The notes below the pieces were generated by a model. It saw only the letters and a program-made list of their open reading frames with translations. It was not told the origin of the DNA and did not search any database. A stretch of DNA of 64,000 nucleotides, taken from Chryseobacterium sp. MYb264 (GTDB lineage Bacteria > Bacteroidota > Bacteroidia > Flavobacteriales > Weeksellaceae). The stretch spans positions 1,798,001-1,862,000 of the forward strand of contig NZ_CP142422.1 of the NCBI RefSeq assembly GCF_035974275.1. Reading direction: 5' to 3'. The translations under genes and the position numbers were made by a program. Positions 1 through 64,000 of the stretch are shown piece by piece (positions within the stretch are counted from its first letter, which is position 1; every line of letters starts with the position of its first letter).

Positions 1-303
1 GCTCGCTTCTACAAATCCTTTTTTACCGGGTTGAATCGGAGTTTTCGTGTAATCCGCTGTTGTGCATCCGCAAGATGGAGCCACATTCTGAATGATAATA
101 GGTTTTGAAGTGGTATTGGTAAATTCAAAACGAATCAATTTTGGTTTTCCCTGAGGGATATTTCCAACATCGATAGATTCTTTATTCCATTTAATCGCAT
201 CTGCAACCACTTTTGCAAAAGATGGAGCCTCAGAAATAACGTTGGCATAAAATGGAGAAAACGCCAAAACAGCCAAAAGTGCCGTAATTTTTAAATTTTT
301 CAT
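1..303 (-). CDS. DUF1573 family protein, exported (partial, 3' end outside window)
   Basis: The first 101 codons of a gene that runs off the left edge; I read them directly from the reverse strand. The start is ATG at 303. The product begins with a signal peptide (hydrophobic ITALLAVLAFS, likely cut after YA). An immunoglobulin-like fold follows with the DUF1573 hallmarks: F-E-F-T-N-T near residue 50 and the S-C-G-C-T-T motif near residue 80. DUF1573 proteins are periplasmic or surface beta-sandwich proteins of unknown function, common in Bacteroidota. The gene is divergent from the histidine kinase at 461. A perfect TAnnTTTG -7 element lies about 50 bases upstream. Family confidence is high; function is unknown. 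Confidence 0.85.
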   Translation of the reverse strand, partial: MKNLKITALLAVLAFSPFYANVISEAPSFAKVVADAIKWNKESIDVGNIPQGKPKLIRFEFTNTTSKPIIIQNVAPSCGCTTADYTKTPIQPGKKGFVEAS

Positions 304-350
304 AATTGTACATTTTAATTATTGAAACCGATTGTTTATTGTTGATGTAA

Positions 351-358
351 CAAATGTA
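351..358 (-). promoter_or_regulatory. Bacteroidota -7 promoter element for the DUF1573 gene
   Basis: Read on the minus strand this is TACATTTG, a perfect match to TAnnTTTG, 47 bases upstream of the ATG at 303. No TTG -33 element is seen at the usual distance, so the call rests on the -7 box and its position. Confidence 0.45.
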
Positions 359-460
359 AAGCTGTTGCGTGATACGAGTTGTTAAGCGCTTTCAAACATT
401 TGTTAATAAGTTGTTAACGCATATGATTAATAGATTTTTTTAAATAATATTGCCTCACGA

Positions 461-1705
461 ATGAAAATAAAAAGGCTTAATATCATCATTACTCTCGGAC
501 TTCTGGCGATTGTTGGGATTCTGATTGCGCAGCTTTTATGGACGAAGCAGGCCTATAACATCGAAAATCAGAAGTTTAACCAAAAGGTAAACATCGCGTT
601 GATGGAAGTTGTTGAAAAGCTTTCCGGCGAGGCCACATTCACCGAAAATCCGGTACAGAATATTGCCAATGATTATTATCTGGTGAATGTAAACAATGAA
701 ATTCATCCCACGGTTTTGGAATATTACCTTAAAACAGAATTTAATCGTGTTCAGATCAATACCAATTATGTATATGCTTTGTATAATTGCAGAAGTGACC
801 GGATGATCTACGGAAAATACGTTTCTCCTAATCAGAAAAATCCAAAAAATAAAGAGATCAAATTTCCTAAGCATAAAAATCTCGTCTATTATTTTTCCAT
901 CAGTTTTCCGGATAAAACGAGCTATTTAATCAGTTCATTACGCTTCTGGTATTTGCTGACCTTTGCCCTGATCATTATTCTGGCAGTGTATGTGTATTCT
1001 ATTTACACTATCATTCAGCAAAAGAAATTTTCAGAGCTGCAAAGGGATTTTATCAATAATATGACCCATGAATTTAAAACGCCTTTATCGTCCATTCTTT
1101 TGGCTTCAGAAGCATTGAATAAACAGGAATCGGTGAAGGAAAATCCGAAGTTGCAAACCTATACTTCCATCATTATCAACCAAAGTTTTAAGCTGAATGA
1201 CCACATCGAAAAAATATTGAATATCGCCAAAAATGATGCTTCGGGATTATCTTTAAAACCTCAAAAAATCGTATTATTTCCTTTCATTCAAAACATTGCC
1301 GAAAATATTCAGCAAAAAAATGAAAAGACTAAAATTATCCTCGAAATTCCAGAAAATATTTCGATTCAGGCGGATGAATTTCACTTTAACAATATCATTT
1401 GTAATATTCTGGAAAATTCAATTAAATATTGCGAAACCAGTCCGGAAATCATTATTTCTTTATTAAAAGATTCAAAAGGCTTATATTTAAAGTTTAAAGA
1501 CAACGGAATGGGGATTCCTGCTAAGAATATCCCTTATATTTTTGATAAATTTTACCGCGTGAAAACGGCAAAAAGTGATGAGGTAAATGGTTTCGGGCTG
1601 GGATTATTTTATGTAAAAAAGATTGTTCAGCAACATCAATGGAAAATTTCTGTTGAAAATAACAGCGATCAGGGAATCAACACTACTCTATTTTTTCCGT
1701 CTTAA
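461..1705 (+). CDS. Membrane sensor histidine kinase (two-component system)
   Basis: A 414-residue sensor kinase. It has one membrane segment near residues 8-27, an extracytoplasmic sensor region of about 135 residues with no recognised domain, a second membrane segment near 162-183, then HisKA and HATPase domains. The phospho-acceptor is H203 in M-T-H-E-F-K-T-P. The ATP site shows the N box (NIICNILENSIKYC), G1 (DNGMGIP), F box (FDKFYR) and G2 (GFGLGL). No HAMP domain is evident between TM2 and HisKA. The partner regulator starts 17 bases downstream, so the two are almost certainly co-transcribed. The architecture resembles RprX-type kinases of Bacteroidota, but the signal cannot be told from the sequence. 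Confidence 0.9.
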   Translation: MKIKRLNIIITLGLLAIVGILIAQLLWTKQAYNIENQKFNQKVNIALMEVVEKLSGEATFTENPVQNIANDYYLVNVNNEIHPTVLEYYLKTEFNRVQINTNYVYALYNCRSDRMIYGKYVSPNQKNPKNKEIKFPKHKNLVYYFSISFPDKTSYLISSLRFWYLLTFALIIILAVYVYSIYTIIQQKKFSELQRDFINNMTHEFKTPLSSILLASEALNKQESVKENPKLQTYTSIIINQSFKLNDHIEKILNIAKNDASGLSLKPQKIVLFPFIQNIAENIQQKNEKTKIILEIPENISIQADEFHFNNIICNILENSIKYCETSPEIIISLLKDSKGLYLKFKDNGMGIPAKNIPYIFDKFYRVKTAKSDEVNGFGLGLFYVKKIVQQHQWKISVENNSDQGINTTLFFPS

Positions 1706-1722
1706 TTTTTAATGCAAAACCC

Positions 1723-2403
1723 ATGGAAAAATCTAAAATTTTATACGCCGAAGATGATCAAACGATTGCTTTTCTTATTCAGGACAGCCTGGAAAACTAC
1801 TATCAAATCAATCATTATTCGGATGGAAGATCTGCCCTGGAAGCATTTGGCAGACAAAGTTTTGATATTTGTCTGCTGGATATTATGATGCCAGAAATCA
1901 ACGGTTTTGAAGTCGCCAAACAAATCCGCAGCAAAAATTCTGAAGTTCCTATTATTTTTATTTCAGCAAAAACATTGAAGGAAGACCGGATAAAAGGACT
2001 GAAAATTGGAGCTGATGATTATATTGTAAAACCATTCAGCATTGAAGAACTGGTTTTAAAAATTGAAGTTTTTCTAAAAAGATCTAAAAAAACGGAATCT
2101 TTTCCTTCCACTTATAAGGTTTCAAAATATGATTTTGATCCAAAAAATTACACCTTAAAAGATCATCAAAATACCATAACGCTTACCCAAAGAGAATCTG
2201 ACCTTCTTCTATATTTCATCAAACATAAAAATACCGTCTTGAAAAGACAGGATATTTTGAAAGCAATTTGGGGTGATGATGATTATTTTATGGGAAGAAG
2301 TCTGGATGTTTTTATTTCTAGATTACGCAAGGTATTTGCGAATGAAGACAATGTGTTGATTGAAAATCTACATGGGATAGGTTTTCGTTTTTCTGAGGTT
2401 TAA
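1723..2403 (+). CDS. OmpR/PhoB-type response regulator
   Basis: A 226-residue regulator with an N-terminal receiver domain (residues 4-118). It has the acidic pair D11/D12, phospho-acceptor D53 in C-L-L-D-I-M-M-P and the conserved lysine in V-K-P-F near 103. A C-terminal winged-helix DNA-binding domain follows (about 130-226), with the typical T-Q-R-E-S-D-L-L and R-S-L-D-V-F-I-S-R-L-R-K signatures. It lies directly downstream of its kinase and converges on the LytTR gene at 2407 with only 3 bases between, so transcription from the two sides meets here. Resembles RprY-type regulators; targets unknown. Confidence 0.92.
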   Translation: MEKSKILYAEDDQTIAFLIQDSLENYYQINHYSDGRSALEAFGRQSFDICLLDIMMPEINGFEVAKQIRSKNSEVPIIFISAKTLKEDRIKGLKIGADDYIVKPFSIEELVLKIEVFLKRSKKTESFPSTYKVSKYDFDPKNYTLKDHQNTITLTQRESDLLLYFIKHKNTVLKRQDILKAIWGDDDYFMGRSLDVFISRLRKVFANEDNVLIENLHGIGFRFSEV

Positions 2404-2406
2404 ATT

Positions 2407-3108
2407 TTAAAACAACCTTTTTTCAAGAAAAATTTTCACAAAACGATCAAACTCATTTTTATAACTTCTTCCTACGGGAATTGTAAATTGTTCTAATAAA
2501 ATTTCGTTATTATTGATCGCGCTTACCCATTTTGAATTGATGATAAATGAACGATGAATTCTCACAAAACCTTTATTTTGTAAACGATCAGCCAACTCCG
2601 CAATGGATATTTTTGAAGCCAGAAAATTTTCATCACCCAAAATAATTCTAATATCATTACCCTGACTTTCAAAATAAATAATTTCGTCAAGTTTTATTTT
2701 TCGGTTAAAACCATTCACTTTAACAATAACAAAATCTTCTTCATGATCTTTTGCCTTGTTTCTGAGAACCCGATCAACCGATTGGAAAAATCGCTGAAAA
2801 GTGATCGGTTTTAGCAAATAATCAACAGCTTCCAATTCAAAACCTTCCAAAGCATAATCCCGAAATGCGGTGGTAAATATGGTCTGAGGCTTACTCTTCA
2901 ATGATTTCAAAAAATCTATTCCATTTAAATTTGGCATCTGAATATCTAAAAACAACAAATCTACCTGCTGAGTTTGCAGAATTTTATAAGCCTCCATAGC
3001 ATTGGTTCCGGTAGCCACAAGTTGCAATTCGCTGATCTTAGAAATGTGATTTTCAAGCAATTTTACGGCCAGCGGTTCATCATCTATAATAATACATTTA
3101 ATCTTCAT
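2407..3108 (-). CDS. LytTR-family response regulator
   Basis: A 233-residue regulator with a receiver domain (acidic pair D9/D10, phospho-acceptor D55 in L-F-L-D-I-Q-M-P, lysine in L-L-K-P-I-T). A LytTR DNA-binding domain occupies about residues 130-228, with the characteristic I-Y-F-E-S-Q-G-N-D and V-R-I-H-R-S-F-I-I-N motifs. LytTR regulators bind direct repeats and often control cell-surface functions. The ATG at 3108 overlaps the end of the upstream LytS-type kinase gene by 11 bases, so the two are translationally coupled and form one two-component system. A second, separate pair of the same type lies at 15912-17641. Confidence 0.92.
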   Translation of the reverse strand: MKIKCIIIDDEPLAVKLLENHISKISELQLVATGTNAMEAYKILQTQQVDLLFLDIQMPNLNGIDFLKSLKSKPQTIFTTAFRDYALEGFELEAVDYLLKPITFQRFFQSVDRVLRNKAKDHEEDFVIVKVNGFNRKIKLDEIIYFESQGNDIRIILGDENFLASKISIAELADRLQNKGFVRIHRSFIINSKWVSAINNNEILLEQFTIPVGRSYKNEFDRFVKIFLEKRLF

Positions 3109-4165
3109 TTCGTGGAGTTATAATTTCAATGCTAAACTTATCTTCTTTTTCGTTGATGGCTAAAGAATAGTTATTTTTATAATATAATTCGAGTTGTTTT
3201 TTCACATTTTCTAATCCAATTCTGGATTTTTCATGATCTTGTTTAGTAAATTTTGAGTTTTCAACTTTAAAAATAACAACATCCGTTTTCGTGTCTATCG
3301 AAATATTAATCTCAATCTCTCCACTTGTCTTTTGGGCTCCGTGTTTAAAAGCATTTTCAACTAAAGAAAGATACAATAAAGGCGGAATATATGCCGGAAA
3401 ACTCAAATTTTCCAAGACATTTATTTTTAAACGATTATCATAACGTAATTTCTCAAGCTCAATATAATCGTGGATCATTTTCATCTCTTCGGTAATGGCA
3501 ACCAGCCTTTTCTGCCCTTTATACAGCGTATAATCTAAAATATCTGAAAGTCGCTCGATAGATTGTGAGGTTTTTGAAGGATCAATGATCGATAGTGAGT
3601 AAATATTATTCAGCGTATTGAATAGGAAATGTGGGTGTAGCTGAGACTTTAATGCCTTCAATTCCAACTCCGTTTTTTCTTTTTGAAGCTGAATTGCAGT
3701 TTGCTTTTCATTCTGATACCGAAAAACATACATGATCGAAATAAAAATAAACGAACCCGAAAGAATAGGAAAAATATAATGAAACAAAAGATATTTCACG
3801 TCTATAAAAATTGAAATAAAGTTGTCTTGTGGATAATTTACAAACAAAGGTTCCGCCAGATAAACAATGAAAATTCTGTTGAAAATCCCTAAAAAATAAT
3901 TACTTATCAGAAAGAAGAATGAAAAATGTAGGTATTTTCTGTGATCAAAATATTTTCGGATCAATACAAAGTAGATAAAATTTGCGCTAATAATCTGAAA
4001 AATCCAGTGACAAAGGTCGTAATAAAAGATTTCTTTAAAATTGGGCTGCTCATGTTCACCATAATTTCGGGCAAGTCCAAAAATCAGCAATGATATCCAA
4101 AATACTGCCTGATAACCAATTTCTTTTTTGATATTCCTCTTTGATGTATAATCCACGATATTCAA
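3098..4165 (-). CDS. LytS-type sensor histidine kinase (His_kinase family)
   Basis: A 355-residue kinase with about four hydrophobic segments in residues 18-165, a short coiled linker (Q-L-Q-K-E-K-T-E-L-E-L-K), then the His_kinase domain. The acceptor is H179 in L-H-P-H-F-L-F-N-T-L-N-N, and the ATP site includes S-L-V-E-N-A-F-K-H-G. The open frame begins with TTG at 4165; a GTG three codons later (4156) is the only other reasonable start, and no in-frame ATG lies near the N-terminus. The TTG sits inside TATTTTTG, which also matches a -7 element, so the exact start is uncertain. It is coupled to the LytTR gene downstream. Confidence 0.88.
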   Translation of the reverse strand: MNIVDYTSKRNIKKEIGYQAVFWISLLIFGLARNYGEHEQPNFKEIFYYDLCHWIFQIISANFIYFVLIRKYFDHRKYLHFSFFFLISNYFLGIFNRIFIVYLAEPLFVNYPQDNFISIFIDVKYLLFHYIFPILSGSFIFISIMYVFRYQNEKQTAIQLQKEKTELELKALKSQLHPHFLFNTLNNIYSLSIIDPSKTSQSIERLSDILDYTLYKGQKRLVAITEEMKMIHDYIELEKLRYDNRLKINVLENLSFPAYIPPLLYLSLVENAFKHGAQKTSGEIEINISIDTKTDVVIFKVENSKFTKQDHEKSRIGLENVKKQLELYYKNNYSLAINEKEDKFSIEIITPRNED

Positions 4166-4341
4166 AAATAGAAATTAAAAACTTTATGATGGTAAAATGT
4201 ATCTAAAATACATAAAACTGAATATTAATAACCGTTTTTGGAATGTATATGAAAATAATTGCTCTCTACACTCAAAATAGGACTTTCCACATCATTCTAT
4301 CTCTTTCAATTTGAAATAACAGGAATTTCGTGTAAAAAAGA

Positions 4342-5445
4342 ATGGAAAAAGACAAATTCTACGGACTCGATCATTTACGCGCGTTGGCAATTATCCTGAT
4401 ACTTTTATATCATTACAGAATGTTCAAGCATCCTGAATGGATCGATACAATAGGCTGGATCGGCTGGACGGGTGTGGATTTATTTTTTGTTTTGAGTGGT
4501 TTTTTGATTTCAAATCAATTATTCAGAGAAATAAAAGAACATCAAAATATAGATTTAAAAACATTTTTCATCAAGCGGTTTTTCAGAATTATTCCGCCCT
4601 ATTTCTTTACGTTGATGCTCTATTTTTGCTTTCCCATTTTCAGAGAAAGAGAAGCGCTGCCTTCGGTTTGGAAATTTATTTCTTTTACTCAAAATTACGG
4701 ATTGAACGTGATTGAAAAAGGAACTTTTTCACATGCATGGTCGCTTTGTATTGAAGAACAGTTTTATCTTCTGCTTCCTGTTTTACTTTTGATTTTCATT
4801 AAAATAAAACGGATTTATTATCTGCCTTTCGGAACTTTGCTTTTGATTGGAATTTCAATTTCATTACGGTATTTTTCATGGAACGAATATATAGTTCCCA
4901 ATCTCGAAACCTCTGATTTCTGGAAAGAATGGTATATGAAAATTTATTATCCAACCTATACCCGATTTGATGGTTTAGCCATTGGAGTGCTTATTGGTTA
5001 TTTTTATCAGTTTAATTTAAAATTTAAAGCAATTATCAATAAAAACGGAAATTACTTTTTAGCCTTAGGAATATTATTAATTACTTTTTCACTGTGGTTT
5101 TGCAGAGATCAATATTCAGAAAAAGCATCTGTTTTGGGATTTACTTTTGTTGCCATCAGTTATGGAATTTTATTATTGGGAGCCATTTCAACATCCTCTT
5201 TTTTAGGTAGAAAAAGAAATTATTTCACCTCACAACTCGCCATCCTTTCCTATTCAATTTACCTTTCTCATAAAGGAATAATTCATCTTATTCAATTATT
5301 TTTAGAGAAAAACAATATTAACTCTTCCACTACTTTAACAGTCACGATTTGCTTTTGTTTATGCATCATTGTGAGTATTTTCTACCGATTTGTGATTGAG
5401 AAACCTTCGGCAAGAATTAAAAACATACTAATTGATAAAAATTAA
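4342..5445 (+). CDS. Acyltransferase 3 family integral membrane protein (OafA/YrhL-like)
   Basis: A 367-residue polytopic membrane protein with about ten hydrophobic segments. The N-terminus G-L-D-H-L-R-A-L-A-I and L-Y-H-Y-R-M-F is the acyltransferase-3 signature, with the conserved R and catalytic-type H in the first segment. The later motifs G-V-D-L-F-F-V-L-S-G-F-L-I and W-S-L-C-I-E-E-Q-F-Y also fit. Family members move acyl groups (often acetyl) onto surface polysaccharide, peptidoglycan or other glycans. The substrate cannot be read from the sequence. The gene stands alone, divergent from the LytS gene and followed after 113 bases by a serine hydrolase. Confidence 0.9.
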   Translation: MEKDKFYGLDHLRALAIILILLYHYRMFKHPEWIDTIGWIGWTGVDLFFVLSGFLISNQLFREIKEHQNIDLKTFFIKRFFRIIPPYFFTLMLYFCFPIFREREALPSVWKFISFTQNYGLNVIEKGTFSHAWSLCIEEQFYLLLPVLLLIFIKIKRIYYLPFGTLLLIGISISLRYFSWNEYIVPNLETSDFWKEWYMKIYYPTYTRFDGLAIGVLIGYFYQFNLKFKAIINKNGNYFLALGILLITFSLWFCRDQYSEKASVLGFTFVAISYGILLLGAISTSSFLGRKRNYFTSQLAILSYSIYLSHKGIIHLIQLFLEKNNINSSTTLTVTICFCLCIIVSIFYRFVIEKPSARIKNILIDKN

Positions 5446-5558
5446 TGAAATTCAATATTTTACAAAAAAAATATACTAATTTCAAAACCTATAAAATGAG
5501 GTAACAAATGCGATGATTCGATTGTTATATAAACATCATTTAAACAAAAAACTAGATC

Positions 5559-6614
5559 ATGACAACTAAAATTACTTTGCTGTGTATATTTATTTCCAGC
5601 TTTTTCTTTTCCCAAAAGATTGATGCTGAAAAATTAAATAATTATTTTACCTCTATTGAAGCTAAAAATCTGGGAATCGGAAGTTTATCCATCTTCAAAA
5701 ATGGTCAAGAAGTATACACAAAGAATTTTGGACAAAAAAATATCCCCGGATTATACTTTAACAGCAATACGAAATATCAGATAGGTTCTGTCACCAAAAT
5801 GATTACTGCAACCTTGATCTTTAAGCTTATCGAAGAAAAAAAGTTACGCTTAGAAGACAAACTTTCAGAATTTTATCCTAAAATTCCCAATTCCGACAAA
5901 ATAACCATCAAAAATATGTTGGAGCATACCAGCGGATTGGGTAGCTACGTGGTAAAAGAAGGAGAAGTTTGGGTTACAGAAAAAGTAAGCGACAAGGAAA
6001 TTATGGATTTAATTATCCAGCAGGGAAGCCGTTTTGAACCGGGTGAACAAGTGGCTTATTCTAATACAGCGTATTATTTATTGACAAAAATTTTAGAAAA
6101 GAAACGTCAAAAACCCTTTCATACACTTATAGAAACTGAAATATCTGCGCCACTCGGATTAAAAAATTTAGCTTCAGTACAATTGCATCCTAAAAATATA
6201 TTCCTGCCTTATATTTATGAAAATAATTCATGGAATCTTCTAAAAAAAGATATTAATTTCTTTAATGTAATTGGTGTGGGAGACATCGCTTCGACGCCTT
6301 ATGATCTTAACATTTTTATGACCAACTTATTTCATAACAAGATTCTAAAAAAATCATCATTAGAGCAGATGATCCCTATTTCAGGAAAAGAAAGTTGGGG
6401 AAGAGGTATTGCCGTTTGGGATTTTGACGGCATCATCTATTACGGACACGGAGGCGATACGTTGGGCTCCCATGCCCTTCTTATTTACAACAAAGAGGCA
6501 GATATTTCAATTGCTTATACCACAAACGGCGAAAGAATAAAGAAAGAAGATTTTATTAAAAATATTGTTAACTTATTATATGACAAACCCTTTACACTTC
6601 CTGAAATTAAATAA
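5559..6614 (+). CDS. Secreted serine hydrolase, beta-lactamase/D-Ala-D-Ala carboxypeptidase-like family
   Basis: A 351-residue protein with an N-terminal signal peptide (cut near F-F-S-Q, about residue 19) and a class C beta-lactamase-like fold. Active-site motifs are S77-V-T-K80 (S-x-x-K), Y-S-N (Y-x-N) near residue 165 and G-H-G-G near 305. The motif L-E-H-T-S-G-L is typical of the family. Members include esterases, peptidases and true beta-lactamases, and the sequence does not decide between these. The protein should be periplasmic. A strong bidirectional terminator follows, shared with the convergent esterase gene. Confidence 0.88.
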   Translation: MTTKITLLCIFISSFFFSQKIDAEKLNNYFTSIEAKNLGIGSLSIFKNGQEVYTKNFGQKNIPGLYFNSNTKYQIGSVTKMITATLIFKLIEEKKLRLEDKLSEFYPKIPNSDKITIKNMLEHTSGLGSYVVKEGEVWVTEKVSDKEIMDLIIQQGSRFEPGEQVAYSNTAYYLLTKILEKKRQKPFHTLIETEISAPLGLKNLASVQLHPKNIFLPYIYENNSWNLLKKDINFFNVIGVGDIASTPYDLNIFMTNLFHNKILKKSSLEQMIPISGKESWGRGIAVWDFDGIIYYGHGGDTLGSHALLIYNKEADISIAYTTNGERIKKEDFIKNIVNLLYDKPFTLPEIK

Positions 6615-6665
6615 TTCTGATTTTCAGAGAAACTTTTTCATTTTATTTTAACTAAAGAATTACAA

Positions 6666-6700
6666 AATAATCCGTTTCAAAATTGGAACGGATTATTTTT
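6666..6700. terminator. Bidirectional intrinsic terminator between convergent genes
   Basis: An inverted repeat with perfect 11-base arms (AATAATCCGTT / AACGGATTATT) and a 10-base loop, flanked by T-rich sequence on the plus strand and A-rich sequence on the other side. It lies between the stop codons of the serine hydrolase (+) and the esterase (-) and can serve both. Confidence 0.85.
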
Positions 6701-6715
6701 ATTTTATCTTCGAAT

Positions 6716-7876
<1,161 letters not shown>

Positions 7877-8106
7877 TCATTCATCTTGAAATATTGAATG
7901 TAAATAATTCCTAATTCGAAGGTATAAAATATTTTTTAGACATTCTATTTTAATAAGATCATATACTTTATCATTTAGGCCTTATCTATTTATCGAAGAA
8001 ATAATTTGACATAAAATAGATTTACTACATTTTTCTTTATCAATCAGTTACAAAAAAGAATACATTAATTAATGTAATAACCAAAAACTTTAATTCTATT
8101 GTTAAT

Positions 8107-8131
8107 CCTGACGAAATGTTTCAGGTTTTTT
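8107..8131 (+). terminator. Terminator-like hairpin upstream of the AraC gene
   Basis: CCTGA pairs with TCAGG around a nine-base loop and is followed by six T residues on the plus strand. No plus-strand gene lies upstream, so this would end a short leader RNA or small RNA rather than a known gene. The stem is short, hence modest confidence. Confidence 0.35.
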
Positions 8132-8204
8132 ATATCAATTACTGCTTTCCTTACCAATATTACTGTTTCTCATAAAACCATGAGGCTTAACTGTTTATAA
8201 TATG

Positions 8205-8212
8205 TAATTTTG
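8205..8212 (+). promoter_or_regulatory. Candidate -7 promoter element for the AraC gene
   Basis: TAATTTTG matches TAnnTTTG and lies 18 bases before the ATG at 8231. No TTG is seen at -33. Confidence 0.35.
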
Positions 8213-8230
8213 TTCTGTAAATAATTGGTC

Positions 8231-9145
8231 ATGATGAATGAGATCGTCTATTTTAATTCAGTAAGTGATTATAACACTTCATGCGGAATCGAAACTTTAC
8301 ATCCTTTGGTAAGCATATTGGATCTATCTAAATGCCCACCCAGAAAATGGGAAGCAGGAACGAAGGTGAAAATGAATTTCGGAATTTATGCTGTATTTCT
8401 GAAAGATGTGGTATGTGGAGATATTCGTTATGGTCGGGATTATTACGATTATCAGGAAGGAACATTGGTTTTTGTAGGTCCCGGACAGGCTTGGGATATA
8501 GCCTACGAAGTGTCTAATTATCAACCTAAAGGGCATGTTCTTATTTTTCATCCGGATCTGATTCACGGTACTTCTTTAGGAAAAAATATTCACGATTATG
8601 GCTTTTTCTCTTATAAAATGAATGAAGCTCTTCATCTTTCCAATAAAGAAAGACAGATTATTTTGGATTGCTTTGATAATATTCAGTTTGAACTTGAACA
8701 AACCATTGATAAGCACAGCAAAAAACTGATTGCCGCCAATATTGAACTGTTCCTGAATTATTGCGAACGCTTTTACGACCGGCAATTCCTTACCCGTGAA
8801 ACGCCTAACAGAAGCATTTTAGAACGATTTGAAAAGCTCTTGCAAGATTATTTCATTTCAGACCGCCCGCAAAACATTGGGTTGCCATCGGTTGGATATT
8901 GTGCTGATGCTCTGAATCTTTCCTCCAATTATTTCGGTGATCTGATCAAAAAAGAAACCGGCGTTTCTCCTCAGGAATATATCCAGACGAACGTTATTAA
9001 TTTAGCAAAAGAAAGAATCTTCGACATCAATAAATCGATCAGCCAGATTGGTTATGAGCTCGGGTTTAAATATCCTCAGCATTTTACACGTCTGTTCAAG
9101 CAAAAAGTTGGCGTATCGCCTATGGAATATAGAAATTCTAATTAA
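8231..9145 (+). CDS. AraC-family transcriptional regulator
   Basis: A regulator of about 304 residues with an N-terminal cupin-like sensing domain (about 1-180) and a C-terminal double helix-turn-helix (about 205-304). The AraC signature is clear: L-N-L-S-S-N-Y-F-G-D-L-I-K-K-E-T-G-V-S-P in the first HTH, then I-S-Q-I-G-Y-E-L-G-F-K-Y-P-Q-H-F-T-R-L-F-K in the second. The frame opens at TTG 8225, but ATG at 8231 or 8234 is more likely the start; I use 8231. Such regulators often control a neighbouring oxidoreductase or efflux gene. Here the divergent gene is the esterase and no target is evident. Confidence 0.9.
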   Translation: MMNEIVYFNSVSDYNTSCGIETLHPLVSILDLSKCPPRKWEAGTKVKMNFGIYAVFLKDVVCGDIRYGRDYYDYQEGTLVFVGPGQAWDIAYEVSNYQPKGHVLIFHPDLIHGTSLGKNIHDYGFFSYKMNEALHLSNKERQIILDCFDNIQFELEQTIDKHSKKLIAANIELFLNYCERFYDRQFLTRETPNRSILERFEKLLQDYFISDRPQNIGLPSVGYCADALNLSSNYFGDLIKKETGVSPQEYIQTNVINLAKERIFDINKSISQIGYELGFKYPQHFTRLFKQKVGVSPMEYRNSN

Positions 9146-9163
9146 GTTTGACGTAAATCTATA

Positions 9164-9208
9164 CAATAAAAAAGAGCAAAATTTGAATTATTTTGCTCTT
9201 TTTTATTG
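9164..9208. terminator. Bidirectional intrinsic terminator
   Basis: A long inverted repeat with perfect 18-base arms (CAATAAAAAAGAGCAAAA and its complement) and a nine-base centre, ending in T-rich or A-rich runs on either side. It sits between the convergent AraC (+) and PPC/DUF296 (-) genes and suits both directions. Confidence 0.88.
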
Positions 9209-9223
9209 AATTGTGGGCTTCAT

Positions 9224-9733
9224 TTATTGCTTAAAATCATAAAAATTAAGTCCCACTTCTTCATTTTTAGTTTTACTGATTTTACTGTCAATCGTATTGA
9301 TATAAATCTCTCCTGCACCACGAATTTTCGCATCCAGCAAATGCCCTGCTAAAGCTGTATAATCGCTTTTACCTAAGGTAATATGCAAATGGAGAAGAGG
9401 CTCACCCGCGATCTCAGAAATATTTCCCGTTAAATTCGTGACTTCCATCTGTTCTTTAAAGGTTTTATCTACAAATTTTTTTGTTTCGGGATTAAAAAAC
9501 CTCAACGTAGCTTCATTTACAGCACCAATACCAGTAATTTGTCCCGCCTGAATTTTCTGAGTCTTTACAAAATCTGTCAGCGCATCCAGAATACTTGTCT
9601 TATCTTTAATGCTGAGAATATAGGTTGATTCTACTTTTCTGGCTGTCCACCCTTTTCCTTCTAAAAAGGACTGTGCTTGTACCTGTACCATGATTGCTGT
9701 AATTATAATTGTTAAAATTTTCTTGATGAACAT
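9224..9733 (-). CDS. Exported PPC/DUF296-domain protein
   Basis: A 169-residue protein with a signal peptide (cut after V-Q-A-Q, about residue 21) and one PPC/DUF296 domain. Visible family motifs are the centre I-T-G-I-G-A-V, then L-L-H-L-H-I-T-L-G and G-H-L-L-D-A-K-I-R. The bacterial PPC fold forms trimers; the H-L-H residues are often metal-binding. Most bacterial PPC proteins are cytoplasmic, so the signal peptide is noteworthy. It is the last gene of a three-gene run behind the monooxygenase and YciI genes, with a 37-base gap. Function unknown. Confidence 0.8.
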   Translation of the reverse strand: MFIKKILTIIITAIMVQVQAQSFLEGKGWTARKVESTYILSIKDKTSILDALTDFVKTQKIQAGQITGIGAVNEATLRFFNPETKKFVDKTFKEQMEVTNLTGNISEIAGEPLLHLHITLGKSDYTALAGHLLDAKIRGAGEIYINTIDSKISKTKNEEVGLNFYDFKQ

Positions 9734-9770
9734 ATTCTTTTTAATTTTAAATTGATGAAAAAGAAAAAAA

Positions 9771-10067
9771 TTAAATCAATGTCTTTGTTTCAGGAAATAC
9801 TTTATTCCAGATGAAAATATCTACAGATTTTCTTAATCCATTGATGAAAAAAGGATCCCGATTACATATCTCCCTTACCTGCTCTTTCGTTTCTGCATCT
9901 ACAATCCAGATGGAACCTTGGGCAGCACCATCCACCTCTAAACGTAAGCTTCCGGGAACCAAAATATGGTCTTTATACGCTTCAAGAAACTTTTTATGCT
10001 CTTCCGTATATTTTTCCCTTATCGATAATTTATTTTCATTATCCTGGCATCTGACAATAAATAACAT
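9771..10067 (-). CDS. YciI-family protein
   Basis: A 98-residue single-domain protein of the YciI family, which shares the ferredoxin-like dimeric alpha/beta-barrel fold with antibiotic biosynthesis monooxygenases. The pattern R-E-K-Y-T-E-E-H-K-K-F-L with its conserved His, G-S-L-R-L-E-V-D-G and the C-terminal R-D-P-F-F-I-N-G-L match. Start ATG at 10067, three bases after the stop of the monooxygenase gene, so the two are translationally linked. Biochemical role unknown. The pair may act on a small aromatic or reactive compound, but that is inference from the shared fold and the LysR neighbour. Confidence 0.82.
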   Translation of the reverse strand: MLFIVRCQDNENKLSIREKYTEEHKKFLEAYKDHILVPGSLRLEVDGAAQGSIWIVDAETKEQVREICNRDPFFINGLRKSVDIFIWNKVFPETKTLI

Positions 10068-10070
10068 AAA

Positions 10071-10361
10071 TTAAAGATTAATTGTTTTTAAAACATCAAT
10101 GGAAACTTCTGCTTTTCCTGAAATACTGCTGATCAGTTCCTTAAAATGTGGCGTTGAATTATGAAAATCAATCGCCTCCTGAGACTTCCATTCTTCAAGG
10201 ATCACCAGTACATTCGGATTCTGAACCTCCTCCGTAAGATCATAATAATTATTTCCTTCTTCTTTTCGGGAACTTTCAGCGCATTTTAATATACTTGCTT
10301 TTACGTCCTCTTTCGTTTCATTGGTTACCACAAAGCGGGCAACGATTTTTAGGGTCTGCAT
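10071..10361 (-). CDS. Antibiotic biosynthesis monooxygenase (ABM) family protein
   Basis: A 96-residue ABM-domain protein (YgiN-like). The pattern I-V-A-R-F-V-V, C-A-E-S-S-R-K-E-E-G-N-N-Y-Y-D-L and the end of the core V-L-I-L-E-E-W-K-S-Q-E-A-I-D-F-H is characteristic. Members are cofactor-free monooxygenases acting on quinols or anthrones, or have unknown roles. It is the first gene of the operon running left and is divergent from the LysR gene at 10589, which probably regulates it. Confidence 0.85.
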   Translation of the reverse strand: MQTLKIVARFVVTNETKEDVKASILKCAESSRKEEGNNYYDLTEEVQNPNVLVILEEWKSQEAIDFHNSTPHFKELISSISGKAEVSIDVLKTINL

Positions 10362-10554
10362 ATTTTATTTTTATAAGATGATTAATCGCGTTTTAATACT
10401 AATTTTTTACTACTTCAAAAATTATACAATCCTTTTTTTTAATATTGATGAAAAGGAAAGTCTTTCTTTTAGCAGACACTAAGTTATGACAGTTTTATTA
10501 TAGATCATAATTCTTTTTTTGGATAGAACCTATCGGTAGTAACGATTATAGAAT

Positions 10555-10562
10555 TATCTTTG
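10555..10562 (+). promoter_or_regulatory. -7 promoter element for the LysR gene
   Basis: TATCTTTG fits TAnnTTTG and lies 26 bases before the ATG. No clear TTG at -33. The 227-base gap also must hold the promoter of the divergent monooxygenase operon and LysR binding sites, which I could not pin down. Confidence 0.4.
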
Positions 10563-10588
10563 ACTGGATCAATTTTCAACGATAAAAT

Positions 10589-11458
10589 ATGGAACTCAGA
10601 CAACTACGGTATATGGTAAAAGTGGCAGAGACCATGAACTTCACCAATGCTTCGAAACAGCTTTTCATTTCTCAGAGCACGCTATCCCAACAGATCATGC
10701 AGCTGGAGGCAGAACTGAATACTTTGTTGTTTCATCGTAACGGAAAACATATTTCTCTTTCCGAGGAAGGCAAAGTTTTTTACCATTACGCCAAAGACTG
10801 TATTCAAAAATCTAAAGATGCGGTCGCAGCATTACACGATCTTAAGCAGCTCAACAGCGGCGAACTCCGCATTGGGGTTACATTTGCTTTTCGGTCTTTC
10901 ATAGAAAATGTGATCATTAATTTTCATCAAACATATCCTCATATCAAGATCATTGTTCATTTTGGTTCATCTAATGATATGCTTGATAAACTTAAAAATG
11001 ATCAAATCGATACATTAATCACATTTGATATGCAGCCTGATGAAAATATATTTCATTCACAGTATTTATTTACCTCATCTACCTGTTTTATCAGCGCTAA
11101 GGAAAATCCTGTTGCCCAAAAGAAAAGTATTTCCCTGAAGGAATTGAGCCAATATGGATTAATTGTTCAGAATACAGATTTCAATACCTGGAATTTCCTC
11201 CAGTCTATCACCAATGAGCAGGGAATTGATCTGAAAATCATTATGGAAGTTAATGACAATCCCACTCAAATTGAATTAATTAAAAAGAATATTGGATATG
11301 GAATAATGGCAGATGTCACCATTAAAAATGAAGAAAATTTAGTGGGAATCCCTATTTCAGGCAAGAAAATGAACAGAAAAGTCTCCCTAATCACCTTAAA
11401 AAATATTTATTTATCGAAAAAAGTAGAACTTTTTTATGAGATGCTGATTTCCGGTTAA
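10589..11458 (+). CDS. LysR-family transcriptional regulator
   Basis: A 289-residue LysR regulator. The N-terminal winged helix (1-60) begins M-E-L-R-Q-L-R-Y and contains N-F-T-N-A-S-K-Q-L-F-I-S-Q-S-T-L-S-Q-Q-I. A periplasmic-binding-protein-like effector domain follows (about 90-289), as in CynR/CysB-type members. It lies divergent from the ABM/YciI/PPC operon, the usual arrangement for a regulator and its target. The inducer is unknown. Confidence 0.92.
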   Translation: MELRQLRYMVKVAETMNFTNASKQLFISQSTLSQQIMQLEAELNTLLFHRNGKHISLSEEGKVFYHYAKDCIQKSKDAVAALHDLKQLNSGELRIGVTFAFRSFIENVIINFHQTYPHIKIIVHFGSSNDMLDKLKNDQIDTLITFDMQPDENIFHSQYLFTSSTCFISAKENPVAQKKSISLKELSQYGLIVQNTDFNTWNFLQSITNEQGIDLKIIMEVNDNPTQIELIKKNIGYGIMADVTIKNEENLVGIPISGKKMNRKVSLITLKNIYLSKKVELFYEMLISG

Positions 11459-11474
11459 ATTTAAAATAAAAAGA

Positions 11475-11489
11475 GACCTCAAAGAGATC
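11475..11489 (-). terminator. Probable terminator of the Rnf-like operon
   Basis: On the minus strand GATCTC and GAGGTC pair around a TTT loop (one G-U pair) and are followed by a T-rich run. It lies 36 bases past the stop of the nitroreductase gene. The stem is short. Confidence 0.5.
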
Positions 11490-11524
11490 CCTTTCGTAGA
11501 AAAATGTAAATATAATAGGTAAAA

Positions 11525-12175
11525 TTATTTTATAATTTTCACCTTTTCGGAATAGCGAATCGGTGCTTTAGGATTTTCGGCAGGATAGCCTAATGCGATA
11601 TTAATTCCCACTTCATAGCCTTCAGGAATATTTAATAATTTCAATAAATCCTGATTTTCCGGAAGATTTAAAGCCGTGACCAAAGACCCCAACGGACAGG
11701 TTCCTAAATTGAGCGCGTGGGCACTTAAAAGAATATTTTGTAGAGAAATTCCTGCATCCAGCTTTGCGGTTGGATTAGATTTATCAATTGCCATCACGAT
11801 TAAAGTTGGCGCATGATGAAAAATACTGAATCCAGGTTCTTTATATTTAGCCGCACTTCCCTGCATCTCTTTCCCTTCTGCAAAATTCAGAAAACGCTGG
11901 TTGATTTCTGCCAAAATCTTAGGATTCTGAATCACTCGGATTTCCCAAGGTTGCTTGTTTAAAGCACTCGGCGCAAAAATCGCACTTTTCATAATCGTAT
12001 CGATCTGCTCTTGAGACACTTGCTGATCGGTGTATTTTCTGATCGATCTTCTCGTGAGCATATTATCGAGAATGGCCTGTGTCGCAGATCCCGTGTAATA
12101 CGTTTTCGGGGCTTCGTTATCCTTACATGAAAGTAAGCTCACCAGGATAAAACCTGATAATAATAGTTTTTTCAT
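11525..12175 (-). CDS. Lipoprotein nitroreductase-family flavoenzyme
   Basis: A 216-residue protein with a lipoprotein signal (hydrophobic L-L-L-S-G-F-I-L-V-S then lipobox L-L-S-C, Cys at 17), followed by a nitroreductase domain. Family motifs are R-R-S-I-R-K-Y near residue 42, S-A-L-N-K-Q-P-W-E near 75 and N-L-G-T-C-P-L-G near 160, which fit FMN binding in the dimeric nitroreductase fold. Most such enzymes are cytosolic, so export as a lipoprotein is unusual. The residues after the Cys (K-D-N-E) resemble Bacteroidota lipoprotein surface-export signals. It is the last gene of the ApbE-RnfC-RnfD operon, five bases after rnfD, which suggests it accepts electrons from that membrane module. Confidence 0.85.
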   Translation of the reverse strand: MKKLLLSGFILVSLLSCKDNEAPKTYYTGSATQAILDNMLTRRSIRKYTDQQVSQEQIDTIMKSAIFAPSALNKQPWEIRVIQNPKILAEINQRFLNFAEGKEMQGSAAKYKEPGFSIFHHAPTLIVMAIDKSNPTAKLDAGISLQNILLSAHALNLGTCPLGSLVTALNLPENQDLLKLLNIPEGYEVGINIALGYPAENPKAPIRYSEKVKIIK

Positions 12176-12180
12176 ATTTT

Positions 12181-13269
12181 TTAAATAGGACTGTTTATTT
12201 TTTTGCTAAATGAATAATTAAACTTCAATACAGTGAAGATAATATACAGGTATACCACATACTTAATCATTTGATAATGGTATAATGAAATGATGGCAAA
12301 AGCAAAAACCAGAATCATCAAAATCAGTTTGGATATATTTTCGATAAATGGGCGGTATTCTGTTTTGTTGCCCCATGCGGTTGGCTTAAAAAGTTCATTG
12401 ATTTTAGGTGAAAAACCATTCAATAATAAAATAGAATATGACATATATTCATTGCTGATTCCGCCCAGAATAAAGGCAAAAGCGATACATCCGATCATAC
12501 TTCCGTAGAAGATTTTCCCTTTCATATTTATCGGACTGGAAGGCATATCCGTCGCCATAAAAATCGCTCCGAGCAGCAATCCTGAAACTGAAAATTTGAA
12601 GTCCCCTTCATAATTAATAATCCATGATAACAGAATAAAAACAAAGAAAACCGATGAAGGAATATGCCATGAAATCCTTTTGCGCAACAGCAGATACAAG
12701 CCGCCAAGTGCGATGCAAACCGCCGAATATTCTCCAATGGCACCCGAAGTTTTATAGAGTAGACTTTCCAAGTAAGAAGAATCGCTATCTAAACCTAAAG
12801 AGGAAAAAAAAGTTGAGGAATTGATATTAATAAAATTCTTCGTATTCCAAATCGATGAAGAAGTCATAACTGAAGCAAAAAATACCGTCATCAGTTCCCG
12901 ACCCACCAAGGCAGGATTAAATTTATTCTTCCCCGTTCCGCCCCAGACGATTTTCCCAAAAATGATCGCCATAACTGCTCCAAAAGCCACAACATACAGC
13001 GGTGTAACGGGAGAAATGGTAAAAGCCAGCAGCAAACCTGTAATCACTGCACTCAGATCAAAAGAAAGTTGGATTCTCTTTAATACAACAGCCGAAAATA
13101 CAATATCTGTAACTAAGCAAACCGCCACCGAAACAGCAGTCACCGCTAAAGCTTTCATTCCAAAAGCAAACCATGACATCACGACCATCGGCAACAAAGC
13201 GATAATCACATCGAGCATTACGAAAAAAGTACTGCCAAATTTAGGTTTTATATAAGGATTCAAGTTCAT
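12181..13269 (-). CDS. rnfD: RnfD/NqrB-family electron-transport membrane subunit
   Basis: A 362-residue polytopic membrane protein with about ten segments. Family motifs are D-L-S-A-V-I-T-G-L-L-L-A-F near 72, G-K-N-K-F-N-P-A-L-V-G-R near 115, S-G-A-I-G-E-Y-S-A near 171 and G-A-I-F-M-A-T-D-M-P-S-S-P near 235. RnfD normally carries a covalent FMN on a threonine of an S-G-A-T type motif shortly before the G-x-I-G-E motif. Here that stretch reads L-D-S-D-S-S-Y-L-E-S and has no such threonine. It lies three bases after rnfC. RnfA, RnfB, RnfE and RnfG are absent from the operon, so this is not a standard Rnf complex. Called RnfD rather than NqrB because of the adjacent RnfC. Confidence 0.88.
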   Translation of the reverse strand: MNLNPYIKPKFGSTFFVMLDVIIALLPMVVMSWFAFGMKALAVTAVSVAVCLVTDIVFSAVVLKRIQLSFDLSAVITGLLLAFTISPVTPLYVVAFGAVMAIIFGKIVWGGTGKNKFNPALVGRELMTVFFASVMTSSSIWNTKNFININSSTFFSSLGLDSDSSYLESLLYKTSGAIGEYSAVCIALGGLYLLLRKRISWHIPSSVFFVFILLSWIINYEGDFKFSVSGLLLGAIFMATDMPSSPINMKGKIFYGSMIGCIAFAFILGGISNEYMSYSILLLNGFSPKINELFKPTAWGNKTEYRPFIENISKLILMILVFAFAIISLYHYQMIKYVVYLYIIFTVLKFNYSFSKKINSPI

Positions 13270-13272
13270 TTT

Positions 13273-14526
13273 TTAATTATTATGTAAAAGCTTTTTCCCC
13301 TTGAAAATTGCATCCATCAACGGAAGATCACTCGGGCATACATACGCGCAGGCACCGCATTCTATGCAATCCTGAACATTCAGTTCTTTCAGTTTCAACA
13401 CTTGGTTTTCCGAGTTTGAGCGAAGAAATTCCAAAGGCAACAGACGTTGCGGACAGACATCTACGCAATATCCACAGCTAATACAGTTATGCGACTTCGT
13501 TTTTTTATTTTTAAGCAAAAGAATTCCTCCAGAACCTTTATTGATTGGCGTTAAGAGAGATTTCACCGCCTTCCCCATCATCGCACCGCCAAGCACTACC
13601 GTTTCATTATTATTGACGGAACTTTGGGTTTCCTTTAAAATATGCTCAATCGGAGTTCCTATTTTGATGAGGTAATTTCCAAGTTTTGTCTTGTTGTTTC
13701 CTGATAACGTGATGATCCTTTCCGTAAAAGGAATATTTTCATAAAAGGCTTTATAAATTGACCAGATTGTTCCCACATTATTAACTAAAATACCATGTTG
13801 AGATGGAATTTCACCCTTCTTAATTTCTTTTCCTGTGATGGATTTTATTAACTGCTGCTCGCTTCCCTGAGGATAATTATTTTTAACCAGTTTTATACTT
13901 AATGGTAAATTATATTCTTTAGAAATTTTAAGCAAAATAGTCGATAGCTCCTTATTCTGTTTTTCAATCGCAACAACGATTTTTTTAGCTTTAATAAAGT
14001 ACTGAACAACTTGGAGTCCTTTCATCAACTCCTGCGTTTGCTCTTTCATCAAAACATAGTCTGCACTCAGATATGGTTCGCATTCTACACCGTTAATGAT
14101 AAATGTCTCGATTTCAGAAAATGTATTATTGTATTTTACATGCGTCGGGAATCTCGCGCCGCCGCTTCCTTCAACCCCGAAATCACTGAGCTTTTGAATA
14201 AATTCCTGAGTCGTTAATTCAGTATAATCATTTGATGAGAAAGGGAGTTCATCATTTTGAAAATCATTTTTTAAAACGATGAAATTTTGATCATCAATTT
14301 TGATATATTCAGAAATAATCCCTGAAACCGGAGCGTGAATACTGCTTGAAAAAAAATCATCAGATTTTGCCAATAACTGAATTTTTTTCACCTGCGCTCC
14401 AATTTCAACCACAGGCTTCATTTCCGAACGGTAACTTTTCAGTGGAATATAGAAATACTCAGGATCTGAAATCGTTCGGATCTGTATTTTTTTCGTTTTA
14501 TTTTTTAATGAAGAGATTAGAAGCAT
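13273..14526 (-). CDS. rnfC: RnfC-family NADH-binding iron-sulfur subunit
   Basis: A 417-residue protein of near-standard length for the RnfC core. It has an N-terminal barrel-sandwich (I-H-A-P-V-S-G-I-I near 64), a nucleotide/FMN-binding domain with E-G-S-G-G-A-R-F-P-T-H-V-K near 117 and N-G-V-E-C-E-P-Y, a SLBB-like region, and two 4Fe-4S motifs near the end: C-I-S-C-G-Y-C-V-D-V-C-P and C-I-E-C-G-A-C-A-Y-V-C-P. In Rnf complexes this subunit faces the cytoplasm and oxidises NADH. The start ATG overlaps the end of apbE by ten bases. With only RnfD as membrane partner it may feed electrons across the inner membrane. Confidence 0.92.
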   Translation of the reverse strand: MLLISSLKNKTKKIQIRTISDPEYFYIPLKSYRSEMKPVVEIGAQVKKIQLLAKSDDFFSSSIHAPVSGIISEYIKIDDQNFIVLKNDFQNDELPFSSNDYTELTTQEFIQKLSDFGVEGSGGARFPTHVKYNNTFSEIETFIINGVECEPYLSADYVLMKEQTQELMKGLQVVQYFIKAKKIVVAIEKQNKELSTILLKISKEYNLPLSIKLVKNNYPQGSEQQLIKSITGKEIKKGEIPSQHGILVNNVGTIWSIYKAFYENIPFTERIITLSGNNKTKLGNYLIKIGTPIEHILKETQSSVNNNETVVLGGAMMGKAVKSLLTPINKGSGGILLLKNKKTKSHNCISCGYCVDVCPQRLLPLEFLRSNSENQVLKLKELNVQDCIECGACAYVCPSDLPLMDAIFKGKKLLHNN

Positions 14527-15443
14527 GTACTTTTTATTTTCAGTCCGTTGTTTTCAATTCTGTAAAATTCAAATTCGAAATTCTCCTGAAGTTCTTGCAC
14601 GACATTCGGAAATTCGTTAGGTTCCACAGCAAATAAAGCCGTCGACAGCACATCGCTTAAAAAAGCCTGTTCGCAGATGACGCCCACCTGCAAAGTCTGT
14701 GAAGGATAGCCCGTTTTTGCATTCAGAATATGACCGAATTTTTGGTTTCCAATCGTAATACAATTCTCATTTCTTCCCGAAAGGCTGAAACATTCATTAG
14801 AAATTAAAACCTCCGATTCTTCGTTGTAAACAGATGTTTCAGCATCCGGAATTTTAATTTTCCAGGTCGGATGTTCAGCATTATTGAGAACTTTAATTGT
14901 ACTTCCTCCTGCATTAATCAGGGCGTCTTCCACTCCATTCTCTTTCAGAATTTCAATGGCCTTATCTACGGCAAAAGCTTTGATAAAAGAGCCCGTTATG
15001 ATTTCCTGACCTTTATTAATTTTAATTAAATCTCCACTAATCTGAATTTCATTATAATCAATATTTTGCTTCATTTTTTCAATGTCTTCAAAAATCGGAA
15101 TTGAGTCATTTTCCTTATTATAAAATCCCCAAAGACGAATCAGCGGCATCGAAGTGATATCGTAAGCCCCAGAAGTGATCGAACTTATTTTTTTGATGAT
15201 TTGAATTAAATCAATCAACTGTTGATCAACTTTCACCCAATTTCCGTTGTTTTTATTGATCTGATCGATGTATGAATCCTGCTGATAAGAATTGTATTTT
15301 AAATCAATTTCCGACATTGCTTCAAAACATTGATCGATGATCTCAGCATCATATTTCGTCGGAATTTTTATCTTACAGTCGCAATAAAACAGTCGCTCGG
15401 TTTTCGAAAGATATACGTTATTTGCTTTCAGAAGCTTTTTCAT
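14517..15443 (-). CDS. apbE: ApbE-family FAD:protein FMN transferase
   Basis: A protein of about 308 residues. The frame opens at TTG 15458, but ATG at 15443 is the better start. ApbE motifs: S-G-A-Y-D-I-T-S-M-P-L near 95, G-S-F-I-K-A-F-A-V-D-K-A near 150 (the usual K-G is K-A here), I-N-A-G-G, G-H-I-L-N-A-K-T-G-Y-P near 240 and the metal-binding S-D-V-L-S-T-A-L-F near 265. ApbE attaches FMN to a threonine of Rnf/Nqr subunits. No signal peptide or lipobox is visible, so this one appears cytosolic. It overlaps the upstream small gene by 26 bases and rnfC by ten. No obvious flavinylation motif occurs in the operon's other proteins. Confidence 0.88.
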   Translation of the reverse strand: MKKLLKANNVYLSKTERLFYCDCKIKIPTKYDAEIIDQCFEAMSEIDLKYNSYQQDSYIDQINKNNGNWVKVDQQLIDLIQIIKKISSITSGAYDITSMPLIRLWGFYNKENDSIPIFEDIEKMKQNIDYNEIQISGDLIKINKGQEIITGSFIKAFAVDKAIEILKENGVEDALINAGGSTIKVLNNAEHPTWKIKIPDAETSVYNEESEVLISNECFSLSGRNENCITIGNQKFGHILNAKTGYPSQTLQVGVICEQAFLSDVLSTALFAVEPNEFPNVVQELQENFEFEFYRIENNGLKIKSTCF

Positions 15444-15738
15444 CGTCGTTGGTTTCAAGTTGAACTTTGGTATTCTTCTTCAGCGCTTTGAAATTCACAT
15501 TTCCCACGTTGACGATCTGGAAATAAAAATTGGGATTTCGCCATTCCGATTTTGCCGAATCATATTCCAGTTTCTGAACTTCAAAAGATTTCTTTTTCTC
15601 CTTTTCAGCTTCCAAAGCCTGTCTTTCATTTTCTTTGGCTAATTCTTTCTCTTCCTTGAGATTCTCGAAAAATTCTTTATTTCCAAAAATGAGCAAAATA
15701 ATCCCGATACCATATAGTAGAGCCGACTGTAACTTCAT
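15418..15738 (-). CDS. Small membrane-anchored protein, first gene of the Rnf-like operon
   Basis: A 106-residue protein I do not recognise. It has one N-terminal hydrophobic segment (about 5-20, S-A-L-L-Y-G-I-G-I-I-L-L-I-F-G), a charged E/K-rich probable coiled coil (about 25-55, K-E-E-K-E-L-A-K-E-N-E-R), then a short globular stretch with N-P-N-F-Y-F-Q-I-V-N-V-G-N-V-N-F and an acidic tail. It overlaps apbE, so it is translationally coupled to the operon. It may anchor or bridge the complex; that is a guess from position. The gene is divergent from the LytS gene at 15912. Confidence 0.75.
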   Translation of the reverse strand: MKLQSALLYGIGIILLIFGNKEFFENLKEEKELAKENERQALEAEKEKKKSFEVQKLEYDSAKSEWRNPNFYFQIVNVGNVNFKALKKNTKVQLETNDDEKASESK

Positions 15739-15911
15739 CTAACGTTTATTAATAGCTGTTTTGAATAGATTGATGAGACAAAAATAGTTTTCCCGACACC
15801 GTAAACCATGATTTTAATGATATATTCGCTAAAAAAATGACGAATTGAATTCATCATTTTTATCATCAAATCCTTTTATTTTACGTTACTTTTGCATAAA
15901 AACTTACCTTC

Positions 15912-16931
15912 ATGTACGGTAAAATGAAACAATTTATTGAAAGTAATTTTTTACAGGAAGTCATTCTTCTCGTCTTTTCTTTCGTATTATTCACGTTAAA
16001 CGACTGGATTCTTATCGCAAGCTGGAAGAGCCTTTTTCTGGGAATTATTTACTTTATTCTGTTATACGGTCATGCACAGATCAACCGTTTTTTTCTGTTA
16101 CCGATTTTAATTGAAAAGCATAAACTGCTGCAATATTTACTGTTTACCTTTCTATTATTGGTGATTTCTGCCGTTGCACTGAATTATTTAACGATCAATC
16201 AACTCTATAAAAGCTGTTTTCTACACAATAATCCGATCAAAATGTCTTATCAGTATCAGATGGGAATTTTACTGGGATCACTGATCTGTATTCTGGGAAC
16301 TACAAGGCTGGTTGAATATTACCGTGCTCAAAAAATCCAGGCGAGCAAGGAGCTTTTATTCAACAAAAATCAGATGGCTTTTCTGAATATGCAGCTCAAT
16401 CCGCATTTTTTATTCAATACCCTGAATACCATTTATGGAATCAGCTTTAAATATCCCGAAAAAACGCCTGAATTAATTTTGAAGGTTTCTGAATTGCTGC
16501 GTTATCAGGTCGAAAACACAAAAAAAGAAACGGTAACCATAGAAAAAGAAGTCGATTTCATTTCAAGCTATATCGAACTGGAAAAAGAGAGAATGGGACA
16601 TCGCTGCAAAATTGATTTTGTCTGTAATATTGAGCATCCCAAAGATTTCAAAATCGCTCCGATGCTTCTTTTCACTTATGTTGAAAATGCCTTTAAACAC
16701 GGAACCTGCAGCATTGATGATTGTTTTGTGAAGATTGATCTCTCAATTTTGGATGGTTATTTATTATTGAATATTGCCAATTCGGTTCCAACAAAAAAAT
16801 CAGAAACATCGACCAAAGTCGGACTCGAAAATACGCGAATGAGACTTGAAATGCTGTATAAAAACAATTACGATCTTCAGATTAAAAATGACAAAAATAT
16901 CTTCACCGTTGCTTTAAAAATAAAACTATGA
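15912..16931 (+). CDS. LytS-type sensor histidine kinase (His_kinase family)
   Basis: A 339-residue kinase with four hydrophobic segments in the first 140 residues and a C-terminal His_kinase domain. The acceptor is H165 in L-N-P-H-F-L-F-N-T-L-N-T, and the ATP site contains F-T-Y-V-E-N-A-F-K-H-G. ATG at 15912 is used; M5 at 15924 is possible. The stop overlaps the start of the LytTR gene by four bases (ATGA), so this is a coupled two-component pair. It is a paralogue in organisation of the pair at 2407-4165, though the membrane regions differ. It starts 173 bases from the divergent Rnf-like operon; whether it regulates that operon is unknown. Confidence 0.9.
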   Translation: MYGKMKQFIESNFLQEVILLVFSFVLFTLNDWILIASWKSLFLGIIYFILLYGHAQINRFFLLPILIEKHKLLQYLLFTFLLLVISAVALNYLTINQLYKSCFLHNNPIKMSYQYQMGILLGSLICILGTTRLVEYYRAQKIQASKELLFNKNQMAFLNMQLNPHFLFNTLNTIYGISFKYPEKTPELILKVSELLRYQVENTKKETVTIEKEVDFISSYIELEKERMGHRCKIDFVCNIEHPKDFKIAPMLLFTYVENAFKHGTCSIDDCFVKIDLSILDGYLLLNIANSVPTKKSETSTKVGLENTRMRLEMLYKNNYDLQIKNDKNIFTVALKIKL

Positions 16932-17641
16932 CAGAGGCTCATACATATAAATGTCTGATCGTAGATGATGAACCGGCGGCACATTATGTGTTGATGAATT
17001 ATATTGAAAAACACCCCGACCTTCTTCTCTCAGGACAATGTTACCACGCGATCGAAGCCCTAAGTTTTCTGAGAGATCAGGAAATTGATCTTCTGTTTTT
17101 AGATATTAATATGCCCGAACTTTCAGGTTTGGAATTTTTAAAACTATTACCGAATCCACCCAAAACTATTCTTACGACCGCCTATTCCGAATATGCCCTG
17201 GAAAGCTACGAATTTGGTGTGATCGATTATCTGTTAAAGCCAATTTCTTCTTTACGATTCATTAAATCGGTTGAACGTTTTTTATCGTATCAAAATCCGT
17301 CATTCAAACAAAATCCTTTGACAGAACCAACTCATCTCAAGATAAAAGTAAATGGAAAAGATGAAGACATCAGGTTAGATGAGATCAGTTATATCCAGAG
17401 TTACGGAAATTTTATCAAAATATTTATGGGTCGGAAATTTCATCTGGTTTCCATGACCACTCAGGAAGTTCTTAAAAACCTGCCCTCATCACAGTTTCTC
17501 AGAATTCACAAATCTTATATTGTCTCATTGCAAAAAATAGAAAGATTCGAAAATAATGAGATCTCTATGGATGATATCAAATTGCCGGTGGGAATTACTT
17601 TTAAACAGAAGTTACAGGATTTCATCAATACAGCTATGTAA
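16928..17641 (+). CDS. LytTR-family response regulator
   Basis: A 237-residue regulator: receiver domain with acidic D13/D14, phospho-acceptor D59 in L-F-L-D-I-N-M-P and lysine in L-L-K-P-I-S. The C-terminal LytTR domain (about 135-230) has the signatures I-S-Y-I-Q-S-Y-G-N-F and L-R-I-H-K-S-Y-I-V-S. It is translationally coupled to the kinase upstream. It converges on the small membrane-protein gene ending at 17645, with 3 bases between stop codons. Confidence 0.92.
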   Translation: MTEAHTYKCLIVDDEPAAHYVLMNYIEKHPDLLLSGQCYHAIEALSFLRDQEIDLLFLDINMPELSGLEFLKLLPNPPKTILTTAYSEYALESYEFGVIDYLLKPISSLRFIKSVERFLSYQNPSFKQNPLTEPTHLKIKVNGKDEDIRLDEISYIQSYGNFIKIFMGRKFHLVSMTTQEVLKNLPSSQFLRIHKSYIVSLQKIERFENNEISMDDIKLPVGITFKQKLQDFINTAM

Positions 17642-17644
17642 GGA

Positions 17645-17938
17645 CTATTTTCTCCACCGATACATGAAGAAGAAAACCAATCCGATAACGATTGAAAAAC
17701 TTATAAATACTCCTGTTGCCAATTGAAAAAACATTTTGCCAAAGGCCTGACTTTCGCCATCACACAAAACCTCATTTCCCCAAATATCAACTCCCCGCTG
17801 GCCTTCATACATCCACTCCTCACAAGCACAATATTCAGGAATGGCAACGCCCACATAAAATAGCAGAAAAGGAAGATAAATAATCATTAAAAGGATTCCG
17901 ATTACTTTTAATTTTTTTCGATTAGGCTTACATTTCAT
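17645..17938 (-). CDS. Small membrane protein of unknown function
   Basis: A 97-residue protein when started at ATG 17938, which lies 1 base after the stop of the upstream gene (a longer frame to 18004 would overlap that gene). It has two hydrophobic segments (about 12-32 and 70-90) separated by a Cys-containing loop (C-A-C-E-E-W near 38 and V-L-C-D-G near 58). The loop cysteines could form disulfides if the loop is periplasmic. Not recognised. It is the second gene of a two-gene unit with the 163-residue protein. Confidence 0.7.
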   Translation of the reverse strand: MKCKPNRKKLKVIGILLMIIYLPFLLFYVGVAIPEYCACEEWMYEGQRGVDIWGNEVLCDGESQAFGKMFFQLATGVFISFSIVIGLVFFFMYRWRK

Positions 17939-17939
17939 A

Positions 17940-18431
17940 TTACGTTTCGGCAATTCCGGCAATGGCATCAATCTGATTATCAATGAATTTAAATTCAAGC
18001 CCATGTTCCGTATCCAACTGATAATGAAGCGATAATCGGATGGTATTATTTTTACTGATCCTTATATCATTCAATTCTTTAATGAATGGATTATGTTTTT
18101 CCACAGAATCAATATTCAAAGGAGGTTCACCGGATTTCTCTGTATTTTCATAATAATGGGCATAGAGTTTTTGGTATCTCTCAAACGCTTTTTGCTGTAA
18201 ATCAAGTAAAATAACATCAAAAAGATTAATAAAACGCTGATAGGTTTCTGCATAAATGTTTAGATCCTCATCACTTGGTGGTTCATCAATCTCTTCTCCA
18301 TCTTCATCAAATTCATCTCCCAAAAATATTTCAGCTTTATTATCCTCAAAAAAAGGATGCCAAAAGAAAATCTCTGCCGAAAAACCAGCCCAATCTTCCT
18401 GTACTTTTCCAAAAAGTGAATGTTGTGTCAT
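17940..18431 (-). CDS. Acidic cytosolic protein, DUF6985/DUF2004-like
   Basis: A 163-residue acidic protein without signal peptide or membrane segment. It starts H-S-L-F-G-K-V-Q-E-D-W-A-G and has an acidic D/E-rich patch near residues 40-60, a helical stretch with F-D-V-I-L-L-D-L-Q-Q-K-A-F-E-R-Y near 75, and a beta-rich end with H-G-L-E-F-K-F-I-D-N-Q-I-D-A-I-A. The layout (W-x-G early, helical middle, beta C-terminus) reminds me of DUF6985/DUF2004-type proteins, some of which occur as immunity proteins. No toxin gene is next to it, so I do not assign that role. Confidence 0.55.
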   Translation of the reverse strand: MTQHSLFGKVQEDWAGFSAEIFFWHPFFEDNKAEIFLGDEFDEDGEEIDEPPSDEDLNIYAETYQRFINLFDVILLDLQQKAFERYQKLYAHYYENTEKSGEPPLNIDSVEKHNPFIKELNDIRISKNNTIRLSLHYQLDTEHGLEFKFIDNQIDAIAGIAET

Positions 18432-18467
18432 GTTTATTTAACTCAATATCAATTAATTTCAACTTAT

Positions 18468-19169
18468 TTACTTCACATAATCTTTCAGGAAATAAGAATC
18501 TTTTCCGTCTTCCTTTTCTTTTACATCGATAAAATCACGATAGCTAAACTTTTTGCCTTGATGTTCGGGCTTCGCTTTTTCATACAAATAATCTCCAAAA
18601 TACTGAAAACCTCCGGCAATAAAGTAATTGACAAAAAATGTATTTTTCGGATTGATCACATGTAACGTGCAAGATTTGAATTTTTTACCGTTTAGCTCTC
18701 CGGTATTATTGGTTTCAAAAAAATAATATTTACCTGTATTCTCCCAAATGGTAAAAGAGAAATCGTTGTTCTTGTAGGCAAAATCAGCCTTTCCCAACTT
18801 TGAATCTATTAATTTTTCAAAATCTTCGGCTTCATCGGTCGTATTGATATCAATTCCGTAAGCATCCACTTTTTTAGATTTATTTTCTTCGTAAAAAGAA
18901 ATCTTATTATCGAGCGTAAAAGGTGGTGTTCCGTTAGAACCTGCAAAGTTTTCTCCGTAAAAATTGATGGCCTTTTTATCGGTTGTATAATATCTTGTCA
19001 TATCCGAAAATGACTTGTCCTCTTCAAGTTTTACCTTTTCTTTAACAACTGTCATATTGATGGGAAAAGACATTTCCGAAACATCAAAACCTTTCTGGCA
19101 GGACAATAAAAAAGGTAATATCAAAAGCGCTAAGAAGTATTTTATTTTTTTTAGAAGATGAGTTTTCAT
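18468..19169 (-). CDS. Predicted lipoprotein of unknown function
   Basis: A 233-residue protein with a lipoprotein signal (F-L-A-L-L-I-L-P-F then L-L-S-C at about 24). The mature part is mixed alpha/beta with no domain I recognise. Notable stretches are Y-Y-T-T-D-K-K-A-I-N-F-Y-G near 65, D-E-A-E-D-F-E-K-L-I-D-S-K-L-G near 115 and F-V-N-Y-F-I-A-G-G near 185. It follows the TetR region (divergent) and precedes the acidic protein gene by 36 bases. Likely anchored in a membrane facing the periplasm. Confidence 0.7.
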   Translation of the reverse strand: MKTHLLKKIKYFLALLILPFLLSCQKGFDVSEMSFPINMTVVKEKVKLEEDKSFSDMTRYYTTDKKAINFYGENFAGSNGTPPFTLDNKISFYEENKSKKVDAYGIDINTTDEAEDFEKLIDSKLGKADFAYKNNDFSFTIWENTGKYYFFETNNTGELNGKKFKSCTLHVINPKNTFFVNYFIAGGFQYFGDYLYEKAKPEHQGKKFSYRDFIDVKEKEDGKDSYFLKDYVK

Positions 19170-19236
19170 AAATTCTGTATTTTACCTGGTGATCAGTTAT
19201 TTCCTCAAATATAAAAAATCTAAAGCAATTCTCAAT

Positions 19237-19262
19237 AAAAATAGATAACTCTATCTATTTTT
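19237..19262. promoter_or_regulatory. TetR operator, copy 1 (upstream of tetR gene)
   Basis: A perfect inverted repeat: arms AAAAATAGATA and TATCTATTTTT (11 bases each) around ACTC. It ends 26 bases before the TetR ATG. A variant of the same site lies before the MFS gene, which strongly suggests an autoregulated TetR operator. Confidence 0.8.
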
Positions 19263-19288
19263 TGTTTTATCTTCGTAAAAAATTTAAG

Positions 19289-19855
19289 ATGGCTAAAAAG
19301 ATCAGCGTGAAAGAAAGAATTGTGGAAACAGCAACCCGTCTTTTTTATCATCAGGGCTTTAACAGTACCGGAATCAATCAGATCATCGCGGAGGCCGGCA
19401 TTGCGATTGGCTCTTTATATAAACATTTTCAATCGAAAGAAGATCTTTTATGTTATTATTTACAGCAGCAGGAAACTGAATTTTTTTCTAATTTAAATGA
19501 GTATCTGAAAAACGAAAAAAATGCTTCAAAAAAGATTTTAAAGATGATTGATTACCGAATTGACCTTCAGCAAAAAGCAGATTTTTCGGGCTGTCATTTT
19601 ATCAAGATCAATGCAGAAATTGGCAGACAGAACCAGAGAATTGCCGATATCGTTTCGGGACATAAGCAGCGTCAGTATGATTATATAAAGACTATTCTGT
19701 CAGAAACAGAATCCCCTGAAAATAAGAGCTCGGCAAAAGAAATCTCTGCGCGAACTATTTTCCTGATGATCGAGGGGGCGGTAGTTTCAAGCAGTATCCT
19801 TGGCAATACTGATGATCTGAAGAATGTTAAAAAAACAGTCAAAGAGTTGTTATAA
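19289..19855 (+). CDS. TetR-family transcriptional regulator
   Basis: A 188-residue repressor. The frame opens at TTG 19262 inside the operator, so the ATG at 19289 is the true start. The N-terminal HTH (R-I-V-E-T-A-T-R-L-F-Y-H-Q-G-F, then S-L-Y-K-H-F-Q-S-K-E-D-L) is diagnostic. The ligand domain contains C-H-F-I-K-I-N-A-E-I near 105, the pattern of the YcdC/AcrR-like group with TetR_C. The MFS gene follows 39 bases downstream. Operators in front of both genes indicate that the repressor controls itself and the pump. Confidence 0.92.
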   Translation: MAKKISVKERIVETATRLFYHQGFNSTGINQIIAEAGIAIGSLYKHFQSKEDLLCYYLQQQETEFFSNLNEYLKNEKNASKKILKMIDYRIDLQQKADFSGCHFIKINAEIGRQNQRIADIVSGHKQRQYDYIKTILSETESPENKSSAKEISARTIFLMIEGAVVSSSILGNTDDLKNVKKTVKELL

Positions 19856-19869
19856 TTTTTTTTAAACTA

Positions 19870-19891
19870 AAATAGATAGACCTTTCTATAT
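19870..19891. promoter_or_regulatory. TetR operator, copy 2 (upstream of MFS gene)
   Basis: A 22-base site sharing 17 positions with the perfect operator at 19237-19262, including the left half AAATAGATA and the right TCTAT. It ends three bases before the MFS start codon. Confidence 0.7.
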
Positions 19892-19894
19892 ATT

Positions 19895-21295
19895 ATGAAA
19901 AGTAAAACTAAAAAATGGCTTGCCCTGACCGTTCTTCTGCTGGCTCATTTACTTACCATTATCGATATTTTTATTGTCAATATCGCGATTCCATCTATCC
20001 AAAACGGATTAAAGCTTACCCAATCAGGTGTTCAGCAGGTGGTTGCGATTTATATGATTGGTTTTGCATCATTTCTTATTCTCGGAGGTAAAGCGGGAGA
20101 CCATTATGGAAGAAGAAAAGTATTTATTTCCGGATTGGTATTTTTTATGATTTTCTCGGCTGGTTGTTGTTTTGCAATCTCTTCAGAGCAATTAATTGCC
20201 TCACGGTTTCTCCAAGGTGTGAGTGCCGGATTCATGTCACCCCAGGTTTTATCCTACATTCAGATTCTCTTTAAAGACCATAAAGAACGTACACATGCTC
20301 TAGGATGGTACGGAATAGCCATCGGTATTGGGACAATGCTTGGTCAATTTTCAGGAGGTCTTTTGGTAGAGTTAAAACCCATTATCGTCGATCAGTCGTG
20401 GCGGTATATTTTCCTTATTAATATTCCTATTTGTGGTATTACCATTATTTTAGCAACCATTTTTCTAAAAGACTCATCTTCTACTCCGAATTCTGTAAAA
20501 ATAGATTTTCCAAGTGCTTTTATACTTTGCATCGGGCTTATTTTACTGCTGTTTTCAGTAACAACCGCCTTAGAGCAGTCGTTCACTATTTTTATAACTT
20601 TATTGATTTCCTCCATTCTATTGCTTATTTATTTTATAATGAAACAGAAGAGAAAGGGAGACCAAGCTCTTCTCAATCTAGAACTGTTCAGATACAAAAA
20701 CTTTAGCAGGGCTTTGATGGCTGCAGGCCTTTTTATGTTTATGCTGGATGCTTACTTTTTCATTCTAGCCGTTTTTCTTCAGGATGCATTGCACTTATTG
20801 CCATTCCAGGCGGGAAATTTCATTGTATTTCAGGGGTTGGGATTTATTTTCTCATCATTATTTGCCCCAAAATTACTGATTAAATTGGGAAGCAAAGTGC
20901 TTATTTCGGGGGTTCTTCTCATTATTATTACTTTACTTATTCAGCTTATGGCATTTCATTATAAAAACACTGAATTCCCAGGATATATCATCATGATTTT
21001 TCATGGAGCGGGAGTCGCATTAGTACTTCCTTCATTTGCCAATATCGCATTGAGAGGGATTCCTGAGCATTTGGCCGGTAATGCCTCCGGTGTCTATTCC
21101 ACGTTACAACAGCTGTCCGGTGCTTTTGGAATTGCGTGTACCGGTGGCTTTTTTTATCATTATATTCATCAGAACAGAGATTTTTCATATTTTTATGAGG
21201 CCTTTAGATACAGTACTGCTATTCATATTCTTTGCCTGACCGGAGTTTTAATCATCTTAATACATCTTTCCCAATCTGTTATTAAAATGAAATAA
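19895..21295 (+). CDS. MFS drug efflux transporter, 14-TM DHA2 (EmrB/QacA) type
   Basis: A 466-residue transporter with about 14 hydrophobic segments. Family motifs are L-T-I-I-D-I-F-I-V-N-I-A-I-P in TM1 (the DHA2 motif D1), G-G-K-A-G-D-H-Y-G-R-R-K in loop 2-3 (motif A) and G-I-G-T-M-L-G-Q-F-S-G-G in TM5 (motif C-like). Such pumps export hydrophobic drugs or biocides using the proton gradient. Expression is probably repressed by the TetR protein encoded just upstream, through the operator that nearly touches the start codon. The substrate is unknown. Confidence 0.92.
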   Translation: MKSKTKKWLALTVLLLAHLLTIIDIFIVNIAIPSIQNGLKLTQSGVQQVVAIYMIGFASFLILGGKAGDHYGRRKVFISGLVFFMIFSAGCCFAISSEQLIASRFLQGVSAGFMSPQVLSYIQILFKDHKERTHALGWYGIAIGIGTMLGQFSGGLLVELKPIIVDQSWRYIFLINIPICGITIILATIFLKDSSSTPNSVKIDFPSAFILCIGLILLLFSVTTALEQSFTIFITLLISSILLLIYFIMKQKRKGDQALLNLELFRYKNFSRALMAAGLFMFMLDAYFFILAVFLQDALHLLPFQAGNFIVFQGLGFIFSSLFAPKLLIKLGSKVLISGVLLIIITLLIQLMAFHYKNTEFPGYIIMIFHGAGVALVLPSFANIALRGIPEHLAGNASGVYSTLQQLSGAFGIACTGGFFYHYIHQNRDFSYFYEAFRYSTAIHILCLTGVLIILIHLSQSVIKMK

Positions 21296-21798
21296 TTAAA
21301 CAGACTTTAGATACTCCTATTAAAAAAACCGAGCATATCACCTCCAAATAGGTGGCTTCTTTTGGCACTGACCGGATATCTTCATTTATTTCAAAAAGAT
21401 CAGCGAAATTTTGAGAATACCAGATAAACAAGTAACCGGAATATCAGGGGGCAACTGTATCACTACCATGAGCAGAATTAACATTTATTTTAAATTCATA
21501 TCTTTTTTCATCTATAATTAAAGTTAAATACTGTTTATAAGCACATTACAATATAAAATTAATACAAAATCGAAATATCCGGATTTTAAGAAAAATTAAA
21601 CTTTAAAACATTGTAAATTACTCATTAACAAAACGTTTTAAAGTATATTTTATTCCATGAGTAGCATACTATACTTTTGGTCTCTCTGAAGAATATTAAA
21701 AAAAAATATTACTTTTGCTGTAAAGAATAAGATTGTTTTTTATTTTTTTTATTAATACATTTAGATACACCAATTTATAAGACATTAAAATCCAGCCC
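21296..21798. other. 503-base gene-free AT-rich region
   Basis: No convincing open reading frame on either strand. A short hairpin (CACCT / AGGTG with a six-base loop, 21339-21354, then T-rich) may end the MFS transcript. The rest is AT-rich, with long A and T runs near 21690-21760, and must contain the promoter of the secreted-protein gene at 21799. Confidence 0.5.
21339..21363 (+). terminator. Weak terminator after the MFS gene
   Basis: CACCT and AGGTG pair around CCAAAT and are followed by a T-rich stretch (CTTCTTTT). The stem is only five bases. Confidence 0.35.
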
Positions 21799-22341
21799 AT
21801 GAGAAAAATAATTTTACTATTTACTTGTATGTTCGGTATTTCTGTTTTCTCGCAAATTAAAGTGTTGAAAAACGAAACTTTGGTGGAAATAGGTAAAGAT
21901 AATTCCGTTGGTTTATATAAAAAAGATGACCAATTTACTATTAATTATCAGGATCTGAACACCAGTAATCTGAACACCATCCGCTCTTTCTCATTTTTAA
22001 ATCTGAATGCTGATGTTGAAGGTTTGTATAAAATGATATCAGACGGATTTATTGATCCTCCGGTGGGAAATATCACGCTGGAGCTACCCAACGATATTAT
22101 CGAGCTGCACTACGAGAAAAACTATGGCCAGCCCACCGTACAGTTTATACAGTATATCAATAAAAACAGAAAATATGTAGGTAAGTCACAGTTTCTGAAC
22201 AAAAAACAGGTTGACAAAGTTTTTGGAAAATCCACCGGAAAATCGGCTCTTTACGACAGACCTCCAGCAGCGGCCAATAATACAAATTCGTCAAAAGTCT
22301 CTCCTACTACGGGTGGAAAAGATAAGAAATCAAGAAAATAA
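21799..22341 (+). CDS. Secreted protein of unknown function
   Basis: A 180-residue protein with a signal peptide (cut after S-V-F-S-Q, about residue 19). The mature part is rich in N, D and K and contains V-G-L-Y-K-K-D-D-Q-F near 38, the repeated phrase N-T-S-N-L-N-T near 54, and P-N-D-I-I-E-L-H-Y-E near 98. The last 35 residues are low-complexity (A-A-A-N-N-T-N-S-S-K) and end in a lysine-rich tail. No family recognised. A clear terminator follows, so it forms its own unit. Confidence 0.72.
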   Translation: MRKIILLFTCMFGISVFSQIKVLKNETLVEIGKDNSVGLYKKDDQFTINYQDLNTSNLNTIRSFSFLNLNADVEGLYKMISDGFIDPPVGNITLELPNDIIELHYEKNYGQPTVQFIQYINKNRKYVGKSQFLNKKQVDKVFGKSTGKSALYDRPPAAANNTNSSKVSPTTGGKDKKSRK

Positions 22342-22367
22342 TTACTTTTTTTAAAATAATTACCCAG

Positions 22368-22393
22368 CTCATTCTCTCTGAATGAGTTTTTTT
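22368..22393 (+). terminator. Intrinsic terminator
   Basis: Perfect seven-base stem CTCATTC / GAATGAG with a TCTCT loop, followed by seven T residues. It ends the transcript of the secreted-protein gene at 21799. Confidence 0.88.
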
Positions 22394-22397
22394 ATTT

Positions 22398-22405
22398 TAT
22401 TTTTG
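22398..22405 (+). promoter_or_regulatory. -7 promoter element for the GldA-like gene
   Basis: TATTTTTG matches TAnnTTTG and lies 20 bases before the ATG. No TTG at -33 is present; the terminator hairpin occupies that region. Confidence 0.45.
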
Positions 22406-22425
22406 CAAAAAAGATTCTATACAAT

Positions 22426-23130
22426 ATGTCTCTTCACATAAACAATTTAACCAAGAAATTTGGTGAACAAACCGCACTTAATAGCATCAATATTTCGATT
22501 GAGAAAAACGAAATCATCGGACTTTTGGGACCTAATGGAGCAGGCAAATCAACTTTGATGAAATCTATTGTCGGTGCATTGAAAATTGATGAAGGCGAAA
22601 TAATTTTTAACGGAAAAAATATTTCCGAATATGAAATAGAAAGTAAGAAAAACATTGGTTTTCTCCCTGAAAATAATCCGCTGTATCTTGAAATGTATGT
22701 GAAGGAATACCTGCAATTCGTTGCCAATATTCATAAAATCCCATCTTCAAGAGTAGATGAGGTGATTAAACTGGTGGGCATTACTCCGGAAAGATCGAAG
22801 AAAATCGGGCAACTTTCAAAAGGATACAAACAAAGAGTTGGTTTAGCTCAGGCTATTATTCATCAACCTGACCTTTTAATTCTTGATGAACCAACCAACG
22901 GACTGGATCCCAATCAAATTATCGAGATCCGAAATGTGGTCAAAGAAATCGGTCAGCAGAAAACCGTTTTGCTTTCTACACACATCATGCAGGAGGTTGA
23001 AGCGCTTTGTTCAAGAGTAATTCTGATTCATACAGGGAATATTCTTCAGGACTGTCCGATTGATGAGTTTAAAGGCAAATTCGAAAGTCTGGAAGAGGCT
23101 TTCGCTAATTATACACAGGCAGCGGTTTAA
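22426..23130 (+). CDS. gldA: ABC transporter ATP-binding protein, GldA-like
   Basis: A 234-residue ABC ATPase with Walker A G-P-N-G-A-G-K-S-T near 35, Q-loop region near 82 (F-L-P-E-N-N-P-L-Y-L), signature L-S-K-G-Y-K-Q-R-V near 128, Walker B L-L-I-L-D-E-P near 150 and the H-loop S-T-H-I near 185. Phrases such as the E-N-N-P-L-Y-L segment, I-G-Q-L-S-K-G-Y-K-Q-R and H-I-M-Q-E-V-E-A are those of GldA, the ATPase paired with GldFG in gliding motility. It lacks the 60-odd C-terminal residues of typical GldA, and no gldF/gldG is adjacent. GldA assignment is likely but a generic CcmA-type ATPase is possible. Confidence 0.75.
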   Translation: MSLHINNLTKKFGEQTALNSINISIEKNEIIGLLGPNGAGKSTLMKSIVGALKIDEGEIIFNGKNISEYEIESKKNIGFLPENNPLYLEMYVKEYLQFVANIHKIPSSRVDEVIKLVGITPERSKKIGQLSKGYKQRVGLAQAIIHQPDLLILDEPTNGLDPNQIIEIRNVVKEIGQQKTVLLSTHIMQEVEALCSRVILIHTGNILQDCPIDEFKGKFESLEEAFANYTQAAV

Positions 23131-23182
23131 ATGGCTTTATTTTTGATTGAGAACTAATCTCAACTGATAAACATTTAAAAAA

Positions 23183-23614
23183 ATGATTAAAAAAATTTTG
23201 TTAGGTACATTTTGTATTGTACAATTTTCATTAGCCAGTGCTAATGTAATTAATGAAAATCCTGTATCAACAGTTAATTATCAAAAAGAAAGAGTTCCTA
23301 AATCGGTCATTATCAAGACTAAAAAATTTAAAATAAAGATTGATCAGCAACCTAATGGTAATTACCTTTACCAATCCTGGGGTGTAAACGGAAAAGTTTC
23401 GACAAAACCAGCCATGATCATCTCTAACGGAAATTTAATTCCTGATGGCAGTGGCGGAAACTATTATTACGAATTCGATAACAATGGCTACACGTACCAG
23501 GTCTGGAGAAACTATTTAACGGCATCTGCAAAAACTCCGGCTTATACTTTGGTTGTTATTGATCAGAACGGAAAAACAATCGTCAATCAAGACGGAATAG
23601 TTGTAAAAAATTAA
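23183..23614 (+). CDS. Secreted protein of unknown function
   Basis: A 143-residue protein with a signal peptide (cut near S-L-A-S-A, about residue 20). The mature domain looks all-beta: I-K-T-K-K-F-K-I-K-I, N-Y-L-Y-Q-S-W-G-V-N-G-K near 70, Y-Y-Y-E-F-D-N-N-G-Y-T-Y-Q-V-W near 100, and L-V-V-I-D-Q-N-G-K-T near 127. The Y-x-Y-Q-x-W pattern appears twice, suggesting repeated strands. No family recognised. It starts 52 bases after the GldA-like gene and is followed by a strong terminator; it may be co-transcribed with that gene. Confidence 0.72.
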   Translation: MIKKILLGTFCIVQFSLASANVINENPVSTVNYQKERVPKSVIIKTKKFKIKIDQQPNGNYLYQSWGVNGKVSTKPAMIISNGNLIPDGSGGNYYYEFDNNGYTYQVWRNYLTASAKTPAYTLVVIDQNGKTIVNQDGIVVKN

Positions 23615-23634
23615 TTTTAATTCAATAGCTTATC

Positions 23635-23661
23635 ATTCCTGATCTCCGCATCAGGAATTTT
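23635..23661 (+). terminator. Intrinsic terminator
   Basis: Perfect nine-base stem ATTCCTGAT / ATCAGGAAT with loop CTCCGC, followed by TTTTCTTTTT. It lies 20 bases after the secreted-protein gene. Confidence 0.9.
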
Positions 23662-23723
23662 CTTTTTAAACAACATTTGTTTACTATTATTTTGGTAAAT
23701 TCACTTAAAAATATTCAACATCA

Positions 23724-25352
23724 ATGGCATTCACCATTAAATCTAACCTGATCGACATCGTTTCAAAGGAAACATATCCTGCAGAAATTACAATTAAAGA
23801 CAATAAAATCAGTTCAATAGAAAGAATTTCTGAAACGCTTGAAACGTATATTCTGCCAGGTTTTATTGACGCCCATGTTCATATCGAAAGCAGTATGCTT
23901 GTTCCGACGGAATTTGCAAAAATCGCGGTAAAGCACGGAACTGTGGGAACGATTTCAGATCCGCATGAAATTGCCAATGTATTAGGAATTTCCGGTGTTG
24001 AATATATGATTGATAATGCACGGCAAACTCCTTTTCACTTCTATTTCGGGGCTCCTTCATGTGTTCCCGCCACCAATTTTGAAACTGCAGGAGCTGTAAT
24101 TGATGCTGAACATATTGATCAGTTACTGGACAAGAAAGAAATTGTATATCTCGCTGAGATGATGAATTTTCCCGGTGTTATATATCAGGACGAAGAAGTA
24201 CTGAAAAAGCTGGAATCCGCAAAAAGGCATGGAAAGCCTATTGACGGGCACGCTCCCGGATTGATGGGTGAAGAAATGAAGACCTATTTTAGCGCGGGAA
24301 TTTCAACCGATCACGAATCTTTTGGTTATCAGGAAGCGTTGGAAAAACTTCAACACGGAGTTAAAATCATGATTCGTGAAGGAAGTGCTGCCAAAAATTT
24401 TGAGACTTTAATTCCATTGTTAAAAGAATTCCCGGATCAGATCATGTTCTGTTGTGATGATAAACATCCCGATAATCTGATTGAATCTCATATTGACGAT
24501 CATGTAAAGCGGGCCCTGAAGTTGGGATATGATGTGTATGATGTTTTACGAGCTTCTTCTTATAATGTTATCCAACATTACAATTTACCTGTCGGATTAT
24601 TACAAATCGGAGACAAGGCAGATTTCATTGAAATTGATAGTCTTGAGGATTTCAATATTTTAAAAACGTATATCGATGGAAATGTGGTTGCAGAAAAAGG
24701 AGAATCCTTTCTGTCCTCTTTTGAAGCTCCGATTGTCAATAATTTTCATTGCAGTTTAAAAGAACCTTCAGATTTTAAAATAAAAAGTAACGGCGAAAAA
24801 ATCCGTGTGATCGAAACTTTGGACGGACAATTAATCACCAAAGAAATCCACGCAGAATCATTAATTGTAAATGGCTTTGCCGAATCTAATCCCAATGAGG
24901 ATATCCTGAAAATTGCGGTTGTCAATCGTTATTATGATGCTCCTGTAGCCACTGCTTTTATCAAAAATATAGGTCTGAAAACCGGAGCAATTGCCTCTTG
25001 TGTAGCCCATGACTGTCATAATATTGTGGTTGTAGGAACCAATGATGAAGATATGTGTAAAGCCGTTAATGCAATCATAAGAGCAAAAGGAGGAATTTCT
25101 CTTGCCACAGAAACAGAAGAAATGGTTTTAGAGCTTCCCATTGCAGGAATTATGACGAATCTTCCGGCAGAAAAAGTTGCTGAATCTTATATAAAATTAG
25201 ACCAGCGTGCCAAAGAACTGGGAAGCAAACTGAGAGCTCCCTATATGAGCTTGTCTTTTATGGCGCTTTTGGTCATTCCTGAACTTAAATTAAGTGATAA
25301 AGGTCTGTTTAATGGGAAAAGTTTTGAGTACACGGATGTTTTTATCAAGTAA
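23724..25352 (+). CDS. ade: Adenine deaminase
   Basis: A 542-residue amidohydrolase that converts adenine to hypoxanthine in purine salvage. Metal-site and family motifs: G-F-I-D-A-H-V-H-I-E-S-S-M-L near 47, D-G-H-A-P-G-L near 173, S-T-D-H-E-S-F-G near 193, C-C-D-D-K-H-P near 243, and the C-terminal adenine-deaminase domain with C-V-A-H-D-C-H-N near 428. Length matches the Ade family (not the adenosine-deaminase-like type). It is preceded by the terminator at 23635 and converges on the patatin gene, so it is a single-gene unit. Confidence 0.94.
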   Translation: MAFTIKSNLIDIVSKETYPAEITIKDNKISSIERISETLETYILPGFIDAHVHIESSMLVPTEFAKIAVKHGTVGTISDPHEIANVLGISGVEYMIDNARQTPFHFYFGAPSCVPATNFETAGAVIDAEHIDQLLDKKEIVYLAEMMNFPGVIYQDEEVLKKLESAKRHGKPIDGHAPGLMGEEMKTYFSAGISTDHESFGYQEALEKLQHGVKIMIREGSAAKNFETLIPLLKEFPDQIMFCCDDKHPDNLIESHIDDHVKRALKLGYDVYDVLRASSYNVIQHYNLPVGLLQIGDKADFIEIDSLEDFNILKTYIDGNVVAEKGESFLSSFEAPIVNNFHCSLKEPSDFKIKSNGEKIRVIETLDGQLITKEIHAESLIVNGFAESNPNEDILKIAVVNRYYDAPVATAFIKNIGLKTGAIASCVAHDCHNIVVVGTNDEDMCKAVNAIIRAKGGISLATETEEMVLELPIAGIMTNLPAEKVAESYIKLDQRAKELGSKLRAPYMSLSFMALLVIPELKLSDKGLFNGKSFEYTDVFIK

Positions 25353-25391
25353 ACAACAAAGGATCAAATAGTTATCAGGAATATACCGATT

Positions 25392-26198
25392 TTAAACAAT
25401 TCGTTTTTCAATTTCGGTTTCTGCGTAAAATTTAGTTTCATTAAAACTATCTTTAGCTGCGTGGTATCCGATATTGAAAATTTCATCTAATCTGTCCTTT
25501 CTTCTTTCAAAAGTTCCGTAAGTAGAAAGTTCCTGCGAAGTGATAAACCAATCGCAATAGTCGAATTTTGCTTTTTCTACACGATAAGAAAGTAAGTCAT
25601 AGGAACGGGAAACGACTGCTTTTATGGATTTAAGATCGTTAATTTTAATGTCATGGGGCGGAGATACGAAAACACCGATCAAATTATCGCAATCCTCGCT
25701 GATAATATCTGCGGGAAAGTTGTTCAACACTCCTCCATCACAATACATTTCATCGCCGATAATGTAAGGTGTTGTAATGCCCGGAATGGAACATGAAGCA
25801 ATAATGGCATCTACCACCTTGAAATTTTCATCGAAGATCTTTTCGGTTCCATTGACTAATTCCGTGGCAACAATTTTCACTTCTTTATCCAAGTCACCCA
25901 ATTTCATTTCACCAAAAATAGGGTTGAGATAATTGCGGAAAATCACTGAAGAAACCAATCCAGGCTGATTGAAGGTAAAATGTTTCCAGTTGAAAAAATA
26001 AACGGAATTAAAAAATTCGAGAATCTCTTCGGGACTTTTCCCCACGGCATATAAAGCACCGACGATAGAACCGGCACTACAGCATGATAAAATATCGACA
26101 TCGATATTTTTTTCGTTAAGAAATTTTAATACGCCTGCATGGGCAATACCTTTTGTACCACCTCCTGATAAAACAAGCCCTGTTTTCTTAAAATTCAT
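25392..26198 (-). CDS. Patatin-like phospholipase
   Basis: A 268-residue patatin-fold hydrolase. The oxyanion motif G-G-G-T-K-G is at residues 12-17, the nucleophile Ser is in C-C-S-A-G-S near 41, and the catalytic Asp is in Y-C-D-G-G-V-L-N-N-F-P near 152. The nucleophile elbow is normally G-x-S-x-G; here the first Gly is Cys (C-x-S-x-G), which is unusual but keeps the Ser-Asp dyad. No signal peptide, so cytosolic or membrane-associated. Probable acyl hydrolase on phospholipids; the substrate is unknown. Stands alone, convergent with ade. Confidence 0.88.
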   Translation of the reverse strand: MNFKKTGLVLSGGGTKGIAHAGVLKFLNEKNIDVDILSCCSAGSIVGALYAVGKSPEEILEFFNSVYFFNWKHFTFNQPGLVSSVIFRNYLNPIFGEMKLGDLDKEVKIVATELVNGTEKIFDENFKVVDAIIASCSIPGITTPYIIGDEMYCDGGVLNNFPADIISEDCDNLIGVFVSPPHDIKINDLKSIKAVVSRSYDLLSYRVEKAKFDYCDWFITSQELSTYGTFERRKDRLDEIFNIGYHAAKDSFNETKFYAETEIEKRIV

Positions 26199-26269
26199 AG
26201 AATAAATGTAAGAAAACAGAGCGAGATAATCGGATTAAATTCCTAAAATATCAGAATTTTAAAAATATT

Positions 26270-26842
26270 TTAATGTTTACTGATCCCAAGATTCTGATTG
26301 ATATACAAGTTAGGATAATTCATGAGTTTTGAAACAAAATCGGCAATGCTTTTTCTAGAGATCGCGGAACCTTTTTCAGGAGTTCCTTTATAAGTAATTT
26401 CATAATCGATCTCGTCAGTATTGGTGAACCAATCCGGTCGAAGAATAGTGTAATCCAATCCTGAATCTTCAATAATATCGGCCAATTTTCGGTAAGGCTC
26501 TAAAACGGGACGCAACGGCACATTATAAATCCCGATAGAACTGATGGCAATTACCCTTTTCACACCTTCTTCCTGCATTGCTTTCACAATATTATCAGTC
26601 ATTATTCCGAGATCTCCGTCTAGGTTAATATAAACGATTTCCTGACCTTTTACGGCTTTTCGAATATCACTGAACCGCAGTGCATCTCCTTCTATGACTT
26701 CACAATCCTCCGAAATAGATCGGGAAAGTCGGTTTTTATTTCTTACGAATAAAGTTAACTGTATATTTTCCAAAGGTTTTACAGCTTCTATAACATATTG
26801 TGCCAGACTGCCTGTAGCTCCTATGATAAGTATTTTTTTCAT
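26270..26842 (-). CDS. NAD(P)H-binding SDR-family protein
   Basis: A 190-residue Rossmann-fold protein of the atypical SDR (NmrA/HSCARG-like) group. The dinucleotide motif G-A-T-G-S-L-A is near residue 8, and V-I-A-I-S-S-I-G-I-Y near 100 and L-D-Y-T-I-L-R-P-D-W-F near 135 are typical. At 190 residues it is a short form without a large substrate domain. It lies 34 bases downstream of the aldo/keto reductase gene and is probably co-transcribed with it. Such pairs often answer to electrophile or oxidative stress. Confidence 0.88.
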   Translation of the reverse strand: MKKILIIGATGSLAQYVIEAVKPLENIQLTLFVRNKNRLSRSISEDCEVIEGDALRFSDIRKAVKGQEIVYINLDGDLGIMTDNIVKAMQEEGVKRVIAISSIGIYNVPLRPVLEPYRKLADIIEDSGLDYTILRPDWFTNTDEIDYEITYKGTPEKGSAISRKSIADFVSKLMNYPNLYINQNLGISKH

Positions 26843-26876
26843 TTAAATTTTTAATTCATTTGTAAAAGACGGAAAA

Positions 26877-27891
<1,015 letters not shown>

Positions 27892-28266
27892 ATTTCGGAA
27901 CTAAAATTATGTGAGTTTGTATACAGATTACGGTATTATTTACCAAAATTACTGATTACATGATGTTTAAAATTGTGAATACCTAAACTAATTTGATTAA
28001 TTCTTTTGCCTGTTATTTGTTTTTAAAGCACAAAGGCCTTATCTGCGATAAAATGAATGAAGTGATTGTAGCTACGATCTCTGTGGGATGACAAACTTTA
28101 CATCAATTTCAGAAATCTCTGATAAATGGCAACGACCCTAGCCCCGATTGCAACGACATCCTTTTGTGCAGCGAAGCGGAACAAAAGATATAGTGGAAAG
28201 CGGGAAACAGCTTCATAAAATTCAAAATCTGTTGAGGAATCTTTTTACAATAAACTGCTATTTTCT
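27892..28266. other. Gene-free region containing the structured repeat
   Basis: 375 bases between the aldo/keto reductase operator and the end of the next gene. Contains one copy of the Flavo-1-like repeat (28136-28214); otherwise no coding sequence is seen. Confidence 0.5.
28136..28214 (+). repeat. Flavo-1-like structured intergenic repeat, copy 1
   Basis: A 79-base element with the 5' box CCCTAGCCCCGATTGCA and the 3' box GGAAAGCGGGAA-x-AGCTTC, joined by a perfect hairpin (CTTTTGT / ACAAAAG around GCAGCGAAGCGGA). CCCG of the 5' box can pair with CGGG of the 3' box. The same boxes recur at 51137-51264. From memory this resembles the Flavo-1 RNA motif of flavobacteria; no search was made. Confidence 0.65.
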
Positions 28267-28866
28267 TTATTTTTTGTCGTACAATTTCAGAATATTGACA
28301 AGGTCGTTTTCATCCGCCATTGTATCGATTAATGCTGAAATATCGGGAGAAGTTCCTAACTTTTCCTTTAGCAAAGGCTTTAATCCGGGAGCTTTAAAAG
28401 ATATTTCAGTTAGGTCTTTGTTCTTCCGAATAATAAGATAATCAATATTTTGAGTTTCGTATGTATAAATAGGACCTGTATAAAAACTTTTTCGGTACCA
28501 AGCTGCTTTATTTCCGTTAAACATCACCTGAAGCAATCCCGCCTCTTTGGAAAGAACGGATTTTGAATTCACGAAACGTCTTCTTACTTTTTTTAGATCG
28601 CGAATTTCTAAAAACTTGATATCATTTTCATTAATCCTCTGTTTTTTACCTGAAGGCTCGAGAACCGTCATTTGCCTGATATAGGTTCCCGGAGAAAACT
28701 CTGAGTTGTCATAGAGACCCACATTCAGAACTTTGGTTTTTACTGTATCTTTAGAATTTTTAAGCACATATTTCACAGGAAAGTATATTTCCTTGAACAT
28801 CTCTTCTTTTTGAGAAAATAAAAAGTTAAAACAAAGGGAAAGAAGTAATAAATTTATTTTTTTCAT
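28267..28866 (-). CDS. Secreted protein of unknown function
   Basis: A 199-residue protein with a signal peptide (cut near L-F-S-Q, about residue 19). The mature part contains D-T-V-K-T-K-V-L-N-V-G-L near 42, R-I-N-E-N-D-I-K-F-L-E-I near 76 (a pattern seen in proteins that handle a 'property name' strand), V-M-F-N-G-N-K-A-A-W-Y near 112 and F-K-A-P-G-L-K-P near 163. No family recognised with confidence. It lies 62 bases downstream of the PH-domain gene on the same strand. Confidence 0.68.
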   Translation of the reverse strand: MKKINLLLLSLCFNFLFSQKEEMFKEIYFPVKYVLKNSKDTVKTKVLNVGLYDNSEFSPGTYIRQMTVLEPSGKKQRINENDIKFLEIRDLKKVRRRFVNSKSVLSKEAGLLQVMFNGNKAAWYRKSFYTGPIYTYETQNIDYLIIRKNKDLTEISFKAPGLKPLLKEKLGTSPDISALIDTMADENDLVNILKLYDKK

Positions 28867-28928
28867 GATAAAAACTGATATAAAAAAGCCCAGACAAATC
28901 TGAGCTTTAAATATAGATAAATTAATAC

Positions 28929-29543
28929 TTAATTGTTAATATACTTCTCAAAAATTCTTGAGAAATCTTTTTGATTATACTTATCAAAGCTTGTGGTGTT
29001 CCAGGCGAAAATATACTCATTGATTGCTCTTAATTCCTGACTTTTTGAAACATTTTCCTGTTTTCCTGAAGCCACCGTTGCAACGGCCTTCTGAATGCTG
29101 TCATTAGAAAAGTTCAACAGAGAATGATTGTGGTGAACTTCCTGCTGAATCGCCAGAAGTGCTTTATACAGATCTTTCAGCTGGTCGATCTGGCCTTTGG
29201 CAACGCTGATCATCAAAGAAACATTTCCGATATTGAATGAAATTTCAACGTCCAGATCTATTGTTCCGGCGGTCTGCAATGCAATATTGGAGAAAGGAAA
29301 CTGGTAATATTCATATCTCTTTAATGTTCTCTTTTTATCCAGCGCACTTGCGCCGTCAATGTGAATAAGTGCCCTGTTGGTGAAGCAGTACTCATCTCTT
29401 TTAGATTTAATTAAAAAGAAAATTTTTTCGTTGTCTTCGGATAAAATATAATCATCTGAATCTACTTTATCATAATCATGAGACGGAATAATTTTACCGA
29501 TATCACCTAATCCTAACGCTTCTGCCGCTAATTTTTTAAACAT
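28929..29543 (-). CDS. Bacterial PH-domain protein (YvbH-like)
   Basis: A 204-residue protein with an N-terminal bacterial pleckstrin-homology domain (about 1-125): F-K-K-L-A-A-E-A-L-G-L-G-D, F-F-L-I-K-S-K-R-D-E-Y, F-T-N-R-A-L-I-H-I-D-G and Y-Q-F-P-F-S-N-I. A helical C-terminal part follows, as in YvbH. Cytosolic by sequence. The fold often forms ring oligomers; no cellular role is established. A separate transcription unit between lpdA and the secreted protein gene. Confidence 0.85.
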   Translation of the reverse strand: MFKKLAAEALGLGDIGKIIPSHDYDKVDSDDYILSEDNEKIFFLIKSKRDEYCFTNRALIHIDGASALDKKRTLKRYEYYQFPFSNIALQTAGTIDLDVEISFNIGNVSLMISVAKGQIDQLKDLYKALLAIQQEVHHNHSLLNFSNDSIQKAVATVASGKQENVSKSQELRAINEYIFAWNTTSFDKYNQKDFSRIFEKYINN

Positions 29544-29612
29544 CGTTTTTTTTGAATTTTTAAAAGTTTATTTAATGAAATAAAATTAAGAAAATAACTG
29601 AAATAAAAAAGA

Positions 29613-29639
29613 AAGCCACAGATTTTTTGTCTGTGGCTT
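29613..29639 (-). terminator. Terminator of the dihydrolipoyl dehydrogenase gene
   Basis: Perfect ten-base stem AAGCCACAGA / TCTGTGGCTT with a seven-base loop. On the minus strand it is followed by CTTTTTT. It ends transcripts from lpdA. Confidence 0.88.
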
Positions 29640-29652
29640 CTTCTATTATTAA

Positions 29653-29684
29653 ACTTTGTCAAAGATTAAAAACTTTGACAAAGT
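29653..29684. repeat. Nested palindromic repeat after lpdA
   Basis: Twelve-base arms ACTTTGTCAAAG and CTTTGACAAAGT with an eight-base loop. Each arm is itself a palindrome around one base (CTTTG-x-CAAAG). It lies 12 bases past the lpdA stop and before the terminator. It resembles REP-type intergenic palindromes of flavobacteria. Confidence 0.7.
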
Positions 29685-29696
29685 GGTATATTACAA

Positions 29697-31085
29697 TTAA
29701 ATGTGAATCACTTCACCGTATGCAGCAGCGGCAGCTTCCATGATCGCTTCAGAAACCGTTGGGTGCGGGTGAATAGATTTGATGATTTCGTGGCCAGTCG
29801 TTTCTAATTTTCTGGCAACAACAGCTTCAGCAACCATATCTGTAACCCCTTCTCCGATCATGTGGCAACCTAACCACTCGCCATATTTAGCATCGAAAAT
29901 TACTTTAACGAAACCGTCAGTATTTCCGTTGGCTGTTGCTTTACCACTTGCAGAAAGAGGGAATTTACCCACTTTGATCTCGTATCCTTTTTCTTTAGCC
30001 TGCTTTTCTGTAAGACCAACAGAAGCAACTTCAGGGTGACAGTAAGTACATCCAGGAATATTACCATAGTCGATTTTCTCAACGTGAAGACCTTTGATTT
30101 TCTCAACACAAGTAATCCCTTCCGCAGAAGCAACGTGCGCCAAAGCCTGAGTAGGAATCAAATCTCCGATGGCATAGTATCCGGGAACTGAAGTTTCGTA
30201 CCATTCGTTGACCAAAACTCTACCTTTATCTGTCTGGATTCCCACTTCTTCAAGACCAATGTTCTCGATGTTTGCAGCAATACCCACAGCAGACAATAAA
30301 ATATCAGCTTCAAGAACTACGTTTCCGTTAGCGGTTTTCACTGTAGCTTTCACTCCTTCTCCGCTTGTATCAACGCTTTCTACAGAAGCATTTACCATAA
30401 TTTCGATACCTGATTTTTTCAGAGATTTTTCTAAGTGCTTAGAAACATCCTCATCCTCTACAGGAACGATGTTCGGCATAAATTCAACAACGGTTACTTT
30501 TGTACCCATTGTGTTATAGAAGTCAGCAAATTCTACCCCGATTGCTCCAGAACCTACAACAATCATAGATTTTGGCTGCTCAGGAAGAGATAATGCCTGT
30601 CTGTATCCGATTACTTTTTTACCGTCCTGAGGTAAGTTTGGTAATTCTCTAGAACGAGCTCCGGTTGCGATAATAATGTGAGTCCCTGCATATTCAGTTA
30701 CTTTTCCATCTTTATCTGTAACAGAAACTTTTTTGCCTTTCTGTACTTTTGCAGTTCCTAAAATAACATCGATTTTGTTCTTTTTCATCAAGAACTCAAT
30801 CCCTTTACTCATTTTGTTGGCCACTCCACGGCTTCTTTGGATTACATTTGGAAACTCAAAGCTCCCTTCCACTTTATTTAAACCATAATCTTCAGCGTGA
30901 TTGATATAATGAAATACCTGAGCCGACTTCAACAAAGCTTTAGTTGGAATACATCCCCAGTTAAGGCAAATTCCTCCTAAATTTTCTTTCTCGATAATTG
31001 CAGTTTTAAAACCTAATTGCGCCGCTCTAATGGCAGTAACATATCCACCAGGACCACTTCCGATGACAATAATATCGTAATTCAT
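29697..31085 (-). CDS. lpdA: Dihydrolipoyl dehydrogenase (E3)
   Basis: A 462-residue flavoprotein that reoxidises lipoamide in 2-oxoacid dehydrogenase and glycine cleavage complexes. FAD motif G-S-G-P-G-G-Y at 9-15, redox-active disulfide C40/C45 in G-G-I-C-L-N-W-G-C, NAD motif G-S-G-A-I-G-V-E near 180 and the active-site H-P-H-P-T-V-S-E near 440. Full length. It stands alone with its own terminator; the fused E1 subunit lies far away at 55688, and E2 is not in the window. Confidence 0.95.
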   Translation of the reverse strand: MNYDIIVIGSGPGGYVTAIRAAQLGFKTAIIEKENLGGICLNWGCIPTKALLKSAQVFHYINHAEDYGLNKVEGSFEFPNVIQRSRGVANKMSKGIEFLMKKNKIDVILGTAKVQKGKKVSVTDKDGKVTEYAGTHIIIATGARSRELPNLPQDGKKVIGYRQALSLPEQPKSMIVVGSGAIGVEFADFYNTMGTKVTVVEFMPNIVPVEDEDVSKHLEKSLKKSGIEIMVNASVESVDTSGEGVKATVKTANGNVVLEADILLSAVGIAANIENIGLEEVGIQTDKGRVLVNEWYETSVPGYYAIGDLIPTQALAHVASAEGITCVEKIKGLHVEKIDYGNIPGCTYCHPEVASVGLTEKQAKEKGYEIKVGKFPLSASGKATANGNTDGFVKVIFDAKYGEWLGCHMIGEGVTDMVAEAVVARKLETTGHEIIKSIHPHPTVSEAIMEAAAAAYGEVIHI

Positions 31086-31196
31086 TAGTTTAAAATTTTT
31101 ATGCGAATTTAAGGAAAAATATTGGATGAAGCACGTTTCTGCGAATTCCGCTTATAATGTAAAACAAAAGGCAATTTTCATCAAATTAAAACAAAA

Positions 31197-31221
31197 AAGA
31201 GAACACTTTTCGTATTCTCTT
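31197..31221 (-). terminator. Terminator of the small secreted protein gene
   Basis: AAGAGAA / TTCTCTT stem, extendable by further pairs, with a T-run on the minus strand. It lies 95 bases past the stop at 31316. Confidence 0.6.
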
Positions 31222-31315
31222 GTAACAATTTTTATTGTAGTCTGAATATTTGATAAAATAGAAATTATAAAACAGAGTGATTTCAATTGTATAATATTCT
31301 AAAAATTTCTACTCT

Positions 31316-31576
31316 TTACATTTTTTTCAACAATCTTTTCTGATCCTGATATTTTTGGTTTAAAGCCTTCATCTGATCTCTTTTCATCTGCTTTGTGGCC
31401 AACGGATGGTTCAAGATTAATTTCTTTTCCTGATTATATCTTTTATCCAGCTCTTTAGATTTGATGGCAATCAATTCGCTTTTTGATGGATGTGGAGGTG
31501 GTGTCGGATGTTTTTGCGCCGAAACACTCATCGATAGACCTACAAATAAAATGGTTGATATCAATAACTTTTTCAT
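31316..31576 (-). CDS. Small secreted charged protein of unknown function
   Basis: An 86-residue protein with a signal peptide (cut after S-V-S-A-Q, about residue 21). A proline-rich start follows (H-P-T-P-P-P-H-P), then a strongly basic/polar helix (K-S-K-E-L-D-K-R-Y-N-Q-E-K-K, Q-K-Y-Q-D-Q-K-R-L-L-K-K). The helix looks like a coiled coil and is reminiscent of small periplasmic chaperone-like or stress proteins, but I cannot name a family. Separate unit with its own terminator. Confidence 0.7.
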   Translation of the reverse strand: MKKLLISTILFVGLSMSVSAQKHPTPPPHPSKSELIAIKSKELDKRYNQEKKLILNHPLATKQMKRDQMKALNQKYQDQKRLLKKM

Positions 31577-31695
31577 GACATTTAAATTTTTGAATGATTT
31601 TAGTTAAATAATGATTTTTAATTAAATTCATTCGATTTCGAACTGAATATTACATATATCGTACCAAGAATTTTTTCATTATTAAAGTATTTAAA

Positions 31696-31717
31696 TTACC
31701 AAAATTTGGTAACTTTG
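31696..31717 (+). promoter_or_regulatory. ParD operator overlapping the -7 promoter element
   Basis: Palindrome TTACCAAA-A-TTTGGTAA at 31696-31712 overlaps TAACTTTG (TAnnTTTG) at 31710-31717, 22 bases before the ParD start. Binding of the antitoxin would block the promoter, as expected for an autoregulated toxin-antitoxin operon. Confidence 0.7.
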
Positions 31718-31739
31718 ATATTGATTAAAAAACAAAAAA

Positions 31740-31991
31740 ATGGGACGAAATACTTCTGTTTCTCTAGGAGATTACTTTGAGGATTTTGTAGATCAAAAAG
31801 TTTCTGAAGGAAGATTTAAAAATGCCAGTGAAGTTATTCGCGCGGGTTTGCGATTATTGGAAGAAGATGAAAACAGAGTTCAGCTTTTGAAAAATGCAAT
31901 TCAGGAGGGAATTGATAGTGGAATTAATGCTGATTTTAATCCAAAAAAACATCTTCAAACACTTAAAGCTAAATTAAAAGACAATGGCTAA
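31740..31991 (+). CDS. parD: ParD-like antitoxin (type II toxin-antitoxin)
   Basis: An 83-residue ribbon-helix-helix antitoxin of the ParD/CC2985 family. It starts G-R-N-T-S-V-S-L-G-D-Y-F-E-D-F and contains G-R-F-K-N-A-S-E-V-I-R-A-G-L-R-L-L-E near 25, the family hallmark. The C-terminus is charged and would wrap the toxin. It overlaps the toxin gene by eight bases. A palindrome over the promoter points to autoregulation. Confidence 0.93.
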   Translation: MGRNTSVSLGDYFEDFVDQKVSEGRFKNASEVIRAGLRLLEEDENRVQLLKNAIQEGIDSGINADFNPKKHLQTLKAKLKDNG

Positions 31992-32283
31992 TTATGTTTT
32001 AACCCATAAAGCGATTGAAGATCTATCAAAAATATATGAATATACTTATGAATTTTGGTCGGAAAATCAGGCGGATATTTACTATGAAAAATTATTAAAT
32101 TTCTTTCAATTACTTGCCGAAAACCCAAAAATTGGAAAAATATATACAGAAATTAGCTCTGAAATTTTTGGGTTCTTGGCAGAAAAACATTTAATTTTCT
32201 ATCGAATCGTAATGAATGAAAATATTGAAATCATAAGAATTTTAGGCGCTGAAATGGATATTAAAAATAGAATAAAAGAATAA
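31984..32283 (+). CDS. parE: ParE/RelE-family toxin
   Basis: A 99-residue toxin of the ParE/RelE fold: Y-V-L-T-H-K-A-I-E-D-L-S-K-I-Y-E-Y-T near the start, N-P-K-I-G-K-I-Y near 58, L-I-F-Y-R-I-V near 75 and I-E-I-I-R-I-L-G-A near 86. ParE toxins poison DNA gyrase; some relatives cleave mRNA. The target here is not known, though the ParD partner argues for ParE. Its stop codon abuts the stop of the convergent GH3 gene with no spacer. Confidence 0.92.
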   Translation: MANYVLTHKAIEDLSKIYEYTYEFWSENQADIYYEKLLNFFQLLAENPKIGKIYTEISSEIFGFLAEKHLIFYRIVMNENIEIIRILGAEMDIKNRIKE

Positions 32284-34947
32284 CTATTTAATTTCGACAT
32301 TCTGTTTCAAAGGCAAATTTTTAGAAGAATTTCCCACAAAAATTCTATACGTGCCTTTCTCTACAATCCAATTCATTTTCTCATCTAAAAACTGCAATTC
32401 TTTCACAGGAACTTCAATTGAAATCTGTTTTGATTCTCCCGGTTTCAGATCTACTTTTTTAAATCCTTTCAACTCAATAATTGGCCTCGAAACTGACGCC
32501 AGCATATCTTTAACATATAACTGTACAACTTCACGTCCTGCTTTAGAACCTGTATTTTTAACCGTAACCTTTGCAATAATCGTATCGTTTTCAGCATATT
32601 TTAATTGATTTAATTGTAAATCAGAGATTTCGAAAGTCGTATAACTCAATCCAAAACCAAATGGATACAATGGCTCGCCACTCAAATCATGGTAATCATT
32701 TCCTCTTCCCGTCGGATGGTGATTATAAGTTAAAGGCAATTGACCTTCCTCAATAGGAAACGTAATTGGTAATTTTCCGGAAGGATTCTCTGCTCCGAAA
32801 AGCACTTTTGCCACAGCATTCCCCCCTTCTTCTCCTGGATACCAAACGTCTAAAATCGCTCCGACCTTATCTTTCCAAACCGTGGTTTTTATCGCAGAAC
32901 CACCCACCAAAATAACCGTTGTCGGTTTATTTAATTTCGAAACTTCCTGAATAAATTTTTCCTGATTTCCGGGAAGACTCAAGGAAGAACGATCCTGAAA
33001 TTCTCCTTCATGAATTCCTGCTGTAACAATGATGTAATCTGCATTTTGGGCCAATTGTAAGGCTTCATTAAACTCTTTTTGCTCATCATCCAAACCATAA
33101 TTCCAGATCAGTTCGATATTCGCTTCTCCTCTATTTTCATGAAATTCTACAGTAATATCATATTTCTGACCCTTCACAAAATCAATATCAACTGTTTTGG
33201 TTGAATAACTTAGCTTTTCCCATTGATCAATGACTAATTTTCCATTTAAAAACAATCTGAAACCATCATTTCCGCGAAGTCCCAATTGATATTTTCCTGA
33301 ATTTGGCGCTTCCAGTTTTCCTGTCCAGCGGACGCTGTAATTGTCCGGTTGCAGTTTTTCGGGATTTGGAGAATATAAAGTCCATTTAAAATTCAACTGT
33401 TCGTCCTGCTTTTCAAATGCAGGATTTCCTTTTAAATCAGAATTAGAAAAATAATTTCCCTTCAATCCTTTTTGATTTTCCGAGGATAAAAACTCTGCCG
33501 GAACCGTTGCAAAATCCTTCAAATTCCAATCGATTCCTTTTGAATAATTGACTTCAATATTTTTATTTGTAACGAAACTTTTAATTCCATCCAAAATACT
33601 TACTTTCTTATTTCCCGGTCCGGAATAACCGCCCAATCTTGCATCAACAGCGTCCGTTCCAACCACCAAAATCTTTTTATAATTTTCAGAAATCGGAAGC
33701 GTTTGATTATTATTTTGGAGCAAAACAAAAGATTCAATCGCAGTTTTTTCAACTAATGGTTTATGATTGATTTTCTTTAATTCATCAATATCTTTATTAG
33801 AAACATAAGGATTTTCAAACAAGCCTAATTCAAATTTCGCTCGTAAAACTCTCGCAACCGCATCATCAATTCTTTCTTTGGAAATTCTTCCATCCAAAAA
33901 TGGCGGAATAAATAATTTATAATGTTGATATTCTGTCTGAAAAATAACATCCAAACCGGCATTAATCGCCTGTGCAGAAGCGTCATCATAATCTTTGGCC
34001 GTAAAATGCAGCACATTCGCACCGCCAACCGCACTTGCATCGCTAATGACGAAACCTTTAAAATTCCATTCTTTTTTTAATTTTTCGGTCAGTAACCAAT
34101 GATTTGCCGTTGAAGGTCTTCCGTCCAATAAATTATAAGACGTCATTACCGAACGGCTTTTCCCTTGTTGAAAAGCTTTTTGAAAAGGAATCAAATGGGT
34201 TTCTTCCAAATATCTTTTGCCCCAATGAATCGGGTAAGAATCACGACCACCTTCGCCAACATTCGCTAAAAAGTGTTTTGGAGTCGTAATAATTCCCATA
34301 TTTTCAAAAGAACTGACGAAATTTACACCCATCACGGAAGTCAAAAATGGATCTTCGCCGTACGTTTCCTCGGTTCTTCCCCATCGAACGTCGCTCGCTA
34401 AATTTACAACCGGAGTCAAAATCTGACGAATTCCTCTCAATTTTGATTCTTTGGCAATGGCTGTTGAAACTTCTTTCATCAACTCAGGATTGAAAGTTGC
34501 CGATAAACCGATCGCTTGCGGAAAAGCAGTCGCACCTTCACGCATCAATCCGTGCAAAGCCTCATCAAAAGGGATAATCGGAATTCCCAAACGGGACTCT
34601 TCCACAAAATATTTCTGAATGGCATTGATTTTTTTCGCTAATCTTTCCGCATCTTCGTTTGCGTTATATTTCAATAATTGCCCAGCAACTCCACCACCTT
34701 GATTTCCTGCGCTCACCTGCAAACCGAAAATTCCGTGAGAATATTGACCTTTCGGAACATTATCCAAATCTCCGGGAATCATGAAACATTGCCAGAATTT
34801 TTCTTCGGGCGTCATTCGTTTCAGCAAATCCTGAACTCTGGCTTCTACAGGTTGTTTTGGATCTTTGTATAAAGGTTTTTGAGCAGAAATAAATGTTGTG
34901 CTCAATAATGAAATTACTATAATTTTAAATCGAAGTTTAAAGCACAT
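32284..34947 (-). CDS. Secreted GH3 beta-glucosidase with PA14 insertion
   Basis: A protein of about 887 residues when started at ATG 34947, just before a signal peptide (cut near T-F-I-S-A-Q); the frame extends further upstream but that part is not coding-like. Domains: GH3 N-terminal TIM barrel with P-K-H-F-L-A-N near 215 and nucleophile Asp in G-F-V-I-S-D-A near 300; GH3 C-terminal domain split by a PA14 domain (about 440-580: G-N-Y-F-S-N-S, Y-S-V-R-W-T-G, G-N-D-G-F-R-L-F); and a C-terminal fibronectin-III-like domain. It should release glucose or related sugars from beta-glycans outside the inner membrane. Same strand as the alpha-L-fucosidase gene, suggesting a shared substrate. Confidence 0.92.
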   Translation of the reverse strand: MCFKLRFKIIVISLLSTTFISAQKPLYKDPKQPVEARVQDLLKRMTPEEKFWQCFMIPGDLDNVPKGQYSHGIFGLQVSAGNQGGGVAGQLLKYNANEDAERLAKKINAIQKYFVEESRLGIPIIPFDEALHGLMREGATAFPQAIGLSATFNPELMKEVSTAIAKESKLRGIRQILTPVVNLASDVRWGRTEETYGEDPFLTSVMGVNFVSSFENMGIITTPKHFLANVGEGGRDSYPIHWGKRYLEETHLIPFQKAFQQGKSRSVMTSYNLLDGRPSTANHWLLTEKLKKEWNFKGFVISDASAVGGANVLHFTAKDYDDASAQAINAGLDVIFQTEYQHYKLFIPPFLDGRISKERIDDAVARVLRAKFELGLFENPYVSNKDIDELKKINHKPLVEKTAIESFVLLQNNNQTLPISENYKKILVVGTDAVDARLGGYSGPGNKKVSILDGIKSFVTNKNIEVNYSKGIDWNLKDFATVPAEFLSSENQKGLKGNYFSNSDLKGNPAFEKQDEQLNFKWTLYSPNPEKLQPDNYSVRWTGKLEAPNSGKYQLGLRGNDGFRLFLNGKLVIDQWEKLSYSTKTVDIDFVKGQKYDITVEFHENRGEANIELIWNYGLDDEQKEFNEALQLAQNADYIIVTAGIHEGEFQDRSSLSLPGNQEKFIQEVSKLNKPTTVILVGGSAIKTTVWKDKVGAILDVWYPGEEGGNAVAKVLFGAENPSGKLPITFPIEEGQLPLTYNHHPTGRGNDYHDLSGEPLYPFGFGLSYTTFEISDLQLNQLKYAENDTIIAKVTVKNTGSKAGREVVQLYVKDMLASVSRPIIELKGFKKVDLKPGESKQISIEVPVKELQFLDEKMNWIVEKGTYRIFVGNSSKNLPLKQNVEIK

Positions 34948-35211
34948 AAAATAATTTGATTTAATTATTGTTCTTTTGTCTTGAAATCGAAGATTCGACG
35001 AAGTCAAACAAAAGAACCAAAAATTCAAGACTTGGAACTCTCCGCTAAAAATAAAATCTGTTCACTAAAAATTCTAAAACTCGCGCGAATTTGAAGTTTG
35101 CTTTCAATTCAAGATTTGTATCGCGCTCCAACAGTAGAATTTTCTTAACGTTCACAGACTTTATTTTCTTGACGCTCCGATTTCCTATGTCGTTTTAAAG
35201 ACAGTTTATAG

Positions 35212-36654
35212 TTATTGTGTTATTTGAATGACCGTTGAATATTTTAATTGATTCCTTTCTTTAGGTAAATTAATTTCAATTGAATTCTCCGTTTTTTTCC
35301 ATTGAATTTTATTCGATAATCCCAAAACTTTTAATGATTTTGGTTTAAAATTTTCAGGAATTGTGAAATTTAACGTTGATGGAGATTCGTAATTTGATTG
35401 ATCATTCAAGTGAAAAACATTCACTACTTTTCCATCTTTGCTTTGGGTGTAATAAAAATTTCCGTCGTGGTAAGGTGCAATACTTCTCGTCGCAAAAACT
35501 GCGGACTGGTTTTTATCCATCCAAGCTGAAATTTCTTTTAGTCTTTCATAAACGATTGGATCATAATCTCCGTTGGGTCCCGGAGCGATATTCATCAGAT
35601 AATTCCCACCTCTTGAAATAATTTTAACCAACGTTTCAATGATTTTCTGAGACGATTTATAGTTGTCATTCGGAACATACGAAAACGAATCGCCCATCGT
35701 GATACAACTTTCCCAAGGAATCGAAAGCGCCTTTTCGGGAACTGCCTGTTCTGGTGTTACATAATTTTCCCATTTTCCGGGAACGGTGCGATCCACAACA
35801 ATAATTCCGGGTTGATTTTTTCCAGCCATCATCCCGATTTTATCCATATCAATATCCTGTTCAACCTTGATCGTTCTTTGCCATTCAACATTTGGATCGA
35901 TCGTGTGAAACGGACGAACCCAACCTCCGTCTAACCAAAGAATATCGATTTTACCGTAGTTTGACGTAATTTCATTTAACTGATTAAAGGTGAAGTTTTT
36001 GAAATTCTTCCATCTTTCAGGATACTTTTTCGGATCATAATTCACATTACGATCTTTTGGCGGAAAATACGGCCACCAGTAATCGTCAGAATGCCAGTCG
36101 GGTTTTGAAAAATAGGCTCCGATTTTAAAGCCTTCTTTTCGGAATGTATTGAAAATTTCCTTTGTCACATCCGCTTTTGGATTTTTGGAGAAAGGCGTTT
36201 TTGATGAGGTTATTTTATAATCAGACTCTTGGGTATCGAACATCGCAAAACCATCGTGATGCTTTGTTGTAAACACCATATATTTCATTCCTGCTTTCTT
36301 TGCCGCATCGGCCCATTTTTGAGGATTGAACTGAGTCGGATTGAAAGTCGTCTGAAGATTTTCATAGTTTTTTACATATTCGTAGTACGATTTTCCGTGT
36401 TCAGGTTTTCTTTTCGTCCAATCTTCATCTTCCGGACAAAGGCTCCAACTTTCCACAATTCCCCATTGGCTGTACGTTCCCCAATGCATGAACAATCCGA
36501 ATTTTAAATCCTGCCAGTTTTCAAGATTCTGGACAACAAGCGGATCTGTCGGTGTTTGATAACCCTCGGAAACATTATGAGCCTGACAAAAAAAAGTGGA
36601 TGATATAAGTAAAGTTGAAAGAAAAAGGGTTTTCGTTTTTGGTTTGATGAACAT
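35212..36654 (-). CDS. Secreted GH29 alpha-L-fucosidase
   Basis: A 480-residue enzyme with a signal peptide (cut near F-F-C-Q-A, about residue 25). GH29 features: F-G-L-F-M-H-W-G near 53, K-Y-M-V-F-T-T-K-H-H-D-G-F near 125, nucleophile Asp in L-W-L-D-G-G-W near 243 and a C-terminal beta-sandwich. It removes alpha-linked L-fucose from glycans, as on host mucins or plant xyloglucan. It lies 264 bases upstream of the GH3 gene on the same strand; no SusC/SusD pair is adjacent, so it is not a full utilisation locus. Confidence 0.93.
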   Translation of the reverse strand: MFIKPKTKTLFLSTLLISSTFFCQAHNVSEGYQTPTDPLVVQNLENWQDLKFGLFMHWGTYSQWGIVESWSLCPEDEDWTKRKPEHGKSYYEYVKNYENLQTTFNPTQFNPQKWADAAKKAGMKYMVFTTKHHDGFAMFDTQESDYKITSSKTPFSKNPKADVTKEIFNTFRKEGFKIGAYFSKPDWHSDDYWWPYFPPKDRNVNYDPKKYPERWKNFKNFTFNQLNEITSNYGKIDILWLDGGWVRPFHTIDPNVEWQRTIKVEQDIDMDKIGMMAGKNQPGIIVVDRTVPGKWENYVTPEQAVPEKALSIPWESCITMGDSFSYVPNDNYKSSQKIIETLVKIISRGGNYLMNIAPGPNGDYDPIVYERLKEISAWMDKNQSAVFATRSIAPYHDGNFYYTQSKDGKVVNVFHLNDQSNYESPSTLNFTIPENFKPKSLKVLGLSNKIQWKKTENSIEINLPKERNQLKYSTVIQITQ

Positions 36655-36790
36655 TGAAGTTTAGTTTTTGCTAATTTAATCATCATTTATTAAAACCGCA
36701 AAAATCGACATATATTTAGGCTGAGGTTAAGGTTTAGTTTAAAATAAATTGTGAGAAAATTTAGAAATTAACAAAAGAACTTATCATAAT

Positions 36791-37684
36791 TTAAACTAAA
36801 TTTTTAAATGCATAATCTACTTTAGAATAAGTAAATTCCAACCCACTTTTCATTAATTTATCAGGATAAACATTTCTGCTTTTTAATAATAATTCTGTTT
36901 CGGATTTTAAGAAGATAGATGCGATTTCCAGTTGCCAAACAGGAGCATTTAATCCAAATGGAACTTTCATTTTTTTTCTTAATTTTCTCATAAATTCTTC
37001 ATTAGGCAAAGGATTAGGAGCTGTTATATTGATTTCACCTACAATATTTTCATTATTGATAATATGCTCAACAGATCTGCAAAAATCATCAATATGAATC
37101 CAGCTTATATTTTGATTACCTCTTCCCTGTTTTCCTCCTAAACCGAATTTGGTGATCATTTTTAATTTCGGAAAAGCACCGCCATTATTTCCCAAAACGA
37201 TAGAAGTTCGCAACGCCACTTTTCTTACATTTTCTGTTTTTGATATAAAAAATTCTTTTTCCCAGCTTTTACAAATATTCATGGAAAAATCATCGCCAAT
37301 GATTCCGTTTTCTTCTGTGTTTAAGTGCGTTTCAGAATGAATATAAATAGTTGCGGAACTTGCATTCAGCCAAACTTTCGGTTTATTGATACATTCATTA
37401 ATGGCTTGCTGAAGAACTTTTGTACTTTCAATTCTTGAAGAGTAAATTTCTTTTTTGTTCTTTTCAGTATATCGGCAATCGACAGATTTTCCTGCGAGAT
37501 TGATCAGAACATCTGAATTTTCAAGTATATTTTTCCATTCATCCAACGTTTTTGCATCCCAAAATATTTCGTTTTTACGTTTTGGATTTCTGGTTAAGAT
37601 ATAAACCTGACTTCCTTTTTCTGTAAAATATTTTTCTAGATTTTTCCCGAGGAAGCCGGTTCCGGCGGCGATGATTATTTTCAT
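36791..37684 (-). CDS. TIGR01777-family epimerase/oxidoreductase (SDR39U1-like)
   Basis: A 297-residue atypical SDR. Dinucleotide motif A-G-T-G-F-L-G-K-N near 7, then D-V-L-I-N-L-A-G-K-S near 57, and the C-terminal DUF1731-like end with P-N-P-L-P-N-E-E-F near 220 and V-Y-P-D-K-L-M-K-S-G-L-E-F near 270. The catalytic reaction of this family is not established. It is the last gene in a long same-strand run headed by the GbsR-type regulator; the 173-base gap from the DUF2071 gene contains a repeat, so co-transcription is uncertain. Confidence 0.88.
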   Translation of the reverse strand: MKIIIAAGTGFLGKNLEKYFTEKGSQVYILTRNPKRKNEIFWDAKTLDEWKNILENSDVLINLAGKSVDCRYTEKNKKEIYSSRIESTKVLQQAINECINKPKVWLNASSATIYIHSETHLNTEENGIIGDDFSMNICKSWEKEFFISKTENVRKVALRTSIVLGNNGGAFPKLKMITKFGLGGKQGRGNQNISWIHIDDFCRSVEHIINNENIVGEINITAPNPLPNEEFMRKLRKKMKVPFGLNAPVWQLEIASIFLKSETELLLKSRNVYPDKLMKSGLEFTYSKVDYAFKNLV

Positions 37685-37754
37685 TGTGGTTTGGTTGTTT
37701 TTAGTTAGTTGTTGCTTGTTGGCAGTTGATGGTTTTAAATGCTTAATGTTTATT

Positions 37755-37798
37755 GATAGGATTTTATCCTATCCTGTTTTAAGTCGTCCCTTCGGGAC
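37755..37798. repeat. Double-hairpin intergenic element
   Basis: Two adjacent perfect hairpins: GATAGGAT / ATCCTATC with a TTT loop (37755-37773) and GTCCC / GGGAC with a TTC loop (37786-37798). The arrangement resembles REP-type mobile palindromes of flavobacteria. Only one copy is seen in this window. Confidence 0.5.
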
Positions 37799-37857
37799 TC
37801 ATTATTGATTGTGTGTGTGGTAGCTTTAAATCTATGAATGAATTCTATTCGGTTCTT

Positions 37858-38577
37858 TTAGCTTTTTACTTGGTTCTTAAGATATTTCTTCGTTTTTACT
37901 TCAATTTCAGAGCCTTCTGCCAACATCACGGAAATAGGTTTCTGATGATTTAAACATTTAAAATCACTTCCGTAAACAGCTTCAAAATCGATTTTTAGTT
38001 GATGATTTTTAACTAAATAATAATCCCATTTTGGGTGACAGACTTCGTATTCTGAAGTTTTATTTTGTTTTTTCGTGAAGCCATAATAATGTTCGGTAAT
38101 AAATTCAAATTCAGAATTGGTTTCCATTTTCAAAGGTTGATTTTCGGCAGTAATTTCTATAGAATGCCAAGTTTTATCTTTCCATGAGTATTTTATTAAT
38201 AACTCTTCATCTTTTTGATGAATTATATTTTTCATCGGCATGGTTTTATAATTTTCTTTATAAACAGAATTCGCCACAAAGCTTAAAGCCGGTTTCGGAA
38301 CGATTTCTTTGATGAAAACGACGCCTCTTTTCCAATCGTTGCCTTCTTTTTTCTTTACATAAAATCTCAAATTCACTTCTTCAAAATTTCTGTGAAAAGG
38401 AATCGGAAATCCGAGTAATTTGGTATTTAAAAACATAAATCCGACTAGACTTACATAACATTTTCCCTGATAAAAATCGAGTTCTGTACCTTCGGGAAGA
38501 TATTTTTCTAAGATTTCGGGATTGATTTCGTAGTTGATAATGGCTAGTTTTCGCCATTCTGCTTTTAGGAAGTTCAT
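37858..38577 (-). CDS. YqjF/DUF2071-family protein
   Basis: A 239-residue protein of the DUF2071 (YqjF, acetoacetate-decarboxylase-like fold) family. Characteristic stretches: F-L-K-A-E-W-R-K-L-A at the start, Y-L-P-E-G-T-E-L-D near 26, V-S-L-V-G-F-M-F near 42, E-V-N-L-R-F-Y-V near 68 and G-V-V-F-I-K-E-I-V-P near 85. The function is not established. It lies in the GbsR-headed run between the SRPBCC gene and the epimerase gene. Confidence 0.88.
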   Translation of the reverse strand: MNFLKAEWRKLAIINYEINPEILEKYLPEGTELDFYQGKCYVSLVGFMFLNTKLLGFPIPFHRNFEEVNLRFYVKKKEGNDWKRGVVFIKEIVPKPALSFVANSVYKENYKTMPMKNIIHQKDEELLIKYSWKDKTWHSIEITAENQPLKMETNSEFEFITEHYYGFTKKQNKTSEYEVCHPKWDYYLVKNHQLKIDFEAVYGSDFKCLNHQKPISVMLAEGSEIEVKTKKYLKNQVKS

Positions 38578-38732
38578 TTCTTTGGTTTTTGGTTGATTGT
38601 TATTAGTTGATAGTTTTATGTGAAATACTTTCCTTCGTCAAGCTCAGGATAAACTAAAAGCTCAGCATAACAATGCTTATACTAACTTTTTCGACGCTCG
38701 CTTCGCTCGCGTTTTATTCCATTTTTCCTAAT

Positions 38733-39191
38733 CTAATGATTACTATTTTCTGCAGTTATTTTTATTAATTGATTTCTTTCCAACAGAAATTTCTTCATAT
38801 AATTTTTAAGAAAAAGACTATCAACGGTTTTTCCAATGAGTCCGAAAGGAGATTGAAATTCGAAAATATCTGTCATCATTGTGTTTTTACCTTCCTGTCT
38901 GAAGATATGCTGATGTTTCATCGATTTAAAAGCGCCCTTTTGCATTACATCGGTGAAATGATGAGGTTTATTCATCCTGACAATTTTTGTGGTTAAAGTC
39001 TGATAAACACCCAGATGTTTTGCTTTCCAAGTCACCGTTTCATCTTCTTCAATTAATCCGGAAGTTCTGCCGGCAATTGCTTTTTCGTTAGTTTTTGAAG
39101 TTGATTTTTGGTGTAAATCAATATCTCTTGCCAAATCGAAAACGGTTTGGATATCGGATTCAATAATGGTATTTAAATAAATTGTTGACAT
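38733..39191 (-). CDS. SRPBCC-family protein
   Basis: A 152-residue START/SRPBCC-fold protein with the pattern I-Y-L-N-T-I-I-E-S, V-F-D-L-A-R-D-I-D-L-H near 17, V-T-W-K-A-K-H-L-G near 53, and the long C-terminal helix (F-L-L-E-R-N-Q-L-I-K). Such proteins bind hydrophobic ligands in a deep cavity; the cell-division-inhibitor-like (SulA/CdI) subgroup often sits beside TIGR01777 genes. It starts 9 bases after the DCC gene, so the two are in one operon. Confidence 0.85.
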   Translation of the reverse strand: MSTIYLNTIIESDIQTVFDLARDIDLHQKSTSKTNEKAIAGRTSGLIEEDETVTWKAKHLGVYQTLTTKIVRMNKPHHFTDVMQKGAFKSMKHQHIFRQEGKNTMMTDIFEFQSPFGLIGKTVDSLFLKNYMKKFLLERNQLIKITAENSNH

Positions 39192-39200
39192 TTCTTTATT

Positions 39201-40019
39201 TTAAGAATTAATCCAGATTAAAATCCCTAAAACGGTCATTCTGAAAATCATCCAGGATATTGTCGGAAGAAAATTTAATTTTAAAATCCGGCATCTTCTG
39301 ATATGTTCCAGAAACATGATGCATACGACAATTCCGAAATAAATAATGGAAGAAAATGCATTTATATTTAAGAATAAGCCGGGAATTAAAAGCAGAGTTC
39401 CGATCAAAGAAACGGTCATCATATTTCCGAGATAATTCCAGATTTTGTCTTTTAAATAAGATTTTAAAAATACAGTCTGCCAAACGATTTGTGCGATGCA
39501 GATTACCAATTCTATCGCAAAATTCTGACTTAAACCTAATCCTAATTTTGCTGAAAATATACTTAAAACAGATCCTGAGAAAATTACAACAAAAGCAATG
39601 TATGCCAGTCTGTATTTCAGATTAAAATCTGGTATACAGGCATTTTCAGGATATAGATTATCTTTCGCAGAAGGAATAATCTGTTTTCTGTTATAAGAAA
39701 CGAAAGAATACAGTTTTTTGAAAAACCAATGCAAAGGTTGTATTCTGGCTACTTTTTCTAAGGTTGGAAACGAATTTCCGATGATTAATAATAAACTGTC
39801 CAAACCGTAAATCACTTTATTTTTTTCATGATCGACTAAAGCGATTTCATTTTTGGCTCGGTCGAAATCAATCAGGTTTTTGTTCTTGAAACTTAGTTTG
39901 GTAAAGGCTTCTCTTCCGCTTTCATCCAACATTCCGGTTTTTATAAAACCTTTTGAATACATGTTACACATTGGACATTCGTTGTCGTAGATTAAGGTAT
40001 GGTTTGTGAGGGTTTTCAT
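39201..40019 (-). CDS. DCC1-like (DUF393) thiol-oxidoreductase-type membrane protein
   Basis: A 272-residue protein with an N-terminal DCC/DUF393 thioredoxin-like domain: L-I-Y-D-N-E-C-P-M-C-N near 10 with the C-x-x-C pair, and Y-G-L-D-S-L-L near 71. A C-terminal region of about five membrane segments (about 135-272) follows, which is not part of the usual short DCC protein. The hybrid suggests a membrane-bound redox function, but no reaction is known. It overlaps the upstream small membrane gene by four bases. Confidence 0.85.
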   Translation of the reverse strand: MKTLTNHTLIYDNECPMCNMYSKGFIKTGMLDESGREAFTKLSFKNKNLIDFDRAKNEIALVDHEKNKVIYGLDSLLLIIGNSFPTLEKVARIQPLHWFFKKLYSFVSYNRKQIIPSAKDNLYPENACIPDFNLKYRLAYIAFVVIFSGSVLSIFSAKLGLGLSQNFAIELVICIAQIVWQTVFLKSYLKDKIWNYLGNMMTVSLIGTLLLIPGLFLNINAFSSIIYFGIVVCIMFLEHIRRCRILKLNFLPTISWMIFRMTVLGILIWINS

Positions 40020-40405
40020 TGTGCTTGTTTTTGAGATTGATAAATTTGATAGATATCATAAACATAAATAATTGCTAAAACAGGACTATAATACAAAGAA
40101 AATAAAGGAATTATCATAAAAATCGCACATATATCATCCATACTTCCGCTGATGACAAGTAAAATCAATGATAAAAATACGGGCAGGATTAAGCAACCAT
40201 ATATTTTAAAAATCAATGACTTTTTATAACTGTAAGTACATCTTATCAGATAGCTTATGAGTTGTGAAATTCCTACTCCAAAATAAAATAGCCAAATAAG
40301 TTTTTCATTTCCTATTAATAATGAAATTATAATTGTAATAGAAATGATAACAAAAATTGTTAACTGGAAGTAAAAATCGTTTTTAGCAAAAGTTTTCATG
40401 GTCAT
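40016..40405 (-). CDS. Small membrane protein of unknown function
   Basis: A 129-residue protein with about four hydrophobic segments (F-Q-L-T-I-F-V-I-I-S-I-T-I-I-I-S, L-I-W-L-F-Y-F-G-V-G-I, I-Y-G-C-L-I-L-P-V-F-L-S-L-I, I-F-M-I-I-P-L-F-S-L-Y). ATG at 40405 or 40399. No family recognised. Translationally coupled to the DCC gene by a four-base overlap and part of the GbsR-headed operon. Confidence 0.72.
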   Translation of the reverse strand: MTMKTFAKNDFYFQLTIFVIISITIIISLLIGNEKLIWLFYFGVGISQLISYLIRCTYSYKKSLIFKIYGCLILPVFLSLILLVISGSMDDICAIFMIIPLFSLYYSPVLAIIYVYDIYQIYQSQKQAQ

Positions 40406-40477
40406 TCATTTTAAAGGTTCAAAAAATCTCCTCTCGTTCTTTTATTCTGGATTTTGAAAGTGAAATACATCCAGATT

Positions 40478-40882
40478 TTAAATATCAGTGTTTTCATTTG
40501 TGATGATTTTATCTTTATTCATAGCATGCTTACGGCCTTTTAAGAAGAGTAATAGGTTCAGAAGCATCATGATACCAAGGTAAATTGAAAAGCCACCGAT
40601 TTTTTTACTTAAAGCAACGACCAGTCTTTCCACAGTTTCTATCTGAAAAAATTCAATGATACAAAGGGCAAAACCTATATTTAAGAGATAAAAACCGATC
40701 TTGAACAATGAATTCGTTGCCATCGCGATATCTTCCTTTTGATGAAAAATATCAATCATAAAGGTTTTTGAGTTTTTGAACAGAAATTGTGAAACAAAAA
40801 CAGTCAGGGTAATTACAATTGGTAAATAAATCATGTACGCTGAAAAATTGTACGTCGTTGTGGTTAAAATAGTTGTCATCAT
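40478..40882 (-). CDS. Membrane protein, paralogue of the next gene upstream
   Basis: A 134-residue protein with about three hydrophobic segments. The second half (F-Y-L-L-N-I-G-F-A-L, I-E-T-V-E-R-L-V, S-K-K-I-G-G-F-S-I-Y-L-G, L-N-L-L-L-F-L-K-G-R-K) aligns by eye with the 114-residue protein encoded directly upstream, so the two look like diverged tandem duplicates. Function unknown. It starts 7 bases after the stop of that gene. Confidence 0.75.
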   Translation of the reverse strand: MMTTILTTTTYNFSAYMIYLPIVITLTVFVSQFLFKNSKTFMIDIFHQKEDIAMATNSLFKIGFYLLNIGFALCIIEFFQIETVERLVVALSKKIGGFSIYLGIMMLLNLLLFLKGRKHAMNKDKIITNENTDI

Positions 40883-40889
40883 AATCGTT

Positions 40890-41234
40890 TTATTTGAAGG
40901 TTAAATTTTTTCTTAAAAAGTAAAGTGCGAAAATGTTCAAAAAGTGCAAAAAACAAAGGATCAATGTGATATATCCTATTCTGATTGAAGTGATCATCAG
41001 AAGTTGTTCCATCGAATGTATCTGATCCCAATTGGCAAGATTAATCGCGATATAGCCAAGATTAATCAGGTAATAGCATCCTAAAAGTATCCTGTTGATC
41101 GTTAAACAAAGATTAGCATCATGAATGAGATAATCCAGATAATACTTTCCTGCGTTGTAGCATCTTCTCCCAACATCGATCGTGATATACGAACTGATGG
41201 AAAGAAAAAGCAGATATGAAATAATATTGAACAT
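40890..41234 (-). CDS. Membrane protein, first gene after the GbsR-type regulator
   Basis: A 114-residue protein with about three hydrophobic segments. It contains N-R-I-L-L-G-C-Y-Y-L-I-N-L-G-Y near 48, I-H-S-M-E-Q-L-L near 72 and L-H-F-L-N-I-F-A-L-Y-F-L-R-K near 96, which align with the next protein downstream. Function unknown. A copy of the 20-base operator found upstream of the regulator gene lies 14 bases before its ATG, which strongly suggests control by that regulator. Confidence 0.75.
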   Translation of the reverse strand: MFNIISYLLFLSISSYITIDVGRRCYNAGKYYLDYLIHDANLCLTINRILLGCYYLINLGYIAINLANWDQIHSMEQLLMITSIRIGYITLILCFLHFLNIFALYFLRKNLTFK

Positions 41235-41248
41235 TTTATAAATATTAT

Positions 41249-41268
41249 ATTTTCAATAATTTTTGAAA
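41249..41268. promoter_or_regulatory. GbsR-type operator, copy 1 (before the membrane-protein operon)
   Basis: ATTTTCAATAATTTTTGAAA, a dyad (TTTTCA / TGAAA) around an AT centre, identical over 20 bases to the site at 41855-41874. It lies just upstream of the ATG at 41234. Confidence 0.75.
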
Positions 41269-41303
41269 GTTTGTTTGAAATAAAAAAGGATTTGTGGTCC
41301 TTT

Positions 41304-41807
41304 CTATTTTAATAAATTCGTAATCTTTCCCACCAGCCAGTGATCGTCACTTTTTATTGCCAGATCCATAATATTATTGATTTTCCCTGTAACAGAGCTG
41401 AAATCTTCCATTAACTTAATAAATTCTTTGGCGCCTTCAGAATCTTTATCTTCAATATTTTTTAGTTCTTCTAAAAACGAAATGACTGGTTCAATCTCTC
41501 TTTTTCTTCTCTCTTTGGTAATTTGCTTGAATAAATACCAGACATCTTTTTCCGCTACGAAGTATTCCTTTCTATCGCCTTTTACAAACTCTTTTCTTAC
41601 AATTCCCCAATCGATCAATGCACGGAGATTCATATTGGCATTTCCTCTTGAAATTTCCAGCCCTTCCATCACCTCATCGGTAGAAAGCGGCTTGTCACTC
41701 GCCAAAAGCAAAGCATGAACCTGCGCCATCGTACGGTTGATTCCCCAATTGGTAGCAAATGTTCCCCATGTCTGAATATACTTTTCTTTGGCTTCTGAAA
41801 GTTGCAT
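41304..41807 (-). CDS. GbsR/MarR-family transcriptional regulator
   Basis: A 167-residue winged-helix regulator of the GbsR type. Y-I-Q-T-W-G-T-F-A-T-N-W-G-I near 10, A-Q-V-H-A-L-L-L near 28, and the recognition region G-L-E-I-S-R-G-N-A-N-M-N-L-R-A-L near 46 are characteristic; the second half is helical. GbsR of Bacillus senses choline, but flavobacterial members sit in varied contexts. It heads the run of genes down to 36791. Identical 20-base operators before this gene and before the next one suggest autoregulation and operon control. Confidence 0.9.
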   Translation of the reverse strand: MQLSEAKEKYIQTWGTFATNWGINRTMAQVHALLLASDKPLSTDEVMEGLEISRGNANMNLRALIDWGIVRKEFVKGDRKEYFVAEKDVWYLFKQITKERRKREIEPVISFLEELKNIEDKDSEGAKEFIKLMEDFSSVTGKINNIMDLAIKSDDHWLVGKITNLLK

Positions 41808-41854
41808 GTTGTCTGTTTTTAAATTTCTATTACAAATATAATTAAATATTTTGA

Positions 41855-41874
41855 ATTTTCAATAATTTTTGAAA
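41855..41874. promoter_or_regulatory. GbsR-type operator, copy 2 (before the regulator gene)
   Basis: The same 20 bases as at 41249-41268, 48 bases upstream of the regulator's ATG. The outer flanks extend the dyad here (AATTTTC / GAAAATT). Confidence 0.75.
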
Positions 41875-41893
41875 ATTAAATATAAAAAAAATA

Positions 41894-41917
41894 GAAGCTA
41901 CTCTACTGAGCAGCTTC
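41894..41917 (-). terminator. Terminator of the sigma/plug/barrel/macroglobulin operon
   Basis: Ten-base stem GAAGCTACTC / GAGCAGCTTC with one mismatch and a TACT loop. On the minus strand it is followed by a T-rich run. It lies 34 bases past the stop of the macroglobulin gene. Confidence 0.85.
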
Positions 41918-41950
41918 TTGACAAACATTCATATTATATTCACGTAATAA

Positions 41951-44900
41951 TTACGGTTCAACTTTAGCCTTAATCCCTTCATTCCAATATTTAGATTCCG
42001 GCATATAATAGAGGTAAATAGTACTTGCTTTTCCTGTATATTCTCCGGCAAATTCGGTTTTTAGATCCAAATTAATCACTTTTGTTTCATTCGCATTAAA
42101 ATGTTCCCAATACAACACCAGATAATTATCAAAAATCTCATAATAAGAGACCTGCTTTTTATCGATCAAATCTTTCAATAAAGCGTTTTGCAACGTCAAT
42201 CCTGCCGGAATTCCTATTTTTGCGGTGACCATTGGCAATGGTCCGTTGATTTTATTTTTTACGGTTACCGTTAATCTGTTCGTTTCTCCAACTTTTGAGG
42301 TTAACGATTTCAGCTTTGTTTCCATGGTCACAGGAATGTCTGTACTTTTCGGAGCCTGTAGCGTATAAAATTCATAATCCAGTTTATAAGGAAGTCCTTT
42401 TGTACTCGGATAATTAATATCGATCCTATTTTCTCCCGATTTAAATGCCGAAGCGATATTAATTCGCGGCGAAACATCTGCTTTATTTACTTTGATGATC
42501 GGTTTTTCATTTCCATACAGTTTTTCATTTTTAGCGAAGAAATCAGACAAAACTTCCAATGCAAGACTTGTAGCCTGGGTAGAACCGAAACCGTAATATC
42601 CGTTAAAATCGATCAATTCATCAGCAACTTTTGGAATTTGTAAAGGGCTTATTTTTTCATCTTTCTGCAGCGCCATCATATATAAAGAAAGGGTTTCTGC
42701 ATTGGCCGACCTTCCGCCCGAACCGGTAAAAGTTACTTTTGTATTGATATTTTTACCGGCATCCTGCTTGTTTAAAATTTCCATTAAATTGTTATACTCC
42801 TGCACTTTTCCAAGATTTGAAGAAGCATTTGCCATCAACGCCAACTGATAAGAATCTTTTGTTGCCAAAGCTCTTTTCAACATCAATTGGTAAGAATTTT
42901 CAATCTCATTTTTCACACCAATTTTCGATAAAGCATATAAAACATACATATTTCTCGACCATGAATAATCGGAATACGGCTGATTCATTTCATAATTTCT
43001 TCTCACTTCAAAAAGTCCGTTTCTGTCTTTTTTAGATAAAATAAAGGTTTTTAAATTTTGAATTAAAGATTCATCAATACTGATCAGTTTCTTCAAATCA
43101 CTAAACTCCAGCAAAGCAAAAGCAGACACCGCCACACTAGATTCTGTAGAACTGAAATATCCGAATCCATTATCCTTATTTTTATAGCTTAACATTCTTT
43201 GAAAGCCCTTTTTAAGATTTTTGAGGACTAAACTTTCTGTTTCAGCATCTATTTTTTTGACCGATTTAAGATAATTCAGTATAAAAATATTGGGATAAAC
43301 GGTGGAAGAAAGCTGCTCAAAACATCCGTGAGGTTCTTTTTTCAATCGTTCCAAATCCTCAAACATCTGCAATGCCTGGTTTTCAAAAACATAATATGAG
43401 GCATTCAGACTGCCATTAATCAATTCAGGAATATCAATTTTTATGTTCTCATTTTTATTATTAATGATCGAATAATGATGCGGAAAACCTTTCTCTTCCA
43501 CTTTAAAAGGCAAGATCATCGTTTCCCTGAAATCCCCCGAACGAACCGTAAACTGTATATTGGAATTCACGATTTCATTCGTCTGCATCTTAACAAATAA
43601 TCTTCCGGATTCTAATGGTTTTAAGGTAATCAGACTGTCCGATTTCATCAAATTCACCCGATTCGGAACCACCACATTCATTATCATTGTTTTGGTTTCA
43701 TTCGAATTATTTTTAATCACCACCGGAATCATCATCTCATCTGTTCTCGTCAGATATTGTGGGATTTTAGCATCAATAGAAATTAAACTTTGAGCCGCAT
43801 AAGTGGTTTCATCTCTTCCCAGAAGTCCGTTCGCAGAAATTCCTTCCGTCATAATTCTGAAGGTCGTATTGGCATCAGAATTATAAAACTCTACTTTTGC
43901 CTTTCCATCTTTGTCAGTTTCAATCACAGGATTCCAATAAATTGCCTCTCTGTAATCGTATCGGTAAGACGTATTGGTGGTTTTGTAGACCGGATAGGAA
44001 AACTGTCTCGTGTAATTATACGTAACCAAACTGTCGCTTCGCACGGCTTCCACTGCAAAATAAGACTTCGGGCTAATATCCAACTTCACTCCTCTTCCAC
44101 CGCTTCCGATAGAATTCACCAATACTACGCCATTCGCAGCACGGCTTCCGTAAAGGGCAGTTGCCGCCGCATCTTTTAAAACCGTAATACTCCCAATATC
44201 ATTAGGATTGATCGTGGTATTGAGATTTTCCACAGGCATACCATCCACAATATACAAGGGTTGCTTATTCGAAATAGAAGCCATCCCTCTTACTCTTATA
44301 TTGACATATCCACCAGGCTGACCTGTGCTGTTAATTTCAATGCCAGCTACTTTACCATTTAAAGCAGATAAAACATTTGGATTTTGAAGTTCACTAGATA
44401 ATGAAACAGCAGTATACGAAGTGGTCATTTTACTTTTTACTACTTTATTTAAATATCCCAACACTACAACTTCCTCCACATTTTTCTCTTTAGCAATTGT
44501 ATCTTTTCTATTTCCAATAGGTTTATTAAACTGTTGCTTTGGTAATTCTTTTACCGATTCTTTCGGTTTTCCTTTAATTTCAGCTTCTTTAATGATTTCT
44601 TCAACATCAACATGACTTATTTTCTTTTTATCTAAAGGATTAATATCTAGTTTATAGGATAAAATTCTCACTTTCACTTCATGTTTAGGCAACGGCGATT
44701 TTGCAATCACTTTATACGACTTATCACGTTGAAGATCTGAAAAGTAAAACAATCCGTCTTTCGCTGTATTTTGCTTTAAAATTTTACTTTCTCTATAATT
44801 TTCTTCTAACAAAAAAACTTCCGATTCTACAGGATTTTTATGTTCATCCTCTACAATTCCATAAATCGAATTTTTCTTTTCCGGAAGGTATTTGTATTGA

Positions 44901-46483
44901 TCAGATTGAATCACTTCGGGAATCAGTTCAAAATATCGGTAACCGTTTGTCAACATCACCAAATCCAGACTTTTGGATGCCTTTTCCTCTTTTTTATCAA
45001 AATAAAACTGCGGTTTTTCGATCTTCCCTTTAAGTTCAGAATCCATCAGCAACCATGAAATAATATGATTTTGTTTGTCGTCTGCGTAAGTCCAAAGTTT
45101 ATCATCTACTACGCTCAATCCAAGATTTGCAGAAACAGCTTTTTGATTTTCATCTAACGTTTCAATATCCAAAACAACTTTTTCTCTTGGAAGATAATTT
45201 TGTTTTGAAGGTTTAATTTTAATGCTCAGCTGCTTATTTTCATTCGCAAAAATAATACGTTCCGCCAACGGAATTTCATTCTCAATAACGGTGAACCTGC
45301 AAATTCCTACAGGAAGTTGATCTTCAGGAATTTCAAAGGAATTCAGTCCTTTTTTTAAGATCAAGGATTGACTGTAAATTTCTTTTTCTCTAAAGTTTCC
45401 TTTGACCAAAACCGTCTTCCCATCCGTAGAAAATAATTTAAAATAAAACGTCTTATTTTCTTTAGTAACATTCAGCACAACGCCTTCATTTTTTGCAACA
45501 GAAAATGGATAAATTGTTTTTATATTTTCAGGCTTAACTACTTTTGCATAATACGTTTCATTTTTTCTAGCGGTAAATAGAAAAGATCCCATTCCGAAAT
45601 GATAAGCAGAAACTTCTTTTATCTTTTGGTGATTTTGGTTAAAAATTTCCAGTGTCGCATCCACAGGTTTTTCAAATTCATCTAACACTTTAAAAGCAAT
45701 ATTCTGTTCAATTCCGTTGATCAAACTTCCTCCTTCAGGCATCAATTTCACATCCAGATTATTAAGAACAATCGGAATATTTCGCGAAATAGATTCTGTA
45801 AATCCATCAAAATTGACTTTTATATTTAGTAAGGCATCAGAAGATTTCAGGATCTTTGGAAGATTAAATTTCAACTGATATTTTCCTTCCTTATCGGTTA
45901 TTAATTTTCCTTCAGACACCTTTTCTCCATCATGCATTACCGTGTAATCTGCTTCGTAAAAAGGAATGGGTAAATTGCTCAGACTCTTCATTGAAAAATC
46001 TGCCAGCACTTCATCTCCTGCACCATATCCTTTCTTTGGAAAATCCAGTTTCATTAAAATTCTTGGAGACACAATCTTCTGCAAGGTAATTTCCTTTTCA
46101 AAAACATTTTTCCCTTGCTCATTCAGCATCCAGTTGGTATAGGCACGAACTTTATAGATTCCGCCTTTCATTTCATGATCAAAATAAACGTATCCTTCGG
46201 CATGACCGTTTTTAATTTCACATTTAAACTTTCGGGAAACCGTTCCGCTTGGCTCAATTAATTCAAAATTAACCACTTTACTATCCTGAGTCGGAAGATT
46301 ATTTTCACCTTTAACAATGTAAATTTTAAAGTACATTTCTTCTCCCGGTTTAAAAAAAACATGATTGGTCTGCACATATACTTTCTCTTTTTCAAAGTCC
46401 TGAAATGGTTTTTGAGCATTCATTAGAACATTTGAAAAAAGAAAATTCAGCAATAAAATATAGGTTAGAAATCTGAAATTCAT
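41951..46483 (-). CDS. Alpha-2-macroglobulin-family protein with an inserted SusC-type plug domain
   Basis: A 1510-residue exported protein with a type I signal peptide (cut near L-M-N-A-Q, residue 23), not a lipoprotein. Order: MG2-type macroglobulin domains (about 25-520), a carboxypeptidase-D-like beta-sandwich (about 535-620), a TonB-box-like E-E-V-V-V-L-G-Y near 668, and a SusC-type plug (about 690-795: L-N-G-K-V-A-G-I, V-R-G-M-A-S, P-L-Y-I-V-D-G, V-L-K-D-A-A-A-T-A-L-Y-G-S-R). Next come an A2M domain (about 825-940) and a thioester domain with C1054 in G-C-F-E-Q, so the C-x-E-Q thioester motif is intact. A receptor-binding-like end follows. Macroglobulins trap proteases through the thioester. 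It is the last gene of an operon with a SusC-like barrel and an ECF sigma factor, four bases after the barrel gene. Confidence 0.88.
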   Translation of the reverse strand: MNFRFLTYILLLNFLFSNVLMNAQKPFQDFEKEKVYVQTNHVFFKPGEEMYFKIYIVKGENNLPTQDSKVVNFELIEPSGTVSRKFKCEIKNGHAEGYVYFDHEMKGGIYKVRAYTNWMLNEQGKNVFEKEITLQKIVSPRILMKLDFPKKGYGAGDEVLADFSMKSLSNLPIPFYEADYTVMHDGEKVSEGKLITDKEGKYQLKFNLPKILKSSDALLNIKVNFDGFTESISRNIPIVLNNLDVKLMPEGGSLINGIEQNIAFKVLDEFEKPVDATLEIFNQNHQKIKEVSAYHFGMGSFLFTARKNETYYAKVVKPENIKTIYPFSVAKNEGVVLNVTKENKTFYFKLFSTDGKTVLVKGNFREKEIYSQSLILKKGLNSFEIPEDQLPVGICRFTVIENEIPLAERIIFANENKQLSIKIKPSKQNYLPREKVVLDIETLDENQKAVSANLGLSVVDDKLWTYADDKQNHIISWLLMDSELKGKIEKPQFYFDKKEEKASKSLDLVMLTNGYRYFELIPEVIQSDQYKYLPEKKNSIYGIVEDEHKNPVESEVFLLEENYRESKILKQNTAKDGLFYFSDLQRDKSYKVIAKSPLPKHEVKVRILSYKLDINPLDKKKISHVDVEEIIKEAEIKGKPKESVKELPKQQFNKPIGNRKDTIAKEKNVEEVVVLGYLNKVVKSKMTTSYTAVSLSSELQNPNVLSALNGKVAGIEINSTGQPGGYVNIRVRGMASISNKQPLYIVDGMPVENLNTTINPNDIGSITVLKDAAATALYGSRAANGVVLVNSIGSGGRGVKLDISPKSYFAVEAVRSDSLVTYNYTRQFSYPVYKTTNTSYRYDYREAIYWNPVIETDKDGKAKVEFYNSDANTTFRIMTEGISANGLLGRDETTYAAQSLISIDAKIPQYLTRTDEMMIPVVIKNNSNETKTMIMNVVVPNRVNLMKSDSLITLKPLESGRLFVKMQTNEIVNSNIQFTVRSGDFRETMILPFKVEEKGFPHHYSIINNKNENIKIDIPELINGSLNASYYVFENQALQMFEDLERLKKEPHGCFEQLSSTVYPNIFILNYLKSVKKIDAETESLVLKNLKKGFQRMLSYKNKDNGFGYFSSTESSVAVSAFALLEFSDLKKLISIDESLIQNLKTFILSKKDRNGLFEVRRNYEMNQPYSDYSWSRNMYVLYALSKIGVKNEIENSYQLMLKRALATKDSYQLALMANASSNLGKVQEYNNLMEILNKQDAGKNINTKVTFTGSGGRSANAETLSLYMMALQKDEKISPLQIPKVADELIDFNGYYGFGSTQATSLALEVLSDFFAKNEKLYGNEKPIIKVNKADVSPRINIASAFKSGENRIDINYPSTKGLPYKLDYEFYTLQAPKSTDIPVTMETKLKSLTSKVGETNRLTVTVKNKINGPLPMVTAKIGIPAGLTLQNALLKDLIDKKQVSYYEIFDNYLVLYWEHFNANETKVINLDLKTEFAGEYTGKASTIYLYYMPESKYWNEGIKAKVEP

Positions 46484-46487
46484 AGCT

Positions 46488-49256
46488 TTAAAATTTAAAT
46501 GAAACCATACATCCGAAAGTCTTGAAAGAAGGTAAATTGAAGAAGTCCATTCCTTTTCCGTTATCGGTATCGTAAAAATTCTGATTAGGATCTGTTCCTT
46601 TGTTTGCCTGCCAAAGCAGAATATTATTCACATAAAAAGTTAACGTAATCGTACGAAAGGAATTATTTATCGGAAAATCTGCAGAAAGCGAAATATTATT
46701 AATACGTACATAATCTGCTTTTTGTACGTACTCTTCTGCAACACCTAAATAGCCATATCTCGACCATCGGTTTTCCGTAACATCCTGATTTTGGTTGTAA
46801 AAATCAACCGGAATTTGATTTATATTTCCATTGGAATGGACACCCTGAAAAATATAGTTTTTAACATTTCTGTCTTCTCCGGAATTGTAAGAACGTCCGT
46901 AATAATCGAGAACAGCCTGAGTTCCGTTCCAGATTTGCCCACCTTTTTTCCATTCCCAGTTGATATCTAAAGTCAACCGTTTATAGTTAAAAGTATGATT
47001 GAATTTCATCACAAAATCCGGTGTCGGATCAGCAATTATTTTCATTCCATCTGCTTTTTTAGGAAAACCGAATTCATCAATAATCAATTGATTATCTGCA
47101 TTTCTCTCAAAATAACTTCCCATCACCGCTCCCAAAACCTGACCCTTTGAAAGGGTTTTATAAATATCCTTAAAACCTGAAACTGCCCAATCATCATATC
47201 CCGCGGCCACATGATCTACAATATCTTTATACTTGAAAAACGAAATTTTGTTGGCAACATAAAAATTCTGACCTAAGCGAAGACGTTCATAATTAAAATT
47301 GAATTCATAACCGCTATAGGTATGATCTGCCCTATTTTTAAGTTTCAACTGATTATTTTCAAAAAAAGGAAATACATCATTTTTGATTTTTCGATTAAAA
47401 TATTCCCCTTCAAGACTGACTCCATATCCCAGATCCAGTTTTCCGCCAATTTTCCATTCATGAACATCTGTATTCGAAAGATTATTAAAGCTTTCCACCT
47501 CATCAATCGGAAAATATAGGTAAGAATTTTCCGCGTTCAGCAAAGTAGTTGCATAAGAAGCATACGATCTTGTTATTTCAGGTTCAGCGCTAAGTTGAGT
47601 ATAGGCTCCCAACAGCTTAAAGTTGATTCTTCTCCAATTAAAGATTTCATTGAATTTCAAATAAGCATTTGCCTTTGGAAGCCAGTATGCATTTTTATTT
47701 GAAGTGTTTGAAATATAGAATGAATTTCCAAAATTAATTCCCATTTCAAAATAATTATCACTGATTTCCATATTATAATTAAATCCATAATCCTGAGAAG
47801 TTCTTTGATAATTGTATTTTCTACCAGTTAAACTGTTGTAAACATCCGATTTTCTATCATTTAAAATAAAATTTGCACTGAAAATATTTCTAAATCCATA
47901 ATTTCCCAACGTATAATTTCCTGTAATATTAGAATTATATAAACTGTTATTTTGCGTTCTTTCGTTCAAAATCCCGTTAGTAAATCCATAAGTGGAAGGT
48001 TGATACTGATCGAAATTCGAGAAATGATCGTTTTCGTAAGACTGACTGACATTCAATTTAAAATCACCCCATTTTTTCGCTATATCTAAACTGAATTGTC
48101 GCCTGTTATCCCGATAATTGTATTTATTTTCTTGTTCAAAAAGGAAAAATGGATTATCCGCTGACTTGCTGTAACTTCTTTGCAAGCCATTTGAAAGAAA
48201 AGTTTGCTGAGAATTTGAAAACGAAATGGGAGTCAGTAGAGCATTTTGGTAAATTCTATTGAAAAGCCCTATTCTATTCGCATTTGTCGCTTTATTTTCT
48301 TCATAATTAAAAACAGCATTCACTGTGTAGCCCTTAAAAGCAGAATTAAATTTAGCTTTTAATGTATTCGAAATATTGAACTGATCGATAAAATACATTT
48401 GATCTTTTTGCTGACCTAATTCCAATGAAAGCCTCAGTTTTTCCTGATATCCCCGCTTAATAAAAGCATTTATATTTAACTGATTACGGTAGCCCACCGT
48501 TGTTTTAAAAATATCATTATGATAGGCTTTGGCGGGTGAAACTCCTTTATCAGAACTTACCAATCTTCCATTTTGGTCGTATTCATAAGGCTGCCCATCA
48601 AATGTTAAAGTGGAAATATCCGGGCCGAAGCTGAAAACCTCGTTCGTTTCAGGTCCTCTCCAAACCAAACTTCCGTTATCAGATCTTCCTTGTACGTATC
48701 TGTTTTGTGTTTTGGGAATAGAATTTCGGTTCTTAATATCGAAAGAAGTTGTAAAACTTCCGTTAAAAACTAAGTATTGCTCCTGAAGGGATTTCAGCTT
48801 ATACAAACTGTCATTTTTTCGTTTTAATTTCCTAATCGATGAAAAATATTTATCTGAATTTTTACTTAAACCCAACGTCGAATTTTCAATGCTGAATCGA
48901 TCCTCAGAGCTTCCTGAAATAAGGCTATCATACGTTTTACTGTAAATATGAGTTACATTTTCTTTCTCATCCTGGCCTTCGAGAATAGATTTTAATTCTT
49001 TTAAACGGTAAGACATCACCACTTCCGTATTCTTCCCGTTATTCCAAACCAAAGTATCGTAAGGCTTTGCAGCAAGAATGGCAAATCCCTTCTCATCAGT
49101 CATTTCATAAATCCCGCTGTTTTTATTAAACACCTTTAAAAAATTCTGCGGTTTACCTTTATGATTAAAAAAAATTCCTGAATAGTAGAGATTAGAATCC
49201 TGGGCGAAAGCTGCCACAGCTGTTGTCATCAGACAAAAGATATATATTTTTTTCAT
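46488..49256 (-). CDS. SusC/RagA-like outer-membrane beta-barrel protein without a recognisable plug
   Basis: A 922-residue protein with a signal peptide (cut after A-A-F-A-Q, residue 19) and a short carboxypeptidase-D-like domain (about 23-90: F-F-N-H-K-G-K-P-Q-N-F-L, T-D-E-K-G-F-A-I). A charged linker follows, then about 750 residues of beta-barrel strands ending in the SusC-type terminus (Y-V-R-I-N-N-I-S-L-S near 866, N-N-I-L-L-W, terminal aromatic F-K-F). I find no plug signature between about 90 and 260, where SusC proteins have one. Both neighbouring genes encode a plug. A TonB-dependent function is therefore uncertain, and a plug supplied by a partner is possible. Confidence 0.8.
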   Translation of the reverse strand: MKKIYIFCLMTTAVAAFAQDSNLYYSGIFFNHKGKPQNFLKVFNKNSGIYEMTDEKGFAILAAKPYDTLVWNNGKNTEVVMSYRLKELKSILEGQDEKENVTHIYSKTYDSLISGSSEDRFSIENSTLGLSKNSDKYFSSIRKLKRKNDSLYKLKSLQEQYLVFNGSFTTSFDIKNRNSIPKTQNRYVQGRSDNGSLVWRGPETNEVFSFGPDISTLTFDGQPYEYDQNGRLVSSDKGVSPAKAYHNDIFKTTVGYRNQLNINAFIKRGYQEKLRLSLELGQQKDQMYFIDQFNISNTLKAKFNSAFKGYTVNAVFNYEENKATNANRIGLFNRIYQNALLTPISFSNSQQTFLSNGLQRSYSKSADNPFFLFEQENKYNYRDNRRQFSLDIAKKWGDFKLNVSQSYENDHFSNFDQYQPSTYGFTNGILNERTQNNSLYNSNITGNYTLGNYGFRNIFSANFILNDRKSDVYNSLTGRKYNYQRTSQDYGFNYNMEISDNYFEMGINFGNSFYISNTSNKNAYWLPKANAYLKFNEIFNWRRINFKLLGAYTQLSAEPEITRSYASYATTLLNAENSYLYFPIDEVESFNNLSNTDVHEWKIGGKLDLGYGVSLEGEYFNRKIKNDVFPFFENNQLKLKNRADHTYSGYEFNFNYERLRLGQNFYVANKISFFKYKDIVDHVAAGYDDWAVSGFKDIYKTLSKGQVLGAVMGSYFERNADNQLIIDEFGFPKKADGMKIIADPTPDFVMKFNHTFNYKRLTLDINWEWKKGGQIWNGTQAVLDYYGRSYNSGEDRNVKNYIFQGVHSNGNINQIPVDFYNQNQDVTENRWSRYGYLGVAEEYVQKADYVRINNISLSADFPINNSFRTITLTFYVNNILLWQANKGTDPNQNFYDTDNGKGMDFFNLPSFKTFGCMVSFKF

Positions 49257-49323
49257 GGTTAATGATTTACTATTAAACAGAAATTATTATAATTTAATTT
49301 TCGATTTTGAAGGGAATGAATAC

Positions 49324-50442
49324 CTACTTTTTCTTTGCTCCAGCTTTTATCAAAATTTCATTTATTTTTTTTCTTTCCGCTCTTGAAATATCTTTTGTTT
49401 CAACAACAATGGCACCGCCTGAAGCCTTTGCTCCAAAAAACTCAATAGCTTTTTCATCCTTTAACACGGTAATGGCTACGATACGGTTGGGATTCAGTGT
49501 TCTGAATTCGTCCATATCCGTAAGTTTTCCATCAATAACATACAACGGATTTTCTTTCGCATTGGCAGAACCTCGAATGATGACATCTACTTTTCCGGCC
49601 CTTGGATTTGCTGACGGACTCATGCTCAATCCGGCAACTCTTCCCTGTAGCATATCTGCCAAAGATTGATCACCAACTTTTTCAGCCAAAATATTATTAG
49701 ATGCTATTTTCTTTTTATTTCGTAAATACGTGGCATTATAGCCTAAAACCAAGGGTTCTTTCATTTCATTCTTAATCTCAAACTGACTGTTAACAGAGGC
49801 CAACGCTTCTGCGGTATCTGCTTCAATCTTCATTTTGGATCTGGTAAAATTGTCAGAAGACACTACGTTGGCCGATACATTAGAAGCTATTTTCTCTCTT
49901 TTTGTACCCAATCCCATAACCACTACTTCTTCGATATTTTTTCTTTTCACACTGTCCATTATTTTTGGCAAGGCAGGTACTAAAATTTCTTTGGTAACAT
50001 ATTCTGCTGAAGGATATTCAATTCCGTTGGAAGAAAGGATAAATGGCTTTTCATCAGCCTTTGGTTGATGATAGGCTAATATTTCCTGTTTTCCTGACCG
50101 CTTCGGAGCTGCTGCCTCATTTTGAATATTAACCTTTACTGTACTGTCGATTTTCTCAATGGGTGTATTTTTAGGCCCGGTGGTATTTTTTGCAACGGTA
50201 TAAGGTGTATTTTCGGTTGGGCCTTCACTTTTGTTTACGAAGTAAAAAGTTCCAAAACCAATTAATAAACTTGCAGCAATGCCATAAGGAATCCAGGTTG
50301 AGATGGTTTTCTTTTTTTCTTCTTTTTTATCTAATCTTTCTTCAATTTGATTCCAGACTTTATCAAACCCAGGAAAAGTCGCAGGTTCGTCTACTGCTTT
50401 GGAAGCTTCGTTGAAAGTTTTGTCTATATTATTATTTTCCAT
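49324..50442 (-). CDS. Single-pass membrane protein with a C-terminal SusC-type plug domain (anti-sigma-like position)
   Basis: A 372-residue protein with a cytosolic N-terminus of about 48 residues (P-G-F-D-K-V-W-N-Q-I-E-E-R-L-D-K-K), one membrane segment (about 50-69), a linker, then a periplasmic region with E-E-V-V-V-M-G-L-G-T near 169 and a second similar phrase P-L-V-L-G-Y-N-A-T near 231. A plug fold follows (about 262-350: L-Q-G-R-V-A-G-L, I-I-R-G-S-A-N, P-L-Y-V-I-D-G, V-L-K-D-E-K-A-I-E-F-F-G). The gene begins 11 bases after the ECF sigma gene, the usual place of an anti-sigma factor, and the short N-terminus could bind sigma. No FecR or zinc anti-sigma domain is visible. The role is inferred. 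Confidence 0.82.
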   Translation of the reverse strand: MENNNIDKTFNEASKAVDEPATFPGFDKVWNQIEERLDKKEEKKKTISTWIPYGIAASLLIGFGTFYFVNKSEGPTENTPYTVAKNTTGPKNTPIEKIDSTVKVNIQNEAAAPKRSGKQEILAYHQPKADEKPFILSSNGIEYPSAEYVTKEILVPALPKIMDSVKRKNIEEVVVMGLGTKREKIASNVSANVVSSDNFTRSKMKIEADTAEALASVNSQFEIKNEMKEPLVLGYNATYLRNKKKIASNNILAEKVGDQSLADMLQGRVAGLSMSPSANPRAGKVDVIIRGSANAKENPLYVIDGKLTDMDEFRTLNPNRIVAITVLKDEKAIEFFGAKASGGAIVVETKDISRAERKKINEILIKAGAKKK

Positions 50443-50453
50443 TGTGTTTACGT

Positions 50454-50972
50454 TTAAATATTTTGATTCACCAACAGTTCCTGAAGTCTTTTTCTGGCAA
50501 AATTGAGTTGAGATTTCGAAGTTCCTTCGCTGATGGAAAGCATGGTTGCAATTTCTTTATGAGGATAACCTTCAATAGCAAAAAGATTAAAAATAGCCCG
50601 ACAACCTTCAGGAAGGAAGTTTAAAAGACTTAAAATATCTTTTTCGAAAGAAAGACTTTCAGTTCCTGAATCATGAGATTCTGCATAGTTTTCATCCAGA
50701 GAAATATGGAGAGCTTTTTGGGAACGAAGTTTCTGTAAACATTCATTTACGGCAATTTTTCTTGCCCAGGATTCGAAGATATCGGGATTCTGAAGCTGAT
50801 TCAGCTTCGTGAAGATTTTATAGAAGGTATCTGCCAATACTTCTTCAATATCTTCATCGTTTTTCAGATAGCGCTTACAAACTGTATACAGCTTGCCCGC
50901 CATCTTCTCGTACACTCTCCGCTGTGCATTGCGGTCGTTACGCTGACATTCTATTAGTAATTCTTTTTCCAT
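50454..50972 (-). CDS. ECF RNA polymerase sigma factor
   Basis: A 172-residue sigma-70 family factor with region 2 (D-I-E-E-V-L-A-D-T-F-Y-K-I-F near 41, W-A-R-K-I-A-V-N-E-C near 69) and region 4 (L-P-E-G-C-R-A-I-F-N-L near 118, G-Y-P-H-K-E-I-A-T-M-L-S-I-S-E-G-T-S-K-S-Q near 134). It heads the operon with the plug-bearing membrane protein, the barrel and the macroglobulin. In Bacteroidota such sigma factors are held by membrane anti-sigmas, so this factor probably drives the operon's own transcription. Confidence 0.92.
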   Translation of the reverse strand: MEKELLIECQRNDRNAQRRVYEKMAGKLYTVCKRYLKNDEDIEEVLADTFYKIFTKLNQLQNPDIFESWARKIAVNECLQKLRSQKALHISLDENYAESHDSGTESLSFEKDILSLLNFLPEGCRAIFNLFAIEGYPHKEIATMLSISEGTSKSQLNFARKRLQELLVNQNI

Positions 50973-51391
50973 AGTCAGGCTTTATACTTATAGAGATGCA
51001 TGAAATTTCAGAAAGGTTGGAAACATGGTTAACTTTTTTTAAAAATAGTTGAAAATGATGAATAAGGCAAATGGGAAAATGGAAAAGAAGCTGGATGATG
51101 GAGGTTAGAGTCAGAAAGTGAAAGAGATGACCACGCCCCTAGCCCCGATTGCAGCGGATACCCCGGAACTGGGTTTGAGAGTTTGAGAGAAGGAGGGCTT
51201 AAGCGTTGGAGCGCTTTGGAGCGCTTTGGGGTGAGGAGTATGAGCGGAAAGCGGGAATAGCTTCTAATAAAAATCTTACTTTCATAAAAAATTTTCCCTT
51301 TTCATAAAAAACTTAATATTAAATTTAACTTTTCCCTTTGTAACGAATCTTTAATAGGAACGACTATTCATATAAATAATCTTTTACAGTA
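50973..51391. other. Divergent promoter region with structured repeat
   Basis: 419 bases between the sigma factor and the protease gene. It holds copy 2 of the Flavo-1-like repeat (51137-51264) and, in minus orientation, an AACCTTTC stretch at 51011-51018 that may belong to the sigma-factor promoter. No open reading frame is supported. Confidence 0.5.
51137..51264 (+). repeat. Flavo-1-like structured intergenic repeat, copy 2 (expanded middle)
   Basis: Shares the 5' box CCCTAGCCCCGATTGCA and the 3' box GCGGAAAGCGGGAA with copy 1 at 28136, ending in AGCTTC. The middle is replaced by a longer stretch that can form a different helix (ACCCC / GGGGT) and contains the direct repeat GGAGCGCTTT twice. 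Same polarity, 128 bases. Confidence 0.65.
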
Positions 51392-52594
51392 ATGAAAAAT
51401 AGAAAAATTGCCTCATTACTTTTTGTTTTGTCTGCAGGAAGTATGATGTTTGCACAGGATGACTTAATCAACAAGTTAAAAAACAACCAATCTCAAAATG
51501 CTAACTTTCAATTTACTACGGTAAAAGATGTGGGAGCCACTTCAGTGAAAAATCAGGGTTCTTCGGGAACATGCTGGAGCTATTCCGGGAATTCTTTCCT
51601 AGAATCTGAAATGCAGAGAATGGGTAAAAAGCCTGTAGATCTGGCGGAAATCTTTACTGCAAGGAACTCTTATCATGATAAAGCAAAATTATATGTTTTA
51701 AATAACGGAGCCATCAGCTGGGGCGACGGAGGGGAATTGCATGATGTTGTGAATATGTACAAAAAATATGGTGCGGTTCCTCAGGATGTTTATACAGGAC
51801 TTAAATCGGGGCAGACTTTGAATAATTTCAAAGAAATGCAGGGGAAATTAAAGCCTGTTTTAGATAGTTTGGTTCAGGCTTCCTCTAAAGGAAAACTTTC
51901 GGATAACTGGATGTCTTCTGTAGATGCGATCTTAGATGAGTATTTAGGAAAAGTTCCTACTAATTTTACGTATGAAGGGAAAAATTACACTCCAAAAACC
52001 TTTGCTAAGGAAGTTGTAGGCATTAATCCTGAAGATTACGTAGAAATTTCTTCTTATAAAGATTATCCTTATTACCAAAAATTTGTAGTTCCGATTCCTG
52101 ATAACTGGAGTCATGATTCTGACTGGAATGTTCCGATGAAAGATTTAACAGCGATTGTTGACAACGCTGTCAACAAAGGGTATTCTGTAGGCTGGGCAAC
52201 AGATGTTTCTGAGCCTTATTTCTCTTACAAAAATGGGGTGGCGTATGTTCCGGATATGGATTTAGATCAAATTACGGCGGACAATAAAGCTACTTTATTC
52301 ACGGAGCCTAAAAAAGACAAAACAATCACCGAAGATATGCGTCAGAAAGCATTGAACAATCTTTCTACAACGGATGATCACGGAATGCACATTGTAGGAT
52401 TGGCAAAAGACCAAACCGGAAAAGAATATTATATGGTTAAAAACTCTTGGGGTGTAACCAATGATTTTGAAGGATATCTGTATGTAACAAGACCTTATGT
52501 TGAATACAAATCAACGGCTATTCTTGTTCACAAAAATGCAATTCCAAAGAATATTCTAAAACAATTGAAACCAACTAAAAATATTGGTTTATAA
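51392..52594 (+). CDS. Secreted C1-family cysteine peptidase (bleomycin hydrolase/PepC-like)
   Basis: A 400-residue papain-fold peptidase with a signal peptide (cut after M-M-F-A-Q, residue 22). The catalytic triad is visible: Q55 and C61 in Q-G-S-S-G-T-C-W-S, His in D-D-H-G-M-H-I-V-G near 330, and Asn in V-K-N-S-W-G near 350. The order and spacing are those of the bleomycin hydrolase/aminopeptidase C group, which is usually cytosolic; here it is exported. It begins 128 bases after the structured repeat, divergent from the sigma operon. It lies near a macroglobulin gene but not in the same operon. Confidence 0.92.
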   Translation: MKNRKIASLLFVLSAGSMMFAQDDLINKLKNNQSQNANFQFTTVKDVGATSVKNQGSSGTCWSYSGNSFLESEMQRMGKKPVDLAEIFTARNSYHDKAKLYVLNNGAISWGDGGELHDVVNMYKKYGAVPQDVYTGLKSGQTLNNFKEMQGKLKPVLDSLVQASSKGKLSDNWMSSVDAILDEYLGKVPTNFTYEGKNYTPKTFAKEVVGINPEDYVEISSYKDYPYYQKFVVPIPDNWSHDSDWNVPMKDLTAIVDNAVNKGYSVGWATDVSEPYFSYKNGVAYVPDMDLDQITADNKATLFTEPKKDKTITEDMRQKALNNLSTTDDHGMHIVGLAKDQTGKEYYMVKNSWGVTNDFEGYLYVTRPYVEYKSTAILVHKNAIPKNILKQLKPTKNIGL

Positions 52595-52640
52595 GATCAC
52601 TTTTTGCCGTTTATTGGCAATTTAGATAATTAATCTGTTA

Positions 52641-52678
52641 AAAACCGTTCTCATTTTTTGAGAACGGTTTTGTTTTTT
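52641..52678 (+). terminator. Terminator of the C1 peptidase gene
   Basis: Perfect 12-base stem AAAACCGTTCTC / GAGAACGGTTTT with a seven-base loop, followed by GTTTTTT. Confidence 0.9.
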
Positions 52679-52684
52679 CAACAA

Positions 52685-52717
52685 AAACCGGCTTTCAGAT
52701 CTTCTAAAAGCCGGTTT
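52685..52717 (-). terminator. Terminator of the old yellow enzyme gene
   Basis: Perfect 11-base stem AAACCGGCTTT / AAAGCCGGTTT with an 11-base loop; on the minus strand it continues into a T-rich stretch. It lies between convergent genes beside the plus-strand terminator. Confidence 0.85.
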
Positions 52718-52849
52718 CGTTTAAAAATTTAAATAGGTAATCAAGATATATATAAATTGTGAACAGCTGATATCACTTTGCCAGTGAAAAGTTGTTAATA
52801 ATGAAGGTTAAAATTAACCGCAAAGCAATTCACCATTCACAATCGAATT

Positions 52850-53911
52850 TTAGTATAAAGTCGCTAGACTTTCTGCAGAAAAATCAAGAAGTTCTTCTGT
52901 GTTCCCTTCTTTGATCTTCGTCACCCAGTTTGGATCCTGTAAAAGAGCGCGTCCAACAGCAACAAGGTCAAAATCTCCTCTCTCTAATCTTTTTGTAAGT
53001 TCGGATAAATCTGCTTTTTCAGTTCCCTGACCTGCAAAAGCTGCCATAAAATCACCTTCCAAACCTACAGAACCTACGGTAATCGTTGGCTGACCAGTAA
53101 TTTTCTTAGCCCAACCTGCAAAATTCAGATCAGAACCCTCAAACTCAGCTTCCCAAAAACGTCTTTGAGAACAGTGGAAAATATCAACTCCAGCTTCTTT
53201 TAAAGGCAATAACCATTCTTCCATTTCTTCCGGAGTATGGGCTAATTTCGTTTTATAATCCTGTTGCTTCCATTGAGAAAGACGGATAATAATCGTAAAA
53301 TCTTCTCCAACAGCAGCTCTGATCGCTTTCACCACATCAACCGCAAATTTGCTTCTTTCCTTCAAAGTTTTTCCACCGTATTCATCCGTTCTTGTATTCG
53401 TTATATCCCAGAAAAACTGGTCGATAAGATAACCGTGAGCTCCATGAATTTCCAGCACATCAAAACCAAGATCTTTTGCAGATTTTGCAGACGCTGCAAA
53501 CTGAGCAATCGTATCCTGAATATCTTCCAAAGTCATCGTAGAAGCCTTTTCCATATCTTCTAACGGATAATCTTCAGCACTTCTCGTATCTCCTACATGC
53601 CAGATTTGAGGACCCATTTTCCCTCCATTTTCATGAACGGAATCGATCACATTTTTCCAGCCATTTAAAGCTTCTGTTCCGTAAAAATCAGGGATATTCT
53701 GAAGATTTTTAGAAGCAGGTCTGTTGATCACTGTTCCTTCAGAAAGAATCAATCCAACTTCTGCAGCTGCCCTTCTTGCATAATATTCCGTAATTTGCTG
53801 AGTAGGAACTCCGTTATCAGACTGCGCTCTCGTCATCGGAGCCATTACGATTCTATTTTTAAGTTCTAAATTTTTATATTTAAAAGGTTTGAATAATGAT
53901 TCTGTACTCAT
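52850..53911 (-). CDS. Old yellow enzyme-family NADH:flavin oxidoreductase / alkene reductase
   Basis: A 353-residue FMN TIM-barrel protein. It starts L-F-K-P-F-K-Y-K-N-L-E-L-K-N-R-I-V-M-A-P-M-T-R; H-G-A-H-G-Y-L-I-D-Q-F-F near 170 is the OYE signature, and V-A-V-G-R-A-L-L near 320 binds the FMN phosphate. OYE enzymes reduce activated C=C bonds of enones, nitro-alkenes and maleimides, and help detoxify electrophiles. The divergent HxlR-type regulator probably controls it through GTAAC repeats in the 135-base gap. Confidence 0.93.
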   Translation of the reverse strand: MSTESLFKPFKYKNLELKNRIVMAPMTRAQSDNGVPTQQITEYYARRAAAEVGLILSEGTVINRPASKNLQNIPDFYGTEALNGWKNVIDSVHENGGKMGPQIWHVGDTRSAEDYPLEDMEKASTMTLEDIQDTIAQFAASAKSAKDLGFDVLEIHGAHGYLIDQFFWDITNTRTDEYGGKTLKERSKFAVDVVKAIRAAVGEDFTIIIRLSQWKQQDYKTKLAHTPEEMEEWLLPLKEAGVDIFHCSQRRFWEAEFEGSDLNFAGWAKKITGQPTITVGSVGLEGDFMAAFAGQGTEKADLSELTKRLERGDFDLVAVGRALLQDPNWVTKIKEGNTEELLDFSAESLATLY

Positions 53912-53933
53912 TTTAAAAGTATATTTTATAATT

Positions 53934-53948
53934 GTTACACAAAGTAAC
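53934..53948. promoter_or_regulatory. Inverted repeat near the old yellow enzyme start
   Basis: GTTAC-ACAAA-GTAAC, a spaced dyad 22 bases upstream of the OYE ATG. The half-site also occurs four times upstream of the HxlR gene, so this is a likely operator for that regulator. Confidence 0.6.
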
Positions 53949-53989
53949 TAATAATAGTTCGTTTTTGTATCTTTCACATTAAAAAAAGT

Positions 53990-54030
53990 GGTAACTTTGT
54001 GGTAACTTACATTAGTAACATAAAAGTAAC
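53990..54030 (+). promoter_or_regulatory. Phased GTAAC repeats and -7 element before the HxlR gene
   Basis: GTAAC occurs at 53991, 54002, 54015 and 54026, with spacings of 11, 13 and 11 bases, so about one helical turn each. GGTAACTT is repeated exactly at 53990 and 54001. TAACTTTG at 53992-53999 matches TAnnTTTG, so a bound regulator would cover the -7 element. Confidence 0.6.
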
Positions 54031-54046
54031 GCTTGAAATTTTTACT

Positions 54047-54439
54047 ATGAAAAAGAATGAGTTAATGGCTTACAGTTGCCCTCTTGGAAAGGCGATGTCG
54101 GCTTTAGGAAGCAAATGGAAACCCATTATTGTATTGGTAATTAAAGACCGAAAATTACGTTTTGGGGAACTTGCCGTGAGAATCAATGTGATTTCCAGAA
54201 AGGTTTTAACAGATCAATTACGAGAAATGGAAACCGATGGATTGGTGATTCGTGAAGAGTTCAAAGAGCTTCCTCCACGAGTTGAATATTCTTTAACAGA
54301 AAAGGGATTGGCTTTGCTGCCTATTTTATATCAGTTGGAAGAATGGGAAACGAAATATCATGTTTACGATCCGGAAAAAGCGAAAGATTGCAAGATGCTT
54401 TTGGAAGGAAATAAAGTAAAAAAGACGATAGAAGCTTAA
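54047..54439 (+). CDS. HxlR-family transcriptional regulator
   Basis: A 130-residue winged-helix regulator. The frame opens at GTG 53999 within the promoter, so the ATG at 54047 is the better start. The family pattern C-P-L-G-K-A-M-S-A-L-G-S-K-W-K begins at C11, followed by L-R-F-G-E-L, I-S-R-K-V-L-T-D-Q-L-R-E-M-E near 48 and D-G-L-V-I-R near 65. HxlR members such as YodB sense quinones and electrophiles by a conserved N-terminal Cys, and C11 is at that place. Divergent from the OYE gene, its likely target. Confidence 0.92.
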   Translation: MKKNELMAYSCPLGKAMSALGSKWKPIIVLVIKDRKLRFGELAVRINVISRKVLTDQLREMETDGLVIREEFKELPPRVEYSLTEKGLALLPILYQLEEWETKYHVYDPEKAKDCKMLLEGNKVKKTIEA

Positions 54440-54449
54440 TAATTACAAG

Positions 54450-54851
54450 ATGAGGTTGATATTTTTACCTATTTTGATACTTTCCATTCATTGTAAAGAA
54501 GTTAAGAACACTGACTTTTCAGGTGAATGGAATTACGAAAGTTTTGATGATAAAAATCCTCTTACTAATAAAACATTCTCTTTACAGCTCAATCAAAAGA
54601 AGGATTCGGTAACCGGATATTATTGCTCTGTGTCACGAAACGGAAACAGAGTAGATTGCTTTGATGAAAAAGATCTTAACCTAAAAGGTAAAGTAGATCG
54701 TGACACTCTTTTTGTTGATTTTAAAAGCAGTTTTAATGATGAAATTGGCAAAGCAAAACTCTATTTTAATGGTAAAAAGCTATATTGGACTATCACAAAA
54801 TCTGAAGGTGTGAACTATTTACCTACCGATATTTTACTTGAAAAAAGTTAA
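54450..54851 (+). CDS. Small exported protein of unknown function
   Basis: A 133-residue protein with a short N-terminal hydrophobic segment (L-I-F-L-P-I-L-I-L-S-I-H-C). The Cys at 15 could be a lipoprotein site, but H at -1 is atypical for a lipobox. The mature part is beta-rich: F-S-G-E-W-N-Y-E-S-F near 23, F-S-L-Q-L-N-Q-K-K-D near 42, L-N-L-K-G-K-V-D-R-D-T-L-F-V near 75, A-K-L-Y-F-N-G-K-K-L-Y-W near 101. The layout resembles lipocalin-like lipoproteins but I do not assign a family. Ten bases after the HxlR gene, perhaps co-transcribed. Confidence 0.65.
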   Translation: MRLIFLPILILSIHCKEVKNTDFSGEWNYESFDDKNPLTNKTFSLQLNQKKDSVTGYYCSVSRNGNRVDCFDEKDLNLKGKVDRDTLFVDFKSSFNDEIGKAKLYFNGKKLYWTITKSEGVNYLPTDILLEKS

Positions 54852-54852
54852 T

Positions 54853-55599
54853 TTAAATCTTACTTAATTTTTTCACAATCAACATATTTGCAAAAGGTGT
54901 TAATTTTTGATTCTTTACGATCTTTAAATCTGCGCCAGAAATAGCTTTCTTCCAATTCTTTTCACTCAAAAAATGAAATGCTCCAATATTAAAGAAAACA
55001 AAGTTGGTAAAATCTCTGAATTGCTCTGAAACAATGATAACCCCGTCATCTTTTAAAATTCTCTTTGCTTCTTTGAAAAATAAAACTCTTTGCTCATGAT
55101 CCAAAATTTCATGTAAAGAAGTTACTGCCAAAATTACATCCTGAGATTTATCTTCAAAAGGTAATCGATTGGGCGAAATCTTTATTTCTTTAGAATGCGG
55201 CGGAAATATTTTCTTTGACGTTTCAATTCCTTTTTCCTGCTCGTGACGGTTTCCAAAGATATCACAAACCGTCAAGTTTAAATTGGGATATTTTTCCTCT
55301 AACCTTTTAGACAAAGGATCAAAACTTGCGTGAACAAGAATAGCATTTTCAGTTTTTTGCCAATCTATTATTCCATTTAAATTTTTCAGTTCATACAGAT
55401 CGGATTTGTCGTATAAAGTATAAGATGCAACGAGTGAAGCGATGATATTTAAGACAATTAGAGCACTTAGAATTCTAAATGATAGCTGAATCAAACTTAT
55501 ATTAATCCAAAAGGAAGCGATCAATAAAACAGCTGAAACAACTATTCCTAAAAGGATTTTCTGATAATTAAAAAGAATGACGAGTTTAGTAATTTTCAC
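54853..55599 (-). CDS. Membrane-anchored class I SAM-dependent methyltransferase
   Basis: A 248-residue protein with two N-terminal membrane segments (about 10-60) and a methyltransferase domain. The end of the fold is clear: I-L-A-V-T-S-L-H-E-I-L-D-H near 154 and A-K-R-I-L-K-D-D-G-V-I-I-V-S-E near 177. Motif I is degenerate: where G-x-G-x-G is expected the sequence reads L-V-H-A-S-F-D-P-L-S. The start is GTG at 55599; no ATG lies near. The substrate is unknown. Convergent with the lipocalin-like gene and a single base from its stop. Confidence 0.75.
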   Translation of the reverse strand: MKITKLVILFNYQKILLGIVVSAVLLIASFWINISLIQLSFRILSALIVLNIIASLVASYTLYDKSDLYELKNLNGIIDWQKTENAILVHASFDPLSKRLEEKYPNLNLTVCDIFGNRHEQEKGIETSKKIFPPHSKEIKISPNRLPFEDKSQDVILAVTSLHEILDHEQRVLFFKEAKRILKDDGVIIVSEQFRDFTNFVFFNIGAFHFLSEKNWKKAISGADLKIVKNQKLTPFANMLIVKKLSKI

Positions 55600-55637
55600 G
55601 ATTATGTTTTAAAAGTGAATGTACAAATTTTCAACAA

Positions 55638-55667
55638 AAAAACCGCCTCCAAAAGAAAGCGGTTTCA
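55638..55667 (-). terminator. Terminator of the fused E1 gene
   Basis: AAACCGC / GCGGTTT with a 12-base loop; on the minus strand the stem is followed by a run of T residues. It lies 21 bases past the stop of the E1 gene. Confidence 0.82.
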
Positions 55668-55687
55668 AAATTTATCTAAAATCTCAA

Positions 55688-58120
55688 TTAAAATATCGCA
55701 GGATATTTCTGAGGATTTGTTTCATTGAATAAAGCATAAATTCTTTCCACCATATCATCTGAAGATGGCTTAGAGAAATAATCTCCGTCACTTGCATACG
55801 CCGGTCTGTGGTCGTTTGCAGCAATCGTTAACGGATCAGAATCTAAGAATCTGAAAGCTTTTTGTTTTTCTAAAATCTGTTGAAGAATAAACGCTGAAGT
55901 TCCGCCTTCCACATCTTCGTCTATTACGACCAATCTGTTTGTTTTCTTCACAGATTCAGCAATTTCGTGTGTTAAATCGAAAGGAATTAATGACTGAACG
56001 TCAATAACTTCTGCAGAAATCCCTAATTTTTCCAATTCATTAGCAGCTTCCATAACGATTCTCCAAGTCGAACCGTAAGTTACCAAAGTAACATCTTTTC
56101 CTTCTTTTGTAACATCGATTTTTCCAACAGGAATCGTAAATTCACCTAAATTATCAGGCTGTTTTTCTTTTAATCTGTAACCGTTTAAACATTCAACAAT
56201 TACAGCCGGTTCGTCTGCCTGAAGCATGGTGTTGTAGAATCCTGCAGCAATCGTTAAGTTTCTTGGAACCAATACCAAAATACCTTTTGAAAGGTTCAAA
56301 ATTCCCGCCATCGGAGAACCTGAATGCCAGATTCCTTCCAGTCTGTGACCTCTTGTTCTGATGATTACCGGAGCTTTCTGACCACCTTTTGTTCTGTAAT
56401 GAACCGTCGCCAAATCGTCGCTCATCCCTTGTAAACAATACAAAATATAGTCTAAATACTGGATCTCGGCAATTGGTCTTAAACCTCTCATCGCCATACC
56501 AATACCTTGCCCCAGGATCGTCGCTTCACGGATTCCCGTATCGGCAACACGAACTTCACCGTATTTTTCCTGCATTCCTTCAAGCCCTTGATTTACGTCA
56601 CCGATATTTCCGGCATCTTCACCAAACACTAAAGTTTCAGGATATTTTTCGAAAATTTTATCGAAATTATTTCTTACCACTACTCTTCCGTCAACCTCTT
56701 CTGAGTTTTCAGAGAAAACTGGCTTCACTTCTTTTACATTTTCAGCTTTCCATTGAGACTGAGAGTATAAATGAGAAGAATAATTGTCTTTTTCAACTTC
56801 AAAAATCTCGTTGTATTTCTGCATCAATTGGTTTCTTTCCGCAGAATTTGTTCCTCTTGTTGCTAATAATGCTTTTCTCGTTAAATGGAAAACATCTTTT
56901 TTAGCTTTTGAAACTAATTTATTGAAATGATTAATATAATTCTCAATTTCAGCATTTTGTCCTTTAATATTTTCAACTAAAGGCAACACTGAATTGATTA
57001 AATCTGTAATCGTTCTTTGGTAATGATCCCAAGCATTTTTCTGTCCTGCTTTTACTGTTTTCTTTGCTTCATCATCAATAGAATCCAGCTCTTCAACAGT
57101 AGCAATAACCTCTTCTTTTCCGTCAATTTCGATTGAATAATTTAAAATCCATTCTCTGAATTTCACCAATCCGTCGAATTGAGCTTCCCAAGCCAAACGC
57201 TCTTCATTTTTATATCTTTCATGAGAACCCGAAGTCGAGTGACCCTGAGGCTGCGTAACTTCAATCACATGAACCACAACCGGCACACTTTCAACTCTTG
57301 CAAACTGCTCTGCTCTTGCATAAGCATCCAATAAAGCCGCATAGTCCCAAGCTTTCACCTGAATGATTTCACAACCTTGGTTTTCACCTTCTTTTCTTTG
57401 GAAACCGCTCAACATTTCAGCGATATCCGCTTTTGCTCTCTGATTTTTTGTAGGAACTGAAATTCCGTAACCATCGTCCCAAATTGAAACAACCATCGGA
57501 ACCTGAAGTGCACAAGCTGCATTCAACGTTTCCCAGAAATGACCTTCTGCTGTAGAAGCGTCACCAATAGTTCCAAAAGCAATCTCGTTACCGTTGTTTG
57601 AGAACTTTTCAGAACCTTCAAATTGAACTGATTTATAAACTTTAGAAGCCTGAGCTAATCCTAACAATCTTGGCATTTGCCCTGCTGTAGGAGAAATATC
57701 AGAAGAAATATTTTTCTGAGACATCAGGTCTTTCCAGCTTCCGTCTTCGTTCAAACTTCTTGTTGCAAAGTGCCCATTCATCTGTCTTCCAGCCGATGCA
57801 GGCTCTCTTTCAACGTTTGTATCTGCGTACAACTGTGCAAAGAAACTTTCTACTGACAATGCATCTACAGCCAATGAAAAAGTCTGATCTCTGTAATATC
57901 CCGAACGGAAGTCTCCATTTTTGAAAACTTTCGCCATCGCCAACTGAGGAAGCTCTTTGCCATCCCCAAAAATACCAAACTTAGCTTTTCCTGTTAAAAC
58001 TTCTCTTCTGCCCAAATAAGACATTTCACGAGAAATTCTTCCTAATTTATAATCTTCAAGTATTTGATTTTTAAAATCTTGAAAGGAAATTTGCTGTGTT
58101 TCAATATAGGTTGTTTGCAT
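55688..58120 (-). CDS. 2-oxoacid dehydrogenase E1 component, fused alpha and beta subunits
   Basis: An 810-residue fusion of the two E1 subunits of a thiamine-diphosphate 2-oxoacid dehydrogenase. Start: ATG 58120 rather than TTG 58126. The alpha part (about 1-410) has the TPP motif G-D-A-S-T-A-E-G near 180 and H-S-T-S-G-S-H-E near 300. The beta part (about 480-810) has F-G-E-D-A-G-N-I-G-D-V, E-A-T-I-L-G-Q-G-I-G-M and H-S-G-S-P-M-A-G. The pattern is typical of branched-chain (2-oxoisovalerate) or pyruvate-type dehydrogenases of Bacteroidota, where the fusion is common. Partner E3 (lpdA) is at 29697; E2 is not in the window. Confidence 0.92.
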   Translation of the reverse strand: MQTTYIETQQISFQDFKNQILEDYKLGRISREMSYLGRREVLTGKAKFGIFGDGKELPQLAMAKVFKNGDFRSGYYRDQTFSLAVDALSVESFFAQLYADTNVEREPASAGRQMNGHFATRSLNEDGSWKDLMSQKNISSDISPTAGQMPRLLGLAQASKVYKSVQFEGSEKFSNNGNEIAFGTIGDASTAEGHFWETLNAACALQVPMVVSIWDDGYGISVPTKNQRAKADIAEMLSGFQRKEGENQGCEIIQVKAWDYAALLDAYARAEQFARVESVPVVVHVIEVTQPQGHSTSGSHERYKNEERLAWEAQFDGLVKFREWILNYSIEIDGKEEVIATVEELDSIDDEAKKTVKAGQKNAWDHYQRTITDLINSVLPLVENIKGQNAEIENYINHFNKLVSKAKKDVFHLTRKALLATRGTNSAERNQLMQKYNEIFEVEKDNYSSHLYSQSQWKAENVKEVKPVFSENSEEVDGRVVVRNNFDKIFEKYPETLVFGEDAGNIGDVNQGLEGMQEKYGEVRVADTGIREATILGQGIGMAMRGLRPIAEIQYLDYILYCLQGMSDDLATVHYRTKGGQKAPVIIRTRGHRLEGIWHSGSPMAGILNLSKGILVLVPRNLTIAAGFYNTMLQADEPAVIVECLNGYRLKEKQPDNLGEFTIPVGKIDVTKEGKDVTLVTYGSTWRIVMEAANELEKLGISAEVIDVQSLIPFDLTHEIAESVKKTNRLVVIDEDVEGGTSAFILQQILEKQKAFRFLDSDPLTIAANDHRPAYASDGDYFSKPSSDDMVERIYALFNETNPQKYPAIF

Positions 58121-58258
58121 AGCCAAATATTAAATATTTTTTATTTTGAAGTATTTTGCTAATATACACTTTTTAAATTAATTTTAATTTTTAATAATCT
58201 TTTTTAAAAATTTGATAATAAAAAAAATTGTGTTTATCTTAGAAAAAATTTGTAAAAG

Positions 58259-58552
58259 ATGGAAAAAAAGTCAACGCACATCCTTAATGCATCGAGCAAT
58301 CTTTTAGGATTTTCGCTGGTGATTATCACTTCATTAAAGATCACCAAAATCAGTCACAGCACGCATTTAGACGAATTCGCGGGAGTCGCGTGTCTTTTTT
58401 TTGCTTTCAGTTGTTTCTTCTCTTTTTTAGCCATAAGAGCCACCAACCAAAAGCGGGGAAACAGGTTTGAAACTATTGCGGATTATTTATTCTTAATCGC
58501 TTTATTTTGTATTGTTCTAGCTGTTATTATCGTAACAATGAAGGTTATATAA
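58259..58552 (+). CDS. Small membrane protein of unknown function
   Basis: A 97-residue protein with three hydrophobic segments (L-G-F-S-L-V-I-I-T-S, A-C-L-F-F-A-F-S-C-F-F, L-F-L-I-A-L-F-C-I-V-L-A-V). A conserved-looking basic loop lies between (T-K-I-S-H-S-T-H-L-D and R-A-T-N-Q-K-R-G-N-R). ATG at 58259. Not recognised. Divergent from the E1 gene and convergent with the polyprenyl synthetase gene, 1 base from its end. Confidence 0.7.
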   Translation: MEKKSTHILNASSNLLGFSLVIITSLKITKISHSTHLDEFAGVACLFFAFSCFFSFLAIRATNQKRGNRFETIADYLFLIALFCIVLAVIIVTMKVI

Positions 58553-58553
58553 T

Positions 58554-59531
58554 TTAAAATTTACGCTCAATTACGTAATCCAGCATTAGATGTAACGATT
58601 TTCTCGCTTCAGATTCAGGAAATTCATTCAGAATATCTTTTGCTTTTTGTTGAAAATCTTTCATTACTGTAATCGCATACTCTAAACCGCCAGAACTTTT
58701 AACGAAATTAATCAACTCTTTCACACGTTTTTGGTCATTATTATAACGCTTAATCGTGTTGAAATAGTATTTTTTATCCTTTTCGTTGGCAATTTTTAAC
58801 GTATGAATTAAAGGTAAGGTCATTTTTTGCTCTTTAATATCAATTCCTACAGGTTTTCCGATAACGTTTGAACTTAAGTAATCAAAAAGGTCATCTTTGA
58901 TCTGGAAAGCCATCCCCGTATAGGTTCCGAAGTCCATCATTTTTTTTGCTAATGTTTCATCAGCATTATTAGATAAAACTCCAATCTCGCAACAAGCGGC
59001 AATTAAAGTAGCTGTTTTCTGGCGGATAATTTCATAATAAACATCTTCCGTAATGTCCAGTTTTCTCGCTTTTTCTAATTGAAGAAGCTCACCTTCAGAC
59101 ATTTCGCGGATGGTTCTTGAAATAACCCCCAACAAATCGTAATCTTTGTGATCCGTTGATAATAAAACCGATTTCGACAAAAGATAATCTCCTACCAAAA
59201 CCGCAATTTTATTCTTCCACAACGCATTGATGGAAAAGAAATTACGGCGTTTAAAACTTTCATCTACCACATCATCATGCACCAAAGTGGCGGTATGGAT
59301 CAGCTCGATCATGGAAGCTCCACGATATGTTTTTTCATTGACATTTCCGATTAGCTTCGCACAGAGAAACACAAACATAGGGCGCATCTGTTTTCCCTTA
59401 GTGGTAACAATAAAACGAGTTACCTTATCTAATAAAGGGACTTTGCTCTGCATTGATTCATAAAACTTTTGTTCGAAAAGCTTCATTTCCTCATTAATCG
59501 GTTGCTTGATTTCTTCTACAATATTTGCCAA
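58554..59531 (-). CDS. Polyprenyl diphosphate synthase
   Basis: A 325-residue trans-prenyltransferase with both aspartate-rich motifs, D-D-V-V-D near 89 (L-V-H-D-D-V-V-D) and D-D-L-F-D near 213, plus K-Q-M-R-P-M near 49. Probably a medium- or long-chain synthase for menaquinone side chains or undecaprenyl-type lipids; chain length cannot be read here. The start is TTG at 59531: no ATG lies between it and the in-frame stop upstream, and the M-A-N-I-V-E-E-I start is conserved in related flavobacterial proteins from memory. Confidence 0.9.
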   Translation of the reverse strand: MANIVEEIKQPINEEMKLFEQKFYESMQSKVPLLDKVTRFIVTTKGKQMRPMFVFLCAKLIGNVNEKTYRGASMIELIHTATLVHDDVVDESFKRRNFFSINALWKNKIAVLVGDYLLSKSVLLSTDHKDYDLLGVISRTIREMSEGELLQLEKARKLDITEDVYYEIIRQKTATLIAACCEIGVLSNNADETLAKKMMDFGTYTGMAFQIKDDLFDYLSSNVIGKPVGIDIKEQKMTLPLIHTLKIANEKDKKYYFNTIKRYNNDQKRVKELINFVKSSGGLEYAITVMKDFQQKAKDILNEFPESEARKSLHLMLDYVIERKF

Positions 59532-59706
59532 AATCTTCGGATGATGAATAAATTACTAATTCTTACAAAGATAATTTTTTTCAGGCAATTTTAAGATAAA
59601 TTAATACGAATATCAGCTTTTTAGTTTTCCTCCGAATGCATACCTGAATATTTAATTTCCTGATTATTTTCAATCCGGAAACAGGCCTCCTGTTAAAAAA
59701 ATAAGT

Positions 59707-60588
59707 TTAGAAATCTTTAAATTTTTCTTTAGGAATAAAATAGAGACTTTGCTTCGAGCTTCCTAACGGCGATCTGAACTTTTCTCCGGAAATATAAACT
59801 CCAGATTCGTCTACTGCAATACCTTCAATCTGCCCAATTGAAAGAGCGCTGCCCAAGTAGTAATACTTAGGCGCTTCCTTAAAGAAAACTCCGGGTTCCG
59901 TTTCCCTGAAAATATGCAGAAACACTTCAGTTTTTTTGGTATACCCTACCAAATACAATTTTTTATCAAAATAATAGGCATCCGTTATACAATCATTCGT
60001 TTTAAAACGTTCTATTTTTTCTGCCTGCTGTTTTTCCTGAATTTCGGGATCCACCGTATAATGCGTTGTTGATTTCGAAGCCCATTCTTTGGTAAAAACA
60101 TGAAGCTTCCCATTGAGAAAAATCATAGCTTCGGCATCAAAATCATTCTTATAATACTGGGGAACGAATTCCACTTGGTCCGGATAATAAAAAGAAATCT
60201 TTTGAACAGAATCGTTGGCGATAATTCCGTCCCTGAATGGAACTTTATAAATTTCAAGATCTCTTCTTGTTCCGCCGTTATTGCCAAAATCGCCGATATA
60301 AAAATAAACCCCGTCATTGGTCAGCGCCTCCCAATCTTTATTCTTGGCGTTTACGGTATGGGTTTTCAGAATCTGCCCGTCTGCTTTGCTGATCTCAAAA
60401 ATTTCAGGGGCATTTCCGCTGTCATTAAAAGTGTAAAGTTTTCCATTAAAAAAATTAAGTCCCGATGTTTCCTGAATTTTTTCATCCAGATAATTGATCC
60501 GATATTTTCTGATCTTAAACAGTTCTGCCTGCTGAGCAAATGAAAACTGAGAAATAATGATTGTAAAAAAAACAATAATCTTTTTCAT
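59707..60588 (-). CDS. Secreted beta-propeller-like protein of unknown function
   Basis: A 293-residue protein with a signal peptide (cut after S-F-A-Q, about residue 18). It has repeated strand patterns (F-F-N-G-K-L-Y-T-F-N-D-S-G near 46, F-Y-I-G-D-F-G-N-N-G near 96, F-L-N-G-K-L-H-V-F near 156, Y-Y-F-D-K-K-L-Y-L-V-G near 205, G-Q-I-E-G-I-A-V-D-E-S-G near 253). These suggest a six-bladed beta-propeller, as in SdiA-regulated or esterase-like-activity proteins. No catalytic residues recognised. It is 88 bases from the hydroxylase gene on the same strand, but a terminator lies between them. Confidence 0.7.
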   Translation of the reverse strand: MKKIIVFFTIIISQFSFAQQAELFKIRKYRINYLDEKIQETSGLNFFNGKLYTFNDSGNAPEIFEISKADGQILKTHTVNAKNKDWEALTNDGVYFYIGDFGNNGGTRRDLEIYKVPFRDGIIANDSVQKISFYYPDQVEFVPQYYKNDFDAEAMIFLNGKLHVFTKEWASKSTTHYTVDPEIQEKQQAEKIERFKTNDCITDAYYFDKKLYLVGYTKKTEVFLHIFRETEPGVFFKEAPKYYYLGSALSIGQIEGIAVDESGVYISGEKFRSPLGSSKQSLYFIPKEKFKDF

Positions 60589-60619
60589 ATCCTATAATTA
60601 AGGGTTAAAAATAAAAAAA

Positions 60620-60633
60620 CGGACCGAAGTCCG
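60620..60633 (-). terminator. Terminator of the sterol-desaturase-like gene
   Basis: CGGAC / GTCCG with a four-base loop (TTCG on the minus strand), followed there by a run of seven T residues. It is 44 bases past the stop at 60677. Confidence 0.85.
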
Positions 60634-60676
60634 CCTAGTGATTATATAGATTTTATTGAAAAATTAACGTGGAGGT

Positions 60677-61615
60677 TTATGCCGACTCTTGCTTAACGTC
60701 AGCTTTTTTTCTGGCTTTTTTAGCCAAATATTCTTTTTGAAACTGTCTTACCGTCTTACCGGTACCGTCGTGTCTCCATCCCGGAGAATTGAAAATATAA
60801 TTAATCCGGTCTGAAAATTTTAAACCAGGTTGTTTAAGATCCTTCCAGATTTTTCGCCATTCATAAAAAAGGACGGTATCAGGTCTGTTGTCCGGCATTT
60901 TTGGATAAATACCATATTTTACAGGAACGTTCGGATCTTCCTTCTCAAAAGTTCCGAAAATTTTATCCCAAATAATCAGACACATTCCCATATTTCTATC
61001 GAGATATTTGATGTTACATGCATGATGAACCCGGTGATGGGATGGTGTTACCAATATATATTCCAGAATCCCCATGCTTTTTACGGTTTGCGTATGCACC
61101 CACGTTCCATAGACCTGACCTATGGCGTAAACCACCATAATATGCCAGGGATTGAACCCTAAAAATGCCAACGGCGAAAAGTATAAATATCTGTAAAGCG
61201 GCTGTAAAACAGGACTTCTGAAACCTGTTGTCAGATTGAAAAATTCTGAATTATGATGGGTAATATGAACCGCCCAGAACGCCCTCGAATGATGATCGAC
61301 ATAATGCAGAACATAATACGCAAAATCTGTAATTACAAAACAGATCAGCCAATACCAAATCGTAAAATCCCAAGAAAATAATCGGTGACTGTAGAAGAAA
61401 AACATGACTCCCATCGCAAAAGCCTTCATTACGAGGTCTAATCCGAAGTTCATTAGCGCAAGATAAACACTTGTCGCAACATCTTTTCCATTATATAATT
61501 TAGCCTCTGAAACGTGGCTATAAATCATTTCTGCAAGGATAACCGTAGCATGTAAAGGTATGGACCAGGCATATACATTTTCCAGTCCGTCTTCACCTAA
61601 AAAATAATCCATCAT
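60677..61615 (-). CDS. Sterol desaturase/fatty acid hydroxylase family protein
   Basis: A protein of about 312 residues with about four membrane segments and the His boxes of the fatty-acid-hydroxylase superfamily: H-Y-V-D-H-H near 123, H-I-T-H-H near 137 and H-H-R-V-H-H near 198. These ligate a di-iron centre that hydroxylates lipids. The frame opens with GTG-ATG-ATG; ATG at 61615 (or 61612) is the better start. The C-terminal tail is lysine-rich. In flavobacteria such enzymes may hydroxylate carotenoids or fatty acids; no carotenoid genes are adjacent. Confidence 0.88.
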   Translation of the reverse strand: MMDYFLGEDGLENVYAWSIPLHATVILAEMIYSHVSEAKLYNGKDVATSVYLALMNFGLDLVMKAFAMGVMFFFYSHRLFSWDFTIWYWLICFVITDFAYYVLHYVDHHSRAFWAVHITHHNSEFFNLTTGFRSPVLQPLYRYLYFSPLAFLGFNPWHIMVVYAIGQVYGTWVHTQTVKSMGILEYILVTPSHHRVHHACNIKYLDRNMGMCLIIWDKIFGTFEKEDPNVPVKYGIYPKMPDNRPDTVLFYEWRKIWKDLKQPGLKFSDRINYIFNSPGWRHDGTGKTVRQFQKEYLAKKARKKADVKQESA

Positions 61616-61692
61616 CACCTTATAATATTAGTATACAAAGGTATGACTTTAAGAAATTTTTAACGAAATAATTTTCAGTTTTTAAGGAAATT

Positions 61693-62727
61693 TTAATCGG
61701 CTGTTTTGTTGGCCAGCTGTCCGCAAGCCGCATCAATATCACCGCCACGGCTTTTTCTTACGACGCAAACAATCCCGGCATTTTCAAGCTGACGGATATA
61801 ATTTTCTTCAGCCTGTTTATTACACTGGTCATATTTTCCGTCACCAATAGGATTATATTGGATCAAATTCACTTTTGAAGGAACCTGTTTGCAGTATTTT
61901 ATCAGTGCTTTAATATCTTCATCGCTATCGTTAATTCCTTTCCAGACACAATATTCAAAAGTAATCACAGACCCCGTCTTTTGATACCAGTACTGAAGGG
62001 CCGCCATAATATCCGTTAAAGGAAATTTATCTGAAAACGGCATGATTTCATTACGTTTCACCTCAATAGCAGAGTGAAGCGACAATGCTAATTTCACACG
62101 CAATTCGTCATCTGCAAGCATTTTGATCATTTTCGGAATTCCGGATGTGGATACGGTAATTCTTCTCGGCGACATTCCCAAACCTTCCGGCTGGGTAATT
62201 TTCCGGATCGCTTCCACCACATTTTTATAATTCATCATCGGCTCTCCCATTCCCATAAAAACGATATTGGAAAGCGGTCTGTTGAAATACATTTTACTCT
62301 GGCTGTCAATTAAAGCCACCTGATCTACGATTTCCGCCACTTCAAGATTTCTCATTCTTTTGAGTCTTGCCGTTGCACAGAATTCGCAGTTTAATGAACA
62401 CCCCACCTGCGAAGAAACACAAGCTGTAGTTCTCGTTTCTGTAGGAATTAAGACAGATTCTACCAATAATCCGTCATGAAGTTTCACTCCGTTTTTAATG
62501 GTTCCGTCTGAACTTTTCTGAAGCAAATCTACAGAAACAGGGTTAATAGTATACTCTTCTGCAATTCTTTCGCGAAGAGGTTTCGAAAGATTCGTCATTT
62601 CATCAATCGAATGGAGGTTTTTACTCCACAGCCAATCATAAACCTGTTTCGCACGAAACGGTTTTTCTCCCAAAGACACAAAATAGTCTTTAAGCTGATC
62701 TAGTGATAAAGTACGGATATCTTTCAT
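61693..62727 (-). CDS. rlmN: 23S rRNA (adenine-C2)-methyltransferase RlmN
   Basis: A protein of about 344 residues when started at ATG 62727 (the frame extends to TTG 62778 through a hairpin, which is unlikely to be coding). It is a radical-SAM enzyme that methylates A2503 of 23S rRNA and A37 of some tRNAs. The cluster motif C-S-L-N-C-E-F-C is near residue 102; V-F-M-G-M-G-E-P near 157 and I-T-V-S-T-S-G near 190 are RlmN signatures. A C-terminal Cys lies in A-C-G-Q-L. Seventy-one bases downstream of queA; a shared transcript with this other RNA-modification gene is likely. Confidence 0.93.
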   Translation of the reverse strand: MKDIRTLSLDQLKDYFVSLGEKPFRAKQVYDWLWSKNLHSIDEMTNLSKPLRERIAEEYTINPVSVDLLQKSSDGTIKNGVKLHDGLLVESVLIPTETRTTACVSSQVGCSLNCEFCATARLKRMRNLEVAEIVDQVALIDSQSKMYFNRPLSNIVFMGMGEPMMNYKNVVEAIRKITQPEGLGMSPRRITVSTSGIPKMIKMLADDELRVKLALSLHSAIEVKRNEIMPFSDKFPLTDIMAALQYWYQKTGSVITFEYCVWKGINDSDEDIKALIKYCKQVPSKVNLIQYNPIGDGKYDQCNKQAEENYIRQLENAGIVCVVRKSRGGDIDAACGQLANKTAD

Positions 62728-62747
62728 TGTAAGATTGTAGATTTCAG

Positions 62748-62781
62748 GTTTCAGGTCGCAGGTAACTACTACCTGCAACCT
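62748..62781. repeat. Hairpin and short direct repeats between queA and rlmN
   Basis: On the minus strand GCAGGTA pairs with TACCTGC around GTAGT; the stem extends to 11 pairs with one G-U. It is followed by ACCTGAAACCTGAAAT, a short tandem repeat. No T-run follows, so it is not a typical terminator. Confidence 0.5.
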
Positions 62782-62798
62782 TTTACCTTATATCTTTT

Positions 62799-63848
62799 TT
62801 AAAGAATTAACATTGCATCTCCGTAAGAGTAGAATTTATACTTCTCTTTTACGGCTTCTTCGTAAGCATGCATTACGAAATCTCTTCCTGCAAACGCTGC
62901 AATCATCATAATTAATGTAGATTTTGGCGTGTGGAAGTTGGTGATCATTGTGTTGGCAACTCCGAAATCGTGAGGCGGATAAATGAATTTGTTTGTCCAT
63001 CCCTGGAATGCAGAAATTTTCTTATTTGAAGAAACCGAAGTTTCAATCGCTCTCATGGTAGTAGTACCGACAGCGCAAACTCTTCTGTTTTCCTGAACCG
63101 CTTTATTGATAATCTCAGCATTTTTCTCGTCGATGATGATCTCTTCAGATTCCATTTTGTGTTTAGAAAGATCTTCTACCTCAATTGGGTTGAAAGTTCC
63201 TAAACCAACGTGAAGGGTAACTTCAGCAAAATCGATTCCTTTGATCTCCAATCTCTTCATCAAATGCTTAGAGAAGTGTAAACCAGCAGTTGGCGCAGCT
63301 ACAGCTCCTTCTATTTTAGCATAGATCGTTTGGTATCTCTCAGCATCTTCCGGCTCTACATCTCTTTTGATATATTTAGGAAGCGGAGTTTCTCCTAATT
63401 CTTTTAATTTTGATCTGAATTCTTCATAAGAACCATCAAATAAGAATCTCAAAGTTCTACCTCTTGATGTTGTATTATCGATAACTTCTGCTACCAAAGA
63501 TTCATCTTCAGTAAAGAATAATTTGTTACCAATTCTGATTTTTCTTGCAGGATCTACCAAAACGTCCCAAACACGAGTTTCTTTATCAAGCTCTCTCAAC
63601 AAGAAAACCTCAATTTTAGCTCCTGTTTTTTCTTTGTTTCCATACAAACGAGCAGGGAAAACCTTAGTATTATTAAAGATGAATAGATCTTTCTCGTCGA
63701 AATAATCAACCACATCTTTGAATAATTTGTGCTCAATTGTTTGAGTTTTACGGTCAAGAACCATTAATCTTGCTTCGTCTCTGTGCTCAGAAGGGTGTTC
63801 TGCTAGTAATTCTGCAGGAAGGTCGAAATTAAAATCGGATGTCTTCAT
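62799..63848 (-). CDS. queA: tRNA S-adenosylmethionine:ribosyltransferase-isomerase QueA
   Basis: A 349-residue enzyme of queuosine biosynthesis; it transfers the ribosyl part of SAM to preQ1 in tRNA. Start [11 protein letters not shown]. Family motifs: [12 protein letters not shown] near 56, A-A-P-T-A-G-L-H-F near 185, [10 protein letters not shown] near 212 and N-F-H-T-P-K-S-T near 306. A strong promoter lies 54-85 bases upstream. I see no preQ1 riboswitch in the leader. It is the first gene of a unit with rlmN. Confidence 0.95.
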
Positions 63849-63901
63849 TTTTTAAATTACGGTTTAAAAATTATAAATTACAAGGTGTAATTTTCGAGGT
63901 G

Positions 63902-63933
63902 CAAATATACGACATTCAATACCCCTTTGTCAA
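63902..63933 (-). promoter_or_regulatory. Bacteroidota promoter for queA (-33 and -7)
   Basis: On the minus strand TTG (63933-63931), a 21-base spacer, then TATATTTG (63909-63902). This is an excellent match to TTG-N19-21-TAnnTTTG, and the -7 box lies 53 bases before the ATG. Confidence 0.75.
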
Positions 63934-63956
63934 GTATTATTTAACATAAATAAAAA

Positions 63957-63972
63957 ACCGTGATATTACGGT
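63957..63972 (-). terminator. Terminator of a minus-strand gene beyond the right edge
   Basis: ACCGT / ACGGT stem with a six-base loop; the minus strand continues with six T residues. It marks the end of a gene outside the window and isolates queA's promoter. Confidence 0.75.
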
Positions 63973-64000
63973 ACTTTTCAACGCCCAAAAAAACTATTTT

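Follow-up and report, generated by a model that had tools for sequence, protein, structure and literature searches.

Co-inheritance of a plug-less SusC-type barrel and a plug-bearing alpha-2-macroglobulin in an ECF sigma factor operon of Chryseobacterium

Introduction

In TonB-dependent transporters, plug and barrel are regarded as belonging to one chain. In an operon of Chryseobacterium sp. MYb264 described here, a putative anti-sigma factor, a barrel and plug domains are instead divided among several chains, one of which is an alpha-2-macroglobulin (A2M). The locus therefore raises the question of which plug, if any, belongs to the barrel, and of what the arrangement might do. An earlier, sequence-only reading proposed that plugs carried by both neighbors of the barrel are its partners, and that they might couple the state of the outer membrane or of a trapped protease to release of the sigma factor. 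The operon lies within a stretch of 64,000 nucleotides (‘the window’; G000:C1:1798001-1862000, part of a 5.23-Mb single-contig genome), and positions given below without a locus prefix are those of the window.

Results

Four genes and their setting

The list of open reading frames places an ECF sigma factor, a plug-bearing membrane protein, a barrel and an A2M one after another on the minus strand (the strand of all operon features given below), and its coordinates agree with the sequence-only reading both on the row of four genes and on intergenic gaps of 11, 67 and 4 bases. The terminator proposed to follow the operon corresponds to an intrinsic terminator-like hairpin of 11 pairs with a T run (41893..41918; consensus match). 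The gene at the head of the operon (50454..50972) encodes a protein of 172 residues with matches to Sigma70_r2 and r4_2, as its assignment to the ECF sigma factors had predicted. Among named proteins, the closest belong to Chryseobacterium. Divergent from the operon is a gene (51392-52594 on the plus strand) that appears by eye to encode a secreted C1-type peptidase; a C1-type peptidase adjoins the operon in most Chryseobacterium loci, and is unlabelled in Cloacibacterium (L145).

The third gene: a plug-less SusC-type barrel

The protein of 922 residues encoded at 46488..49256 is a SusC-type outer-membrane barrel that lacks a plug, as judged from a profile match, an AlphaFold model and structural comparisons. 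It matches TIGR04056 (E 3.2e-13) only over profile positions 214-981, all of which follow the plug, and has no Pfam match at E<=1. The model (pTM 0.68) contains 22 long strands and no plug, which together with the start of the profile match bears out the claim that the barrel has none of its own; a plug domain found by profile search, which would have refuted that claim, did not appear. At its N-terminus, the protein carries a beta-domain resembling the NTE of SusC-type chains (residues 24-94, 48975..49187, from strands in the model), and residues 2-72 weakly match NF053692 BamP (E 2.8e-5). Residues 97-154 are modelled with low confidence and without a plug fold, and the barrel region itself occupies residues 160-922 (46491..48779), as indicated both by the model strands and by SusC chains, which align from about residue 160. 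A plug hidden in the N-terminal 160 residues was considered and rejected, since neither the TIGR04056 profile nor the model reveals one there. A Ton-box-like pattern is absent from the first 200 residues in all 59 barrels of this type. The best structural matches by Foldseek and VIA-align are SusC chains, although Foldseek places chains of the BT2263 type first, and it is VIA-align alone that puts the plug-less BT1763 chains at the top.

The protein thus shares its barrel fold and NTE-like N-terminal domain with the SusC/RagA transporters (BT1763, BT2263 and RagA). It differs from them in that the Ton box and plug of the operon are carried by other proteins and not by the barrel chain, and in that none of the 18 matches to SusD_RagB (PF07980, the one family searched) in the genome falls within the window.

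The macroglobulin carries a Ton box and a plug at its bait position

The last gene of the operon (41951..46483) encodes a thioester A2M of 1510 residues. TED_complement (1.5e-22), Plug and A2M PF00207 (2e-9) exceed their Pfam cut-offs, while MG2 (1e-5), A2M_BRD and bMG10 fall below theirs. The inserted plug reported by the sequence-only reading is recognized by Pfam Plug at residues 688-786 (44126..44422; E 6.3e-16 for the protein), where it occupies the position of the bait region between a bait-region-type domain and the MG7-like domain (PF00207, residues 848-934, 43682..43942). In the model this position comprises a low-confidence linker (about residues 614-696), the Ton box VEEVVVLGY (residues 669-677, 44453..44479, by alignment) and the plug, for which model confidence is also low (10-residue means of 29-59). 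A carboxypeptidase-regulatory-like domain precedes the linker (residues about 540-610, 44654..44866, from strands in the model), and the corresponding segment of 25 of 29 related A2Ms matches CarboxypepD_reg. The thioester motif, C1054-F-E-Q1057 (43313..43324), is conserved in all 58 A2Ms, of which 57 have a Ton-box-like pattern in the matching region. A signal-like stretch is visible by eye at the N-terminus, and Pfam and TIGR/NF profile searches returned no T9SS domain in the protein.

Bait-region-type, MG7-like and TED domains and a CxEQ motif are also found in type I A2Ms such as E. coli ECAM and Salmonella SaA2M. What sets the protein described here apart is that its bait position is occupied by a Ton box and plug and that its gene accompanies one for an outer-membrane barrel; ECAM is described as anchored to the inner membrane (PMC4498604) and type I A2Ms as encoded together with PBP1c (PMC5764988).

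Barrel and macroglobulin are kept and lost together

A scan of a collection of species genomes yielded 57 barrel loci, each with a barrel-matching ORF. In 56 of them the barrel is directly followed, among labelled genes, by the A2M (counting fragmented copies in L102 and L142), most commonly across a gap of 3 bases; L149 has a barrel remnant of 97 residues and no A2M. Of the 57 loci, 55 have the same succession of sigma gene, plug-bearing second gene, barrel and A2M, so that the predicted conservation of the neighborhood holds. Some of these 55 have an extra gene between the second gene and the barrel, and the two fragmented loci are among them; the exceptions are L149 and L146 (Chitinophaga tropicalis), where the sigma pair is missing.

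At a threshold of E<=1e-100, 76 of 148 genomes of the genus contain the barrel and 77 the A2M (a few copies being broken), and the two are jointly present or jointly absent in 147; in the exception, G778, the match starts at base 2 of a contig. On a tree of 60 loci, built from the sigma, C1-peptidase and MarR proteins, the barrel changes state five times, and none of the eight loci without a barrel has an A2M. Adjacency, joint presence and absence, and this tree tie the barrel to the plug-carrying A2M, as had been proposed, and firmly establish their co-inheritance: the genes form a unit that is retained or lost as a whole.

The pair also occurs outside these loci, in L187 and in L173-L175, which belong to a different family of the order and have barrels 26-29% identical to ours. 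It stands without an adjoining gene for a plug-bearing anti-sigma factor in L146, L174, L175 and L187; a VWA protein precedes the barrel in L174. In L173 the barrel is preceded by an ECF sigma gene, an ORF of 144 residues and a separate plug protein of 156 residues. Divergent from the pair in L175 are an ECF sigma gene and a gene for a multi-pass protein of 210 residues (L175:13097-14233, plus strand) that are unlike the pair in the window. The ECF sigma genes near the pair in L173 and L175 indicate that the link to ECF sigma factors is not confined to the genus and takes more than one form.

Divergence of the barrel follows that of the macroglobulin

We compared sequence divergence of the barrel with that of each plug in 51 of 59 barrel proteins (leaving out the distant L144-L146 and L173-L175, as well as L119 and one incomplete set; the fragmented L142 was excluded from protein alignments). 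With the sigma factor, the A2M N-terminus and the TED as controls, the partial correlation between barrel and A2M plug was 0.77, a value that none of 2000 permutations reached, and a sliding window along the A2M gave a peak on the plug. The corresponding value for the plug of the second gene was 0.18, also above all permutations; the divergence of that plug follows the barrel weakly. When the flanking genes were the only controls (log distances, for the 40 of these 51 loci with both flanking genes), the A2M plug gave 0.59, its neighbor domain 0.64, the A2M N-terminus 0.57, the TED 0.59 and the plug of the second gene 0.17. Under these controls the A2M plug does no better than the TED, so that how much of the signal is specific to the plug is a matter of which controls are used.

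The second gene encodes a probable anti-sigma factor whose plug persists without the barrel

The membrane protein of 372 residues encoded directly after the sigma gene (49324..50442) is probably its anti-sigma factor. It consists of a short N-terminus, one hydrophobic helix (likely a single membrane helix at residues about 50-69, 50236..50295, read from the translation), a linker, a Ton-box-like motif, IEEVVVM (residues 170-176, 49915..49935, likewise read from the translation), and a SusC-type plug at residues 247-351 (49390..49704). For comparison, the Ton box of BT1763 is given as DEVVVTG (PMC7782687). The plug that the sequence-only reading saw in this single-pass protein is confirmed by a match to TIGR04056 (positions 97-205; E 2.1e-22 for the protein), though Pfam at E<=1 detects no Plug in the 372-residue protein; among 53 anti-sigma segments, Pfam Plug is recognized in 49.

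The C-terminal part of this protein varies. Among the 56 loci with both barrel and A2M, BLAST comparisons indicated an end at the plug in 14, a YfbK-type VWA domain in 20, and VWA together with a T9SS sorting domain in 19; the protein is fragmented in L102 and L142 and missing in L146. Separate TSP3-VWA-YfbK and MuiA-type genes occupy the same place in some loci. One relative (L077:4891-7206, plus strand) combines an N-terminal hydrophobic helix (by eye), a plug, a VWA domain and a C-terminal T9SS sorting domain, and could possibly form a chain that reaches from the cytosol to the surface.

Twenty loci were selected for matches to the anti-sigma protein. In 15 of them a sigma gene is present and the barrel and A2M are absent; 14 of the 15 still show a plug match in their anti-sigma-type protein (the exception is L083; L092 lacks a match to the anti-sigma N-terminus). 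Conversely, L144 and L145 possess both barrel and A2M, and their anti-sigma protein has, by eye, only the second half of a plug. The anti-sigma plug probably has a role that is independent of this barrel, and of the two partnerships first proposed for the barrel, the one with this plug was not sustained: its persistence in barrel-less loci, the half plugs and the weak covariation all weaken its candidacy as the barrel's dedicated plug. We also considered whether anti-sigma protein and barrel might be read as a single chain, and found the short in-frame cases unsuitable, because they have half a plug (L144 and L145), several stops in the spacer (L105 and L111) or a divergent plug (L114).

A common promoter motif precedes further plug-segment proteins

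Alignment of the regions upstream of the sigma gene in 55 loci revealed a common, ECF-like promoter motif, TTTCCAACC-N15-GCATCT, which is matched exactly in the window at 50994..51023. The pattern TTTCCAACCN{13,17}GCATC has four matches in the same genome and none in a reversed control. One precedes this operon and one lies inside an ORF of the opposite strand. Another is found 43 bp before the gene for a protein of 980 residues (L224:3826-6768, plus strand) with VIT, TPR and DUF2135 domains, a Ton box (by eye) and a partial plug (30 bits by BLAST, without a Pfam match). The last is 20 bp before the gene for a cysteine-rich protein of 234 residues (L223:5688-6392, minus strand) with a Ton box and a plug whose Pfam match (0.0011) is below the cut-off. 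The combination of DUF2135 and A2M is reminiscent of the E. coli yfa genes.

In 21 further chosen genomes the motif was found in 19, with 35 matches against one in the reversed control. We examined 34 places (30 of these 35, for which loci were available, and the four above): 17 precede a sigma gene, 6 a gene of the 234-residue type, 3 a gene of the 980-residue type and 4 lipoprotein-like genes without a plug match, and 4 lie inside ORFs. Proteins with plug segments thus recur under one promoter, and judging by this motif both the operon and other plug-segment envelope proteins are probably under the control of the ECF sigma factor. In L245, L253 and L254, lipoprotein-like genes stand behind a near-identical promoter-like sequence, beside a gene that by eye is of the XRE-regulator type.

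Plugs, barrels and inhibitor-type domains in other combinations

A single chain of 1623 residues (L186:8408-13279, minus strand), which adjoins FecI- and FecR-type genes, comprises a carboxypeptidase-regulatory domain, VIT, VWA, a Ton box, a plug and a SusC-type barrel, and shows that an inhibitor-type VIT-VWA part can directly precede a plug and barrel. In a BLAST comparison with our barrel, that of L186 reaches 243 bits, compared with 233 for the plug-less barrel of L187 and 134-207 for the plug-bearing SusC chains L176, L193, L194 and L195; by profile (E 1.4e-121), it is no closer than some ordinary SusC chains, of which G184 (2.0e-123) is the best. Those four chains, which match the barrel profile, were rejected as plug-less barrels, since plug and barrel form a single chain in each. 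A2M-type proteins in L188 and L196 carry a plug and have no adjoining barrel, which indicates that such plugs have other uses as well.

Discussion

We consider it rather probable that the A2M corks the barrel in trans and thereby moors a protease trap at an outer-membrane pore, with the sigma factor running a set of plug-bearing envelope proteins. In such a mechanism, the plug of the A2M would enter the empty barrel from the periplasm, so that the A2M would be held under the pore and would close it. A protease or other protein that passes or attacks the pore would then cut or displace the plug region, which would serve as the bait, whereupon it would be trapped at the pore by the thioester domain. 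TonB may pull on the Ton box of the A2M. On the periplasmic side, the anti-sigma protein probably uses its plug to sense the condition of this machinery, for instance whether barrels or Ton-box partners are free, and the state of barrel and trap could in this way be linked to release of the sigma factor. A more tentative extension, possible though rather doubtful, is that the barrel is closed by exchangeable corks on the A2M, the VIT protein and membrane-anchored proteins of the ECF regulon; competition among these corks for the barrel would tell the sigma factor that traps are being used and thereby bring about the replacement of spent ones.

Other assignments of the plugs have to be weighed against this. 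The anti-sigma plug could be the main plug of the barrel, the two forming a split signalling receptor with the A2M as an effector whose own plug is incidental. The order of the genes in 55 of 57 loci, with the anti-sigma gene before the barrel, the Pfam Plug matches in 49 of 53 anti-sigma segments and the separate 156-residue plug protein before the barrel of L173 are all consistent with such a receptor, as are the Bacteroides Dma anti-sigmas, which join anti-sigma factor and barrel in one chain (PMC13088901). We nevertheless find this unlikely, given the plugs kept in 14 of 15 barrel-less loci (a set picked for anti-sigma matches), the half plugs, judged by eye, of L144 and L145 beside the barrel-A2M pair, the weak covariation with the barrel under either set of controls (0.18 and 0.17) and the four loci where the pair stands without an adjoining plug-bearing anti-sigma gene.

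It is also conceivable, although we are inclined to doubt it, that the plugs stay out of the barrel altogether and serve as TonB- or protein-binding modules that couple the A2M, the VIT protein and the anti-sigma protein to TonB, the barrel being open or gated otherwise. Plugs in A2M-type proteins without a nearby barrel would fit, as would A2Ms that have a TonB C-terminal domain (L192, L198 and L218) or a Ton-box-like motif without a plug (L191) at the bait position. Such modules would leave unaccounted for that a plug has been lost from the barrel chain only, that a plug-bearing A2M is strictly co-inherited with this barrel and that the two covary, and an open pore of 22 strands would be expected to be harmful. 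Least probable, and in our estimation very unlikely, is a barrel that acts as a dedicated export or anchoring channel which takes the A2M to the cell surface, with the plug as a docking handle. The adjacency of the two genes, commonly 3 bases apart, would suit such a channel (genes of two-partner systems are likewise adjacent), and the T9SS sorting and VWA domains of some anti-sigma relatives show that there is traffic to the surface. The A2M, however, has a signal-like N-terminal stretch (by eye) and no T9SS match, and SusC barrels are not known to work as exporters.

We return to the reading in which the A2M corks the barrel, and to its relation to described systems. The nearest described signalling design that we found is that of the Dma anti-sigmas, in which a single chain runs from an anti-sigma domain through a membrane helix and a tether to a barrel (PMC13088901). 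An N-terminus, one membrane helix, a linker, an outer-membrane-type module and a neighboring ECF sigma factor are common to both; the anti-sigma protein of our operon ends in a plug and not in a barrel, which is encoded by a separate gene. In the FecI-FecR-FecA system, too, one operon encodes an ECF sigma factor together with a membrane regulator and outer-membrane components of the TonB type, but Pfam searches at E<=1 found no FecR in the anti-sigma protein and no STN in any of the four operon proteins. In Pseudomonas cell-surface signalling, the signalling domain of the receptor shields the anti-sigma factor from proteolysis (PMC11637429), and this protection offers a possible model, by analogy, for the anti-sigma plug. 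The operon fits none of the families considered as a whole, since its barrel has no plug or Ton box, its A2M has no plain bait and its anti-sigma protein has neither the barrel of Dma nor FecR, and a literature search in one open library found no system of this make-up.

If the A2M does cork the barrel, a plug sited in a thioester protease trap would mean that the plug is separable and perhaps exchangeable, bacterial macroglobulins could be assigned a definite place, where an outer-membrane pore opens to the periplasm, and their function could be tested by a simple permeability assay. In F. johnsoniae, a porV plug double mutant has an outer membrane that is made permeable by way of the T9SS channel (PMC12611786). 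The parts themselves are of known kinds, and the operon would represent a new kind of device only if docking in trans and exchange of corks were shown. It also offers an ECF regulon in which plug-segment proteins recur.

The corking of a barrel would bear, too, on why the bait position of some A2Ms of the Bacteroidia holds a plug, a Ton box or a TonB C-terminal domain. Thioester A2Ms of that class with a TonB C-terminal domain at this position are encoded at L192:4715-9682 (plus strand), L198:6284-10966 (minus strand) and L218:761-5764 (minus strand), the last of which has a plug besides. In another genus, an A2M-type protein of 2032 residues (L170:5582-11680, plus strand) has a plug before its MG7-like region and, by eye, no CxEQ motif; it was tried as a plug-barrel fusion and set aside because by eye it is a larger A2M-type protein. 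The genome of the window itself encodes an A2M-related protein of 797 residues (L171:8214-10607, plus strand) with a plug-like stretch, seen by eye, and no TED part.
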